Below, piece after piece: positions 1-64,000 of a stretch of 64,000 bases of DNA. Position numbers and translations under genes: made by a program. The notes beneath the pieces were generated by a model, which made no database searches, was not told the DNA's origin, and saw nothing but the letters and a program-made list of their open reading frames with translations. The DNA is taken from assembly GCA_956465555.1 (NCBI GenBank), contig OY101130.1:682001-746000 (forward strand), in the 5' to 3' direction. The stretch's first letter is position 1; every line of letters begins with the position of its first letter. The stretch is from Nitzschia sp. pyKryTriq1. Taxonomy: Eukaryota > Bacillariophyta > Bacillariophyceae > Bacillariales > Bacillariaceae.

Positions 1-1722
<1,722 letters not shown>

Positions 1723-2028
1723 TTTGAGTTCGTTTTGAATCGAATGTGGTATTCTGGAAAGCAGTCTCGGCAACAAAGGGTCCTTCGAAACGAAAGATGA
1801 ATAATGGCAAAAGAAAAGCTTGGACGCAGCGGTTGGATGGTGGCGTAGTTTTACTTTCGTCGGTGGGGGAAAAAGATGAGAACGTCCAACGCGTGTGCGA
1901 TCATTGGCTGGCTGCCACTAGAAGCTCATTACCCAATTACTCGAATCCAAGTAGTCAAAAGCCGAATTGGATCGATGCGTGGTCACGACAGACGGATGCG
2001 ATGAATGAATGATGAATGAACCGATGTA

Positions 2029-2036
2029 TGACGTCA
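2029..2036. promoter_or_regulatory. TGACGTCA palindrome (bZIP/CRE-type site)
   Basis: A perfect CRE octamer lies in the gap between the helicase start and the copia fossil, flanked by GAAT/ATTC-rich repeats that can fold back. TGACGT-type elements are known bZIP targets in diatom CO2-responsive promoters. That this copy works, and on which gene, is inference. The helicase start is about 300 bp away. Confidence 0.35.
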
Positions 2037-2094
2037 TGATGATGATGTCATTCATTCATTCATTCCTGTTCCGATCCCGAGTTTATTCGTGGTC

Positions 2095-2510
2095 GGTGAT
2101 GGCATCAGTTATTCCCAGTTCCCAGAACTTCACTGTTGGGAATAATGCACTAACAATCACTACCGGTAAGGTACATGAATATCTTGGCATGCGAATCGAC
2201 TACTCACAGGAGGGCAAAGTGATCTTCACCATGCCACACATGACGGAAGAGGTCCTGAAGCAAATACCCAAGGAACTGGAGAAGGGTCCCAGCGTGACAC
2301 CAGCCGCGAACCATCTATTCATGGTGAATCCGGATGCCGAACGACTATCCGATCAGGACCGGGAGCTATTTCATCGTATCACGGCACAGTTACTCTATAT
2401 GTCTAAACGTGCTGGACCCGATCTACAAACCGCCGTGTCCTTCCTCACCACGAGGGTACAAGCGCCCGACATCGACGACTTTCGAAAACTTGGAGGACCA
2501 GACGATCGAC
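2095..2510 (+). mobile_element. Ty1/copia (CoDi-like) retrotransposon fossil: C-terminal reverse-transcriptase piece
   Basis: The translated stretch has the copia RT signature KVHEYLGMRIDYS, then HRITAQLLYMSKRAGPDLQT and a TTRVQ-PD-DDFRKLG end. This matches the last part of the RVT_2 domain of diatom copia elements. No integrase, gag, RNase H or paired LTRs were seen here. It is a broken, truncated fossil. The reading frame over the surviving part is still fairly intact, so it is not very ancient. Confidence 0.8.
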
Positions 2511-2916
2511 GTGGTTGAAGTTTCACGTCGACCAATCTCATCCATTATAAACGAATGGTCGGCAGAGACCAAGCGATCGTATGCAGATGTAGTTAAAACA
2601 GAGAAAGCGGCTCTTGCCACTTTCTCTGTCAAATGAGTTTGTGAAAGTGGTTTTGTTTTAGCCTTGTTTACCACTAGTATACAAAGGTAGCATCGTCCGA
2701 CCCAGTTTGTTTTAAGAACACTGGATATAGTCGCACCGATACATAGTTCCTCAACATTCACGACTGAAGAGAAGAGAGGTGAAGCAAAAGTAGTGTTCGC
2801 CGCCGCATTCCGAAAAATAAGCTTCAAAGCAACTGGAGCTCACAAAACAACAAACCATCCATCAAACCACAACAGCAACAAAGAAAAGGAGCCAAAACAC
2901 ACCTTACTCACTCACG
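2511..2916. other. gap between copia fossil and LITAF gene
   Basis: AT-moderate sequence with no recognised gene. It may hold further decayed element sequence, and its 3' part must hold the LITAF 5' UTR and promoter. A CA-rich leader (CAACAGCAACAAAG) sits just before the ATG at 2917. Confidence 0.4.
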
Positions 2917-3408
2917 ATGACAATGAGCAAAACATACCCTTATAATCCCAACAGCAGCAAAAACGATCAATATGATGCCGCCTCATCAAGTGGGCGACCG
3001 ATCCATCATGCCAACACAAACGCTACCCCAATCTACGACCCGAACGACTTTCAACAGAGTCCGGATTATGCGACCGTTAGTACAAGCGAAGGCACCCAGC
3101 AGATTCCAGCCTCTAGCGTCGTCATTCAAGAACCAGGCAGCTACGCTATTGTCGAAAATCCGAGATATGTGAATATTGACAGTTGAAAGCCCGTTGTTCT
3201 GACGTATTGCCCGAGATGTGCCAAGGAACACGCCATGACGCACACACGGACCAAAGCTACTGGAACAACTTGGCTCTGCGTAGTTGCTGGAGTCTTTATT
3301 TTCTGGCCACTATGCTGGGTTCCATTGGTAATCACGCCTCTGAAACAAACCAATCATTACTGTGACAGCTGCGGAAGCAAGGTTGGAAGAGTCAAGCCGG
3401 GTCAATGA
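2917..3408 (+). CDS. LITAF-domain zinc-binding membrane protein; frame crosses a TGA
   Basis: LITAF-like proteins are monotopic proteins of late endosome and lysosome membranes. Residues 1-89 form a Pro/Tyr/Ser-rich N-terminus. A TGA follows at 3184-3186. The same frame then continues with CPRC, a hydrophobic membrane-insert stretch (TTWLCVAGVFIFWPLCWVPL) and HYCDSCGSK, the two CxxC knuckles and hydrophobic core of a LITAF domain, ending at 3408. The TGA could be a selenocysteine codon, programmed readthrough or a disabling mutation. It would also disappear with a weak candidate intron at 3076-3189 (GTTAGT...AAG, phase 0, 114 nt). The domain call is firm; how it is expressed is open. Confidence 0.75.
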
Positions 3409-4257
3409 TCGTGATGATTCTAGTACTACTCGTCGTGGTCGTAGTCGTTTGGACTACACGATAGCTCGGCACCAGGTAACACCTTTATCATTGGTGTATC
3501 TATTATGTATTCAGCAGCACTGCTCCAAAACTAAGTAGTAGTCACTTCGTTTGCATCATCGACAACAAGATAGAGTTGCTTTTTTGGAGATAGTTTATTA
3601 GTATCATTACAGTATTATTTTTTGGCTGGCACTGCGCGATGGGCTCGCGCGTAGTTGCAGCAGCATGAAGATGATTCAAAAAGCAGTTTGTGGAATAAAT
3701 ATGACGATCGAGAAAGTGTGGCATTTGAGCAGTCTACCGTCTCAGTTGCCCGCCGCCTACCGCTTGCACCATGTGGATATCCACGAACATAAAAGGAGAT
3801 GGCGTTGGTGGAAGAGGCGACCGCAGCGCCCCGAAACCGACTGTCAAGAACTGCGACTAGCTACTACTTGTAGTAGTAGAGAGGAAGGGAGAATGCAGAT
3901 GATTCTCACGGTGATGAGCTTTCTTGGCGCTTGGCGTTTCCACGACTTTCGTTCGATGGGCGGTTTCGATTCCTTTGGTTCAGTGTCGTTGTTTTGGAGA
4001 AAACCATATTGATATGCATGAAACCGAAATCTTCACCGAAGCGTTTCATGGCGCCAAAAACAAACTGGGAGCCTTCGGCATGGGTCACGCAGCGGTTTTC
4101 TGGATGTTTCGGTCTCGATTGAACGTGGCGAATAAAACGGCACTCCAACCACGGTGCTGTTTTTAGAGTCGGGGTATCGGACAACGCAACCAACCATAGC
4201 ATTCTCACTTTCCGAAAGCAAAAGTATTTTCTACCAGATTGCAGAACATTTCGCACC
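3409..4257. other. gap, no gene recognised
   Basis: The first 60 bases after the LITAF stop contain a 6-bp stem with a 5-nt loop (GTAGTC/GACTAC near 3450), perhaps a 3'-end hairpin. The rest holds only short overlapping ORFs without protein-like composition. The last ~100 bases should be the promoter and 5' UTR of the next gene. Confidence 0.5.
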
Positions 4258-4953
4258 ATGGTGAAGTTCCTCCGTCCCAGTACCAGTGTCCTCTTCTGGG
4301 GGCTTCTCGTCGCCGTTGCCACAAGGATCCAGTCAGTATCGGCCTCTACCTACCTTCGCTCTTCGTCTCGTCCAGACTCTGTTACTAGGGTTCAGGTGAG
4401 CTCCTTTGGTTTGGTTGCAGGGAACCGAGTAGTGCATCGCAAGAGTGAAACAAAATCTCCTGCGAATAAGAAAAGCAAAACGGGTAAGCAATCTTCGGAA
4501 AGCGCAAGTGGACCTTCGTCCAAATCCTCCAAGAAGGGACATGCAACAACTATGGCTCCATCGAGCAGCGCGAATCCTTCTTCTGTACCTTCAGCCAATC
4601 CCTCATCAACTCCGAGTGGCTTGCCCAGTGCATCACCGTCGACGGCAGAGCCTTCTGTCTCTCCGAGCTCTCTTCCCAGCGATGCGCCCAGTCTCATACC
4701 CAGCGATGCACCCAGCCTCACACCCAGCGAGGGTCCTTCGCTGATTCCCTCAAATCAGCCTAGTCTTGAGCCATCAACAACCCCCAGTATTTCTCCAACC
4801 ATTGTGATTGCAGCCGATCAAATCGACCAGGAGCTGGACGACGAAAAAGGAGGTTTGGAGATTTCCCAAAAAGCCTTGATTGGTAGCATGGTAGTCTTGG
4901 CAGCAGCTGTTGTGGGTGGATTGACGTTCTATTACAAGACACGTGATCAATAG
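4258..4953 (+). CDS. PSxxPS-repeat cell-surface protein with C-terminal membrane anchor
   Basis: A 231-residue protein. Residues 1-30 form a cleavable signal peptide (hydrophobic core ending VSASTYLR). Residues ~60-95 are Lys/Ser-rich. Residues ~100-178 are a Ser/Pro-rich tract of PSxxPS units such as SDAPSLIPSDAPSLTPS, a style common in diatom surface and cell-wall associated proteins. Residues ~203-225 form one transmembrane helix (ALIGSMVVLAAAVVGGLTFYY) with a short basic tail. The likely product is a heavily O-glycosylated type I surface protein. Low complexity limits any family call. Confidence 0.8.
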   Translation: MVKFLRPSTSVLFWGLLVAVATRIQSVSASTYLRSSSRPDSVTRVQVSSFGLVAGNRVVHRKSETKSPANKKSKTGKQSSESASGPSSKSSKKGHATTMAPSSSANPSSVPSANPSSTPSGLPSASPSTAEPSVSPSSLPSDAPSLIPSDAPSLTPSEGPSLIPSNQPSLEPSTTPSISPTIVIAADQIDQELDDEKGGLEISQKALIGSMVVLAAAVVGGLTFYYKTRDQ

Positions 4954-5554
4954 AGAGCGAAAATAATCATCATCAAATGTTGGAAATTGTTCCACGAGAG
5001 TTCGCTGGGGTGCACCCAACACACGCTAGCTTTGATTTTCAACCATCGTGGTCGACAGTTCCTCATTTTCTTCAAGTTGATGTAGCACCTTCCTGGTAGT
5101 GTCTGGATTCACAACCTGCAGGTGTCTTACGCAACTCACCTTAGTGAAGTTTAAGGCTTTATGTAATATGCGGTATCAATGAGTTGTAGTTATCGTATTC
5201 CCTTTTCGCTTGAAGCCTTGTGTCATTGTCGAGAAGGAAAATATTTGAGTGGTTTCAATAGGTTGGGTCGTTGAGACGAGAAGTAGGCCTCCAATCGTCT
5301 GCACGATTTCCATCCGCAAAAGCAAGACCAAGGAATACAATACCTTTTCTTCGCGATCTATAAAATACGTGTACGCAAAATCCTACTCGTCCTGGTACCA
5401 TCAGGAGGCACCCAATGATTATTCACAGTTTCATGGTATGTCTATGAGCCACTCAAGCTAGCGGAACGGCTGTTTTTAAATCTGTTTCAATCTAGATACG
5501 GACATTCACCCGCCCAAGCCAGCGGAAGAACTTCGTGTGTCCGATCATTGTTGC
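4954..5554. other. gap between tail-to-tail genes
   Basis: This lies between the 3' end of the surface-protein gene and the 3' end of the RS-rich gene, so it should hold two 3' UTRs. Only short unsupported ORFs were seen. Confidence 0.5.
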
Positions 5555-6985
5555 TTATGATCCTCCTCGCGTCACCAAATGCAAGAGGGAAACCTTCTCT
5601 GGCCTTGGCACCTCTTTTCTCTCGATACGAACTCTGCTCTTTTCTCGATCTTCGGGCCAAAACACTGCTAGAAAACCAAGTGATGCAAGGCAAACTGCCT
5701 TGTTTACTGGAGCGGCTGCCCCTTCTCCATACATGACAGTAGAAAAGGAATACAAAAAGTTTACCAGCATTCGCATCACCCTGTGGAAGATCTCCGATAC
5801 ATCCGATTCGGATACCGAGCTTGTTTTGTTGCTTGTATTTTCTGTCAGAGCTGTCATCACACTCATAGAAGATGTGGACATCTTCCTGTCTTGCTTGGTG
5901 TGCTGTGACCAGGAAGGGCCGTCCCCGTCGTAGCTTGATACCGACGATGCAGATCCGATGTTTAGAACGCACAGTTCCCGCATTTCAGTAATCTGAGAAT
6001 CACTTGCCCTACTGATCGACAAATCATCAAATGCACTGAGCCTGTCTTGCTTCAGAAATGATGATGGCCTCAAGCCAGATTTCAGGATCTTACTTTTGCC
6101 TTGCTTATCCACGTTCGTTTGGGTGGGATCAACGTTTTCACGAATAAACGCCGTCGCCTTCTTGGCAATTTTTTCGCTTACTTTTTTCTTCAGCGTTTCC
6201 TCGCGTCGATCCGATCGATCTGATGACGATCGACTTCGGTGTCTTGTCGCCTCATCGTCGGAAGGTCTTCGTCGCCGAGTCGAGACTTGTGCGCGATTTC
6301 TGCTCGTTGTACGCCCTCGCGACCGTGAACTTGATGTTCTTTGTGTCCGCGAGGAATGAGCGGATCTGCTCACTGCCGACTCATCCTCGGTAAGACTATC
6401 CTTTCGTAGATCTGGCATCATGTTATACGTAGGAAGGTCTTTAGAGGAGATCCTGTTGTCATGGCTAACACCGTCACCTCTTTTCCCCGCATCGCATCCA
6501 CCGCATAAGCTCGACTCGACAAGCTCGAAAAGATACTCAATTCCCTCCCCTTTTCGCTCTGTGCTCGGGAACTTGTCGTTCTGGTGGAAAGCGTAGGATA
6601 AATCCATTTTGCATCTCCCTGGCATGTCAGTACCACAACCTGGGGATTTGCTTGTCATTGGCCCCGCTGCACACACTGCATCAAACTCTGGGCCTGCCTC
6701 TTGGCCGTCGTCGTCATCATCTCTTGTTTCAGGTCCGCTGACAGCGGAGCAATCATCGTCATCGTACTCCAGCATTTCTCCAGCTAGACAATCTGTGCGT
6801 ATCCCATCTTTGGCAACCGAAAATTCGTGTGCCATTTCCTTGGTTGCAGCGACGGCCGTCGACAAGCAGTTAGTAGTACCTTCTAATTGACGATGACTAG
6901 AAGAATCGTTGCCAGGCTTTGCGACTTTGTCAACAATCATGGAACTTGGTGAGGACGATCCTAGACTTTTGATCTTGGCAACCAT
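5555..6985 (-). CDS. hypothetical protein with RS-rich centre
   Basis: An intact 476-residue frame from an ATG. It is acidic early (YDDDDCSAVSGPETRDDDDD), has an Arg/Ser-rich block at ~215-270 (RTSSSRSRGRTTSRNRAQ, then RHRSRSSSDRSDRR) and Lys-rich helix-prone sequence at ~275-300. Near the C-terminus is an amphipathic or hydrophobic stretch (IFHRVMRMLVNFLYSFSTVM, then AVCLASLGFLAVFW). RS blocks are typical of splicing-linked or heavily phosphorylated proteins, but there is no RRM or other named domain. The C-terminal hydrophobic part could anchor it to membrane. Function unknown. Confidence 0.65.
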   Translation of the reverse strand: MVAKIKSLGSSSPSSMIVDKVAKPGNDSSSHRQLEGTTNCLSTAVAATKEMAHEFSVAKDGIRTDCLAGEMLEYDDDDCSAVSGPETRDDDDDGQEAGPEFDAVCAAGPMTSKSPGCGTDMPGRCKMDLSYAFHQNDKFPSTERKGEGIEYLFELVESSLCGGCDAGKRGDGVSHDNRISSKDLPTYNMMPDLRKDSLTEDESAVSRSAHSSRTQRTSSSRSRGRTTSRNRAQVSTRRRRPSDDEATRHRSRSSSDRSDRREETLKKKVSEKIAKKATAFIRENVDPTQTNVDKQGKSKILKSGLRPSSFLKQDRLSAFDDLSISRASDSQITEMRELCVLNIGSASSVSSYDGDGPSWSQHTKQDRKMSTSSMSVMTALTENTSNKTSSVSESDVSEIFHRVMRMLVNFLYSFSTVMYGEGAAAPVNKAVCLASLGFLAVFWPEDREKSRVRIERKEVPRPEKVSLLHLVTRGGS

Positions 6986-7866
6986 GATGGATCGGTAGGT
7001 TGTGTTGATGCACTACTAGTAGAAGGAAAAGAGTCAACCCCAGAGATTGAACGAACCCAGGAAGAAAAAATGGATTTGCTGGGCACGTTGTTTTCCGTGT
7101 GAATCGTCCTAAGTAATGTAGATGGCGGAATCGCTGATTTGGTAATTAAAGGAGATTTGCATGTTAAATTTGTCACAGCGAAAACATTATTTAGTGCGTA
7201 TTTTGAGAAACCTGATTACTTAGGGGCTTGGCGAGCTTTTATAGAAACACGTACTAAAAAATCCCGCCGGGTCATCCGCCGCGCCGGACGAGAGCGAGAC
7301 GGAGCGACGTTTTTGGAGTTTACGGTAGCCTGGTACAGTACTCGTATGACGTTCCGGTAGCGGGCGGTACCCATACCTCTGGTACCGCACCGGTACCACG
7401 AGTACTCTACTATACAGCTCCATACGGTAGACTATCCTTGCTCGGGGGCCTGCTTGGGAGACTTCTGGTACAACGTACTGTACCGGTACCGGTACAGTCT
7501 TTCGTCGTCATCGTCGTTGCTGCCTCTGCGATGACGACTGACGATGGACCCCGCAACGGATGACAACAGGGTTCTCATGATGGTCAGAAAGCGTCGTATT
7601 AATTGCCCTCTCCGTGACCCATTACAAAAAGTTCCGTTGGCAGCACCATTCGTCTACGGTAGAATCATCCTCAAGTCATGTCGGTCCTTGTTCCAGTGAT
7701 ACTTTTCTATTTTCTCTGAAGCCTGGAGTGCTACGAGTACTCGACGAAGAATACGAATATCTCAAATGCCACAATGACATTGGTAGGAAGCTGCACACGC
7801 TGCGCATTTTTCAGAATGATACTTTTGCTTTGAGTCTCATGCAGCTATGTCTCTCCTCTTTATCAG
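6986..7866. other. gap with GTACCGGTAC island; 5' part of next gene unresolved
   Basis: Bases ~7325-7500 carry repeated GGTACC/GTACCGGTAC units. Upstream exon(s) of the membrane protein ending at 8187 probably lie at 7577-7782. There are plausible splice sites (a donor GTAGGAAGC at 7783 and possible acceptors further up), but I could not link an ATG to the downstream frame. Confidence 0.4.
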
Positions 7867-8187
7867 ATTTCGTCCAGTGGACTGCTGGTGTTTCTTTTTC
7901 TTGTTGGCACAATATGGATGTTCAATCATCGCTTGGTAGCATCGGGCACGTTTTCATGCATCATTCGTAACTACACCGATCTGGACGAAGAATCTTTGAT
8001 GCCGGAAAGTTCATTTGACAATGCACATCAGTTATCTCGCTTGTATGATGTCATATATGGCTCACCGGGAGCGATGCTTGCGTCGGACAGTGTCAAAACC
8101 TTGTTATGGTTAACATTTGCTATCCTGTTGAATCTGATTTGTATCACTATCGAACTTCAACTATTTCAGGAACAGATTGAAGAATGA
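7867..8187 (+). CDS. 3' exon of a small membrane protein (5' part unresolved)
   Basis: After a likely acceptor (TTATCAG) at 7866 the open frame reads ISSSGLLVFLFLVGTIWMF, a transmembrane helix. An acidic loop (YTDLDEESLMPESSFDNAHQ) follows, then a second helix (TLLWLTFAILLNLICITIEL) and a short Glu-rich tail to the stop. The matching donor is GTAGGA at 7783, giving an 84-nt intron. In the frame joined by that splice the upstream exon would contain NIS/NAT glycosylation sequons just before the first helix. No family recognised; gene extent uncertain. Confidence 0.4.
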   Translation: MSSSGLLVFLFLVGTIWMFNHRLVASGTFSCIIRNYTDLDEESLMPESSFDNAHQLSRLYDVIYGSPGAMLASDSVKTLLWLTFAILLNLICITIELQLFQEQIEE

Positions 8188-8336
8188 AAATTACGCAGCA
8201 GTAGCAAAGAGAGCTCGCTTTCATGGCTCGTCCCTAAGGGCATCAATCGAGACCTCACTCCGAACTACAGTGGGGGTGTTGCATGATGTCATGATGTTTA
8301 ACCTTGTGCCTTCGATTTGTATGGTTGACCGGTCAA

Positions 8337-8424
8337 CCACCGGACGTCATCGGTGTACAAGTAGTCTGACATACATCTAACCACCGGTTGTTATCGGTGT
8401 ACAAGTAGCCTGAGATACGTCTAA
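8337..8424. repeat. 44-bp unit in two tandem copies
   Basis: Copies at 8337-8380 and 8381-8424 share CCACCGG...TATCGGTGTACAAGTAG-type sequence with a few differences. They lie in the 3' gap between the small membrane gene and the SOUL gene. No coding potential. The rest of 8188-8781 shows nothing recognisable. Confidence 0.7.
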
Positions 8425-8781
8425 ACACTCCAGTCAAGACATACCGCACCGAAAATAAATTTTTCAACTCTTACATATTGTGCAAATCCTCTCTAGAGTA
8501 GTTCCGCTACCGTTAATTCGTGCTGGTGGAGAGGCATTGCTCATGCCGAATGCAAATATCTAGAGTATTGTGAGGTATCTAAAGAAATGTATGGGGTGGG
8601 TGCCAGGTTAATGCAAGGGTGGGAGGTGAGTGGGTTGCGTAGGTTGGCCGGACCACTGGGGTGCGATTTGTGATGGACGCAAATGATTCACCGTGATCTC
8701 TCCTTCCCTTCATTCGCGCAATGGAACGGAAGGATGAAGCGCCGAGACGGAAATAACATCCATGCCGCACGGGTGCAATAT

Positions 8782-10211
8782 TTACATGTCAACGTCACTC
8801 GGAGAAATATCGTCGTCCTCGAGTCCCTCTTCGACGCTCCATTCTTCTTTCAAGCTTGTTGTGGCGACTTCGGGTGTCGGTGGTCTCACAGGCACCGCAA
8901 TTTCGTTTCGTCTCACAATCGGAATCGTGTAGGGAGGATTGTATTGAAACACCACATGTGGTACGATGGCTCCATGGGCGACATCCAATTCCACTCCATC
9001 CATTTCCAAAGCCTGCAGGAGTGTATCTTTTTGTCTGGCAATTTCACCATCGGTCGCGAATCCGGTGAATTTCCGGACGGCAAGTCGAGCGGGGGGGATC
9101 TCCATGATTTCAACTTTGTCAGTTTCCAGAGGGAGTGGAATTTTTGGTTCTGCCAAGAAAAATCGCATTTCTCCGAGACTGGTCGTTGTGACTGGGGTAG
9201 TCATGGCCATCGCTTTGGAATCTTGGTTCTCGCCGAAGAGGTAGGCAGCAAGAGTGTTGAACGAGGTTCCTGCGGTTGCCATGTCTTCTCCTTTTGGCAT
9301 GGTTGTAGTTGCCACCGAGTAACCGTCGTAATCCCGAACTTCATACAAATCACAGGTCTCCGCCACAGAGTAAGGAGGCTCTTGAAGCCCCACTGGTGTT
9401 TCCAAGAAGACATTACGAGCCTCTTGTACCAATTCTTCCCGTTGTTTCGTCAAGCGTTGAGGAATCTTATTAAGAGGATCTGTGAGATCTTCTTGAAATT
9501 CCTTGGCGGTAGTTTGAATCTGGTTAGACAGGAGATCAAAGACTCGACCAGCCACCTTTTCCAACGATTGCGGAGAGGGAGGAGAAAACGGAAACTGCGA
9601 ACCTGTCGCCCCTGCTCCAGCAGACTTGCTCAGTTGCGGCAAAATATCATTAGCGATTTGCCGGACAACGGCACGAGTACCGTCCTGGAGTTTTGCGGCC
9701 GTAGGAGTCAAAAGAGGATCAATCTGAAGGGGTGAAAGAATAATATTGATAACATTACATGGATCCAATTTCGAAGAGAGGGCAGGGAAACAGTGAGAAC
9801 AAAAAATCAAGAATGATGTGAAGAGTTTGATTGAGGGTTCAATTTCCAATCTCGTACCTTTCTGCTCGTTATCGCATCCATGACGGATTCTCGGATCTGC
9901 TCGTTAGAGTTGAGCAGTTCTGACAGTAGAATTTGACGCTCAGCGAGATTTGTTGCAGGATCGAGCAAGTCTTCCAATTTCGACTGCCACGGTTTTTCCT
10001 TTGCAGCAGTCTTGCTGGAGGGGGTCTCTGGTTCTTCCTCTAGGGAGTCGGCAAAGGCCGAGAAGGCTGCATCGTTACCTGTAGTCGAACTCTGTAGCGT
10101 TGGCACCAAGAACGATTTGGTGGCAAGCGAAGACCGGTGGGAAACTGAAGGGAGGTACCCATGACAACCAGCCGATGTGGCAAGCAAAATTGCGAACTTC
10201 GATAGTTTCAT
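8782..10211 (-). CDS. plastid-targeted SOUL heme-binding protein
   Basis: A two-exon gene of 431 residues: exon 1 10211-9858, intron 9857-9724 (134 nt, GTACGA...CAG, phase 0), exon 2 9723-8782. The N-terminus MKLSKFAILLATSAGCHG/YLPS is a signal peptide with an ASAFAP-like junction (aromatic at +1), so import into the complex plastid is likely. The C-terminal half (CDLYEVRDYDGYSVATTTM, FNTLAAYLFGEN, MAMTTPV, FFLAEPK, GFATDGEIARQKDTL) is the SOUL/HBP fold, which binds heme or tetrapyrroles. The middle is a helix-rich linker and the tail is acidic. I chose the second Met (10211) because it starts the signal peptide. Confidence 0.9.
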
Positions 10212-10854
10212 TGGTAAGTCTTCGATTGACTGAAAGAGAACGTGTAATGTCTTCTGAAACAAATCGTATAGGTAATGAAATCCTTGGTCCGCTACAAGTA
10301 TTATCTACTCCATAGAGATAGGGAGAGCAAAGTTGATGTTTCGATTCGTTGAGCGGGGGATAATAGCTCAACATGGAATAGAAACACAATATGTCTCGTC
10401 GCAGATCTTCTTCGTTTTGGATTCTTCTTTTTTTTCTCGCGGCGGCGGCAGAAGAGCTGGAGCGCAGGCAAAAGAGGCAGCCGGCCGCCGCCGAATGAAG
10501 AAGCCGGTTGAAGCATGGTTGAAGCGATCGTTTAGAGAGACTACTTGGTTTAGATCGGGCTTCAGTACCACCGGCACGTAGATCTTACGTAGTAAGTTCA
10601 ACAACGATTGATTTGGGTCATGAATTGAACGTCATCTTAAAAAGCAGAGGGTACACACCGGCGGTACCAGGTACACTTGTACCTGGTACCGGTACAAGTA
10701 CAAACAGTACCAGGGGTACAGTACCGGAACGCCAGGTACTGTGTACTGTACCGGTGCGGTATTTACCTGTACGTGTAAGCAAGAAAAACTATGGTAGCAT
10801 TGGGACCGATCCGACCGCGAGTTTGGAGATCTTGGGGTAGACTAACTGTACTTA
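10212..10854. repeat. gap with GTACCGGTAC island
   Basis: Upstream of the SOUL gene. Bases ~10660-10770 are packed with GGTACC, GTACCGGTAC and related palindromic units. No gene recognised. Confidence 0.6.
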
Positions 10855-11619
10855 GGCCCGGTCCGGACTACTTTTTGAAACATCAAAGTTCGGAGTTTCT
10901 GACTTTGGGCCCAACGTACAATCGCACTCCACGTGGAGTCCGATTTTTAAAAGTCCCTCCCACCCCCGGACTACTTTTTCCAAAAATCCAAGTTCCAAAA
11001 GTCGGACTTCGGACTTCCCGGCTCATGTTTTTGAATGAACACACAACACACCACAATGACAAACGACAAACCCATCATCATCATACCAGTATCATCAGAT
11101 ATCACCAAATCACACAGGACACTCAACAACAAACCACCATCACTATTCTCTCAAGGATGACATAAAGAATCGAAATGTCACTTCTCCGGTTAAATGAAGA
11201 GGTTTCCATGAAGAGATATGGCTTTTAAGGATGTGACTGGAAGTCAAAATGATGGACTGAAATCGTGCTGAATGATCGTCCAGAGAGCCTTCAGAAACAA
11301 ACCATCTACCCTAATGCTGTGCCCACAACAATATAAATTAATTAATTCTATGCATTGATGTTATTTATTGTGGTTTGTGAAAACCTCTAGAGTGCACACA
11401 AGGTAGTAAGTGATGTAGAGAGTTCGCTCGTGGTCGTTGCGGTCGACCAAAAACTCGGACCCAAAGGTCCTACTTTTTGGCGTGGGCAACTCAGATATTT
11501 GAGTTGCCCATCGAGCCGGCGGGCAAGTGAAACATCGGACTTTTCTTCGGCTCAGAACCGGTACTGAGCCCTCAGAAACTCCGAACTTTGATGTTTCAAA
11601 AAGTAGTCCGGACCGGGCC
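10855..11619. mobile_element. PIF/Harbinger-like non-autonomous DNA transposon (765 bp)
   Basis: The two ends are a perfect 48-bp inverted repeat beginning GGCCCGGTCCGG (10855-10902 and 11572-11619). The element is flanked on both sides by TTA, the typical 3-bp target duplication of PIF/Harbinger elements. Subterminal copies of CGGACTACTTTTT and a CCACGTGG palindrome occur inside. There is no transposase-like ORF, so it depends on an outside enzyme. The unbroken 48-bp identity suggests a recent insertion. The flanks carry GTACCGGTAC islands. Confidence 0.85.
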
Positions 11620-11848
11620 TTATTGTACCGGTACCCCCTGTACCGGTACCGGTACAAGTAGCTTTTGGCCGAGACGATGTGTGATGGAAGATGGTCGGTG
11701 ATCGGTGATGGTGGTTGGGTGATGGACCCCATGGGACCATCGACAATCGAGAGGGGAGAGAGGAACATCCCATAGTAGTCGGTGCTGGCAACTCTTGTCG
11801 TGGTAGGCAGTTACGCTCTCCACAGCCAGAGTGCGAAATCGTATCAGA

Positions 11849-13156
11849 ATGGGCAAGAACAAGATGCACAAAAAGAGGCAGCGCAGCTCGTCCTCTGATG
11901 GAAACGATACCGGCAACAAGAAGGGACGCAACAGGTCGAAGCCAACCCCCAGCAGTAAGACGGAAAATCCACTTTTGGATCTACAGAGTCGCTTTATGAA
12001 GCAGAAAGAGTTGACAGACACCGAACGGCACGAGTTCTTTTCGCCGTCCGTCTCGAGTGACCGCCGCGCCGAGTTGTGGATGGCCCAAGCAGACGTGGGC
12101 GAAGTCCTGGTGAATCGCTACGCGTGGGCAACTCCCAACTCTGTAGCCATCCGCATACTCAAGGAGTTTAGTCCTTTGGTGGAAATCGGATGTGGTTCTA
12201 ATGCCTACTGGTGTCAGCTTTTGAGGAAGGCAGGAGTTGACATAATTGGATACGACGTGAATATTTCAAGTGGTGGGTTGATTGGCGGCGATTCGAAAAA
12301 GAAAAAAAGCGAAGATGCCGCCAAGCATCCATGGTTTCTAAAGCAGGGTGGACCTGGTATCCTCTCTTCCAAGGAGCTGCAGAAATCAGGGCGCACTTTG
12401 TTCTTGTGCTATCCTGACGAAGAGGAAGGCGAGGAAACAGCTGCGCCGATGGACAGATACCACGACGAGGACGGGGAGGATGAAGAGTCGCCGTCTATGC
12501 CAGCCAGTATGGGGTGGCAGAGTTTGCATCATTACACCGGAGAGTATGTGGTTCATGTCGGAGAAACTTTTCTGGACGCAAATTTCAGTATGGAACAAGC
12601 TCCTTGGGGCCGATCTTCGGCACCTGAATTCCAGCAACGACTTGCAAGTGAATATCACTGCCTTCTCAAAGTGGAGCTTCCCAATTGGCTTCACACACGA
12701 GATTCCATAAGCGTATGGAAACGGTCCATTATATCGACAATTGTTTTTGCGGCAGATGAAGACGACGAAGATGATGGTGGGCAAGAAGACGAAGAAGTAG
12801 AGTATAGACACATTCCGCGCAACGAAAGACTTCCGATGAACATCGCGGCACCGTGCTTGGCACACTTACTTCCCGAAAGTAGCCAATCCCCTTCTCACCA
12901 GACTCCCCGCCCGTCAAACCCTCAAACAGCAAAGGAGAAGTCAGATGTATCCTCTGAAGGTACAACCGTCCATGAAAATGGGCACCCAGAAACGTCTACT
13001 GGTCGCAAGAAGAAGACGAAGAACAACAAGAAAAACAATCAGGGAGAGGAAAAAACTCCAAAGACGAACATACAAGCGGAAACAGGCTACGATTGGGGCG
13101 AACTTGCGGACACTATCGCTGCCAGTGAAGACGGCAAAAAGGTGACTCTATGGTAG
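11849..13156 (+). CDS. SAM-dependent methyltransferase-like protein
   Basis: A single-exon protein of 435 residues. The N-terminus is basic and Lys/Arg-rich (MGKNKMHKKRQRSSS), possibly a nuclear signal. Residues ~108-136 (LVEIGCGSNAYWCQLLRKAG, then DIIGYD) match methyltransferase motif I (E/DxGxGxG-type) with the acidic end of beta-2. The catalytic half seems modest. The C-terminal third is low-complexity, acidic (DEDDEDDGGQEDEE) and then basic (GRKKKTKNNKKNN). Tryptophan-rich EYHCLLKVELPNWLHTRDS may be part of the core. Substrate unknown. The upstream GTG at 11831 is not needed; the ATG at 11849 fits. Confidence 0.75.
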   Translation: MGKNKMHKKRQRSSSSDGNDTGNKKGRNRSKPTPSSKTENPLLDLQSRFMKQKELTDTERHEFFSPSVSSDRRAELWMAQADVGEVLVNRYAWATPNSVAIRILKEFSPLVEIGCGSNAYWCQLLRKAGVDIIGYDVNISSGGLIGGDSKKKKSEDAAKHPWFLKQGGPGILSSKELQKSGRTLFLCYPDEEEGEETAAPMDRYHDEDGEDEESPSMPASMGWQSLHHYTGEYVVHVGETFLDANFSMEQAPWGRSSAPEFQQRLASEYHCLLKVELPNWLHTRDSISVWKRSIISTIVFAADEDDEDDGGQEDEEVEYRHIPRNERLPMNIAAPCLAHLLPESSQSPSHQTPRPSNPQTAKEKSDVSSEGTTVHENGHPETSTGRKKKTKNNKKNNQGEEKTPKTNIQAETGYDWGELADTIAASEDGKKVTLW

Positions 13157-13349
13157 GTTTCCCAGCTAGCATATGACTTCAAAGATAGAAATAAAGAAGT
13201 CATCAATCATTTTCAGTGCAATGCATGATTATTGTGCTCTGAGTATACTGTACCGCCAGCCCCTTTTGCGTGTTGATATTGCTACTACTAGAGCTGAATT
13301 GGATCGCAATTGCTTGAGTTGGACCCCTACCCCGGTAGCACGAAACTGA

Positions 13350-14330
13350 TCACATTGTTCTTGGATGCGGATGTCGTTGAAATAGCATCGACGGTGGCGG
13401 TGGACTTGCAAGGCGCCGTGGCATCATGAGTGGAAGACTGTCTGCCATGGGCGATTTCACTCTGGCTGGGAAACGCATGGAGGAGCTAAAAGTGCTGTCC
13501 CGTCGTGGCGATTGACCTGGCTTTTCATTTCCTTTACAAGGCGAGCGGAGGCGTTTAGGTGTGCTGTTGTAAATATCAGAAGTCAATGGGTCTCCTCCGT
13601 GGAACAGGTCCTCTCCAAGGTCAATGGGGGCTGGGCGTTTCCGTCTGATTTCACACCGCGGTGACAAGACACTTTCAGAACTCTGCGGAAAGCGCAAGTG
13701 TGGAAATTTCTCCGAATTCCATGGAGCAGCTCGTACTGGACTTCTTCGTGGGACAATGGGTGAAGGGGGCAATTGCTGTGATCGGGCAGGTGGCATGGGT
13801 GAAGACACTTCTCTGCTTCTTCTGATCGGAGGAGTGGCATTTCCAGTAGCAGACATGAGTGCCTTCATCTTTTGACGGATTTCTTGAATTGTTTCGAGGC
13901 GCTGCTGTCGTGTTTTCGCAGCTTGTTCCGAAGCCCACCGGATCTCACTGTGGGTATGTCCGTTTTGCAGCATTCTGTGCCGACATAGAAATTCCCACCA
14001 AATGCACGACATAAGCAAGTGAGAAACAACGAGAACGCGGCGTCCGTGTCGGCGCTCATTTGACGAATTGGGGGCAACTTACAATTCAATTCTTGCTTCT
14101 TTTGTCAAATGAAGAGCCCTTTTATCTCGACGAGGCGGTCGATACTGTTCAAAGAACTCTAGGTCTAAGCTGGTGCGCTTCTGTGATACCCAACTAGCAG
14201 AAACGGGAACTCCTCCTGAGACGCTTGGGTTGTCCCCGATCGTGTATGGTAGCTCAACAATCTCGACATTGGTAAAACATACAGCCCTTGGTCGCTTGTG
14301 CGCAACGGTTAGCATCGTCGGTTCCCCCAT
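13350..14330 (-). CDS. conserved hypothetical, VEIVELP...GDNPSVS family
   Basis: Two exons make 290 residues: exon 1 14330-14083, intron 14082-13975 (108 nt, GTAAGT...CAG, phase 2), exon 2 13974-13350. The N-terminal part reads VEIVELPYTIGDNPSVSGGVPVSASW, then DLEFFEQYRPPRR. Across the splice it continues LMLQNGHTHSEIRWASEQAAKTRQQR, a helix-rich stretch. I know this pattern from a multi-copy family in diatoms, function not established. The C-terminal half is Pro/Ser/Arg-rich and probably disordered. Spliced composition and clean splice sites make the gene model fairly firm. Confidence 0.75.
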
Positions 14331-14962
14331 GGTGATACTGTATTTTTGTTGTGTCACTCTTGGTTTCTGCTGCTCTTATTTTTGTCTTGGACTAAAACTA
14401 CAGTGTACTTTGCGCAGAACCAAAACTTATTTTTCTTCTTTCGGCGAGAGATCATCCATCTTTGATTTGTTTTTGGTGACCGAGTTGGAAGTAGCCGTTG
14501 CCTGTGTGCCGGCATTCTCGGGATCCTACTTAGCGCAGCATCCAATGGCTCCTAGTTGAAATTTATACATCCATGTAGATATTTGAATGCCATGTGGATT
14601 GGCGTGCGTGTTTTAGGCATATATATTCGGGAAAGGAGAACAGAACAAAGGTTCTTAGAGTCGATTGAGTCTTCGTTGTAACGAATGTGCCATGTGCCCA
14701 CCCGGTCGGGGATGCATGCATGCGCATGGCATGGATAATGCATGTCATGACTAGTGCGAGTCAAGGAAACTGCGTCGTCGCGTCGCAGCCGCACGTTTTG
14801 CTGATTTGGATCCATTATTACTCTTACGCGATGATTGTTGCGTTGCCGATCAGCCCGTCCTCTTTTTGTCCTGTCAAATCCGCCCCGCATCTACAACCTT
14901 TCAAACCCAAGCAGGGTATTTATCATTAAAGGCGACTAGCCGAACAAAGTAAAACGACACCA
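14331..14962. other. gap, divergent promoter region
   Basis: This lies between the start of the VEIVELP-family gene and the start of ArgRS, so it should hold both promoters. I saw no repeat island here and no further gene; a GCATGCATGC stretch occurs near 14715. Confidence 0.5.
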
Positions 14963-17413
14963 ATGGGAGAAGAAACCAAAGGCCCTTCAAAGGGCGAGTT
15001 AAAAAAGTTGGCGAAGAAGGCCGAGAAGGCAGCTAAGAAGGAAGCAGCCAAGCAACCTGGTGGAGCTCCAGCACCTGCCGCCGCCGCCAGTGGCCCTGGT
15101 CCCGCTGTCTTTGCCGCCGTCACGACGTCTCCCCCGCCTCCTCCAAAGTTATTGCTCTTCAATGCCGCGGAAAACGATCCCGCTACCTTGAAGGTAGTAT
15201 ACGCGGCGCTTCACTACGGGGTGGATCTCCGTATTGCTAAAACCAAGGACTTGCCTGCAGGTTGCAAACCAAATGGCAAACCAGCTTTGATCCTGGGCCA
15301 GGATTACGTTTTAGGGGGCGGTGGTAATGCCATGTGCAAGGCCCTAGCCCTCATGAGTGGTGAAGCGTGCTCCTTTCTCGCTGACGAATGGTGCGAGATC
15401 GAACGAACGAGCCGTCATGCCAAAGGGGGTTTGGAAATGACCAAGCTCGCGTCGGCGCTCGAGGAATCGGCCACTGGAGTCCATTTGGTGGGATCGGGTG
15501 ACAGCATGGCAGATATTTGCGTGGTGGTCTATTTGGACCAACACGCTGCCAGTATCGACACGTGGCCCGCCGGAGTCCAAACGTACTACAAGGCTCACAT
15601 ATCAACCCTGGAGCGCGCCAAGGCTGCCGTGCCCAGCTACATCGAGCCAAGTATCATTGAAGTTTTGACGCAAATCTTCTTGAAAGCCTTTGAAGAGGTC
15701 GTGCCTGAAGCAGAGGTTCCTTTGACGCTTGTTAGCAGATGCAAGAACCCCAAAGACGGTGATTATCAATGCAGCGGATCCATGCCTGCCTTTGCGAGTC
15801 TTCGAAAGTCCGATAGCCTACCAGAGAATATCAAGGCGCCGCCACAATTAGCAGAAGCTGTGGTTGCTGCAATCGGTACGGATCATCCTGTGATTACGGA
15901 CTTGAAAGTCCAAAAGGGTGGGTTCATTACTTGTCGAATGACTGAGAAATACTTGCAGTCTAGGGTCCAAACTCAGTTAAAGGCTCGGAGTCTACCGAAA
16001 CCCAATGTGCCCGCGGAACAATGCGTCGTGGACTTTTCCAGTCCTAATATTGCTAAGGAAATGCACGTCGGTCACTTGCGAAGTACTATTATTGGGGAAG
16101 CTGTCTGTCGCGTCTTGGAATTTGTCGGTCACTCAGTGGAACGTGTCAATCATGTGGGAGACTGGGGAACACAATTTGGTATGCTGATCCAATACCTCAA
16201 GGAGGAATACCCGGACTTCGCCGATACCATGCCCAACATTACCGACCTGACGGCGTTTTACAAGGCCGCCAAACAGCGATTCGACGACGACCCAGAATTC
16301 AAAAAGACTTCACAACTCAATGTCGTTGCGTTGCAATCTGGTGACAAGGAAAGCATGGCCATCTGGAAATTGCTGTGCGACGTGTCTCGCGGAGAATTCA
16401 AGAAGGTATATGATCGATTGGATGTGACAGTTTACGAATGTGGGGAATCATTTTACAACGACAAGATCCCTGCTGTTGTAGAAGAATTCGAAAAGGCCGG
16501 CATACTCAAGGTTGAAGACGGAGGTGCGAAGTGTGTCTTTGTTGAAGGATACTCGTTTCCGCTAATGCTTCAAAAGTCAGATGGGGGTTATGGCTACGAC
16601 AGTACCGATATGGCTGCGCTCAAGCATCGGTTGTTTACCCTCAAGGCCGACCGAATCATTGTCATCACGGATTATTCCCAAAGCGACCATTTTGTATTGT
16701 GCAATACGGCCGCCAAAGACATTGGATGGGTGAGCAAGGGACAACGACTGCAACATATTGGGTTCGGAACAGTGAACGGTGAAGACGGCACTCGCTTCAA
16801 GACCCGTTCGGGAGAGACGGTACGACTGGTGGATTTGCTTGATGAAGCCGTTCGTCGAATGGAGGAATCCTTGGTAAGCCGCATGAAGGAAGGCAAAGTC
16901 AAGATCAGTGAGGACGAAATCCATGAAGTCGCCGAGGCAATTGGGTATGGTGCTGTTAAGTATTTTGACCTGAGTCGCAAGCCTCGATCCGATTACAAGT
17001 TCTCCTACGATGACATGTTGGATACCAAGGGTAACACTGCTGTTTATTTGCTGTATGCACGAGCTCGATTTGAGAGTATCATGGCAAATGCAAAGGAACA
17101 ATATGGAGTTGATGTAGAAGAACTAGTGATGAATGGAGAGCCATTGATCATTACGCACCCCTCTGAACGCAATTTGGCGCTCCAAGTATCCACCTTCTCG
17201 GATACAATTGAAGAGACGTTGGATGACCTGTCGCCGTATCATATCTGTGATTACGTATATGGCGTGTCGATTGCCGCGGCAGACTTTGCCACCAAGTGTC
17301 GCGTACTAGACTCGCCCGAGATGAAGAGCCGTCTGCTACTTTGTTATGCTGCGACCATGGCCATGCGTCAATGCTTCGACTTGCTTGGAATTCGCCATGT
17401 CAAGCGAATCTAA
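14963..17413 (+). CDS. RARS: arginyl-tRNA synthetase, cytosolic type
   Basis: This enzyme charges tRNA-Arg with arginine (class I). It is a single exon of 816 residues. The Lys/Ala-rich N-terminus (ELKKLAKKAEKAAKKEAAK) could bind tRNA or mediate complex assembly. Residues ~55-225 look like a GST-like fold rather than the usual leucine zipper. The catalytic core starts near residue 345 with the HIGH variant HVGH in SSPNIAKEMHVGHLRSTIIG, followed by HVGDWGTQFGMLI. The usual KMSKS region is degenerate, as in most ArgRS (FSYDDMLDTKGNTAVYLLYA). The C-terminal DALR anticodon domain ends LLGIRHVKRI. No transit peptide is visible, so the cytosolic form is likely. Confidence 0.96.
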   Translation: MGEETKGPSKGELKKLAKKAEKAAKKEAAKQPGGAPAPAAAASGPGPAVFAAVTTSPPPPPKLLLFNAAENDPATLKVVYAALHYGVDLRIAKTKDLPAGCKPNGKPALILGQDYVLGGGGNAMCKALALMSGEACSFLADEWCEIERTSRHAKGGLEMTKLASALEESATGVHLVGSGDSMADICVVVYLDQHAASIDTWPAGVQTYYKAHISTLERAKAAVPSYIEPSIIEVLTQIFLKAFEEVVPEAEVPLTLVSRCKNPKDGDYQCSGSMPAFASLRKSDSLPENIKAPPQLAEAVVAAIGTDHPVITDLKVQKGGFITCRMTEKYLQSRVQTQLKARSLPKPNVPAEQCVVDFSSPNIAKEMHVGHLRSTIIGEAVCRVLEFVGHSVERVNHVGDWGTQFGMLIQYLKEEYPDFADTMPNITDLTAFYKAAKQRFDDDPEFKKTSQLNVVALQSGDKESMAIWKLLCDVSRGEFKKVYDRLDVTVYECGESFYNDKIPAVVEEFEKAGILKVEDGGAKCVFVEGYSFPLMLQKSDGGYGYDSTDMAALKHRLFTLKADRIIVITDYSQSDHFVLCNTAAKDIGWVSKGQRLQHIGFGTVNGEDGTRFKTRSGETVRLVDLLDEAVRRMEESLVSRMKEGKVKISEDEIHEVAEAIGYGAVKYFDLSRKPRSDYKFSYDDMLDTKGNTAVYLLYARARFESIMANAKEQYGVDVEELVMNGEPLIITHPSERNLALQVSTFSDTIEETLDDLSPYHICDYVYGVSIAAADFATKCRVLDSPEMKSRLLLCYAATMAMRQCFDLLGIRHVKRI

Positions 17414-17846
17414 AAACTAAAAAAGAACTGGATTGATCTCGCCTGCGGGGAAACCCGGCCAGTAGCTGCACAGTACGTTGATATACTACGTAATCTGAAT
17501 TACTTGCATGCTCAACAATCCTAGTTTGCGCAACATGCCCGTAGGGAAGCATACCGGTAGGTCAAGGTTCGACATCTTGACTTGTTTTTCACTCGTGCTC
17601 CGAAAAGAGCTCGCCCTTAGACTAGCTGGCGAGAGAGTTTCTCTCTGTACTGCTCGTATTATTATATTACACGTACAACAAGTACATATAATTCGCGCGG
17701 CAGCGCAACGGGAAGCGAATTGTCCGACCACGACAGACGTTGTGGTCGTATTGATGGCGCGGGCGCCAACCAGCCCGCAACTCTTTCGGACATTCTAGAC
17801 CGATGAATACTAGTATATAGTCTTTCAAATTCGTTGGCCTAAGACC
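17414..17846. other. gap with a dispersed repeat copy (17754-17817)
   Basis: Bases 17754-17817 (GGCGCGGGCGCCAAC...CGGACATT...GACCGATGAA...TAGTATA) match 28600-28673 at most positions. The repeat contains a GGCGCxGGCGCC near-palindrome. No gene recognised here. Confidence 0.6.
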
Positions 17847-18480
17847 CTACTCGACTTCGAACATGAATGTTTGAAGGGTGTGTCTCCCCCTCTTGATAGG
17901 CGACTTGTCCTCTCCAATGTTGGCAATGATCTGTGTGAATCTCTGCAGGAAGCGCTGAAAAGCCGTGTCGAATGCGTAGGCCAGTTGAGCCCATACCTGC
18001 TTTCGTCGGATCGCTAACTGGGCTAGTTCCATCTCGTTGTCATATAGTAGGGACAGGGCGGACTGGTATCCCTGTGTTCCAATGTTGTTTTGCCCGTTCA
18101 GCAGCTGCAAAAACTTGATCGTGCAATCCACCTGTTTGCTCAGCTCATTGAAACTCTTTGGTACGTGAAGATTGGTCTTAGCAAAGAGCTTGACTCCTTC
18201 ATCTCCCAGATCGTCCGACTTCCCGAATGTTGAGCGAATCACGAACTCCTTCTCCTCCTGCATCTAGGGGCCTGGCCACCATCTTACGAGGAGGTCTTCC
18301 GATGCGTCGTTGTCGTCGGAATCGGCCGGCAGAGCGCCGCCATCGGCGGTCACACTCAAATTGTTCTTTCTCTTAGTTTGGATAATATTTGATTGAGGCG
18401 TCAAAAGATGGAGTCGCCGGTCTGTTGGATCGTTTTGGACTTTGAAATTTTGGGATATTTGCACGTTCGCCTTCCTCTAG
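17847..18480 (-). pseudogene. broken reading frame of unknown family
   Basis: A long minus-strand frame with protein-like composition (SNIIQTKRKNNLSVTADG, EKEFVIRSTFGKSDD, LAIRRKQVWAQLAYAFDTAF, QRFTQIIANIGEDKSPIKR) is broken about once and lacks an obvious start. It could be a decayed host gene or a gag-like piece of a retroelement; I do not recognise it with certainty. Confidence 0.4.
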
Positions 18481-18848
18481 AAATTCCTGAGTAGTAAGTT
18501 TTTGCACTTGGCGTGTTCGCCGCGTCCTTTACCCGTACAAGCCCTTCCCTCTGTAGAATATGGTACAAGGTCTACAGTAACATTTTGTGTTATTTTATAA
18601 ATAATACCATATACTTTGACAGGGCCGAATATTTTCCGTTCTTGTGCGGAATCTTACTTAGGGGTAACAATTTCAGTACCACGTCTACGTAATTTCTACC
18701 CGCATCAGATGCGCGATGACGGAAGCTGTACTGTACCGGTTACCTGGTACTCCTCGCAAAACAACGATCAACACAAAACAAAGGACTTCGTACTGTTGCC
18801 AAACTGCGATGCCATTAACCAAACTAGAACACCGAAAGTGCATAAATC

Positions 18849-19733
18849 ATGGGGAAAGATGAAACGCACAAGAAAGAAAAACGAAAAAAAGGGCCAGAAA
18901 AAGGAGACGCCTCTGACCATGAACCAACCAAGGCAAAATCGCAGCTGAACCCCGACGAGCGATTGTGGGTGATCAATCTGAAAGACGAGTTGCGAAATTG
19001 CAAGGATCTGGTGGGCATTTCCGAGTGGGACATTGCCTGCCACGCCATTGTCGCCAAGAACCAGCCCTCCAAGGCTATACATCGACTCCGACGGCTCAAA
19101 AAGTTCCAGCAGGCCTATAAGATCCCCGAGCACCCTACCGTTTACGAGGCGATCAAGATCATACACGATTTTTCTCATGATCATCCGGATTTTGTCCAAG
19201 CGATCGGGCAAGACTCACTGGGGCGGTGGGTTCTTTCGTTCCGATTGAAGGGGCTGTCGAACACGAGTACACAACACGAAGACCCAGAGTCATCTTTGGA
19301 GAGTGAATTTACAGCACTATACTTTCTCTTGGTGGCTCTGCAGCCCGACCTCGATGCCGTGCGGAAGGGGACGATTTGGATCGCAGATTTGCAAGATGCT
19401 TCGCGACAGAATGTGCCTCTTTCGCTAGTGAACGGAGCTCGAGCATTGTGTCGAGATGCCTACCCCATCAAAGTCCAGGACGCTCCCTGTTGGAACGCTC
19501 CCCCGAAGTGGTCGGCCGTCTATGTTTTCTGTCGACCCTTCTTCTCCCCTCATTTGACAGAAAAGATAGTATGGGGCTGCACACCACAGCTTTTGAAAAA
19601 GTTCTTTCCGAATCATATGTTGAGTAAGGACTTGGGAGGCACACAGAGCCGACATGAAATCCTCGATGCTTTGGAGCAAAATTTGACACGGCGGTTTGAA
19701 AACCAAGAATCCTTTCGACTCAACATATTATAG
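18849..19733 (+). CDS. CRAL-TRIO (Sec14-like) lipid-binding protein
   Basis: A 294-residue single exon. A basic N-terminus (MGKDETHKKEKRKKG) is followed by an N-terminal helical region (ERLWVINLKDELRNCKDLVG, RLRRLKKFQQAYKIP). Residues ~150-270 form the CRAL-TRIO lipid pocket: FLLVALQPDLDAVRKGTIWIADLQD, the GARALCRDAYPIKVQDAPCWNAPP stretch and FCRPFFSPHLTEKIVWG. Such proteins carry phosphoinositides, tocopherol or retinoid-like lipids between membranes. The cargo cannot be told from sequence. The 3' end is only 7 bp from the 3' end of the opposite-strand MnmE gene. Confidence 0.85.
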   Translation: MGKDETHKKEKRKKGPEKGDASDHEPTKAKSQLNPDERLWVINLKDELRNCKDLVGISEWDIACHAIVAKNQPSKAIHRLRRLKKFQQAYKIPEHPTVYEAIKIIHDFSHDHPDFVQAIGQDSLGRWVLSFRLKGLSNTSTQHEDPESSLESEFTALYFLLVALQPDLDAVRKGTIWIADLQDASRQNVPLSLVNGARALCRDAYPIKVQDAPCWNAPPKWSAVYVFCRPFFSPHLTEKIVWGCTPQLLKKFFPNHMLSKDLGGTQSRHEILDALEQNLTRRFENQESFRLNIL

Positions 19734-19740
19734 CTCGATC

Positions 19741-21489
19741 TTATTTCCCTATACAAAAATCGGTAAACAAAACATCCAATACGTCTTCCACATCAACGGC
19801 TCCGGTAATACGACCTAATTCCGAAGTGGCCAAACGAAGTTCTTCTGCAGCCATGTCAACAGCCATGGTACCTTGCTGGCTCAAAAGGACAAATCGCTCC
19901 AAGGCCTCACTGGCGGCCTCAACGTGCTGCCGATGTCGAGCCCTAGTAATCATGGCACCTTCTGACGCGTTATCATCTTGATTCGTCGTCCTTTCCACCA
20001 CTTGTTTCTTCAAGGCTTCCAATAAATTGCCAATTCCTTGCTGGGTCGCACATGAAATCTCGTATGTCCCACTAAAGCTGAACCCTGCTTGATCGACTAA
20101 AGTCGTAATTGCGTTTTCTCCTCCCATCAAGTCGACTTTGTTGAGTACGAGCATGATATTTTGAGCTTCCAAATCCGCTCTTTTCAAGACCTGTTGTACG
20201 ATGTCCATTCCCAAGCTAGCTTCCGTCGCATCCACCATTGCAACTACAAGATCAGCTTTCTCTGCCACGGCCTGCGCCCGTCGGATTCCTTCCAACTCGA
20301 GTACATCTTGCGTTTCCGTGCGTACTCCAGCTGTATCTTGTAGGGTGCACTTGACGCCACTTAAATCCAGCGAAAGTGTCAAAACGTCGCGTGTTGTTCC
20401 TGCGATTTCACTCACAATGGCCGCATCTTGCTGCGCCAGCACATTAAACAGACTGGACTTCCCCGCGTTCGGCGGGCCCACAATTGCAATTTTGACCCCC
20501 TCGCGTAACAATTCTCCCCGACGATCATCTTGTAGATGATCTTGCATAGACTGTTGTAAGTCCCGCATCCTATGTTGAACATCTCCCCAAACATTCCATT
20601 GCGCAGCGTTTTCTTCCTCCTCATCAAATACATCATCCATTCCCAATTGCTCGTCGTCTCCGAAATCAATCACGGCTTCGGCGTGTGCCAATCCTTTGAT
20701 CAGTTCCTGTCGCCATTCATCGTACCGTTGAGATAATTTGCCATCCAACTGACTCAAAGCCTGGGCTAATTGGGCTTGGGTATCTGCGGTCAAGACATCC
20801 GCCAAGGCCTCGACTTGGACCAAATCCAGTTTGCCGTTGGCATAGGCACGTTGGGTAAATTCTCCCGCTTGCGCATAGCGACAGCCGTGTATTTTGGGGA
20901 GTGCATCCAGCAAGCCTTGCACGACGGCACGACTTCCATGACATTGTAACTCAATCAGATCTTCTCCAGTAAAGGAGTTTGGCCCATCAAATCGTAGTAC
21001 CAAGGCATGGTCCAACATTAGATTTTGGTAATAAAGTTTGCGAAGGGCAGCAAATCGAGCTTTCGGGAGTGGTTTGGTAGGAGTCAAAGCGGCCAAGACG
21101 CTATGGGCTTGTGGACCCGAGATCCGTATCACAGCGAGGGCGGTCGCTTGTTGCCCTGTAAATCCCGAAGAGAGTGCATATATAGTGTCCTGTTCGGGAG
21201 TTGCATTGTCGGCCATCGTTTCGCTACCAACGGCCGCCGCCAAATGCATTGTGCTGGACGAAGATAATGCCCGTGAAGGAGCAGAGCGAATGCCCAAAGT
21301 GCACGCATACTTCTTTTCATTACGTGGAGTGAGGCCGAAAATCCGTTGTGTAGAAGTTATCGTGCCCGATCGTCGGTGGTGCTGGAGTCGACACCATGCA
21401 GAAACTCTGCCTCCGCACGGGAGTATCAGTTTCCCTATTTTCGCCATGACGAAAACTAGCAGCCAACCAGCTTTCACACGACGAGTCAT
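19741..21489 (-). CDS. mnmE: tRNA modification GTPase MnmE/TrmE, organellar
   Basis: With MnmG it makes the cmnm5 modification of wobble uridine in organellar tRNAs. Residues 1-~90 are an Arg/Ser-rich transit peptide (MTRRVKAGWLLVF...). The N-terminal tetrahydrofolate-binding domain follows (TIYALSSGFTGQQATALAVIRISGPQA, FTGEDLIELQCHGS). The G domain sits inside a helical domain: G1 GPPNAGKSS, G2 GTTRD, G3 DTAGVR, G4 NKVD. The protein ends with the diagnostic FCIGK, whose cysteine is needed for modification. All key motifs are present. A later Met (MAKIGK) could be the start. Mitochondrion versus plastid is not settled. Confidence 0.96.
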   Translation of the reverse strand: MTRRVKAGWLLVFVMAKIGKLILPCGGRVSAWCRLQHHRRSGTITSTQRIFGLTPRNEKKYACTLGIRSAPSRALSSSSTMHLAAAVGSETMADNATPEQDTIYALSSGFTGQQATALAVIRISGPQAHSVLAALTPTKPLPKARFAALRKLYYQNLMLDHALVLRFDGPNSFTGEDLIELQCHGSRAVVQGLLDALPKIHGCRYAQAGEFTQRAYANGKLDLVQVEALADVLTADTQAQLAQALSQLDGKLSQRYDEWRQELIKGLAHAEAVIDFGDDEQLGMDDVFDEEEENAAQWNVWGDVQHRMRDLQQSMQDHLQDDRRGELLREGVKIAIVGPPNAGKSSLFNVLAQQDAAIVSEIAGTTRDVLTLSLDLSGVKCTLQDTAGVRTETQDVLELEGIRRAQAVAEKADLVVAMVDATEASLGMDIVQQVLKRADLEAQNIMLVLNKVDLMGGENAITTLVDQAGFSFSGTYEISCATQQGIGNLLEALKKQVVERTTNQDDNASEGAMITRARHRQHVEAASEALERFVLLSQQGTMAVDMAAEELRLATSELGRITGAVDVEDVLDVLFTDFCIGK

Positions 21490-22021
21490 TCGGTTGATTT
21501 CGATTTGTACAAGGCCCTTCTCTATCGAGTGTGATGATGCTCTTTGCTTGTTCCGACGAAACTAGGAACTGGAAACCGGAATATCACGATACTCGTAGAC
21601 TCGTAATAGAGATGAGGGACGGCACAAAATCCAAAATCCATCAGATCCGCGCACACAATAATAGCATCTTCGTTGAAAACCAATCAATAATAAAATCACG
21701 ATAATGTAGACGGCTGCATGACGGACTTCAGTACGTACAGTACAGTACAATTCGTACAGTGCACGTCTTACCGGTACAGTACTGGTACTGCACCGGTACT
21801 GTACGAGTACAGCGTTTTCCACGGTCGTAGTAAAATATGTAGAATTGTATGAACCGCGCGTATTATTATTTTATCACGCGATTTTAACAAGGCCAAGAGC
21901 CTTATCGTAGACTACTAAATCCTCGTGATTGCTGGAAGCAAATCCCCAAAGTGAAGTGTTCAACGAAACCTCTCACATAGTCAAACAAAGTGCAGAAACT
22001 GAAAGCCCGGCTTCTTTTCGC
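21490..22021. repeat. gap with GTACCGGTAC island
   Basis: The upstream region of MnmE. Bases ~21735-21812 consist of GTACAGTAC/GTACCGGTAC units. No gene recognised. Confidence 0.55.
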
Positions 22022-22339
22022 ATGGTGATTTTGTTGGTGTGTACCGGTCGTCATTGTAGGAGGCGACTCGCCTCTGTTTTGCGATTGACACCTTTTTTTA
22101 AATCTAGCGAACTTGGTGAGATAACGAGAGATAGAAATACAACTGGAGGAGGGCGGTGTACGTACCTGCTATCGTTTGTGCCTCGACACGAATCGTTTCC
22201 ATTGAAACTGGTTGTATACTTTGATCCAAACACAACCAAAATCATCAATCCGCCACAACATTTGACCAACTATGAAGAAGGTATCGAACTTTTGCACGAA
22301 CAATTGGATAAAACTCTCGGAGACAATCTAAGATACTAA
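22022..22339 (+). CDS. possible small hypothetical protein or 3' exon
   Basis: A 105-residue frame from ATG: MVILLVCTGRHCRRRLASVL, ending LVVYFDPNTTKIINPPQHLT and YEEGIELLHEQLDKTLGDN. Composition in the second half is protein-like and the end is helix-prone. The start is uncertain because the frame is open upstream to 21929 without another ATG, so a 5' exon may be missing. No family recognised. Confidence 0.35.
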   Translation: MVILLVCTGRHCRRRLASVLRLTPFFKSSELGEITRDRNTTGGGRCTYLLSFVPRHESFPLKLVVYFDPNTTKIINPPQHLTNYEEGIELLHEQLDKTLGDNLRY

Positions 22340-22832
22340 AAAAAACTATAAGAGGTCGAAAGACTTCTATCGAATTACATGTCAAACGAGAAAATAGAGA
22401 TGCAACTCGAAGTTCATTTCATCAAGAAAACATTCATCTCATTAATTTATGTTAGCGCACTTCGTTTACCCACAGTCAAATTAGTCAATAAAGCCCGAAT
22501 CCCTGAGCCGCTAGCCACAAAGCCTATAAACTCACGGATTTTAACACGGATCCAATAAGCTGCCTGGATCCAGGATGGAAGACACCGAAGATCCGCCGCC
22601 AGTAGAAGAGATGATGACACCTGGAGCACAGTCTTCTTGTACCATACCAATAGACTACTTGTACTGTACCGGTACGATACGACCGACATTTCTGTGCGTG
22701 CAACGATCCACCGAGCCGCTTGCAAAGTCTTATGGATGGAGAAGAACATTGCCTACTAGAACTGCCTGCATTCGTACCCTTACCAGAATAGGAGTAAGAT
22801 CCCGATCCAACTTGGGCATCGATAATTTGACC

Positions 22833-24430
22833 ATGCCTGCGTCTGGCACCAAAACGCCGCTGATCAGATCCAACCATTCCAACGTTTCGACCTCCGACGT
22901 TTATGGTTCAATGGCAGAGCAAGATGAAGCTCAGCTTACCAGTCTCATGGGATCGGCGGATTCAAAGAGTGGCGGCAACAGCATCACCGCATCCATAGGG
23001 AGTTCAATTGCCTCGCTCGGAAGATCTGTCCGCGACGAAATTCATCATGGGTTGCACTTCGGTGGTGAAAATGTCAGTCTTCGACAAATGGGAGGAACAT
23101 CTACAATCGCCAACTCGTCTATCAATCTTATCAAGAATCTTGTGGGCGCAGGTGTCTTTGCACTTCCGAGCGGGGTTGCATCCTTTGCCGATTCGCCTTC
23201 TGCAATCGTTCCGGCAACATTTTGGATTCTGGCCATGGGAGCAATGTTTGCCTACGAATTTGAATTGATTGGTAAAGTTTGCAGTATTACTCTGAGCCAC
23301 ACATTTCGAGAAGTCTGGCAAGACACCATTGGCGATAGAGGAGCGCTGGCGGTGTCGCTGGTCAACATGCTCAAACCAGCCTTGGGGAATTTGGCCTACA
23401 GTATGATCCTGGCCGATACATTTCGTTCCTTGTTTGGCAGCATGGGGTTTGACTTCAGTCGTAATGCATCGTTAGGTCTGATAACTCTGGTCGGTATCCT
23501 TCCCCTGTGTCTGCTTAAGAAGTTGGACGCGCTGGCCCCGTTTAGTGTTGTTGGGACCGCAGGGGTCTTCCTGACAGCCATATGCATGGGAATTCGGTAC
23601 TTTGATGGCAGCTACGACCCACTTCGGAGTGGCAAATTCGTTGACGACATTCCCGCCGATATGCTACCACTCTTTGGAAGCTATAATGGAGCATGGACAG
23701 GTTCAGTGTTGGTTTTTGCTGCCATGATCTACGAAGCATTTGTCGCCCACTAGTGAGTTTCGAGCAGGAAGGAGAAATTGTTTCGGAATGCAGCTACTGA
23801 TTTTCACTCACAAAACAATCTCGTTCGCTACTCGTACTTTCCCAAAGTAACTCACCACGCTTTTATAGTGAACTGAAAGATGCGAGCGTTGGTCGATTTC
23901 GTGTGGTAGTCGGTATCGCATTTGGATTTTCCAGTTTAGTCTATGTGATCATGACTTCTTTCGGATACCTCACCTTTGGTGGAAATTGCTCCGGATATAT
24001 CTTGAACAATTACTCGGTCAATGATCGCCTGGCTACAATTTGTCGCGTTGCGATTGCCTTTTCCATCCTTTTCACGTATCCGATCACTTTCATGGGTTTT
24101 CGTGATGGAATACTTGATATCGTAGAGCTACCAATCGAACAGCAAACTTCCGCGAACATTAACATTATCACTCTTGTGTTGTTGGCCATCGTGACAGTCT
24201 TGGCTTCTGTTGTCACAGATTTGGGCTATGTCAATGCTGTGGGAGGTGGCACCTTGGCCGCGGCGATTGTTTTCGTGTTCCCATATCTGATGTATTCCGC
24301 TGCAATGAAAGCTCAGCCTGCGCCTCCAAGCCAAGCACAACGAATGGAAGTATCATTTGCATTCGTTCTCTTGATTATCGGTTTGATTATGGGATTGGTA
24401 GGGGTAATTGTGGAGCTACAAAACGAATAA
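22833..24430 (+). CDS. amino acid/auxin permease (AAAP, SLC36/38-like) transporter
   Basis: A multi-pass transporter of 493 residues: exon 1 22833-23752, intron 23753-23868 (116 nt, GTGAGT...TAG, phase 2), exon 2 23869-24430. A Ser-rich cytosolic N-terminus precedes the first helix, INLIKNLVGAGVFALPSGVA, the AAAP signature. About ten to eleven hydrophobic segments follow, including PATFWILAMGAMFAYEFEL, VLVFAAMIYEAFVAHYELK across the splice and FAFVLLIIGLIMGLVGVIV at the end. Likely an H+- or Na+-coupled amino-acid carrier. I chose the ATG at 22833 because the upstream in-frame ATG at 22575 would place a GTACCGGTAC unit in the coding region. Confidence 0.9.
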
Positions 24431-24555
24431 ATAGTGTTTTAAAAGAATGCACTCAAAAATACAGTATTTTGTTGTTTAAAGGAAATGATGAAGCAATCGA
24501 AAGGTACTACTGTCGTCGAGCAGCATATGGTACACTTCGTGGTCGTTCCAGAACC

Positions 24556-26037
24556 TTAGGCAAAACCATAATATGGGTCACCCCCGTCGTATCCCGGATC
24601 GCGAGCCCGAAAGCCTGATTCAAATACAACACCAGTGACATCAACCCCACAATCACGAATCAAGGTCTCGGTCCAGCAAGCCATTCCGTACTTATTCTTC
24701 ATCAACCCATGGTAGTGGAAACGAAAAACCGTATCTTGTTCGATGCTCAACAGCTCTGCACTAGATCCAAGCACCTTCAGAGCGGGCTGGATCAATTCCA
24801 CAATATCCGCGTCGCATTCGCCTTTGCGAAGGGACCCGACCAGAGTACCAACTACTTCATAGGGTTGACGCTGCGCCTGATGCCATGATTGTGACACACC
24901 ATCAGGTAACCACTCTGCGTTGTTGGATCGAGCCAGCTCCACAGCCCGGGTCCGAGCTTGATACGGATCCATTGCATCGAAGTTAGTTAAATCTTCGGGC
25001 TTTGTAAATCGATTGTTTGAGTAAGGCTTGGGAGGAAATTTGAGCGGGTCGGGTGCACCGTGCCACTTCGCCACGTGGCGAGGGATGGTCATTTCCGGGA
25101 GGAACTCATCAGTATACGACTCGATGATATCCAGCGACTTTCGAAAGGTTACAAACTCCTCATTTTCCCTAATTTCAGGATCCCCAGCGCGAAATTCGGG
25201 GGTCAACATGGAATCATCTCGAGTGGTGTCGTCAATCATATACGAATCCACTACCCCGGTCTTTGTTCGCGTATCCACCGGGTTGCTGGGCCCGAACATA
25301 GGATCGTATCCAACCTCGATCCCTTCTTCATCCTTTTCGGTCTCTTGAATGAAACCAGTGGTGTCCATAATGATATTGGGGTCCACATCGGTTTCTGGAT
25401 CCCATTCATAGTCGAATTTGGCTTGTAGATCCGTAATATCGTACCTTCCTATGGTACTCGCATCCAAGGCCTCTGGATCATCAGTGTCAAACTCTGCTTC
25501 CATCTCCTCTTCTAAAAAGCCATATTCACTCAACCAGTCGGGATATTCGCGAGCGCCACTTTCTATTTCCCGGAAAATCTGTTCTTTGCGGGCCAATTGC
25601 TCCTCTGATTCGATGATAGCACCTGGACGACCTCCCGTCAAATCGAAATTCAGAATATCTGGAATTTCAACCTGTGGTCCCCTCCAGGTTCCGTCATTCT
25701 TTGCGACTATGGGAGGTGATTTGTAAACTGGAGTATTTGGCATGTCTTTGATATCGATAACCTCCGCGTCAAGTACGGGAAGGTCGGCATCGCCATCAGC
25801 TTCTGGCTTGGCTCTTTTTGCTGTTCCTCGTCCTTTAGCGCTGTCACTCGTCTTTCGCTTCGACTTGGCTGGTTTTTTCTTTGCTGTAGCGTAGAGGGGC
25901 GTGGTCGGTTGCACCACACCACTTCCGCGGGCCGGTCGTCCGGACAGAGATTGGAAGGCCGCAGCCTTGGCGAGACATTCTCCCCATACCAAGAACGCCA
26001 GGGAGAGAATACTGCAACGAATGGGCGAGGGTCCCAT
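24556..26037 (-). CDS. plastid-targeted hypothetical protein
   Basis: 493 residues from MGPSPIRCSILSLAFLVWG, a signal peptide ending in an ASAFAP-type junction KAAA/FQS, then a Ser/Arg/Gly-rich transit stretch. A Lys-rich segment (KKKPAKSKRKTSDSAKGRG) is followed by an acidic body with EIPDILNFDLTGGRPGAII, YPDWLSEYGFLEEEMEAEF, and a more compact C-terminal domain (EVVGTLVGSLRKGECDADIV, FRFHYHGLMKNKYGMACW). No named domain recognised. Plastid stroma is the inferred location. The frame is open further upstream to 26253, but the signal peptide fixes this start. Confidence 0.75.
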   Translation of the reverse strand: MGPSPIRCSILSLAFLVWGECLAKAAAFQSLSGRPARGSGVVQPTTPLYATAKKKPAKSKRKTSDSAKGRGTAKRAKPEADGDADLPVLDAEVIDIKDMPNTPVYKSPPIVAKNDGTWRGPQVEIPDILNFDLTGGRPGAIIESEEQLARKEQIFREIESGAREYPDWLSEYGFLEEEMEAEFDTDDPEALDASTIGRYDITDLQAKFDYEWDPETDVDPNIIMDTTGFIQETEKDEEGIEVGYDPMFGPSNPVDTRTKTGVVDSYMIDDTTRDDSMLTPEFRAGDPEIRENEEFVTFRKSLDIIESYTDEFLPEMTIPRHVAKWHGAPDPLKFPPKPYSNNRFTKPEDLTNFDAMDPYQARTRAVELARSNNAEWLPDGVSQSWHQAQRQPYEVVGTLVGSLRKGECDADIVELIQPALKVLGSSAELLSIEQDTVFRFHYHGLMKNKYGMACWTETLIRDCGVDVTGVVFESGFRARDPGYDGGDPYYGFA

Positions 26038-27326
26038 TGTGGATCTACTTGGGTGACCGAGATTCTCACTGAATTCGAATATTGTTTGTAGCACTTGCAC
26101 CTCGTACGGTAGAGGTGATGGCTCCGTGGAAGGTGCTCGTGTTGATCCTTCGATGGATGTCGATGATGTCTTTCGATTTTCGATCTTTTTCCTCGGTCGG
26201 TTTGTGCTGCTGTTGTTGATGGGTGATGATGTGTGGTTCTGCGGAATACGCACGCTTCTGAAAACGAAGGTGTACGAGTAATAATACCAGACAGGTACCT
26301 GGTACTGGTACCGCGGTACAGTACTCTATGTATGGTACAGTACACCCCCACAGCCAGGTGTGGTCTAACGGTATTTACTGGTACCGGTACCACTCCTGCT
26401 GTACAAGCTACGGTAGCAAGTACAAGTTGAAAGTATGCGTACTGTACGGTACATACAGCACGCACTGGAGGTCGGGGAGAGGGGAGACCAACGGAACAAA
26501 CGACCACCACTCTCTAGGACTTCCCTGTCCGTCTTCCTTCCACGGGTAACCTGTCGATTGTGGGAAGCGCTGAGGATTTGTTCAATTTTAAAAAAACCCA
26601 AACCATCATGATGTGTGCCCATATTCATGACGTGGCAGCTCTGCGAGGATGCTGCGCACGAACCGCAGAGGAGCCTTGTCTCTTTTACCAAGGTTTTGAG
26701 GATAAGCGAAAACACCAGTAAAATAAATCATAATTTTTTCTATCACGTCTAGAGACCACGCATTCTTTGTTCTTGCCCCTTTTCAGGGGAATCCCATCTC
26801 TGTCCTTCATTTGTTCGTGCTGAGCCAACAAATCTGACTTGTCTCAAAACTCTGTTTTCTTCTCCAAGAATGCCATTGCACGAATCTACCTCTATGAGAG
26901 TGCCATCATCTTATAGCAATTTTCTGCCGGTAGCTTTGAACTCTTGGCTGATAGGTTCGGCGTGTTAGGAGGAACAAGAAGGTACTACTAGTAGTAGTAG
27001 TACTACTAACGCATCAAATGAGCTGAAAAAGACAAGGTGATATTATAGTAAATGGCCGCAGTGAGAGGTTGTCTTTGCAGTACAAGTTTGTAGTACCACG
27101 TACACTGAATGTATTGCATCACAGCCCAGCTCCCTAAAAGTGATGGTATTGATATTGCCCAATAACTACAAGTCACAAGTGCCGATGGAGCGGGGGTAGT
27201 ACTAGGAGGCAATGTACTGCTATTCGTCATCTCTACTTTAGATCAAAGATAAGAAGTCAATCAACGAGCATTTTTCTTCGTCTCTAAGAGAGACTATATC
27301 TCATATTGTGTATTTTATTTGGTACT
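26038..27326. repeat. long gap with GTACCGGTAC island and CTACTAGTAG tract
   Basis: Bases ~26285-26460 form a dense GTACC/GGTAC island. Around 26980-27005 is a TACTACTAGTAGTAGTAGTA tract. The segment 26580-26950 shows nothing recognisable. Downstream of STRAP this should include its 3' UTR. Confidence 0.55.
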
Positions 27327-28292
27327 TTACTGAGTCTCCGTAGGGTCAGTTTTCCAAAGGCGTATTGTACCATCTTCCGATCCTGTCGCATACAAGGTTC
27401 CATCGGGTGAATATCGGACACATCGAATTGGGCCATGATGTCCCTTGTGACATTCCAATTCTTCCCCCGTTTCAAAATCAAAGACCCGAACCCACAAATC
27501 TGACCCGCCTGCGACAAACTTCTTTCCGGACGGGTGCAATGCTGCACCGCCTTCTTCTCGAAAGTGGATCGGCATGGTATATTCCTTGAGAAGCTCCCTG
27601 GTGGTCACGGCCCAGAAATATACCTTGTTTCCTGCGGCGACAGTCACGACAAGTTGACCCGCGACGGAAGTGACATCAAGGTCCCTAATCTCGGAAGTTT
27701 GCTTCGTATCAAAGGTGTGGGCCAAGCTTCCACCTGAGCTCGTAATGTCCCACAAATAGATTTTTCCGTTCGCACAAGCAACCAGAATTTGAGTCAGGCC
27801 CATCCAGACGACCTTGGTAATCGGAGCCTCCTGTGTGAGTTGCACCGACGAAGACTTGGCTTCTGAGGTTGATTTTTCCAACAAGAGCTTCGTCAAGTCA
27901 AAGACTCTCAAGAGCCCCTCCTTTCCGCCCGTAGCCAAACGCTTCGAGTCGGGAGAAAAGACGCATGATTTGACTATGTGTTGGTGCGGCATTTCCACCA
28001 GAGACTGCCCCGTGATTGCGTCCCACACCTGGGCGGAAAAGTCTCCGGAAGCAGTCGCGGCAAGGTTGCCAGAAGGATCCATTTGGCAACTCCACACGGC
28101 GCCCTTGTGGCCCTGGAAAGTTCCGATCCAGTTTCCTGATTTCCCATCGCGGAGCATCGGCATCTTGTCGTGACACGCGCTCAACAACAAGTTGCGGTTT
28201 TCGGAAGGGATCGACAAGTATTGAAGCTCGGCGAGGGGACGAGTGTGTCCTGGACACACAATGGGGATTTGCTTGATACCTTTATCTGCCAT
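27327..28292 (-). CDS. STRAP: STRAP/UNRIP-type WD40 protein
   Basis: A 321-residue seven-bladed WD40 propeller. It opens with PIVCPGHTRPLAELQYLS and SACHDKMPMLRDGKSGNWIGTF, which closely follows the STRAP signature (H-RPV, DG-PMLR-G-TGDWIGTF-GHKGAVW). It ends CHKGHHGPIRCVRYSPDGTL and ATGSEDGTIRLWK. STRAP is a scaffold of the SMN complex and of mRNA regulation; eIF3i is the nearest alternative. The DGKSGNWIGTFQGHKGAVW match favours STRAP. Confidence 0.88.
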   Translation of the reverse strand: MADKGIKQIPIVCPGHTRPLAELQYLSIPSENRNLLLSACHDKMPMLRDGKSGNWIGTFQGHKGAVWSCQMDPSGNLAATASGDFSAQVWDAITGQSLVEMPHQHIVKSCVFSPDSKRLATGGKEGLLRVFDLTKLLLEKSTSEAKSSSVQLTQEAPITKVVWMGLTQILVACANGKIYLWDITSSGGSLAHTFDTKQTSEIRDLDVTSVAGQLVVTVAAGNKVYFWAVTTRELLKEYTMPIHFREEGGAALHPSGKKFVAGGSDLWVRVFDFETGEELECHKGHHGPIRCVRYSPDGTLYATGSEDGTIRLWKTDPTETQ

Positions 28293-29456
28293 CGTGGGTT
28301 CTTCCTACTGTAGATGATAATGCGCAGTGATAAGCTGTTCTGCCGTCGGCTGTCGGCTGTCAGATCCTCCTGGTACTTGTACGGTATGTATCAATAAATA
28401 GACCCTATGCCAAAAACAAAATACAATCAGGCCAACAACAGAGTAAAACTGGTAAATACTTGCAGCTTGCTTGCAATGTAAGGATCGACGCTACCGGTAC
28501 GTACAGTACCTGGTACCGTACCGGTACCAGGTTCCAGTACCGGTACCGGTATTGTAGTAGCGGAGCCAAAGGAGGGAAGGCCAGACGCCAGAACGGGACG
28601 AATGGCGCAGGCGCCAATCAGCCGGCCAGCCCTCAACTCTCTCGGACATTATCGACCGATGAACATTAGTATAGTGCGCGTCGAGAGGCTTTGCGAGAGC
28701 CGTGCTCGCCGAAGTTCCGGTCTTTTTCGTCCGTTCGTCAAGGAACTCACTCCACTTCGGGTTGTAGTACAGTGTGATTGATGCGCCATTGAAAGGTTTA
28801 AAAAGTTTGTTTTTAAAATCTTTTCTTACTACAATTCTAGGTAGCCATCACGCACGAACAATATTTCTGAATATACAAACGTGTGTCCCTTCCACGTGTA
28901 ACTATACGGACCACTAACGGACCACACGAGACAACATCCATTCGCGTACCTGGTACCGGTACCGGAGCAGGTACCGTACCAGTACTGAGTACTTTGCCGG
29001 TACAGTACCGGTAACTGTACTGGACCGGTACAAGTACTGTAACGGTACCGGAACACAAGTACGGTACTGTACCTGGTACCGGTCATCAGTACCGGTGTAT
29101 TCCAACAAACACCCCCCACGTTTGAAACGAATTGACTCAGACGACACCACCACCACTCACATCATCGGCTTCCAAAACCGCGCCGAGCACCACTTGCTTT
29201 CAAAACGATGGAGGAGATCGATACGGCACTGTAACGGTACCTGGCTAATACCGTACGATGGGATCGAGGAAAGAGGAAAGTGATCGTTGTGAGATCATCC
29301 TAAGAATATGTTGGATATTGTGCATGATGCAGGTCACCCGACGATATACTTATTACAGTACACGTACAGAAGCGAAACCCCGCCCAGTCCTTCGTGTCAT
29401 TACAAGCACATTCGAAATCAGTTCTCCATAGTTGAGCATCTTGACACATTTCCAAA
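28293..29456. repeat. gap with two GTACCGGTAC islands and a dispersed repeat copy
   Basis: A divergent promoter region between STRAP and the GCK gene. Islands lie at ~28495-28560 and ~28945-29100. Between them 28600-28673 is the second copy of the repeat seen at 17754-17817. No gene recognised. Confidence 0.6.
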
Positions 29457-30605
29457 ATGCTACGTCTGAGAAGATCCTTACTGGAGACAACAAAACGCCA
29501 AACTGCCTTATCGCAAACAGCTGTCTCGTTACCCGACAGCTACGTACGTCCGGTTTCTAGATTGCAGGAAGCTACCAGGCTAGAACCATCATTTTCAGTG
29601 CTGCATCACTCGACCAATATCATTACCAGCAGCAGTACAAGTACAAGTGAGACCACCAAAAAATGGTGGTGGTACGCTGTCGCGGCGGCTGCCGGGATCG
29701 GCGGATGGACTGCGGGGATAACTACCAGCTGCGATGCACAAGAAGCGGACAACGGCGACGAAGACACAGAAGAAGATCCGTATGACAACTTACCAGAAGA
29801 AGACGAGTCTACCCATTGCAGCATCTGCTTAACTTACAGACAAGGACCTTGTCGTCCCTACTGGCGCAAGGTCGAGGCTTGCACTAAGGACAATGAACTC
29901 AAAAAGGAAGACGAAGTTGAAGAAGGGAAGGAAAAAGAAGAAAACTGGAATGGTAATTCAGACGAGGAGCAGCCCGATCCGCCTTGTCTGAAATACATGC
30001 TTCCATGGATTGAATGTGCCACAGGGTATCGAAATCTCTACAACCTCATCGAGTTGGACACCAACTACACAATGGGAATCGCCGACCTGGAAAAAGAAGC
30101 CAGCATGGAGGCCTGCTGGGCTCCATCGGCAGAACCTACCGTGGATTGGAGTGCGTGGCAAGCCTATGTGGCCAGTCACCCGGAATGGAAGTTGCCCAAA
30201 CGTGTCACCAAAAATAGCGACAAGCCACAAGTGGCACTTTGGAAGACATTGGGCACCGAAAAGGATCCTGAACTAGTGGAGATTCTTGCTTCCGTGCCTA
30301 GTAAGCAGGGTGGTGGAATCTTGGAATGTGCCTATGCTGTTGATCAAGAAGGCCATGTATTGGGGTTTTCGTATGGGACCAAACCAAGCGAGGCAGCACA
30401 ACAAGCAGCAGATGAATCATCATCCGAAGAAGAGGCCGGGGAAATCGAATTGAAAATAAAAGTGCTACCCACGCACACGCGTAGAATCATTCTGGCAGCA
30501 GCATACACACACCCTGCCCAAGAGGGTTCAACAGAAGAGGACTCCATGGAGTCTCACATCTTCAAGAGTCGCCCGATGTCTCTCAAGAAAATTGGAAAAC
30601 CGTAG
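29457..30605 (+). CDS. mitochondrial GCK-domain-like protein with twin CX9C
   Basis: 382 residues. The N-terminus is Arg/Leu/Ser-rich without acids (MLRLRRSLLETTKRQ), a mitochondrial presequence, followed by a membrane helix at ~70-90 (KWWWYAVAAAAGIGGWTAG). Then an acidic spacer and a Cys-rich domain: C121-x2-C124, C132-x9-C142 and, after a Lys/Glu-rich insert, C177-x9-C187. The order CxxC...GPCRPYW...C...MLPWIEC resembles the GCK domain. Paired CX9C segments are typical of MIA40 substrates, so an inner-membrane protein facing the intermembrane space is inferred. The rest is acidic. Function unknown. Confidence 0.75.
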   Translation: MLRLRRSLLETTKRQTALSQTAVSLPDSYVRPVSRLQEATRLEPSFSVLHHSTNIITSSSTSTSETTKKWWWYAVAAAAGIGGWTAGITTSCDAQEADNGDEDTEEDPYDNLPEEDESTHCSICLTYRQGPCRPYWRKVEACTKDNELKKEDEVEEGKEKEENWNGNSDEEQPDPPCLKYMLPWIECATGYRNLYNLIELDTNYTMGIADLEKEASMEACWAPSAEPTVDWSAWQAYVASHPEWKLPKRVTKNSDKPQVALWKTLGTEKDPELVEILASVPSKQGGGILECAYAVDQEGHVLGFSYGTKPSEAAQQAADESSSEEEAGEIELKIKVLPTHTRRIILAAAYTHPAQEGSTEEDSMESHIFKSRPMSLKKIGKP

Positions 30606-30717
30606 CGAACTATGGCTTATTTCAATAGAGGAACGAGTAATACAGTAGTTTCTAGCTAGGAAGTGATACCCTTGTCTACTGCTTTGAAGTGGAGGATCTT
30701 TCAATCTTTCCCGTATT

Positions 30718-31812
30718 TCACCTGTATGAGGTACAGGCAACGGTATTCGAATCACTTCGCTGGCGTTCGAAATGAGCAAGCGTAGTGCCGTCACCCGAGA
30801 GAACCTGCAGAGTGTCATCATTATCTCCCAGTTTCAGCTTTCGCCAATGCAACCCCAAAGCGTGTGATAATTTTCGTTCGATTTCGTCGAAAGGTGGAGG
30901 TGGCATCATCATTGTGGACGTAGCCCCAGGAGGTGACCCTGGAGGTTCTGCTAGCAAAAAGTCATATCCCTTGTTGCTCCCGTGCACGTTATCTCCAGTA
31001 TAAACGAGTTTGAGCACCCGGATCGTGTTGAAGACTTTCAATACCATGGCCCAGCAACCATTCACATCGGAGCTTGTATATGGTTCCAGATTCAACGTGA
31101 CAGTTCGGGGCTCTGCCGAGTTGCTGACTATGTCATGCTCTGTAGTACTAGCGAGTGGCCAGATTTGTGTTCTCCCGTCCGATGTGTGTTCGTAGGACTT
31201 CAACAAGCTCCATTTTCCGTGTAAAGGGTGCACCTCTGATACGCACTTTTTATTCTTTGGTTGCTCCAAATGGAATGTGGTTCGTACCCGCAATTCGCCT
31301 TGGCAGTTCAAGCAAGGCAAAAAGGATTCGTCTGGTGAAGCTGAAGTTTGTTCTTTCAGGATTTCGAAGGCAATCCCCAAGCACCTCCCGTTGATATGAA
31401 ACTTGACCTGGTACTTGTCTGGTGATTCTGTATATTCCACTATTGCTGTATCACCCTGCTTTAGGTAAGGTCCGTATCCAACTTTCAGCGCAGCGCTGCC
31501 ATTAGTAAGGTTTCCATTGTAAAACAAACCTTTGGTTCCCCAACCCTTTCTAAGCTCGCATGGTCGGACTACACCAACGCTTAGTGATGTGGAACGAGAG
31601 GCAGCTTCCAGGAATTCTACCTGGTAGAAGTACTTCAGCTGGGGAGCAACCAGCGAGTAGCAAAGGTTCAAAGGGCTCCCACCAGTGCTATTCATAGAGA
31701 TTATCTGGGTAGTGGATTCAGATTCGGTACCGGTATCTTCCTTTACAGTCCAAGAAGTCTCGCCGTCGGCATCCAGGACATCCGATTTCCATTCCCCTTG
31801 GATCATTTCCAA
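30718..31812 (-). CDS. SPRY (B30.2)-domain protein
   Basis: 364 residues. Residues ~55-155 form a SPRY domain: YFYQVEFLEAASRSTSLSVG, GTKGLFYNGNLTNGS, GYGPYLKQGDTAIVEYT and VKFHINGRCLGIAFEI, matching the usual G-yr-ngr/GD-igv-d/FyvNG pattern. The C-terminal half (LHGKWSLLKSYE, TVTLNLEPYTSSDVNGCW, VFNTIRVLKLVYTGDN) looks like a beta-rich second domain whose GKW start echoes the GEW near residue 6. SPRY domains bind peptides, often in ubiquitin ligases, but no RING or SOCS box is present. Partner unknown. Confidence 0.8.
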   Translation of the reverse strand: MEMIQGEWKSDVLDADGETSWTVKEDTGTESESTTQIISMNSTGGSPLNLCYSLVAPQLKYFYQVEFLEAASRSTSLSVGVVRPCELRKGWGTKGLFYNGNLTNGSAALKVGYGPYLKQGDTAIVEYTESPDKYQVKFHINGRCLGIAFEILKEQTSASPDESFLPCLNCQGELRVRTTFHLEQPKNKKCVSEVHPLHGKWSLLKSYEHTSDGRTQIWPLASTTEHDIVSNSAEPRTVTLNLEPYTSSDVNGCWAMVLKVFNTIRVLKLVYTGDNVHGSNKGYDFLLAEPPGSPPGATSTMMMPPPPFDEIERKLSHALGLHWRKLKLGDNDDTLQVLSGDGTTLAHFERQRSDSNTVACTSYR

Positions 31813-32563
31813 TTGTATTTTTAAAAACTGTTTCGACTTCTTTGCGATTGTGACTTGTGATTTTTATGAGTTGTGAGATGCTTCGCAAACTCGATGAGGG
31901 AGAGCAGGGGCCCTGTAACGGTACAGTACCGGTACAAGTACTGTACTTCGTACTCTAGTAGTAGTACCGGTGCTGTAGCTCTCGGAGTCAAAAATTTGGA
32001 TATGCACGATATTGGCGATTTTTCTGATGTGTTTTGTTCTGCTTCCTCGTCACCTCGCGTCGCAATCATCGCGATCGCGCGGCGACGAAAATAAGTTGAG
32101 GCGACCAGAGCCAAGAAATATATTACTGTAGCCATGGGCTACTGTACGGTACCTGGTACCAGGTATGGCCCGAAGCCGGTACTCTACTCAACTCTCTACT
32201 AGAGTAGAGTAGCTACTAGTAGAGAGAGGTAGACTTACCTGGTAGACTAATGCAGGTACGTCAGCACTCCCTCCGGGGATAGCAAACCAGTACGGAAGAC
32301 GACAAGTAGTACTTACAACACCGTATGAGTAGTCTCTCCATTCTACTGATGTAGGCTTGGTAGTTGACGCTACAAATTTGCACCCTACTGCTGCATGCAT
32401 AGTGGCGATACCTGTTGTATTTTTTCTAGCTACTACTAGCTCTAGAGAGAAGACTTCCATTCTTCTCTGCAGAAGTCTCAGAACGTTTCAGCGAAAAAGG
32501 AGGGCTATCTTTTACCCAGGACGGACAATATGCAGTTTTTTTGTGGTAATTATACTAATATGC
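31813..32563. repeat. gap with GTACCGGTAC and CTACTAGTAG islands
   Basis: GTACCGGTAC-type units at ~31915-31975 and ~32140-32185, then CTCTACTAGAGTAGAG and CTACTAGTAGAGAG units at ~32190-32235. This lies between the 5' end of the SPRY gene and the 3' end of RPS9. No gene recognised. Confidence 0.55.
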
Positions 32564-33264
32564 TTACTCCTCATCGTCTCCAGCAGCGGCACGCGAAGCA
32601 GCGCGCTTTCGTGCAACTCGGCCAGGAGCACCTTGTCCGTAGGGTGAGTTAACAGCGAAGTCGATGTGCTTTTCCGAAGATGTCCTCACGTTGAACGAAG
32701 GCACGGTGACCAGTTGGCTTCCAACGCGGATGTGACGTTGTCGGATCAAAACACGAGCGTGGTGGATGGACTTGGCCAAACCTTGCTTGTAGACCTTGGT
32801 TTGGAGACGACGTTCCAACAACTTTTGGGTAGTCAGCTGAAGGACGGCATCCAATTCGAGTTCATCGTCCGCCAACAATCCGTATCGGTTCATGCGTCGA
32901 AGAAGGGCGGCACCCTCGAAGATCCTCTTGGGGTCCTTGGGGTCCAAAGTCAACAAAACACGTGCAGACTTTCGCAACTTGGCCAAAGCATATTGAACAC
33001 GCCAGATTTCACGCTTGCAGCGGAGTCCGTACTCTCCAACGAGTCTCAGCTCGGCATCCAATCGTTCCTTCTCGTAGGGTCGTCGAGGAGTCTTGAATGA
33101 TTTGCGGTCTGAAATTAACAACGAAGAGAAATAATAAAGGGTCAGCACACACAGAAGGACCAGCGTTCGTGCTACACTTCGAGATACTGGAAAACTAGGC
33201 GGAGGCCGAACTCGCCCACCATGGTGTCTCACTCACAGTTTCGGTGCATTGCGTTGGTCGGCAT
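32564..33264 (-). CDS. RPS9: 40S ribosomal protein S9 (uS4)
   Basis: A two-exon gene of 190 residues: exon 1 33264-33237 (only 28 nt, MPTNAMHRN), intron 33236-33109 (128 nt, GTGAGT...CAG), exon 2 33108-32564. The joined protein reads [20 protein letters not shown], then [60 protein letters not shown] and [17 protein letters not shown] (the S4 RNA-binding domain), ending in an acidic GDDEE tail. Length and sequence fit eukaryotic S9, which organises the 18S 5' domain and the decoding side of the 40S. An intron right after the start is common in ribosomal protein genes. Confidence 0.97.
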
Positions 33265-33940
33265 GATTACAGTATTTTTCTTTTTATTCTAATCCCAATA
33301 TAAACACTTCACCCACGATGAAGATTGACGATCAAAGATGCTACTGCAGTTGGTGTTGATGGCGAAAGGTAATAACAGATTATTACTTTTGCTGCACGGG
33401 ATAGCAGCCAGCATCATGCGGCGACGAGGAAAGACCCCGCCCGATGCGAGACGATATTCGGCGCAGCAGCCCCGAGACTTTGCTTTCTGAAACAGGGACA
33501 GACCGTTTGTACCGAATCTCGTACTTTTCTACTGGGGTTTCGTTACCCGCCTACTAAAAATCGCTCCTGCCGTAAGATGCCGTGCTGCGTCGTAGTACAA
33601 ACGAGAATCTATTTATCGCGTTACTAAAATGGTAGAGCACAGCCGCCAGCTTACGAAAGTGGTGCGTGTCACAACGAGAGTCACATTGTTATATAGAAAT
33701 GGGACGCTCGGACATAATTTCCCAATATTGGAGAAGCGCGCGTGTGTGCGCGGATAACGAAACCGAAGCCCAAAAAGCTAAATAATTGCAAATTTGTCTT
33801 CCATCAGCCCAAACGCATCTCACGATGGTTGTGGATACATACGGTAGAACAATTTGAAATTGCTATTATTTGACGTGCTTGCTACAGATTGTCCATTCTT
33901 ATTTTACTCTTTCATGCCTGCAACAACATAAGAAACAAAA
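33265..33940. other. gap, divergent promoter region
   Basis: Between the RPS9 start and the lumen-protein start. It holds no repeat island and no recognised gene. A CGCGCGTGTGTGCGCG tract lies near 33737. Confidence 0.5.
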
Positions 33941-34606
33941 ATGATACCAACAAATTGCCGAAATCCATCATTGGCCGCCCTATTGATTGTCGGTATGTTG
34001 AGAGAAAATGCCTACCAGTCTTCTGCCTTTACCACGGCTATTCCACAAACAAAGCTACTGCAGGTACCGGTTGTATTGCACCTCTCGAAATCCCAAGGCC
34101 AAGGGGGCAGTGTGTGTACAATGAGGAATAATCCTCCACACGTATCAAAACAACAGTTGCATGGAAAAGGAGCAAGTGAATTTGACAGAGCTAATATCAT
34201 GACGCGCCGAGACAGCCTTTTGAGAGGGATGGGACTTGCCTTTGGAGTAGCGCTCACTACAACGTTTTGCAAGCCTGGGTCAGCTGCTGCATTTTTCGAT
34301 TATGAAGGAGAAAAGACGGGCTACACATACAGCCCACCACCACCACCACCACCACCACCCGTGGGAGTGCCATCTACCACCACGTCTTCCAGCCGTGACA
34401 ATGTCACGGCTCCCTTGCCAGAAAATATTGAAATACCTGTAACCCCTCAATCCACCGAAACGCCCCTTCCAGCGATTGACGAATCCACACCTGGACATCG
34501 AGACAACTATCTTGTGCAATCGAGCCCGGAACAGAGGACAAAAGAATATCAGAGACTTGATTATTCCATTGAGCCGGAGGATCACTACGACGGGATGTAC
34601 TTTTAG
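33941..34606 (+). CDS. candidate thylakoid-lumen protein with Tat-type signal
   Basis: 221 residues. Residues 1-29 form a signal peptide with the plastid junction QSSA/F30TT. A second targeting signal follows: twin arginine R89-R90 in TRRDSLLRGMGLAFGVALTTT, a hydrophobic core and an SAAA/FF cleavage site at ~117, as in Tat substrates sent to the thylakoid lumen. The mature part has nine prolines in a row (132-140), a Ser/Thr/Pro linker and an acidic Tyr-rich end (YQRLDYSIEPEDHYDGMYF). No enzyme domain recognised; a lumenal or PSII-associated small protein is possible. The last 30 codons belong to a 178-bp tandem duplication. Confidence 0.75.
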   Translation: MIPTNCRNPSLAALLIVGMLRENAYQSSAFTTAIPQTKLLQVPVVLHLSKSQGQGGSVCTMRNNPPHVSKQQLHGKGASEFDRANIMTRRDSLLRGMGLAFGVALTTTFCKPGSAAAFFDYEGEKTGYTYSPPPPPPPPPVGVPSTTTSSSRDNVTAPLPENIEIPVTPQSTETPLPAIDESTPGHRDNYLVQSSPEQRTKEYQRLDYSIEPEDHYDGMYF

Positions 34607-34870
34607 AGGGCACGCGGAGGGCCGGATATTCGTCAGTCTTACAGGAATTCTGGTATACGAAGGAGTAGGAATGCTGCATCGCTGCATACTGGTGCAATCG
34701 AGCCCGGAACAGAGGACAAAAGAATATCAGAGACTTGATTATTCCATTGAGCCGGAGGATCACTACGACGGGATGTACTTTTAGAGGGCACGCGGAGGGC
34801 CGGATATTCGTCAGTCTTACAGGAATTCTGGTATACGAAGGAGTAGGAATGCTGCATCGCTGCATACTGG
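34514..34870. repeat. perfect 178-bp tandem duplication
   Basis: Unit 1 is 34514-34691 and unit 2 is 34692-34869, plus one extra matching base, with no mismatch seen. Unit 1 carries codons 192-221, the stop and 3' flank of the lumen-protein gene. Unit 2 repeats the coding end as an unused tail in the 3' region. Complete identity points to a very recent event or an assembly artefact. Confidence 0.9.
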
Positions 34871-34971
34871 TAGTATTAATATACAGTATATACCGGTACG
34901 ATGTGCCGATCAGATAGCAATTGTTTTTCATAATATTATTGCGCCAAGCACGTGTGGTACATTATGTTAGC

Positions 34972-36639
34972 TTATGCCACTGGCGACGTTGCGTTGCTCC
35001 ATTTGATGTTACCACTTTCCTTACTGACATCCGCTTGATCCACGAAAAACTGTTGCAAACGACTCCACAAAATCCCCTGTCCCACCTCGTGGTGATGTCT
35101 AACTACTGGTGTTGAAGTTTTCTCGAGACTGCTCGTAGTATTGGTGGAATCGGTATCATTGACTTCGTTCAGGCGGAACATTCGCCCCTTTCCCTTGATG
35201 GGACCTGTCGTGTCGTGGATCGTTCTGAGCATTGGATCTTCCGCCAATGCGCGCTCGGCATCCAGGAGAGGATCAGCCTCTGCAAGGGCCGCCAATTGTT
35301 TGGCCGATAAAATGGGTCGTTTGGTTCCCTCGAACATGGTCGGTACCACCGTTCGACGAGGCCACAATAATGAATCTGCGATGGCCTTCTGCATTGCTGC
35401 CGTGATTTCGTACCTCAGAAAGGGAAGCTTGGTCAACTCTCCACCTAAAACCCGAATGTCGAGATTGATTTTGGGTGGTTTGACCAGTGATATCAAAATA
35501 GCGCCATATCCAGGAGCGTTTTTAGTGAGAGGCGCGAGAACGACTCGAACGGTTCCTTCAAACTTCATGTTCTTGAGAGAAACGGGAAGTCTAGCCAGTC
35601 CACCCGCAGTGTAAATTTGTACCGATGCTTCTAACTGGCTGTCCCACTTTACCGTGCAGTCAAACGCCATTGCGTTCTTCACATCGTACACCCGTGCCGC
35701 TTCAAGAACTGGTGCTCTGTCTCCTGCTGTAAAACTCGATAGAGTCATTTTCTTGATGGTTTTTTGTCTAGGGAATTCCGCCAACGACTTTCGAATATTT
35801 TCTTCCATGATTGTCGAAAAGCTCAAAGGCATCAGTCGATCCACCACGTATTGCAGAGGTATGAGTCCAGGTGCCCCAACAGCGGCAGTATAAAGTTTTG
35901 CTTCTTGACGTAGGGCCTGTACTCCCTGAGCCGCCGTTCGTCTAGTTTCACCTAGCTGTTCCTTCAAGACCGCCCACGCTGACCTCCACTTCCAAGATCG
36001 CTTGGTCGCCTTACTTTTTTCTTCAGATTCTTGGCGCTCGAGTTTTGCATACTCGTCGTCGTGCCCGAGCAGAGCTAGCTTTGTGGCGCTAATCCCCAGT
36101 GTAAAGGTGAGCCACACCTTTTGGAGAATGACGGCCACTAGTTCCCAGATACGTTTGACGTTGTCGAGGCCCATTGCGTAGCAGGCAGTCACAGCGGCAA
36201 TGGCGGTAGAAAAGAAGAGCCCTCCGGCCGTGAAGACAAGAAGAAATTTCAAGAAGGACATGCCCGTGGTCGCAGTTGCCGTCGAAGGGGCCAGGGTTGC
36301 CGCATAGTAGATTGGAAGAGGCAAATTACTGAGAAATCCGGAACCTCCCAGTGAAATCTGCGCCGTCGTCTGGAAGTCGGGATGGGGTTGCAGTCCCATG
36401 GAGTACTTTTTGGGTTCCGGGGGGAAGGAAGGCTCTGACTGATGCGCTGGTTGAAACAAGTTGGATAGTGTCATCCTTGCACGTCCACTTTTCGCCATGA
36501 CGATCCTCCGATGAAGCGGCCGTAGTGACTGGGTGAGACCATCGCGAACCTTATGACTGGTCAGTTGGGACGTCCCGGTGCGAGCAACCGACGACGAAGA
36601 AGCCGCATCACTCCTCCTGCGAGGATGTTCGAATCTCAT
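34972..36639 (-). CDS. SMP-domain lipid-transfer protein (E-Syt/TEX2-like)
   Basis: 555 residues. The N-terminus is basic and Ser-rich. Two hydrophobic segments follow (FLKFLLVFTAGGLFFSTAIA and a second near VILQKVWLTFTLGIS), suited to an ER hairpin anchor. Residues ~260-440 form an SMP domain: PLQYVVDRLMPLSFSTIMEE, VYDVKNAMAFDCTVKWDSQL, VRVVLAPLTKNAPGYGAILI and PPKINLDIRVLGGELTKLPF. SMP domains form tubes that move glycerolipids at membrane contact sites. C2 domains, present in E-Syts, are missing, so this is a short or TEX2-like form. The start could also be a later Met (MAKSGRARM). Confidence 0.85.
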   Translation of the reverse strand: MRFEHPRRRSDAASSSSVARTGTSQLTSHKVRDGLTQSLRPLHRRIVMAKSGRARMTLSNLFQPAHQSEPSFPPEPKKYSMGLQPHPDFQTTAQISLGGSGFLSNLPLPIYYAATLAPSTATATTGMSFLKFLLVFTAGGLFFSTAIAAVTACYAMGLDNVKRIWELVAVILQKVWLTFTLGISATKLALLGHDDEYAKLERQESEEKSKATKRSWKWRSAWAVLKEQLGETRRTAAQGVQALRQEAKLYTAAVGAPGLIPLQYVVDRLMPLSFSTIMEENIRKSLAEFPRQKTIKKMTLSSFTAGDRAPVLEAARVYDVKNAMAFDCTVKWDSQLEASVQIYTAGGLARLPVSLKNMKFEGTVRVVLAPLTKNAPGYGAILISLVKPPKINLDIRVLGGELTKLPFLRYEITAAMQKAIADSLLWPRRTVVPTMFEGTKRPILSAKQLAALAEADPLLDAERALAEDPMLRTIHDTTGPIKGKGRMFRLNEVNDTDSTNTTSSLEKTSTPVVRHHHEVGQGILWSRLQQFFVDQADVSKESGNIKWSNATSPVA

Positions 36640-36968
36640 GTTGGGTGTTCAGTGTGTGGAAATACAGGAGTAGTAGCAGGAGAGAAGTGACTTGTTTGGT
36701 TGACTGATAGAAGATGAAATGAATGCTTCGCAGGAGTATACTACGTGGTAGTTGACTGAACTCGATGATCATCCGAGATATCAGCAGAGGTCATGCCTCA
36801 TGTCACAGAAAAAGAAGCAAGCGATGTTTGATGTTTCATGTTGTACGGTACTCGTACAAGTATGATACCAGTATGTACAAGTACTACCGGTACTTTCGTA
36901 AAAATCTCCGTTCCCCGCTTTCAATAATCGCCGAAAGATGATTCTTTTTTATCGAAAAACGGCCCTCA
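36640..36968. repeat. promoter gap with small GTACCGGTAC island
   Basis: Upstream of the SMP gene. GTAC/GGTAC units occur at ~36840-36895. No gene recognised. Confidence 0.5.
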
Positions 36969-37730
36969 GGGGCGTTTTCAACGAGGTCGGATCTGGTCGG
37001 ATCCGACCAAAAAGTCGGACGGGCGGAGTTTCTCCGAATGTCCGGTCCACCAAATTGAGGTCGGACCCGACTTTTTGGGTGGACGGTCCGACCTAGGTCG
37101 GACCTTCGATGACCACTTTGACCGTTTCACAACATCATTCTCCGCTCGACTTTCGGCACCTGCCGCCGACGCACATTCAGCAAGGCGGAATTTGCAAGCT
37201 CCCTGGAGAATTTGGCAGAGAAAAAGTACCTTAATTAAATCTGAAGTTTTGTCTTAAGAGAATTCTGCCTACTATATAAATAATATCGGGGACATCCTGC
37301 CAATCCTGCCGATTCTGCGCCTCTGATGTTGTTGAATTCGCATTGCAGCATCTCACATTTTATTAGAGGACTTTGCCAATATTGGTAATGCGAATAGCAG
37401 GGAATTACTGGACGCAGGGATGGCAGCCAACAACCAGTTCTTTTGGGATGCTGTGCAGAAGGCATTCGTTGACACTACGCCAAACGATGACTACGACCTC
37501 CTCAAATTCCTGGACGATGAAATCTTTCATGCACAGTATGATACCATCGATCCTGGAAAGGTGGTAAATCACGGATGGAAGAAACTTCGAACCATCTGGA
37601 AGAAGATTAATTCGGATTACGTGAAGGCCTACCATCCTACCACGTTGAAAACCGAGAAGGACTGGCGAATATTCGCCACAAGTCGGGTCCTACCATGAGG
37701 TCGGATCCGACCGCGCGTTGAAAACGGGTC
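36969..37730. mobile_element. Harbinger-like DNA transposon, 762 bp, second family
   Basis: Ends GGGGCGTTTTCAACG... and ...CGTTGAAAACGGGTC form imperfect inverted repeats that continue into GGTCGGATC. Both sides are flanked by TCA. Many GTCGGA/TCCGAC units lie inside near the ends. The length is almost the same as the 765-bp element at 10855. TCA is not the classic TWA target site, so PIF/Harbinger membership is tentative. The element contains an open frame (37420-37698) but no transposase. Confidence 0.65.
37420..37698 (+). CDS. short transposon-borne ORF, possibly SANT/trihelix-like
   Basis: 92 residues inside the Harbinger-like element: MAANNQFFWDAVQKAFVDTT, DLLKFLDDEIFHAQYDT and HGWKKLRTIWKKINSDYVKA. 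Spaced tryptophans in helices (FFW...GW..L..IW) recall SANT/trihelix DNA-binding proteins that PIF/Harbinger elements encode besides the transposase. The similarity is by eye and weak. The ORF ends at the subterminal GTCGG repeats, so it may be a truncated remnant. Confidence 0.4.
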   Translation: MAANNQFFWDAVQKAFVDTTPNDDYDLLKFLDDEIFHAQYDTIDPGKVVNHGWKKLRTIWKKINSDYVKAYHPTTLKTEKDWRIFATSRVLP

Positions 37731-37803
37731 TCAACAGATGCCGTTTTGATGTCACATGTGTCGCATCCTTGATTGGCGGTCGTCCGTTGGGATCGATGGA
37801 GAG

Positions 37804-37943
37804 CCACTCTGTAGCCATCGGCTGGAGGACAGACGCGAATAATTTTGGGGATAAACCGCTGTCATACAGCCTGGTACACTTAAAAAAGTCCCCTAAAAAG
37901 ACCCAAAATCCAGTCTGTACGTCAGCCGATGGCTACAGAGTGG
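37804..37943. mobile_element. 140-bp foldback (MITE-like) element
   Basis: The ends are a perfect 21-bp inverted repeat (37804-37824 and 37923-37943, starting CCACTCTGTAGCC). The symmetry continues imperfectly inward through ACAGAC and ATTTTGGG, so nearly the whole unit can fold into one hairpin. No clear target duplication was seen. It lies about 70 bp from the Harbinger-like element. Confidence 0.7.
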
Positions 37944-37974
37944 ATGGTGAGCGACCGAGTTCAATACGTCAATA

Positions 37975-38325
37975 ACGGTACGTGGTACTGGTACTCGTAC
38001 AGTACCTGGTACCGGTACCAGGTACCAGGTACGGTAGAGCGCGTCCTTTCGCCGTGCCGCGCGTGCAGTTTGTGCGCCGGATCGTTGTCGTGTGAGGAGT
38101 TGTGCGTGAGATCCTTTATTCTCTCGCTCGCTCCCGCCGGCTCGTCGGCACGCATCATCATTGCCTCATCCCTTCGTACCGGTATGTACGAACTGTACAG
38201 TGTATCGGTACTTGTATCCCTCGCTCATCAACAATAGTTGTACCGGTATGTACCTGGTACCACGACCCAATAAACTGGCTCAATAGCTACTGGTACAACA
38301 ACAACAACAACAACAACAACGTCAC
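37975..38325. repeat. GTACCGGTAC islands and (AAC)n microsatellite
   Basis: Dense GGTACC/GTACCGGTAC units at 37980-38035 and 38170-38265, then a run of about nine ACA/AAC triplets at ~38296-38322. This directly precedes the start codon at 38358, so it is the promoter or 5' UTR of the next gene. Confidence 0.6.
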
Positions 38326-38357
38326 ACAACACACAATCTTACCAACTCACAGTGGCA

Positions 38358-40494
38358 ATGGCAGCGGCAGCCGACACGGTCCCACCCCGACCTGCGCTGC
38401 AGCCGAGCAACTCGATTCGAATATCGCTGCATGAACGGCAGTCTTCGCTGAGCAGCTATCAGACGACTTGTATTTCTAAGCATTACGCGCTTAACAACCA
38501 GATTCTCGCTGCCTTTGAATCAAATTTCAAAAACGAGCTCTGGGAAGTCGCCTATCAGTTTGGTCTCAAGTTTTTGGAAACGTCCTTGTTAGAAATTCCC
38601 AAGCACGGGTATTTTTACTCTGACAAGTTCTCGACTTTTCGCTTGCAGTCCACAATCGACGCGTTGCGGGTTTGCCACCAGCTCCAGGAAATCATTGCCA
38701 AGCAACCAAAGGACTTCGCCAAGGAATGCCGCCGAATTGACCTCTTTTACTACCTTGCCAGCGAACAGTACGAGAGGTTGCCCGTCTACGAGGAAGTGCG
38801 GAAGAAGACCGAACGGGAACTAACCAAGGCCTATCCGAAAGAAGCGAGCAGCAGTGGCCACAGAAGAGGAGACAGCTCTTCCAGCAGCTTCACTGCATCG
38901 CTCTTGGCGTGCGGGGATACATTTTCCGCAGTATTTTGTCCTCAGAACACAACGTCCGTCGACGAATATAAGACCGCGTTTCCCGATGAAACCAGCGCAA
39001 TTGCCGAGGATGCAAAACGCCAGGCTCTTTATCCGCCCACTTCGCCGGAAGCACGGCAGCCCGATGAGTCGTTGAAAATGTCCTCGTCCTCATCGACGCG
39101 GCACACATATACTCGTGAATCGTCAGATGCATTTGGCATCAAATCGAACAGCTCCTTGCTGGACGACGACGACGAGGAGGAGGAGGAGGCAGGAGTGGGC
39201 GTTGCATCAACAACCCCGCGGGAACATCCTCGTCCAGCAAAACGAAAGATGAGCAAGTTATCACCAGAGGTGGCCATAGGGATCGCACTGGATACGCCCG
39301 ATCCGACTGGGCCGCCTGTCCAACATGCACGGACACAGTCAGACTACGATTTGCAACGAGCACTTTTTCTGAGTGGTTTGCAAGTGGATCTTCCAAACAA
39401 TGCGGGAACAACAAACTTTTCTATGAGAGATTTAGACAGTATTTCGGAAAGGGGGCCGTTTGCCCCTCCAGGCGCAAAGAAGCGAGAAGTAGCAGGGTCC
39501 GGGTTGTCGATCGACATGCTTTCGGGCTGTTTCCATGAAGATTTTGATACGCTAAAAAAGAGAGGCCGAATATCGATTCATCAGTTGCCAACTTACCAAG
39601 GTCGCAATCCAGGATCTATCAATGGCTGCACTGTAATTGCTCCCTTACTATGCATTCATCATTTTGCCAACGGAAGTTCTGCCCCAGATACAGGCATTCC
39701 CGATCAAACGATTGTGCAAGTAATTGACGACGAAACTCCAAGCATTTTGCCGGTGGTCCGTCAAAATTTGGGATTGGTCAAAGATGCATTTTTGATCCCC
39801 GTCGACGCCCATGATTCTTTGATGGAACAAAATTACATGTGTCAAGAACAGTTCTTGACAGTGTGCGGGGGGAACATTCTCGAACAAGAGCACTTACAGG
39901 TGAGTAGCGGAGGCGTGCGGTATGACACAACGGCATCATGGACTACAATTATTCACGTCATTCCTCGTCCGCGCATCGTACTTTTAGGCACTGCTGGATC
40001 ACCTCAGTACCAGTGGTCCAAAGAAGTTGGCGGCCAGCCTTTTCTTTCACGAACACGTCATTACAATTTTGCAGCTCCGACGCAGCGATCAATCAGTGTG
40101 GTTCGACGTAATTGATAGTTTGCCTCACGAAGAGACTTTCATACCGGCTGGGGAAACATCAACGGCGGAATCTTCCTCGGCTATGGCCTTGTCTCGTCGA
40201 GCGAGTGATGCTGCAATAGGTGCTGGTAGCAACGAGTCCTTGCGATTCGAAAGTGAGGGCACATTGAATGGAGGAGGGTTTTCAGAGGAGTTCCTCGTAG
40301 ATCAGGTGCCGCCAACACATGCCGTGCGGATTCGGTGTATGGATATCGAGAGTTTGAAGGCGACAATTTTGTGGTATGCGTGCAGTGTCTTTACGCCGGG
40401 GAACCGTGCCTACATTGACACATACGAATGGGACGAAAAACTCTCCGACTTTGATCCTCGGGTCTTTCAAGCCTTTATTTGGACCGAAGCATAG
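38358..40494 (+). CDS. conserved hypothetical, possible cysteine-peptidase-like
   Basis: 670 residues: exon 1 38358-39899, intron 39900-40023 (124 nt, GTGAGT), exon 2 40024-40494. The acceptor is a tandem AAGAAG, so the splice can add or drop one Lys. The N-terminal helical region (KHYALNNQILAAFESNFKNE, LRVCHQLQEIIAKQ) is followed by a long Ser/acidic low-complexity middle. The C-terminal domain reads SINGCTVIAPLLCIHHF, DQTIVQVIDDETPSILPVVR, QFLTVCGGNILEQEHLQ, then FFHEHVITILQL, WFDVIDSLP, ILWYACSVF and DFDPRVFQAFIW. The order Cys-His-Asp in these blocks could be a papain-like triad, but that is inference; family not recognised. Confidence 0.7.
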
Positions 40495-40518
40495 AACTCG
40501 CGTTACACTGTCATAAGT

Positions 40519-41646
40519 TCATAAATGCAAATGATGGCTGTGTTTGTAATATTCTCTCCCTACCATTGCTGTTGCTGCAATAATCATGGTATTCAAAAGA
40601 TCGTGATGGCGATTTCCGAAATTCAAAATCAGTGACGCCCCGCTGATAACCGGTAGCAAGTATAGTTCCCAACGGGTAACGCCAGACTGCACGATTTGCT
40701 GCAAGACTACAACAGCACCGGCGCTTGCCGACATCATGAGCCATCGTTGCAACCACAGCATGGTTGATTGCCTAATAATGACTCTTCGCTTGACCAAACT
40801 TTGCAAGAAGAATTCCATGGCATACGATGTGTTTAGCAGGAGCCAAAAGATTCGCCATGACATTGAATAGGGGGGTGATGCTGATTCGCTCGAAGTAGTT
40901 GTCACAGCCATGTAAATATTGATTCCGTGAAATATCACATGCTTATAGAAAAGATATTGGGCTTTTTTGATACGGTACAGCAAGATCTCGTGCTCTTTTT
41001 GAGCCTCGGCTTGACCTCCTCGATTTGGCGTGTGTAGCTTCTTATTTTGCGTTGATCTATATACTTTCCAATTATCTGAAAAGCTATGCACAGGCAACCG
41101 CCGTCGTACAAGCCATGGGCTTGTTACGAGCCACAGAAGTCCAAAACGAATTTTCCAATTCGGATCGATGTCTCCTTGATATAGATTGATCTGTCGCCTG
41201 GTTTCGTGTATCCCGTGCAGGTATACAGCTTGTAGAAGATTCAGCACTTGATAAAATGCGTGCTCGACCATCTCCGACTGGGTCACAATAGCCCGACGGT
41301 GCAGAGTTCCCGATTGTCCCTTGTCATTTTGAACATGCTTGTGCGGAAATTCCTTGGCTGCAGTCAACGTGGCGCCAATGCCCAGAATCCCCAGAACGAC
41401 ATCGAATCCCAATGCCACTGTGGCCCTACCGGAAGAAACGCTACATGTAAAGACACCTACGAACAGCCAAAGCAACAGCAGACCTCCCAGAAGTCGGTGC
41501 GGCCAGCCATTGAAAGAAAAGAAAAGCTTTCGACTGTGTACTAGTGATATGCCCATCGCTGCCGCCAAGAAAAACGCGATGCCAGCCCACGCTAGGGACT
41601 GGAGGGTCACCGAATAGGTTGTTACGGTGTTCTCGTCGGAGGGCAT
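40519..41646 (-). CDS. polytopic membrane protein, unknown
   Basis: 375 residues with about seven hydrophobic segments: LAWAGIAFFLAAAMGISLV, LLGGLLLLWLFVGVFTC, VALGFDVVLGILGIGATL, then a long central soluble stretch with HAFYQVLNLLQAVYLHGIHE and NWKIRFGLLWLVTSPWLV, and WRIFWLLLNTSYAMEFFLQS, LMMSASAGAVVVLQQIV and LYLLPVISGASLILNF. The central histidines and tryptophans are notable but match no family I know. Its 3' end is 25 bp from the 3' end of the opposite-strand gene. Confidence 0.7.
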   Translation of the reverse strand: MPSDENTVTTYSVTLQSLAWAGIAFFLAAAMGISLVHSRKLFFSFNGWPHRLLGGLLLLWLFVGVFTCSVSSGRATVALGFDVVLGILGIGATLTAAKEFPHKHVQNDKGQSGTLHRRAIVTQSEMVEHAFYQVLNLLQAVYLHGIHETRRQINLYQGDIDPNWKIRFGLLWLVTSPWLVRRRLPVHSFSDNWKVYRSTQNKKLHTPNRGGQAEAQKEHEILLYRIKKAQYLFYKHVIFHGINIYMAVTTTSSESASPPYSMSWRIFWLLLNTSYAMEFFLQSLVKRRVIIRQSTMLWLQRWLMMSASAGAVVVLQQIVQSGVTRWELYLLPVISGASLILNFGNRHHDLLNTMIIAATAMVGREYYKHSHHLHL

Positions 41647-41760
41647 CTCCGCTAGCTAGAGCGTCTACTCTCTACTACTAGAGTAGAGACCTCTACTAGT
41701 CCCACTCGCCTGTTCAGCAGATATACCAGTATTGGTTTCCAGCAGCTCGATCGGGTTGAG

Positions 41761-42261
41761 TTAAAAACGCAATCTACTAGTACAGTACCCGGTACCGTGC
41801 GAGTGCTGGTACCAGTATGGCACCACCGGTGTCCAAAAGTGATGCCGTTGCAAAAGTGATGCCGTTTTGGGTCCCCGATAACCAGAGTCGTTTCTACACG
41901 CTCCGCTATGGGATACCGTGTCGAATTGTCCGATTGAACTCGATGACCAGAATGACTGCCGATGGCGAGTTCCGCCAAGTTGTACGAATATGGCAGCATT
42001 TGTAATTGGTGGGGTAATGGCGCTGAGGTCGGGAGTGTCAGTCGCATTCGGGAAGATCAGTTCTTCGGCAATGAGCTTTCGGACGTTGCTCAGCAAGTCC
42101 ACATCGTTCAGTACAACGTCTTGGGCGACTGAATCGGTGAAGAGACGTCCCGGGTCATCAAGAATATCCGAGTATATGTTGTTCAGATGGGTATGTGCTT
42201 TGGGGTCAGCCGGATGGAGCATGAACTTTACCACAAAGTCGGTAACTGAGGAGAATGTCAT
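41761..42261 (-). CDS. uncertain hypothetical ORF
   Basis: A 166-residue frame from an ATG. Residues 1-90 look like protein (FVVKFMLHPADPKAHTHLNN, VAQDVVLNDVDLLSNVRKL). The last third is Ser/His-rich, ends in a GTACCGG unit and looks random. A TGACGT half-site lies just upstream of the ATG. It could be a decayed gene. Two tandem CAAAAGTGATGCCGTT copies lie at ~41834-41866 within it. Confidence 0.3.
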   Translation of the reverse strand: MTFSSVTDFVVKFMLHPADPKAHTHLNNIYSDILDDPGRLFTDSVAQDVVLNDVDLLSNVRKLIAEELIFPNATDTPDLSAITPPITNAAIFVQLGGTRHRQSFWSSSSIGQFDTVSHSGACRNDSGYRGPKTASLLQRHHFWTPVVPYWYQHSHGTGYCTSRLRF

Positions 42262-42484
42262 TGTTGGCGGTGGACGTCAGTTATCGGAGATTAATACAAT
42301 ACCGCGAAGTGCAATTGGGGAGCGTAGATACCGGTTAGGTAAAATACCGCGTCAATTGCTTTCGGAAGCGTTGGTTGGGCTCGTAACCTGTCAACTGACT
42401 CTGAAATCAATCTAATACAATATAAAATTGATAGAATGAAAAGAGTGAGCTATTTGATATTATTGTTGTTGATTGGAATGTGGT

Positions 42485-42556
42485 TGAGAAGCTTTTCGGT
42501 TGAGAAGCTTTTTGAATTGAGAAGCTTTTTGTATGTTACGAGTGAGAAGCTTTTGT
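42485..42556. repeat. four TGAGAAGCTTTT copies
   Basis: TGAGAAGC-TTTT units start at 42485, 42501, 42518 and 42543. The surrounding gap (42262-43239) also carries a minus-strand frame 42761-42450 (MTSRADDPEQPACKKMC...) whose end is made of these repeats, so I do not trust it as a gene. Confidence 0.6.
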
Positions 42557-43239
42557 TCGAGTTGGTTCGAGTGAGTGAAGTGAAGTGAGTCGTGTGAGTC
42601 GCTTGTAGAATTCGTTTGACACCATTCATCGAACCCCTTTCCGTCTCGCCTGGGCCATTCTCGTTGCGGCCATCACTCGTATCTTCTGTCGTAGAGACCA
42701 TGTAATTCGTACACATCTTTTTACAAGCCGGTTGCTCCGGATCATCCGCTCGAGAAGTCATTTTGTCGCCGAGGAGATTCGATGCCTCGTAGCAGCCTCT
42801 TATGTCGCCCCTCTTGAGTCACGGCCATTTGAGTCTTGGGACACGTGTAGGTATGTAGTTTGGTCTAAAAAGTTCTGTCCGCCCGTCCGCTTTGGTGTAA
42901 ATACTCGTACCGGTAAGGCGACCATCGAGAGATTGTCAGTCCAATCCAAAAGTATTACATCCGTCATTCCAAGCATCGAAAGAGTGATATCGCCTTCCTA
43001 TCCAACGCAGCTTAACCATTGTACTCGAGCAGCCTAATTATTGCAAACTAGCTAACGAAGACTTTCGAGATTGTTTATTTTGATCCTAGGAGTATGACAA
43101 TACATCCTACGACACTGCAGTATTTGAATTCTCGTCATCAGCTTTCTCAGCCCGCAAGTGGAAGGGTTCCAACGAAGGCGTCAAAACCAATTGTCGTTCC
43201 TTGCTGTGGCACGGATGGATAGCAAGTAATATGTCACAT

Positions 43240-43614
43240 TTACTTCTGTTCTTTAAGAGGCTCCCCCTTCAACAATTGGGCCTTGGATGTAGCACATTTT
43301 TCCTTGCATTCTGGTAGACATTCTCCTCGCGATTTCTGCTCTACACCCTTTGGTTTCGTGCAGTCGTACATGCATTGAGAGAGGCACTGCTCAAAGACGG
43401 GGTCTTTCTTTGTCCCTTTCAACGCTTCGCTATCTTTCGACCACGCTGGTGCTGCACCTGCTGTCAAAACTCCTACCACCGCAAGAAACTGTGATCTTGA
43501 CATGTCAGGGGGCGAAAGCGAGACGTCTTGTTTAGATTGGAGCCCAAATGCAGCGACTGGCTGCAAGTAAGCAGCAGCAACAGACGATAACGAGAAGACA
43601 GTAATCCACTTCAT
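43240..43614 (-). CDS. plastid-targeted small protein with paired CX3CX3C
   Basis: 124 residues. Residues 1-22 are a signal peptide with an ASAFAP-type junction PVAA/F23GLQ. A second hydrophobic stretch (RSQFLAVVGVLTAGAAPAWS, 40-59) resembles a thylakoid-transfer signal ending in an AxA-like site. The mature part has six cysteines in two equal sets: C77-x3-C81-x3-C85 and C99-x3-C103-x3-C107, predicted to form a disulfide-linked helical hairpin or a metal site. Lys-rich tail. The lumen location is inferred. The family resembles small Cys-rich plastid proteins but I cannot name it. Confidence 0.78.
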   Translation of the reverse strand: MKWITVFSLSSVAAAYLQPVAAFGLQSKQDVSLSPPDMSRSQFLAVVGVLTAGAAPAWSKDSEALKGTKKDPVFEQCLSQCMYDCTKPKGVEQKSRGECLPECKEKCATSKAQLLKGEPLKEQK

Positions 43615-44329
43615 TGGCTTTTGCTATCGAGTCGTCACTGGAGGGGGTGTTGAGCTATCTAACAGGCTAATTTCACCGCTGGTGTCATTCACACGTTGCG
43701 AATATGGTGCTTTACGAGGATGATTCGAATTTTTGTCAGAGTACCAGGTAGACTACCGTACCGGAAGGTTCACATTCGTTTTTGTTCATTGCGTTCATCG
43801 TCGACGCGCAGTCATCGTACTTGTACAGCATGGTACATGGTACAACCCCAACCCTGGTACCGGTACTGTGAATGTAGTCGAAAAATAATCTACCATAAAA
43901 TCTACTAACAATAACACGGGGTTCTCATCTCCGAAATCGTACAAGTCGGTGCGCTCTCACCCCTTTTGGACGCGAAATGCGTCAAGTCGGTTGGAGAGCC
44001 GAAAGCACACGGTGGGCACGCGGTGTCAACAAGTCGCGAAACACAACAGTAGCTAGTATTATGATGCATCTCGTAGCAGTACTTGTACAACTACTTGTAC
44101 TTGTACTCGTCTCTACTCTAGCTAGAGCTACTAGCTAGTAGTAGAGTAGAGAGCTGAGGTAATTTAGTAACTACTGTCACTCTAGTAGTACTAAGTACTA
44201 TATCGTAAAGCAGCGAAGTACTAGTACTACTACACTCTGTGGCTGCTTTACGATATTACAAGTACTGACTAAAAATAATTCTAGAGAGTCGCTAGCTTGC
44301 TCGCTGATGGCACTACACAGTACTACTAC
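43615..44329. repeat. gap with GTACCGGTAC and CTAGTAG islands and a 15-bp inverted repeat
   Basis: GTACCGG units at ~43735-43870, CTAGCTAGAGCTACTAGCTAG-type tracts at ~44095-44160, and a perfect inverted repeat ATATCGTAAAGCAGC at 44200-44214 and 44242-44256. No gene recognised. Confidence 0.6.
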
Positions 44330-44930
44330 TATGTGGCTTGTTTATCCTGCTTGAGACGACGGGCTTCTTCTTTTTGATAGGCATCTTCCTCTGCCATTTG
44401 CTTGCTTGATCTCGTATTCGGTCAGCAGTGGTAGGTATTCCCTCCGGCGGTACTAGCTGCTCAATGATGGATGAGGCTTCTTTCGTTTTGCTGCTGGTAT
44501 TGTTCTTCTTCCCCCTGTTGAAAGCTAGCAGTATTCTTCCTCTGACGATGATGAGAGATTTTTCCTTTTGAGGAATGCTTCTCCTGGAGTAGCTGCAATG
44601 CCTGGACTCCGATCGGGCAGAATGATTTCTTCTTCGTTGTCATCCTCATCATTGTCGTCGTCAATATCATCCTCATTATTCTTCACCACCAGTGCGGCTT
44701 CTGGAGGTGGTTGCGCTGTGTCATTTCCTCTGCTCTCTCGTTGTGCTGCTTCTGCTGATTTGACAGCAACAGGAATGCGCGGTGCTTTCTTTTATGTTTC
44801 TTTGGGTGCCATTTGCTGTTCCTCGAGAAGAAGCTTGGCATGGAATAAAATTCGTGGGGCCGCCGTATGAAGATTCTCACGTGCTGCTGCTGCTGCTGCT
44901 GCTGTTACCGTCGTCCTTTATCATGACGAG
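44330..44930 (-). pseudogene. decayed coding region of unknown family
   Basis: On the minus strand protein-like pieces follow each other: AARENLHTAAPRILFHAKLL, then an Ala/Pro stretch, an acidic block (DDIDDDNDEDDNEEEIILPD), a Ser/Glu block, REYLPLLTEYEIKQ and a final DAYQKEEARRLKQDKQAT. Several in-frame interruptions break it. A (CAG)n/(CTG)n run of about eight units lies at ~44883-44905 inside its 5' part. Undetected introns are the alternative explanation. No family recognised. Confidence 0.35.
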
Positions 44931-45807
44931 CATTATTGTTATTGCGTTGGTGTGAATTGTTTTGTCGAAAAATGCGATGAAAACGAGCGACGCGGAGGTC
45001 GATTTGCGGCGCACAGACATTACGGTACAGTAGAATTTTTTTCAACTACACAGTAGTGCGTGAACGTTTTGAGGGGTTGTGAACGTGCGTGTTGTTATCG
45101 TTCAGCGTCTGTTCTTTGTCGGGTAGAATAAAACGTCGCAAAAGGCGACGAAACGAGCGACGCGGCGGTAGATTTATTTTTCAGCTACCGTCCGAAATCT
45201 ACTTTCTTCAGTCACCGTAGACCTATTTCTACATACGGGAAATCCGCATCTGGTAGAAAAGTACGACTTCGGTAGATTTTTCAGGGTTATGTACCAGTAG
45301 ACACATATGAGGAGTGAGTCGAGTCGTCGTCGTCGGCGCTCGCCCGCCCTACACGTGTCCCAAGACTCAAATCCCAATTTGGTGAATTTCCTGCGCGATA
45401 ATACGTGAAAACGGTCTGGTACTACAGTAGCTGGCAGCTGGCACTAGTTGGCTCTCTTTGAATCTTGGAACGACTGACCCACTCCCACTAATCCTCACTA
45501 CCACTGGTAAAGTGCCAGGTACCGGTACAATACAGTACAAGTAGTACCGGTAGAGTACTGTATGAGTACTCACTACCACGTACTGCTAGAGTACGAGTAC
45601 TAAACTCAGATCGAAAATGGAAAATAGCAATAATGCCTCGCTTCGATAATGACGAAGTACGCACTCGTCACCCTGGAGCAGAACTTTGGAATCTTCGACG
45701 GTCTATTTACGATTTGTATTTTAACGAGCCGCGGAGTATATCTTTGACTTGTGATTTTTATGAGCGCGTCAAGAGGATCATGACGAACAAAAACCAACGC
45801 TATAACT
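44931..45807. repeat. gap with GTACCGGTAC island
   Basis: Units at ~45515-45600. The sequence GAAAACGAGCGACGCGG...GTAGATT occurs twice in related form (around 44978 and 45150), a degenerate direct repeat. No supported gene. Confidence 0.5.
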
Positions 45808-48800
45808 TTATTGAGTGGCACTGTCTGCTGTAGAAGTTGTGTCGTTGCTCTTCCCCTTTTTCTTGTTCTTCACGGCTCCATTTTTTTCCAAAGCCTTTTT
45901 GAATGTATCGCTGGCCCATGCGCAGTACCTCTTCTCTCCTCCAAAGTTGGGGGAGGCCATTTCGGTATAAATGTTGGCGACAATCTTGACAGTATAGTTG
46001 AACAACGGCTCTCCCTTGTAACTGTTCTGCATATTCTCGTCCGAGATCACGATGGCATTCTTTGTTATTTCAGTCAGATCTTTCCAATTCACTTCTCGCA
46101 CAGACATGATGGGGAAAAGACGAACCATCATCTGCCCGAGAAGTGAGTACGTGTTTATACGAGACAGCGGGGACGATATGGGCGGTTGCTTTGTCGTCAT
46201 GGTTTTCAAAACACCCATCCATTTCTCGTCAGGTACCTCTTCCATAAAAATACCAAGAAAATGCCGTTGGCATGCTTCAAAACCTTGTTTCGACACTTCG
46301 TGGTCCGGGGAACAGCAAACGCTGTACAGGGCGAGCGCTACTTTATACCAGACTTCCTTGTCGGGTACACTCTCAAGGTCGGCGTCCGGGTCTTCATTGT
46401 TTTGTTTGATGAGAGTGAGCTGCACCATATGCTTGTAAGTTTTTTCGATGCATACCATCGCAGGCACAGCAAGTGTTTGGTCCCCTTCATAGGTGCCGTG
46501 TGCTAACTTAAAGAGCACCCGTTGGAGACTCGCTGAGCCCATAAGTGACAGAGTTGGCTTCTCCTTTAATTTCGCTTCATATTCCTCGAGATCCTCGGTT
46601 TGAAGATCTGGAACAGCGAATTCAATCGTCGAAGCAATGCCATCGAAGGTGAGACCACGGGCTATGCGATACATTGCAAGGATGTCGAAAATGTCCCCGG
46701 TGAATCGCCAGTCGTCTGGTGCCTTGAATAGGTTGTAAGAACTTCGCAAAATGATGGCGAGGCCACAGGCCATTCGGTCTGCAACCAACCCAATGAATGT
46801 ACTCTTGGGTAGTTTTGGAAGGAGGTACAAAGATCCACGCAGCTTGGGGCGAATCTGTGAAGAAGCGGAGTGTTCATATGTTAGTCGCGGCCTCGCAGAA
46901 AATCAAGAAACGAACAACAAAGAAACGTACCTGCTGGACCTGGAAAAGATGAATGCTCGTTCGCAAGATTGTAACTACGACCCGCTCTACAAGAAATGGG
47001 AAGGGAACTTCGCGACCCTCCTTGCTCACTCTCGAACAGATGGCCTCAAACTTCGGTAGGAAGAAAGGCAACAATTCAATTGCCCTCTCGCGGTTGGCCA
47101 AAAGAACGCGGGCGGCCAACTCCAAAGCAAATGCTTGATGCTGTTCGAACGTGGGAGAATTCTTGTCCGGAAACTTATCCACAGATTCCAGCATTGCGCT
47201 CACGCATTGCTTCACAAGAGGAAGCTTTACGTTGTCACCGTACACGATAATTTTATCTATACCCACCCGTTGAGATACTTGGAGCAATGTTTTCTGGTTT
47301 GCCGTCATCTCTCGACGGGTCATTTCAGGCTTCATGGGCTGGTCTGCCTGGTCCTCGCGGCCCCTCCGGCCGAAGAATCCCATGCGAAACCAACCCCGCT
47401 TCGACGTTTCTTTTTCGTTTACGCCTTTGTAGTGATCATCGAGTCGTTTCTGCGACCGCTTGGCAAAAGTGGATAGAGGCAGGACATTCCCATCGCTGTC
47501 AGCAAAGTCGTCCAGATCTGCGAGTCCTGGGGGAAGCGCACGAGCATCACGAAGTGTACAGATGACATCGAGTAATTGCGGCCAGGCGTTTCGGACTCTG
47601 GGAAAGAGAGTTCGAACGATCTTTAATCCCATGTTGAGCGCGAGCAAGCCACGATACGCAGCTGAACCAGATATATCGACTCGCTTGATATCAACATTCT
47701 CGAGCTCATGAACTTTCAACAGTTGTTGCGGGATGGGCGAATCTGGATCCACGATACTCATGGTTTCGTCGTCTTCCGGGCTTTGGACGATGGGTGCACC
47801 ACTCTCGATACCTGCATACTCCAACGAAATGCACCCAGCGATGAATTCTCGGCCTTGAAGCAGAAGGAAGGCCATGATATCGTTCAAAATGTTATCAAGA
47901 CCAAAGTAAGTTGCGATCCTTGCCATCTGCTCGAGCCCCTTCAAGCAATCTAGAATGCAACCATCATCCCACGATCGGACGAATGCACTTTTGATTCCGT
48001 GCAAGGCGGGTTTGGCGATGACCAGGAACATATCTTTTTCGTGGACGCCGACTTGGTTGATGGTTTTGATGGCTTCTTCTGCTGGTGTGAACGAGGCAGC
48101 CGCAACTTGCTTGTTAAGGAGCTCCCCCCACGCGGCCCGGAAGTGTTCTGCATGGTTTCCTTCAGGCAGACTAATAAACTCTCCCAAGTCACGCTGAACT
48201 TGAATTTCGTGTTCATAAATCTGGTCATACAATTCTGTCAGCATGTCAATTGCAATATCCTCGCCGTCGTTGATACCTCGATTGTTCGCAATAAATTGTT
48301 CGCAAGTCATTCGAGGGTTTTTGTTCATCGGGTTGTGCAAATCAGTGTTGAGCATGATGGTGGAGAAGGCTAAGACATAAGTAGCATCAACGCTCTTCAA
48401 TGAAGTAGAGCTGCCCTGCTGCTTGAAGTATTCTTGTGCAAATGCTTCCATGAACCGATCGATACACTGCGCTTCTCCTGGCATGCGGAATTTGTGCAAA
48501 AATACTCGAATGGCCTTCGCAAAGTTGCGGTGTTTACTGAAATCAAAATGTGATAGGAAGGCTCGTCTGACCTTGTCTTCGAATGGATGAACTTCAGCCG
48601 GTCCTTTTCCCAAGTATTCGCCAAGCTTCCCTTTATCCACGCCTGGTGCTTGGAACAAGAAATCAGCTACATTCTCTGGTGTCTCCAATGGAATTCCCAG
48701 GTCTTTCCCCCGATGGATCCATTCTTCATTCGTCGGGTTATTGTTGAAGATTTCTGCCAGCTTTGAGAGGGCTGCTTTTTGTTTTTTCTTTTCTTGGAAC

Positions 48801-50584
48801 TCTTCTTCAGTCAGCTGCTCGGCGACGAAATCTTCGTCGAGGGAATCTCCTGATGTAGAAGTCAGCGTTCGATCCAAGGTACGATCCTTCGAGGAAGCCT
48901 TAACTCGGCGAGCAATGGATTTAACAATAGTTAAAAGTCCCTCGACGGCGAGGACATTTAGAGCGTTCATAGGAACTTCTGCAATTCCAGCTGATACAAT
49001 TCCAGCCGTTGGTGCATTCGGCTTCGAGCGAACACTCGATGAATCTCCATTCATCTTCGGTGTAGTATCCATAGGCTTGTCCATCTCTACGGCGACTACA
49101 CCATTGGTGCTGGAGGGTTCTGCCACTTCACCCAATGTAGTGCATATATGCGCGTAGAGGTTGGTACAGTTGACATCACAGTCGTAGTTCAGGTAGAGGT
49201 CCTTCATCAGCGCTGGTTCTTGACAGAACTCGAGCAATGACTCCAATGCAACTTCTCTTTCTTCGTTACTGGAGGAATGTTCGAGGATCCTTAGATGCAC
49301 CGAAGTCAGAAAGACTTCAAGAGGAACCTTAAGATGATTGCTGATGGTCTGAAAGAGGTTGAAGATCACGCGCATGGTCAAACTTAAGATGACCAAATCA
49401 TGAGATGTACTCCAGCCTAGCAAAAACTTGCACACGTCATTCTGCAAGATACTGATTTCATTCTGAGTCAGATCGTCCGTCAGTGTTTCCAAAGCAATGT
49501 TCACTAACATAAGAGAGTTGACAACGTAGGCATCCGAGTTTTTCTGTGGGTTCAACAAGGATGCCAGCTTGGCAAGAATGGCTTCCCGAACCTTTGAAAG
49601 GTCGGGATGAGAAAACACTTCCAAAGTAATTTGCCCCAGGGCATCCGAGGCGGCACTCTTCAGGAGCGAACTCGCTCGTTTTGCCCGATGAGAGACATGC
49701 AAGCAAGTGTCCAGGAGTCCAACGATTATTTCAGGTTTGAGCTCCTGGGATGCACATCTCACCACCAAAGCTGAGAGATCCAACAGTTTCAAAACTACCT
49801 GCTCGTCCTCGTGAGCATTCGTCCCCTTATCAGTGCTCCGTCGGCGGCTCTCCGATTCTGCCCCGGACTCCTCAAACGTGCAGAGCAAGAGGGTGTTCGC
49901 AATCGTTCGATAAGCCTCAGCATCCGAAGCAAAGAAGCCATAGAGTACAAATTTATGGATAGCATGCAAAGCCGCCCCCGTAACAGGTGCTGAGATGTCC
50001 CTTCCTTTCACGGCCTCGCAAAAAGGAGCCAAGTAAAGCGAAGCATGCGGTTGGTTGTCCGCTTTCGTGATCTCCCACTCAGATAGCTTCTGGTGCAAAT
50101 CTCTCAACTGAAGAAGCAGGGGATGCTGCTCGTCCATCGGTAACTCCTCCATGAATCGAAGTGGGGAGACATATCGGGCATCCGTCCTCATCACGTTGAG
50201 CACATTGTGAACTTCTCCCTTAATGACCTTTGAGACACTAGTCGCTTGGATCAACAAAGCCCCCGAGATCAGAGGAGCGGCAGTCCCTTCGGTCTTAGGG
50301 AGACCTCCATAGCTATTCACCGCATCGAACTTCTTTCCTTTCATGCCTTTCAGGATAGGAGCAGCAGAATCTTCGGTCATTTTCATCCCATCCACAGTGC
50401 TACTTGTACCGTTCTTCCCAAGAGGCAGAGAATGGGTAGAAAGTCCGCTCGCTAGCTTGCTCTTTAGATCAGGATCAAAGAGACTCGATTCTTTCACTGG
50501 AGACGGTCCGAGGAGCGAGTTCGTGATGTGCTTATCGCCAATTGGGCTGTTGTTGCTTGGACGGGCCACTATCATAGGTGCCAT
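45808..50584 (-). CDS. GBF1: Sec7-domain ARF guanine-nucleotide exchange factor, GBF1/GNOM type
   Basis: This exchange factor loads ARF GTPases with GTP for COPI and Golgi traffic. It has 1566 residues: exon 1 50584-46931, intron 46930-46855 (76 nt, GTACGT...CAG, phase 0), exon 2 46854-45808. The N-terminal DCB-like region contains KGEVHNVLNVMRTDARYVSP. The HUS region has the motif LYLNYDCDVNCTNLYAHICT. The Sec7 domain begins at KGKLGEYLGKGPAEVHPFED and includes FRMPGEAQCIDRFMEAFAQE with the catalytic Glu, then STIMLNTDLHNPMNKNPRMT. HDS regions fill the rest. The order DCB-HUS-Sec7-HDS and the N-terminal match support GBF1/GNOM over BIG. The ATG at 50584 is chosen over the upstream open frame, which carries GTAC repeats. 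Confidence 0.92.
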
Positions 50585-51515
50585 CGTCGCGGCAAGAATA
50601 ATAAAAACCCACCCGATCGAGAAGAATCGTTTTGCCTCCGACCTCCGACGCAGCGAACGCAAGATTTTGCACACAAATCTTGAAATGACTTTTCGTGTTG
50701 GCTTTTCTTTTTCCTCCCAATGTACAATACCGGTATGAAAGTATATATAAGGTACTGTACGAATTCGGTATGCTTGCATGTAATCGCAGTGTCTTCAGGG
50801 TTTTCTCCAGTATTCCTTGGGAGCGCGGAAAATGAGTGAAGAAAATGCTCCTATTCCTAGCGCTTTGATGACAGGAGCAGTACTGTACTACCGACGACTG
50901 CAGACAAAAAGACCGCAATGACCGAGAGGGGGCGCGCGGGGCGGTACATACCGGTAGGCGGGAAGCGCTAGATGCGCGTCGGCCGGACATCCGACCTGCT
51001 CTCCACCTCTACAACATCTCCACGCGTCGACGCGTGGAGATTCGTCTATTCGCGTACAGTACTGGCTACTGGTACTGGTACGGCATGTACGTACCGGTAT
51101 GTACTTTCAACCAAGGTCTCCTTGATTGTTTCCCTTGTTTCAACTTGCGCGTTTGGCGTTTGCAACCCCATCTGCGGTACAAATTCTACTGTAGGTGATT
51201 CTGCCATGTGAGGCGTGCATAGCTGTACGAGTACCACAAGTACGGTAGATGGTACGTCGTACGTTCCAGTTCCAAGTTCCAACGCTTCAGTGTCCTCCTA
51301 ACTGTGTCAATGCTCGCTCGCTGATGATGAAGTGCTACCACCACCGCCCGACGTCCAACGTCGAACCCACCACAACCGAAAGCAAATGCTCTTGCCCCTT
51401 GCTCTTGCCCCTGCCGCCAAACTTGTTTCAAGCTGTACGACAAAAGATCTGATCAACAGGATCGACGAGGGAAAAGTTTATCGGGAGTAGTTTGAAGTCG
51501 AAAAATCTTGCCATC
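50585..51515. promoter_or_regulatory. divergent promoter region with islands and a 26-bp palindrome
   Basis: This separates the head-to-head GBF1-like and Sec63 genes. GTACCGG-type islands at ~50730-50770, 50940-50960, 51050-51110 and 51225-51260 surround a perfect palindrome at 51016-51041 with core CCACGCGTCGACGCGTGG. Shared regulation of these two secretory-pathway genes is inference. Confidence 0.5.
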
Positions 51516-53526
51516 ATGCTGCAATACGACAACTCCGCCTTTTACTTTTTCGCTTTGAGTTTTCTCACCATTTACTTGGTGCCCTGTAAGTTGTTCGGTT
51601 GTGTCTGCTTTAACAAGAGCTGATTTTCGTGTTTCGCTGTTGTTCTCACTGTTGTCCCTTTTTGTTACCGGTGCAGCTTGGCTTTCCATTCTGAGCCGCG
51701 TGTACGGTGTCTTGTTTGTGAAGGATGAAGAACTTGGCGCCATTTCTCGAACTAGCGCCGAAAAGGCCAAGGCCGAAGAACTGAAGAAAGAATCGAAAGG
51801 ACTCGCCACACTCACTAAATCCAAGGGATTCATGATCAATCTGGGGATAACCCTGGTGTTGACGATCATTTTCATATGGCTGGCTGTCAGCGTAACGACT
51901 GACGGTGAAGTGAATTCTTTCGACCCGTTTGTCATTCTTGAGATTGATTCTGCAAGCGACTCGAAGGCCATCAAAAAAGCCTACCGGTCGCTTTCCCTCA
52001 AGTACCACCCTGATAAGAATCCTGGTGACCGTGCTGCGGAAGCCAAGTTCATGATGGTTTCCAAAGCCTACGAGGCGCTCACCAATGAGGAAGCTCGTGA
52101 AAACTGGGAAAAATATGGAAACCCCGATGGGAAGCAATCGTTGGAAGTCAGTATCGGTCTTCCCGATTTCCTCCTGGATACTTCTAACCGCAACATTGTC
52201 TTGATGATTTACTTGATCATCATGGTGGGTGTTATTCCGTTTTGCGTCTGGACCTACTACTCAGATTCGTCCAAATTCGGAGAAAAGGACGTAATGTATG
52301 ACACGTATTCGTGGTACCACTACACGCTCGATCAGCACACCCTCATCAAGTCGCTTCCCGAAGTGCTTGCTGGGTCTGCTGAATTTCGCAAGCGAAATGT
52401 TCCCAAGTCGGCTCAGGACAAGCAAGATATTGCTGAGCTCATGTCGGCGGTCAAAACGCAAATGCAAAAGCCCAAGTTCAATCACCCCGTTTGTGTTAAG
52501 GGTAACGTTTTGATGCATGCTCATCTCTTGCGTCAGTCGAGCAAGATTACAAATCCCACCTTGATAGGAGATTTGAAGTACATGTTGCAACGCTCCACCG
52601 CTTTGATCGATGCCATGATTTCTGTCTGCCAACACCAAGATTCGATTCAAACGGCACAGACCTGCATCGAGTTTGGGCAGTACGTGACTCAGGCCATGTG
52701 GGTCAAGGATTCACCGTTCCTGCAATTGCCGCATTTTACCCAAGAAGAAGTGAAGCATTGTGAAACAGGCAAGGGCAAAGTTTCCACCATTGTAGAATAC
52801 CGTGAAATCCCTGACGACCAAAAGAAGGGCATGGCCACCTTCTCGGAAGAACAAAAGCAGGACGTCAAGAAGTGCCTCGAGATGATGCCTGACATAACAG
52901 TCGAAAGCAAGGTCTTTGTTGACGATGACGAAGACGACAAGGTGTATGAAGGAGATCTGTGCACTGTCCGCGTTACGATTACAAGGAACAACCTCAAAGA
53001 AGGAGAAAAGGCGGGCTTGGTGCATGCTCCTCACTTTCCGTACCCAAAACAAGAAGCTTGGTGGATCATTCTCGGTACCAAAGAGGGGAAGATCATCAAC
53101 ATCGAAAAGGTTCCCAACCCCAATCGTGTGTTCGAACATAATATCAAGTTCTTGGCACCGCGAGTTGGAGATTATGAATTCGATCTCTACATCAAGTCCA
53201 GTGCTTACGTCGGCTTGGACCAGAAGCAAAAAGTCAATTTGACTACTCTGGACAATTCGGTCCTACCAGAATACAAAATCCATCCGGAAGATGCTGAGCT
53301 GGACGATGAGCCGACTTTGTTTGAGGAAATGTTGAACGCCAATATCGAGCAAGACTCTGATGATGATGATGACAGTGACGATGAGGGTGAAACTAGTGCT
53401 AAGGATGCCATCGCTCCCAAATCAGATGCTGATCTCAAAAAGGAACAACTCAAAAAGGCGCGGCAACAAAATGACGACGACGATGACAGTGATGACGATG
53501 CAGAGGAAGTTTACGCTCAGAAATAA
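51516..53526 (+). CDS. SEC63: Sec63 homologue, ER translocon J-protein
   Basis: Sec63 recruits BiP to the Sec61 channel through a lumenal J domain. It has 639 residues: exon 1 51516-51585, intron 51586-51676 (91 nt, GTAAGT...CAG, phase 1), exon 2 51677-53526. TM1 (SAFYFFALSFLTIYLVP) is near the N-terminus, TM2 is FMINLGITLVLTIIFIWLAV, the J domain is DPFVILEIDSASDSKAIKKA with the HPD motif in KYHPDKNPG, and TM3 is NIVLMIYLIIMVGVIPFCVW. The cytosolic Brl region follows, ending with a Fn3-like beta part (RVGDYEFDLYIKSSAYVGLD) and an acidic Asp/Ser tail that in yeast binds Sec62. All expected parts are present. Confidence 0.95.
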
Positions 53527-54511
53527 GATGGTATCGTGGGGGCTGGTTACGGTCCATACTGGCCAGCAACAAACTTAGCAATGAATTACAACTATGAGTG
53601 ATTCAATCTTATGTATTTGCATTCTATCGGTATGAGTGCCTGTATGTTCGCCCGCCAGAGCCAACGTCGTCTTTGTCTTCGTTGGTGAGAGTAATGTAAA
53701 CATCACGTTTGACAAGACAATAATGAACTGTAGTATTGCAGTAAAACTTATGAGGTACCAGTACAGCATTATTATGTCAAAATTGCTGTTCTCCTGTCGT
53801 TATCGTACGTGTAGTGTACCAGGTAGTTGATGATCACTCTTGGTAGCTCTACTAGTAGCTCTACTACTACAATTTCACGCTGCGTTGAATTATCACCCGT
53901 AGAAAAATACCGTAGACTGTAGAAAAGTAAAAACCTCCCCAACCCCACACTCGACAATGACCGTGCCCCCAGTACCAACCGCTACGCAAGCAGCAAATCC
54001 GACCATGGCGATGACCAAAATGTCGACTTTGCAGCAACATTGCAGCGATACCAAACAAAAGCAACGGAAAATGGCCAAACTGAAACATCCTACCCCTCCC
54101 GGAGCGATAGCACACAACTCTATGTTACCTACACAATCTCCAGGCGAAGGAATTGATCTGTGAAGCGCAGTACTGCCTGTAACAGTAGTACTTCGATTCG
54201 AAGCAAACGAGGTGGATACGCTCCATCCGATGAGCCCGAATTCAAAGAGCCCCGAGGCTCTGTCGTTACGCTCCAGCCAACTGTAGAGCGCTTAATAGGA
54301 TAAATCAGTGAGCTAGTTTGTAGTAGCTCTACTACTACTACTCTAGACTACTAGTACTAGTAGTAGTTCTAGCTAGTTAGAGACTAAATTAGACTGCACT
54401 TTTTTGCTACTTTACGATATACCGGTAGTAGGACTCTCTCTAATACTACTCTATGATGGGTACCTGAAGGTATGGGCTGCTACCCCCGCCCGTAACTTGC
54501 AGTTAAGGCTG
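53527..54511. repeat. gap with GTACC and CTAGTAG tracts
   Basis: Small GTACC units near 53755-53825; CTACTAGTAG-type tracts at ~53845-53872 and ~54325-54370. GCTACTTTACGATAT near 54408 is a near copy of the arms of the 44200-44256 inverted repeat. Only short unsupported ORFs. Confidence 0.5.
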
Positions 54512-54770
54512 GGTTCGATAGAGGGGTTAGTTGGTTCGATAGAGGGGTTAGTTGGTACCCATCAAGGGGATAAACCATACCCTAGTAGACCCTCAAAAGG
54601 GTTAACACCTAAATGCACCGCCCCCAAAACACCCCATTTGGTTCGATCACTAGGAATAAATGCTAGGTTCGATCACTAGGATTCAATGCTTGGTTCGATC
54701 GATTCGACTGAATCCTTGGTTCGATCACTAGGATTCAATGCTTGGTTCGATCGATTCGACTGAAATCCTT
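54512..54770. repeat. GGTTCGAT tandem repeat array
   Basis: GGTTCGAT begins at 54512 and 54533 (21-bp unit) and then at 54640, 54666, 54692, 54718 and 54744, exactly 26 bp apart. Within the 26-bp set two versions alternate: GGTTCGATCACTAGG... and GGTTCGATCGATTCGACTG.... Non-coding. Confidence 0.85.
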
Positions 54771-56113
54771 GAAAAAAAGTGGTCTGGCACCGGTCCTAAT
54801 GATACAGTAAGAAAAGGACCGGTGCTCCATCCGACAATCAGCAACGCTACTGTAGATAGATGTATAGAGTAATCAATAGACTTCTATTTGTGTTACAATG
54901 ATGTTGTTGTTGTACTTGTTCTTGCGACCGAGCGTCGGTCGCAAGAACAAGATGCTTGCGCGCCGCTTTTTTCCGATGTTGTGATCTCTTGTTGTGTGAT
55001 GGATCGCCGGCCGGCGTGCGTCGGCATCAAATAATAATCAAAACACCGGCGACGACCGAGCAATCCAGCATGTCCTTGCGACATCAATTTATTAAATATT
55101 CTACGGGTCGTGTCCTGCGTCGTCGAGCCAATCCAATCATGCACAACTTGTGGTAAACGAACACTGATTGCTCGTTGTATTACTTATGTAAGGCTCGCGG
55201 AATCACCCAAGCCAGTCAGTCAGCCTGCCGATACGAGTATTACATATGTAGTGCTCACAATACCATACGAGTATTACATATGTAAAGCTCGCTGAATCAC
55301 CCAAGCCAGTCTTTCAGCCTGCCTGGATCAAGGTACAAGGATAGTACCTGACATAATATGTAATATTCGCGTGCGTATAAGCATGGAAGCTTACATGTGT
55401 AGGTTGCAATTGTTCAAGCTATTAAACTAGAGAACTCTGCTGGATGGACATTGATGTTGTGAGTTCAAGGAACTTAGATAAAGCAGACATAACAAAAGAT
55501 GAACTTTGAGTCAGAACTGAATATAGGAATACTACCACTACTAGACATAGGCATGCTGATGCACAGAAAAGGGGAGGGGGGGCACTGTTGGGGGCACCAT
55601 GGAGACATGCTCGCAGGATACACATACCGGTACGGTATTGGGTCTTGCAAGGAAAATAATGAGTCTTGTAGTATTTAAGTGAATCTTACATTTGTAGGCT
55701 TCGCGTTATTCTGTGTGTCGTCATGAATCTTACATATGTAATATTCGTACTGTTGTCACATGGGAATGACCCGACTTCGAGATTTTTCGGCTCTTGAGCA
55801 GAGATCCTGGGTCTTGTAACAGAGTTGCTTGTTGCAATGCATTGCAAGAGCCTGCAACAGCCTGCAACGTCCTGCAATCTTCTTTCTGGTACTGTTTCTA
55901 CACACATATTTAGGACTAGACATGCTACGCCCCCTGTGATTTTGTAGGGGGGGTAGCAGATCATATAGCTAGTAGAGTAGAGAGTATTTTCTACTGCTGG
56001 CTACTTGTTCTGTACCAATACAGTACGGAGTGTTAGTAGAGTAGAGAGCGGTTCTGAATACACGGTAGGAGCAGAAAAAAGGTTGCACCATGCGATGATG
56101 CAGTTGTGTAGAA
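54771..56113. repeat. gap with recurring TTACATATGTA palindromes
   Basis: TTAC(A/T)TATGTA-type palindromes occur at ~55180, 55232, 55274, 55690 and 55727. The first and third are each followed by ...GCTCGC(G/T)GAATCACCCAAGCCAGTC...CAGCCTGCC, an imperfect duplicated block of about 50 bp. CTAGTAGAGTAGAGAG tracts lie at ~55965 and ~56035. No supported gene. Confidence 0.6.
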
Positions 56114-56185
56114 GGTCGTACTGGGAGTCGAACCCAGGGCGCGAGAATCAGAACCTCGAATGTTAACCACCTACACTATACGACC
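56114..56185 (-). tRNA. tRNA-Gln(CUG): tRNA-Gln (CUG)
   Basis: 72 nt without intron. The acceptor stem GGTCGTA/TACGACC pairs fully. The A box region is TAGTGTAGGTGG. The anticodon arm CGAGG-TTCTGAT-TCTCG puts CTG at positions 34-36. The T arm is CTGGG-TTCGACT-CCCAG, giving a good B box GGTTCGACTCC. CCA is not encoded. Downstream, a TTTTTT run about 27 nt past the end can stop RNA polymerase III. Confidence 0.95.
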
Positions 56186-56534
56186 ATCAACTGAAGTGAG
56201 GACAGAAAAATGATATATAAATGCTTTATATACAACCGCGCAATCGATCAGGACTTTTTCCAACTACTGTCAACCTTATTTTGCAAGTTGCCACACAGCA
56301 CTGCATCCAGAATCCAGAAGCCAAACACTTCGCAACGTAACAGCACTAACAGTAGCTTATCTCCAAGCAAACTTTGCTAGCTACTCTTGTAGTAGAGCAA
56401 TCATCCACAGAGGACAGCGAATCTTTCCAATATTTGCATCACATATCCCATCATTGGCATTCATTGAGCACAGTTTCACTCTGTATCCATCGGTCCTTCG
56501 GTATTTCGTACCGTATTGTGCTTCTGCCCTAAGG
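56186..56534. other. gap between tRNA and hydrolase gene
   Basis: Holds the tRNA upstream region and the promoter of the hydrolase. Nothing else recognised. Confidence 0.5.
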
Positions 56535-57644
56535 ATGTCACAACGCTCACAAATATTTCGAGAATCATCACTACTTCTCCTCCTTATCGCGATATCCCTT
56601 CTATCTTGCAAAGGCTTTCTGCCCTCTTCTCGGCATAACAAGTACGGGAAACGAGCAGTTCAACTGGTAATAGTTGTTCGAATTCAGCCATGCTCGTCTC
56701 CGAAAGCGTCAATGCAAGAGCAGCAAGTGGACCTTGCCTCGGGCACTAGCATGCAAATATTATCATTGCTTCCCGACAAAATTGAAAAATCAAAACCGCC
56801 TATTCTTTTTCTGCACGGGTCCTTCCATGGTGCCTGGTGCTGGACCGAAAATTTTTTTCCTTACTTCGCTTCCAAAGGATACCCTGTGGTGGCCTTGAGC
56901 TGGCGTGGCACTGGAGGTACATATGCCGGCGACGGCATTAAGAAAGTCAAGATTATGGAGCATGTGGCGGATTTAGTGTGTGTCATGGATCGTCTACCAG
57001 AGATTGTTGGATTGGATACGGATGCTAAGCCACCGGTTGTGGTAGCCCATTCCTTTGGCGGATTAGCCGTAATGAAGGCTTTGGAAGAAAATCCCTCCAT
57101 GGAGTCTCAATTTGGTGGAATTGTCATGATGTGCTCGGTTCCACCAAGTGGGAATGGAAAGATGACGATGCGGTATCTTCGGCGATCACTGGTCAATAGC
57201 TACAAAATTACAGCTGGATTTGCGATGAAACGATGTCTGAAGAATGAAGATCTTTGCCGGGAACTATTTTTTGGAGGCAAGAAGCAGACCTTGGAAGATG
57301 GTTCAGTCGATGACTATGGTGTTTCAGATGCTGATGTAAAGCGATACCAAGAGTACTTTGCCCGAGACTCCCACGCGACGATAGACCTGTTGGACCTTGC
57401 TAAGAAGCTTCCATCGTCCAAGGCTATCGGGGGCAGTGCGCCTTTCGTAAAACAGCTCCCGCCATGTTTTGTTTTGGGTGCCAAAGGCGATTTCATTGTA
57501 GACAGAGAGGGTGTGGATGAAACTGTCAGATATTTTGGGCTGGATTCGCCAACGATTGTAGATTCGCCACACGACGTTATGCTTGGTAGGAAGTGGGAAA
57601 ACGCGGCAACGGAACTTTCCAATTGGTTGGCCAACACTTACTAG
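56535..57644 (+). CDS. plastid-targeted alpha/beta hydrolase
   Basis: 369 residues. A signal peptide (SSLLLLLIAISLLSCKG) ends at an ASAFAP-like junction G/FLPSS, suggesting the plastid. The hydrolase fold starts with PPILFLHGSFHGAWCW (oxyanion HG), then VVALSWRGTGGTYAG. The nucleophile elbow is VVVAHSFGG (AxSxG variant of GxSxG). The acid is probably in LGAKGDFIVD and the catalytic His in DSPHDVML. The fold and length fit lipases, chlorophyllase-like or epoxide-hydrolase-like enzymes; substrate unknown. The frame is open a little further upstream without an ATG, so the Met at 56535 is the start. Confidence 0.85.
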   Translation: MSQRSQIFRESSLLLLLIAISLLSCKGFLPSSRHNKYGKRAVQLVIVVRIQPCSSPKASMQEQQVDLASGTSMQILSLLPDKIEKSKPPILFLHGSFHGAWCWTENFFPYFASKGYPVVALSWRGTGGTYAGDGIKKVKIMEHVADLVCVMDRLPEIVGLDTDAKPPVVVAHSFGGLAVMKALEENPSMESQFGGIVMMCSVPPSGNGKMTMRYLRRSLVNSYKITAGFAMKRCLKNEDLCRELFFGGKKQTLEDGSVDDYGVSDADVKRYQEYFARDSHATIDLLDLAKKLPSSKAIGGSAPFVKQLPPCFVLGAKGDFIVDREGVDETVRYFGLDSPTIVDSPHDVMLGRKWENAATELSNWLANTY

Positions 57645-57845
57645 GTCATGGGTTCCTCAATTGCAGTACTACGTATGCCATGGAGCTTTTCATGATCAGA
57701 CCAGTCAACACAGGGTGCTGTGCTGCCAACTAAGTGCACGCTGTTGAACTTTCCTCCACAGTCTTCTCGAAGTACTAACAATCCAGACGGTCTAGTAGTA
57801 ATGTAGTAAGCGCGTGCTGTGATGCACCAATCTTCGTCCTGTGTA

Positions 57846-58110
57846 CAGTATCATTAAGATACTAGCCTAATGCGAGCAATCTTTAGCCCCTTAAATAGGG
57901 GAAGATTGTCGTAAATGATGCCTTCCTTGTACACACTCCATTTTTCGTTTCGGGTCTTGGCATAACCTCTGGCAAAGTTGGCAAGCTTTCAGGGAAGAAG
58001 GTGGTTGATTGCTTCTAGTTGGTAGGACCACTCATCATCCCAGACCCACTATTTGTAGCCACCAACAAAGCGATTCTCAATAATATGTTGGAAGTTTGGT
58101 ATTACTAGTG
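57846..58110 (-). pseudogene. decayed coding fragment, family unknown
   Basis: In one minus-strand frame protein-like stretches follow each other: IPNFQHIIENRFVGGYK, WVWDDEWSYQLEAINHLLP, KLANFARGYAKTRNEKWSV and IIYDNLPLFKGLKIARIR. More than one stop interrupts them and neither end has a start or a domain partner. The tryptophan-rich, well-composed residues show it once coded for protein. Possible sources are a host gene copy or a mobile element; I cannot tell which. Confidence 0.55.
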
Positions 58111-58214
58111 TCAGGTGTTAGTCGTGCTCGTGTACAACATGCGGCATCTATTTTTAGGCCAGAGGATCCCACGCCAGGAAGATGACAACGCAGAACGCAG
58201 ATACAACTTTTATC

Positions 58215-58540
58215 AGCAGTACTGCGATGCGGTACCAGTACCCCTGGTATGGTACTGTGCTGTACTGTACCGGTACGGTATTACTTTGCGTATTTCATAC
58301 CGGTACGAAGTAAGCGCCCGCGCACCCAAGTACAGTACATGCTGTACTGGTACTGTACCGGTACACGTACCATCAGGTAGACTATGTATGTACCGGTACC
58401 TGATGTACAGAATGCAGAGACGACCGACGACGACAACTCCTCGTACCTGTACGAGTACTCAACCTGTACCGGTAGAACCATTCCTGTGCTCTTTCCCGCG
58501 TCGCACACGAAGGAATCTGATCTACCGGTATGATGCCGAA
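58215..58540. repeat. GTACCGGTAC island upstream of sorting nexin
   Basis: More than a dozen GTACCGG/GGTACC/GTAC units lie just before the sorting-nexin ATG at 58609, one of the densest islands in the window. The rest of 57645-58214 holds the decayed fragment and no gene. Confidence 0.65.
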
Positions 58541-58608
58541 CGAGTAACATAGCACACCTATCCTGCGGCTCTGGCGTTCCATTGTCAATTTCAACCGAGG
58601 TGCCGGCC

Positions 58609-61600
58609 ATGGCCGATGCAAGAGAAGAAGAATCGTCGAAGAACACAGCGATGTTCGGGATAATACCCGTACCGCGAGACTACGAACTTCCCCTCAAAGC
58701 CGCTGGAGCTGTTGGCATTGCCGTCGTCTGCTCTGCCCCTCTCCGTGTTCTGGGGGCCTTGCTACATCTGATATGGACGTCTATTGGTATTGCAGTGGGC
58801 GTGGGGCTGGGGTTAGGCTTTGCGATGCACGTCTACGAGCAATTGCAGGGCTGGCAGAAGGCACACCAAAATGAAGTGCACAGGAAGCCGCGTAACGAGG
58901 CGCTGCGCAGCAGAACAGACAGCTCGGCCATTCGACCCAAGGGGGGCCTAGGTCGGACTCAGTCGAGCGTGCTGGAGGACGGCTCATCGTATCTCTCGCT
59001 GATGGCGCTCGCGGGCTATGTAGTTGACGATAAAGTACTCAGGGCACAAGTGCTAAAAGGAGACAGCGAATTCTGGGACGTCAAGTACAGATTCACGGGC
59101 GTCAAAGTCGAAAAGCAACGGGGGCCGAAACTTCTGAAGGAAGACTGGCCAGGCTTGCCAGAACCAGTCACTAATGAGCTGGGAAGATTCATTGAGCACG
59201 TCATGCGAGATTACATTTCGGGGTGGTACTCAAGATTGGACGGAGGCTGCGTTTTCATGGACGAAAAGGAGAAGAGAAAAATGGGAATTCCGAGAGACGG
59301 CCAGAACCGAGCCGGGGATCCTGGGGACGACCCTCAAAGCAGCGATGGGGCCCAAGAAACCCGCGAACCTGGAGCCGAAGAGAACAACAAAACTTCCGAG
59401 CACCACAGCAGCAGGCGCCGGATGGTCTTCAGCACACTGACACATCGAACAATACCCCTGCTGGATCAGACCTACCGAGTGCTATCCTATGCCTTCGGCT
59501 CCCTGGCCACACGAGTTGAGCATCTGAACATCTTCTCGTTGGCGCTCTTGAAATGGACGCAGGTCCTGGCGCACACATTCAAGCAATATAGACACCTCCG
59601 AAGAATCGCGGAGGAGAAAAACCAGACCGATCGGCCCACTGAAGTGCAGATAATAAGAGAATTTTTGCTCGCCGGAAAACTCCACAAGGCAGTGACTTTT
59701 GGTCTGGATGTACCCTCGTTATTGTTTGCAGATGCGCAGGGGAGCGAATGCGGTACTGGCAAAAACGATTCCACTTTCCCTGATAGTTCAATGGATGCGA
59801 CTCGAGTCTTGGAAGAACGGCTGTTTGGCACACCCATGCTGAGGGAATGCGAACTGGATTACAATCGCGTGGTTGCGTTCCGCCTGGTACGAGCTTTGTT
59901 GCCTCGAAACGAGAGCTCATCTAGTGTCGTGACGGCCTTGGTGACAGAAATCATGGGAACTTGCGTGCTTCAGCCCCTCATGAATCTTTGGATACCATCC
60001 TTTCTTAACGAGATCATCGTCAATTCGACGACCAAGAAGCCCGGCGAGGTCATACCTGACGAGGAAGTAGCTACTGGTGCAGCTATCGATGAAGAAGTCA
60101 AGTCAAGCAGGGGAGGTCCTGGTGTTGTAGAAGAAGGCACGGAGCATAATTCTGGACCGAACTTCGACGAAAGAGGGCCATCCGACTCTGAAGTAATCTC
60201 GCCGTCAATTCTAGATCGAGCCTCCCTTCATCATCAAGAGCTTGAAGCGTACTCGTCTACAGCCTCGTCGATACATGTCGGCACCAGATCGAGATCAAGC
60301 AGCACTGATACTATGGGGGGTCTCGCGGACGAAGAAATAATTGATGTGAAAAACAGAAGGGCAGTTGGCGACTTGTTGTTGAGATTGTCTTCGATTGCCG
60401 TGACTGAATTAGAGCGATTCGTAAATCTGGAGGAGTGTCGGCTCGCACGCCTCAACAACCGGGAAAACAATGTGGATTATGACGATCCATCTTGTCAGGA
60501 AGCTGTCTTGAGGTTGGTCGTGGTAGTGGAAGCAGCCTTGCTGCAGGGTCGATGCGCCTACCATCATCAAAAGTCGCATGGCGATTGTGGGAGGTCCGCG
60601 GGCGGGAGCGACGAAATAGAAGAGTCTTTCTCCCAACTTTTGATGGAAATGACTTCGGATATGAATGCATTTGAAATGCGAATCAATCAAGACAGTACCG
60701 CTTCGCGTCGTTCACATTCAAATTCAGACATGGACTTCGAGCCGGACCAAAATGAAGTTTCAACAGTTCGCACACTTATCTCCACATGGATGCACACTGG
60801 GCAGCTTTCTCGTGCTATCGCGTTGGTTATTAAGGGAATGCATAGTGTCTTGCTCCCCTACTACAGCGATGATGCGTTTTTGGCTCGGAAGGGCACATCG
60901 TGCGCATTCCAGAAACAAATGGATCTCTTTGACCAAGTTGATATCATGGTTGAGACAATGGCAGTTCTCGCTAGTCCGCGGCTTGACATTGAAGCAGAAG
61001 CTCTCATTATTCCTCCGAAAGATCTCGGCTCGGTTGATGCACTGGGCGGAGACAAGGACAGCAAGGTAGCATTTCGTGCTGCAGGATTGAATGAGGAATT
61101 TCATCCACCATCCGCCAATGACTTGATGGCACATAATTTTGGTACGGCATCGACTCCTAGATTTCTCGACTTTCACAAGAATTCGGCGTTTGCTTCAAGC
61201 CTTCGCTCTGAGAGGGAGCGCAGGCTTCGCTCGTGGGAAAGTCAAAAGGGAGAAGAGGCCTTGCACGTCGTTCACCACCCAGGCGCATCATCTAGCGAAA
61301 TTGAGCTTCACAACGAACTTCACAATCTGGCAAGAACCTTTTACAATGGGACCAATTGTATTACCATACGAGACGCAGCGAAGAAAAATGATACCAGTGA
61401 CGATGGTCCCGCTAAGCCACAGTCAGTGCATTCGGAGACAGGGAAAGTTTCTCTCATCACCGTGGAGACGGTCTCCAATAGACGGCGTATCGAAGTGCCA
61501 GACGACGACTCATCTTTTCTCCTTCGGGCCCAGGTACGTTGCAGAAGAAAGGAAAGGAAAGGAAACACTGTCAACATTCCTAACTTTTCTTTTTTGAAAA

Positions 61601-64000
61601 TATGAATTAGCCTCGGCCTTTGAACCCAGTCAGTGTTCACCGTGATGACCGCAATCATGATCTGAGCTATAAGTGCTTCTTGGCAACGTATGAAGAACCT
61701 GCTGCATCAAACGTGGCAAACCACAACAATTCCGGTAGGTACATCCGGCGCTGCTTTGTCCAGTATTACCCCATCGACAGAACGGCGACGATTATGCTTC
61801 ACAACGACGCAAGGAAACTGGACAGGAGGAAGGGCAAGCCGTTGGTCCAGGACCAGTTGAACCAACAAGATCAACCACCTCCGTACCTTTCTGGGGCATT
61901 TCTCCGCGAGCGTCACCTTTGTCAGAAATGGATGCAAAGAGGCACGGCAGCTCAGAATTTCTTATCCAGCTCAGTTATGGAGGCAACCGATTTCAATGCT
62001 ACTCCAAGAAGTGGAAGGGCGCTAGATTTTGTATACAGGATGTCTTTGTTTGAGCGTCCAACGATTGATCTTGCCGGCAAACGCTTCACTGTACACGACT
62101 CTACAGCACGGGGGCACCACCGAGCCGATGCTTCTTCATTGGAGGTCAGTGACGCCTCTTTGAGTGCCCTCTTACTCGGAATAGGGCGAGATGTCGGTCG
62201 CGACGAAAGTTCGGAAAAAGGCGATCTCCGGCACAAGGTCGAGATGGGACCCGATGGATATCCCATGCTGTTCATGAAATTCGATCGAAAATCGAGCGAC
62301 GAGGTTTGTACGGAAATCAAGCCGTACCGAATGTCTTTTGTCAGAGCGGCTTTGATGGTGACTTCTGCAAGACAGGAAGCTCAGCTTCAAGTAAGTTGTA
62401 TTGAGGGCGCGATCATCTGACAAGAAAGTCTACTCTAATTTACCGCCGCGAATTCGCCTTTTTGCAGTGTCTTATGGAATGTGTCAAGGCTGGCTCGGCC
62501 AAAAGTGCGACGAAGGCTAGGACCGATGCTCAGCTGAAACCTACAGTAAAAATTTTGGACTTTGCAAATGATCGAACCAATGATAGATTACGGGCATCGA
62601 CGTTACTTCGAGACCTTAAACTCGGCGTCTATCACATTGACCGGGAGCAACTTAGGCGGAATGGTCTACTGATCCCTCGCTTCCCAACATCAATTCTGGA
62701 GCTAAGTGCGGATGTAGAGGGACCAGTACAGGCTAAGGACGTGGTAGAGCTTTTTGGTACCAGCAAAGTGCCTCCAACTTCGACTCTTTATAAGATCCGT
62801 TGCGTTGCTATTGTCGAACTTGTTGTTTCCGAGGATGAGGCGAACGAGTTAGAACCATATCTCAACGACGATGGTACGCTGGCCACTGAGTACAGAGAGG
62901 AGTGGATAGTTTACCGGTCTATGAAAGACTTCCAGGCTCTTCACAAACAACTGAAATCAGAGGTAGCAAATGCAGAATCGTCGGCAAGTACAGGCTCTCG
63001 GCTTGTAGGGGCAGCTGCTGCGGCGTTTAGTGCTGCTTCTCAGGGAACACGGAGTAGAAAGGCACTCATACCCTCACTGGCACAGGCGAGCAAAACTGGT
63101 GCTATTGCTGTGACCCAGAAAGCAATCATCAAAAGGGGCGAACTCCTGAGTGAATATCTTGAATACCTTTTGTCCCCCGGCCATATTATCAACAGGTGCA
63201 TGGAGCTGCTGCTCTTTCTCGGGGCGTATTTCCCGTTTCCTTCGGAAATTGGAGTGACCAAAACAAAAAAACCCGTGCGACTGGTCGACCCACTCGGACG
63301 AACTAGCTTTACTCGTCAAGTGGCGTCTCGAGCCACGAGAAAGTCTAGCGCAAAGTGGTCAACAAACATCTCTGGTCCCCTAACATCGGGTCGCCCACAA
63401 TCCTCGGACGAATCGCAACAAATATTTCAACATGAGGTAGAAGCCACATTCACTGAGAAGATGGAAGATTCCGATTTGATTGAGGCCGTTTTAAGTAAAG
63501 TTGATCAAGTTCCTCTAGCCGATGTTCGAAATCGGCTTGTCGAGTTGGTGAAATATCAATTCGGCTTCGAGAATGCATCCTTCTTCCGCAGTAGACTGCT
63601 ATCGGCACTTGAGACTGCATCATTTGTCGCCATGACCAAGGGCAGCGAATTTCGAAAGCTGCTATACACAATACATCTGCAACAGCTTAATCCTGAGGCT
63701 ATTTCCAAACTCATTGAAAAAGTCTTGGACGTTCTTTGGCCGGATGGGTGCTGGCTTGTGCCCAGACCTTTGTTGACCCACGAAGAGGAGGTTGCTCTCC
63801 AAGATAATTCCCGCCAGAAACTCCATGAATGCTTCCCGGAGCAGATTCGAGCGATCCTTGGAAGAGAACTGACACGTGATGGTCTAGATATGGTTCATGA
63901 AATGCTTCAGAACAGGCTCGTCGTGAAAAGCCTTTTCTATATGCTGTTTGATTTACTATGGATCGAAGTGTTCCCGGAGCTCCGCGATGCGCTGCCATGT
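58609..64000 (+). CDS. large sorting nexin (PXA-PX-Nexin_C, SNX13/14/25-like), 3' end off window
   Basis: At least 1746 residues: exon 1 58609-61533, intron 61534-61610 (77 nt), exon 2 61611-62390, intron 62391-62467 (77 nt, GTAAGT...CAG), exon 3 from 62468, open to the edge. An N-terminal membrane pair (AVGIAVVCSAPLRVLGALL, IGIAVGVGLGLGFAM) precedes a PXA domain (IEHVMRDYISGWYSRL ... LQPLMNLWIPSFLNEII). The long acidic/Ser-rich middle has helical parts. A PX domain lies around EEWIVYRSMKDFQALHKQLK and RCMELLLFLGAYFPFP. The C-terminal Nexin_C part reads VLDVLWPDGCWLVP, MLQNRLVVKSLFYMLFDLLW and VFPELRDAL. Related proteins tether ER to lipid droplets or endolysosomes. An RGS domain was not recognised with confidence. 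Confidence 0.9.

Follow-up and report, generated by a model that had tools for sequence, protein, structure and literature searches.

An in-frame TGA ahead of an intact LITAF-like domain in Nitzschia: a probable nonsense mutation in a duplicated gene

The closest described systems for a gene with an in-frame TGA inside an otherwise open frame are selenoprotein genes and duplicates that have become nascent pseudogenes or carry loss-of-function alleles. In diatoms, 20 to 44 selenoprotein genes occur (PMC7539508), and the word LITAF does not appear in the main text of that article (word search). Among the papers listed for LITAF with diatom and for LITAF with selenocysteine, none dealt with this subject, as judged by titles and the beginnings of abstracts. 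We describe here a gene of the LITAF/SIMPLE family (PF10601) in the diatom Nitzschia sp. pyKryTriq1, the frame of which is broken by a TGA just before the zinc domain. The window (the whole stretch of 64,000 nucleotides analyzed) is part of contig C16, and the genome searched amounts to 40.65 Mb in 20 contigs. Our conclusion is that the TGA probably reflects a nonsense mutation of recent date in a duplicated LITAF-like gene, or a single nonsense allele of that gene.

The frame, on the forward strand, comprises 164 codons with both stops counted (162 sense codons), with 89 residues before the internal TGA and 73 between it and the terminal TGA (3406–3408) (Table 1). A single frame runs throughout, and neither a second internal stop nor a frame shift is present in 2917–3408. 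The part downstream from the internal TGA matches PF10601 (zf-LITAF-like) from position 5 to position 69 of the 70 in the profile, with 58.6 bits (cut-off 23.8) and an E of 7e-16. Both CxxC knuckles (CPRC and CDSC) can be read directly from the translation, with a hydrophobic stretch between them. Counted from the TGA, the first Cys of the domain is codon 8, and the next in-frame ATG lies past the first CxxC. The translation and the profile match thus agree with the preliminary description, in which the 89 N-terminal codons and a complete LITAF domain shared one frame interrupted solely by a TGA a few residues ahead of the first CxxC, without frame shift or loss of a zinc-binding Cys. The N-terminal peptide appears of low complexity by eye and, in a protein search of the genome (E up to 1), retrieved itself only; its last part does align with a paralog, L005.

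Table 1. Coordinates of the features in and around the interrupted LITAF-like gene (positions in the window)
Feature	Position	Strand	Basis
Frame resembling a Copia-type reverse transcriptase, then the 265-base repeat	2009–2758		by eye
Dispersed repeat of about 265 bases, ending 158 bases before the ATG	2494–2758	+	DNA search of the genome
N-terminal part, 89 codons, no Pfam match	2917–3183	+	translation and Pfam search
GT-AG segment of 114 bases spanning the TGA in frame, longest of five such segments and best in appearance, not favored	3076–3189	+	listing of donors and acceptors
13 codons just before the TGA matching the exon of L005, AIVENPRYVNIDS / SRIESPLYIRIDT	3145–3183	+	ungapped BLOSUM62 score 33
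In-frame TGA; Arg in L005, L002, and L001	3184–3186	+	comparison with paralogs
73 codons with the complete LITAF-like domain, then the terminal TGA	3187–3408	+	Pfam search

A search of the genome for the LITAF family gave at least 14 places. Five of them score between 53 and 66 bits (the window gene, L005, L002, L003, and L001), and the remaining nine share one weak score (26.1 bits). The two of these nine that were inspected (L006 and L008) lie in a Cys-rich protein resembling part of a repeated mobile element and are not LITAF genes. The proteins of L002 and L003 being identical, three distinct LITAF sequences accompany that of the window. L002 (C10:203509) and L003 (C10:211730) are 8.2 kb apart with identical neighboring frames, which looks like a recent segmental duplication. 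The nearest relative of the window gene is L005, on contig C10, with a DNA match of 71% over 3175–3409 and, in the DNA alignment, some resemblance in the 5′ leader. It has a full-length open frame of 141 residues, with one exon across the site of the TGA, and a PF10601 score of 52.2 bits. Since L005 contains both halves in one open frame, the two halves of the window frame are no chance join. The start region of L005 is present twice within 460–1320 (around 612 and 1281), each time behind an array of AAAGC pentamers, and its 5′ end thus appears to be partly duplicated. Outside this genome, no LITAF relative was found in one scan of bacterial and archaeal genomes or in one scan of viral contigs, and a PDB search returned no real relative (nine weak matches, best E 0.12).

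The surroundings of the window gene contain other elements. The repeat upstream of the ATG recurs in at least 12 other places of the genome, with 96%–100% identity over all or part of its length, and may have changed the promoter or the 5′ leader of the gene; two of these other places are arranged head to tail on contig C9. Downstream (4258–4953), there is a frame of 231 codons with hydrophobic stretches at both termini and many Pro-Ser repeats, which we take to be of a type found in diatoms. Elsewhere in the assembly, contig C20 (123.5 kb) is plastid-like, with psbA, a Cpn60-family gene, and other frames resembling plastid genes by eye. The solved structure closest to its PsbA is 6jlu, presumably photosystem II of Chaetoceros gracilis.

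The codon aligned with the internal TGA is CGC in L005 and CGA in both L002 and L001, all three for Arg, and the protein alignment places the same residues there (L003 enters with the protein of L002, its own codon at the site not having been read out). CGA is one transition away from TGA. The 13-residue match to L005 just before the TGA (Table 1) was equaled by none of 20,000 shuffles of the 36-residue segment, and the alignment score of that whole segment against L005 (41) was reached by 24 of 5000 shuffles. Because these 13 residues match the same exon of L005, the TGA sits in old coding sequence and did not arise in an inherited intron.

With Arg at the site in three other distinct LITAF sequences of the genome, a disabling mutation, which the preliminary description offered as an alternative, becomes the best supported reading; an intact L005, with its CGC in a contiguous exon, adds to it. 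The repeat upstream of the ATG also speaks for this reading, as do the negative results for a readthrough structure and, in weak tests, for a SECIS. An Arg codon would have turned into TGA in a duplicated gene for a LITAF-like zinc domain, and the mutation would be either fixed or carried by one allele. Translation would then stop after the 89-residue peptide without producing the LITAF domain, since the first in-frame ATG past the TGA falls after the first CxxC. The presence of an intact L005 would permit such a loss of the window copy. On the scale of the history of the gene, the mutation would be recent, given a domain without a second lesion.

On the other hand, the lack of any other disabling change and a domain as conserved as that of a working gene count against a nonsense mutation, as do GT-AG segments with lengths divisible by three that span the TGA. 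Over 72 codons of the domain, the comparison with L005 gives dN 0.21 and dS 1.57 (near saturation), with dN/dS 0.134. Where L005, L002, and L001 all agree (23 columns), the window gene departs in a single one, and the corresponding test of L005 gives the same result, 22 of 23 kept. The low ratio and these kept columns mostly reflect the period that preceded the TGA. Relative-rate tests disagree: with L002 as outgroup, 10 residue changes are unique to the window gene and 1 to L005 (p 0.012), whereas with L001 they number 2 and 5, respectively (p 0.45). The domain of the window gene shows no firm sign of decay. A single interruption in a gene otherwise intact would also be expected if one base had been wrongly sequenced or assembled and the true gene were whole. 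We regard such an error as quite unlikely, substitutions being less usual than indels in long reads.

The preliminary description had also raised a missed intron at 3076–3189. In its present form, that reading calls for a new in-frame intron (an exitron), spliced from some or all transcripts, by which 38 codons would be removed together with the TGA and the frame kept. The segment begins with GT and ends with AG, its 114 bases are divisible by three, it is in phase 0, and its donor reads GTTAGT. Five GT donors keep the frame with the acceptor at 3189, the one at 3076 and four others giving segments of 72, 69, 39, and 21 bases. The length of the candidate falls within that of the six introns kept for reference (78–252 bases), one of which also ends in AAAG, so that the acceptor alone is no ground for dismissing it. 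However, the last part of the segment, the 13 codons before the TGA, is homologous to an exon of L005; the segment is thus not noncoding in relatives, and the intron would have to be new and not inherited. Further, the stretch from the TGA to the first CxxC offers a single possible AG acceptor, at 3189, in competition with a CAG that lies seven bases upstream of it. Pyrimidines make up 40% of the 20 bases ahead of this AG, against 50%–80% in the six reference introns, and the donor begins with GTT, where those introns have GTA or GTG, both comparisons being weak and partly circular.

The reference set is small, and three of its donors were set by eye. Of seven chaperonin-family genes, six received eight introns in all from spliced alignment, and the seventh (L038) none; four were kept, with the donor in L042 moved by hand, and two introns were added by eye, one in the SepSecS gene and one in a DEAD-box gene of the window. 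The four proposals that were dropped (donors GTT, GTG, GTT, and GTC) looked like artefacts of distant references, coding-like and without typical splice signals; the comparison of donors is partly circular because introns were dropped partly for missing such signals. A possible second intron of L047 and the intron of the Rdx gene L034, the acceptors of which are unsettled, were left out. The codon-usage score of 3076–3189 is the highest of the six frames in the frame of the gene itself (0.228) but uninformative, since the certain coding region 3190–3408 scores −0.042 and one intron 0.488. What stands of the earlier proposal is a GT-AG segment of suitable length in frame; the match of its last 13 codons to an exon and the single usable AG weaken it, and we consider splicing of this segment unlikely.

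Reading of the TGA as selenocysteine, which the preliminary description put first together with programmed readthrough, can be compared with true selenoprotein genes of the same genome. The organism very probably uses selenocysteine and makes selenoproteins, as judged from three tRNA-Sec matches over the cut-off, a gene for SepSecS, a SelT-like gene with TGA at the CxxU position (after CAS), and four GPx genes, three having TGA and one Cys at the active site. The in-frame TGA of the SelT-like gene and of these three GPx genes (L035, L051, L052, and L053) thus falls where Sec is expected. For the site in the window gene, on the other hand, the paralogs L005, L002, and L001 have Arg and not Cys. 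In addition, the terminal stop of the window gene is TGA, a codon that terminates none of the four selenoprotein genes (TAA, TAA, TAG, and TAA).

No SECIS element was found near the window gene either, in tests of low sensitivity. An Rfam SECIS search of 2700–6200 gave none; genome-wide, the model scored 133 of 718 candidates and reported no SECIS among them. In our first scan, 93 of 100 shuffles were as good as the sequence near the window gene, and of the four selenoprotein controls SelT alone gave a convincing result (1 of 100 shuffles as good; 34, 89, and 100 of 100 for the GPx genes). The second scan, too strict, found nothing near the window gene and had candidates in a single control of the four, which was not SelT. 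The third detected none in the window or in SelT but gave candidates in all three GPx controls, as well as in 47 of 88 stretches of background. The preliminary description had seen no convincing SECIS shape just downstream. The SelT gene itself has a convincing SECIS-like hairpin 383 bases past its stop codon, and Rfam SECIS_1 reported none in the genome. Selenocysteine at 3184–3186 is extremely improbable in our view, given the Arg of the paralogs and the second use of TGA as terminator. Even in an organism that makes selenoproteins, an open and conserved frame around a TGA is by itself no sign of selenocysteine; the residue of the paralogs at the site is more telling.

Readthrough of the UGA, programmed or basal, would yield a short soluble protein together with a little of the full-length LITAF form. 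An intact domain downstream from the TGA, without a second lesion, is consistent with this. CUA and CARYYA are 3′ contexts that promote readthrough; the TGA of the window gene is followed by AAG, and the fold of the next 120 bases has a z of −0.33 (65 of 200 shuffles as good). Moreover, the stop is not conserved, since none of the three distinct paralogs has it. Neither context nor fold gives positive evidence for programmed readthrough, and very little weight is left to it.

The nonsense mutation and a partial rescue could also be combined. After the change from Arg to TGA in the duplicate, the LITAF domain could still be made, either through the cryptic GT-AG pair of 3076–3189 used as a new intron or through tolerated readthrough; such a sequel is rather doubtful. 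If a rescue by splicing or by decoding were true, the gene would illustrate cleanly how the birth of an intron, or readthrough, can counter a nonsense mutation. Behind the nonsense mutation, the new intron, the assembly error, and the readthrough rank in that order, and selenocysteine is unlikely. From the preliminary description, the disabling mutation is thus retained, the two readings placed first become unlikely, and the missed intron is weakened.

Compared with the LITAF/SIMPLE family, the window gene has the domain over 65 of the 70 profile positions, with the two CxxC around the hydrophobic stretch, but its frame is broken before the domain and its N-terminal part is without a Pfam match. 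With the paralog L005, it shares the architecture, 68% identity in the domain, and similar residues up to the site of the TGA, whereas L005 has Arg (CGC) at the site, ends in TAA, and is without interruption. Like the SelT-like and GPx selenoprotein genes of the genome, it is conserved and open apart from a TGA in frame; it differs from them in relatives without Cys at the site, in the TGA used as terminal stop, and in the SECIS searches, which found none. From nascent pseudogenes and loss-of-function alleles no difference is seen in the sequence: as in these, one disabling codon stands against intact paralogs while the remaining frame is intact.
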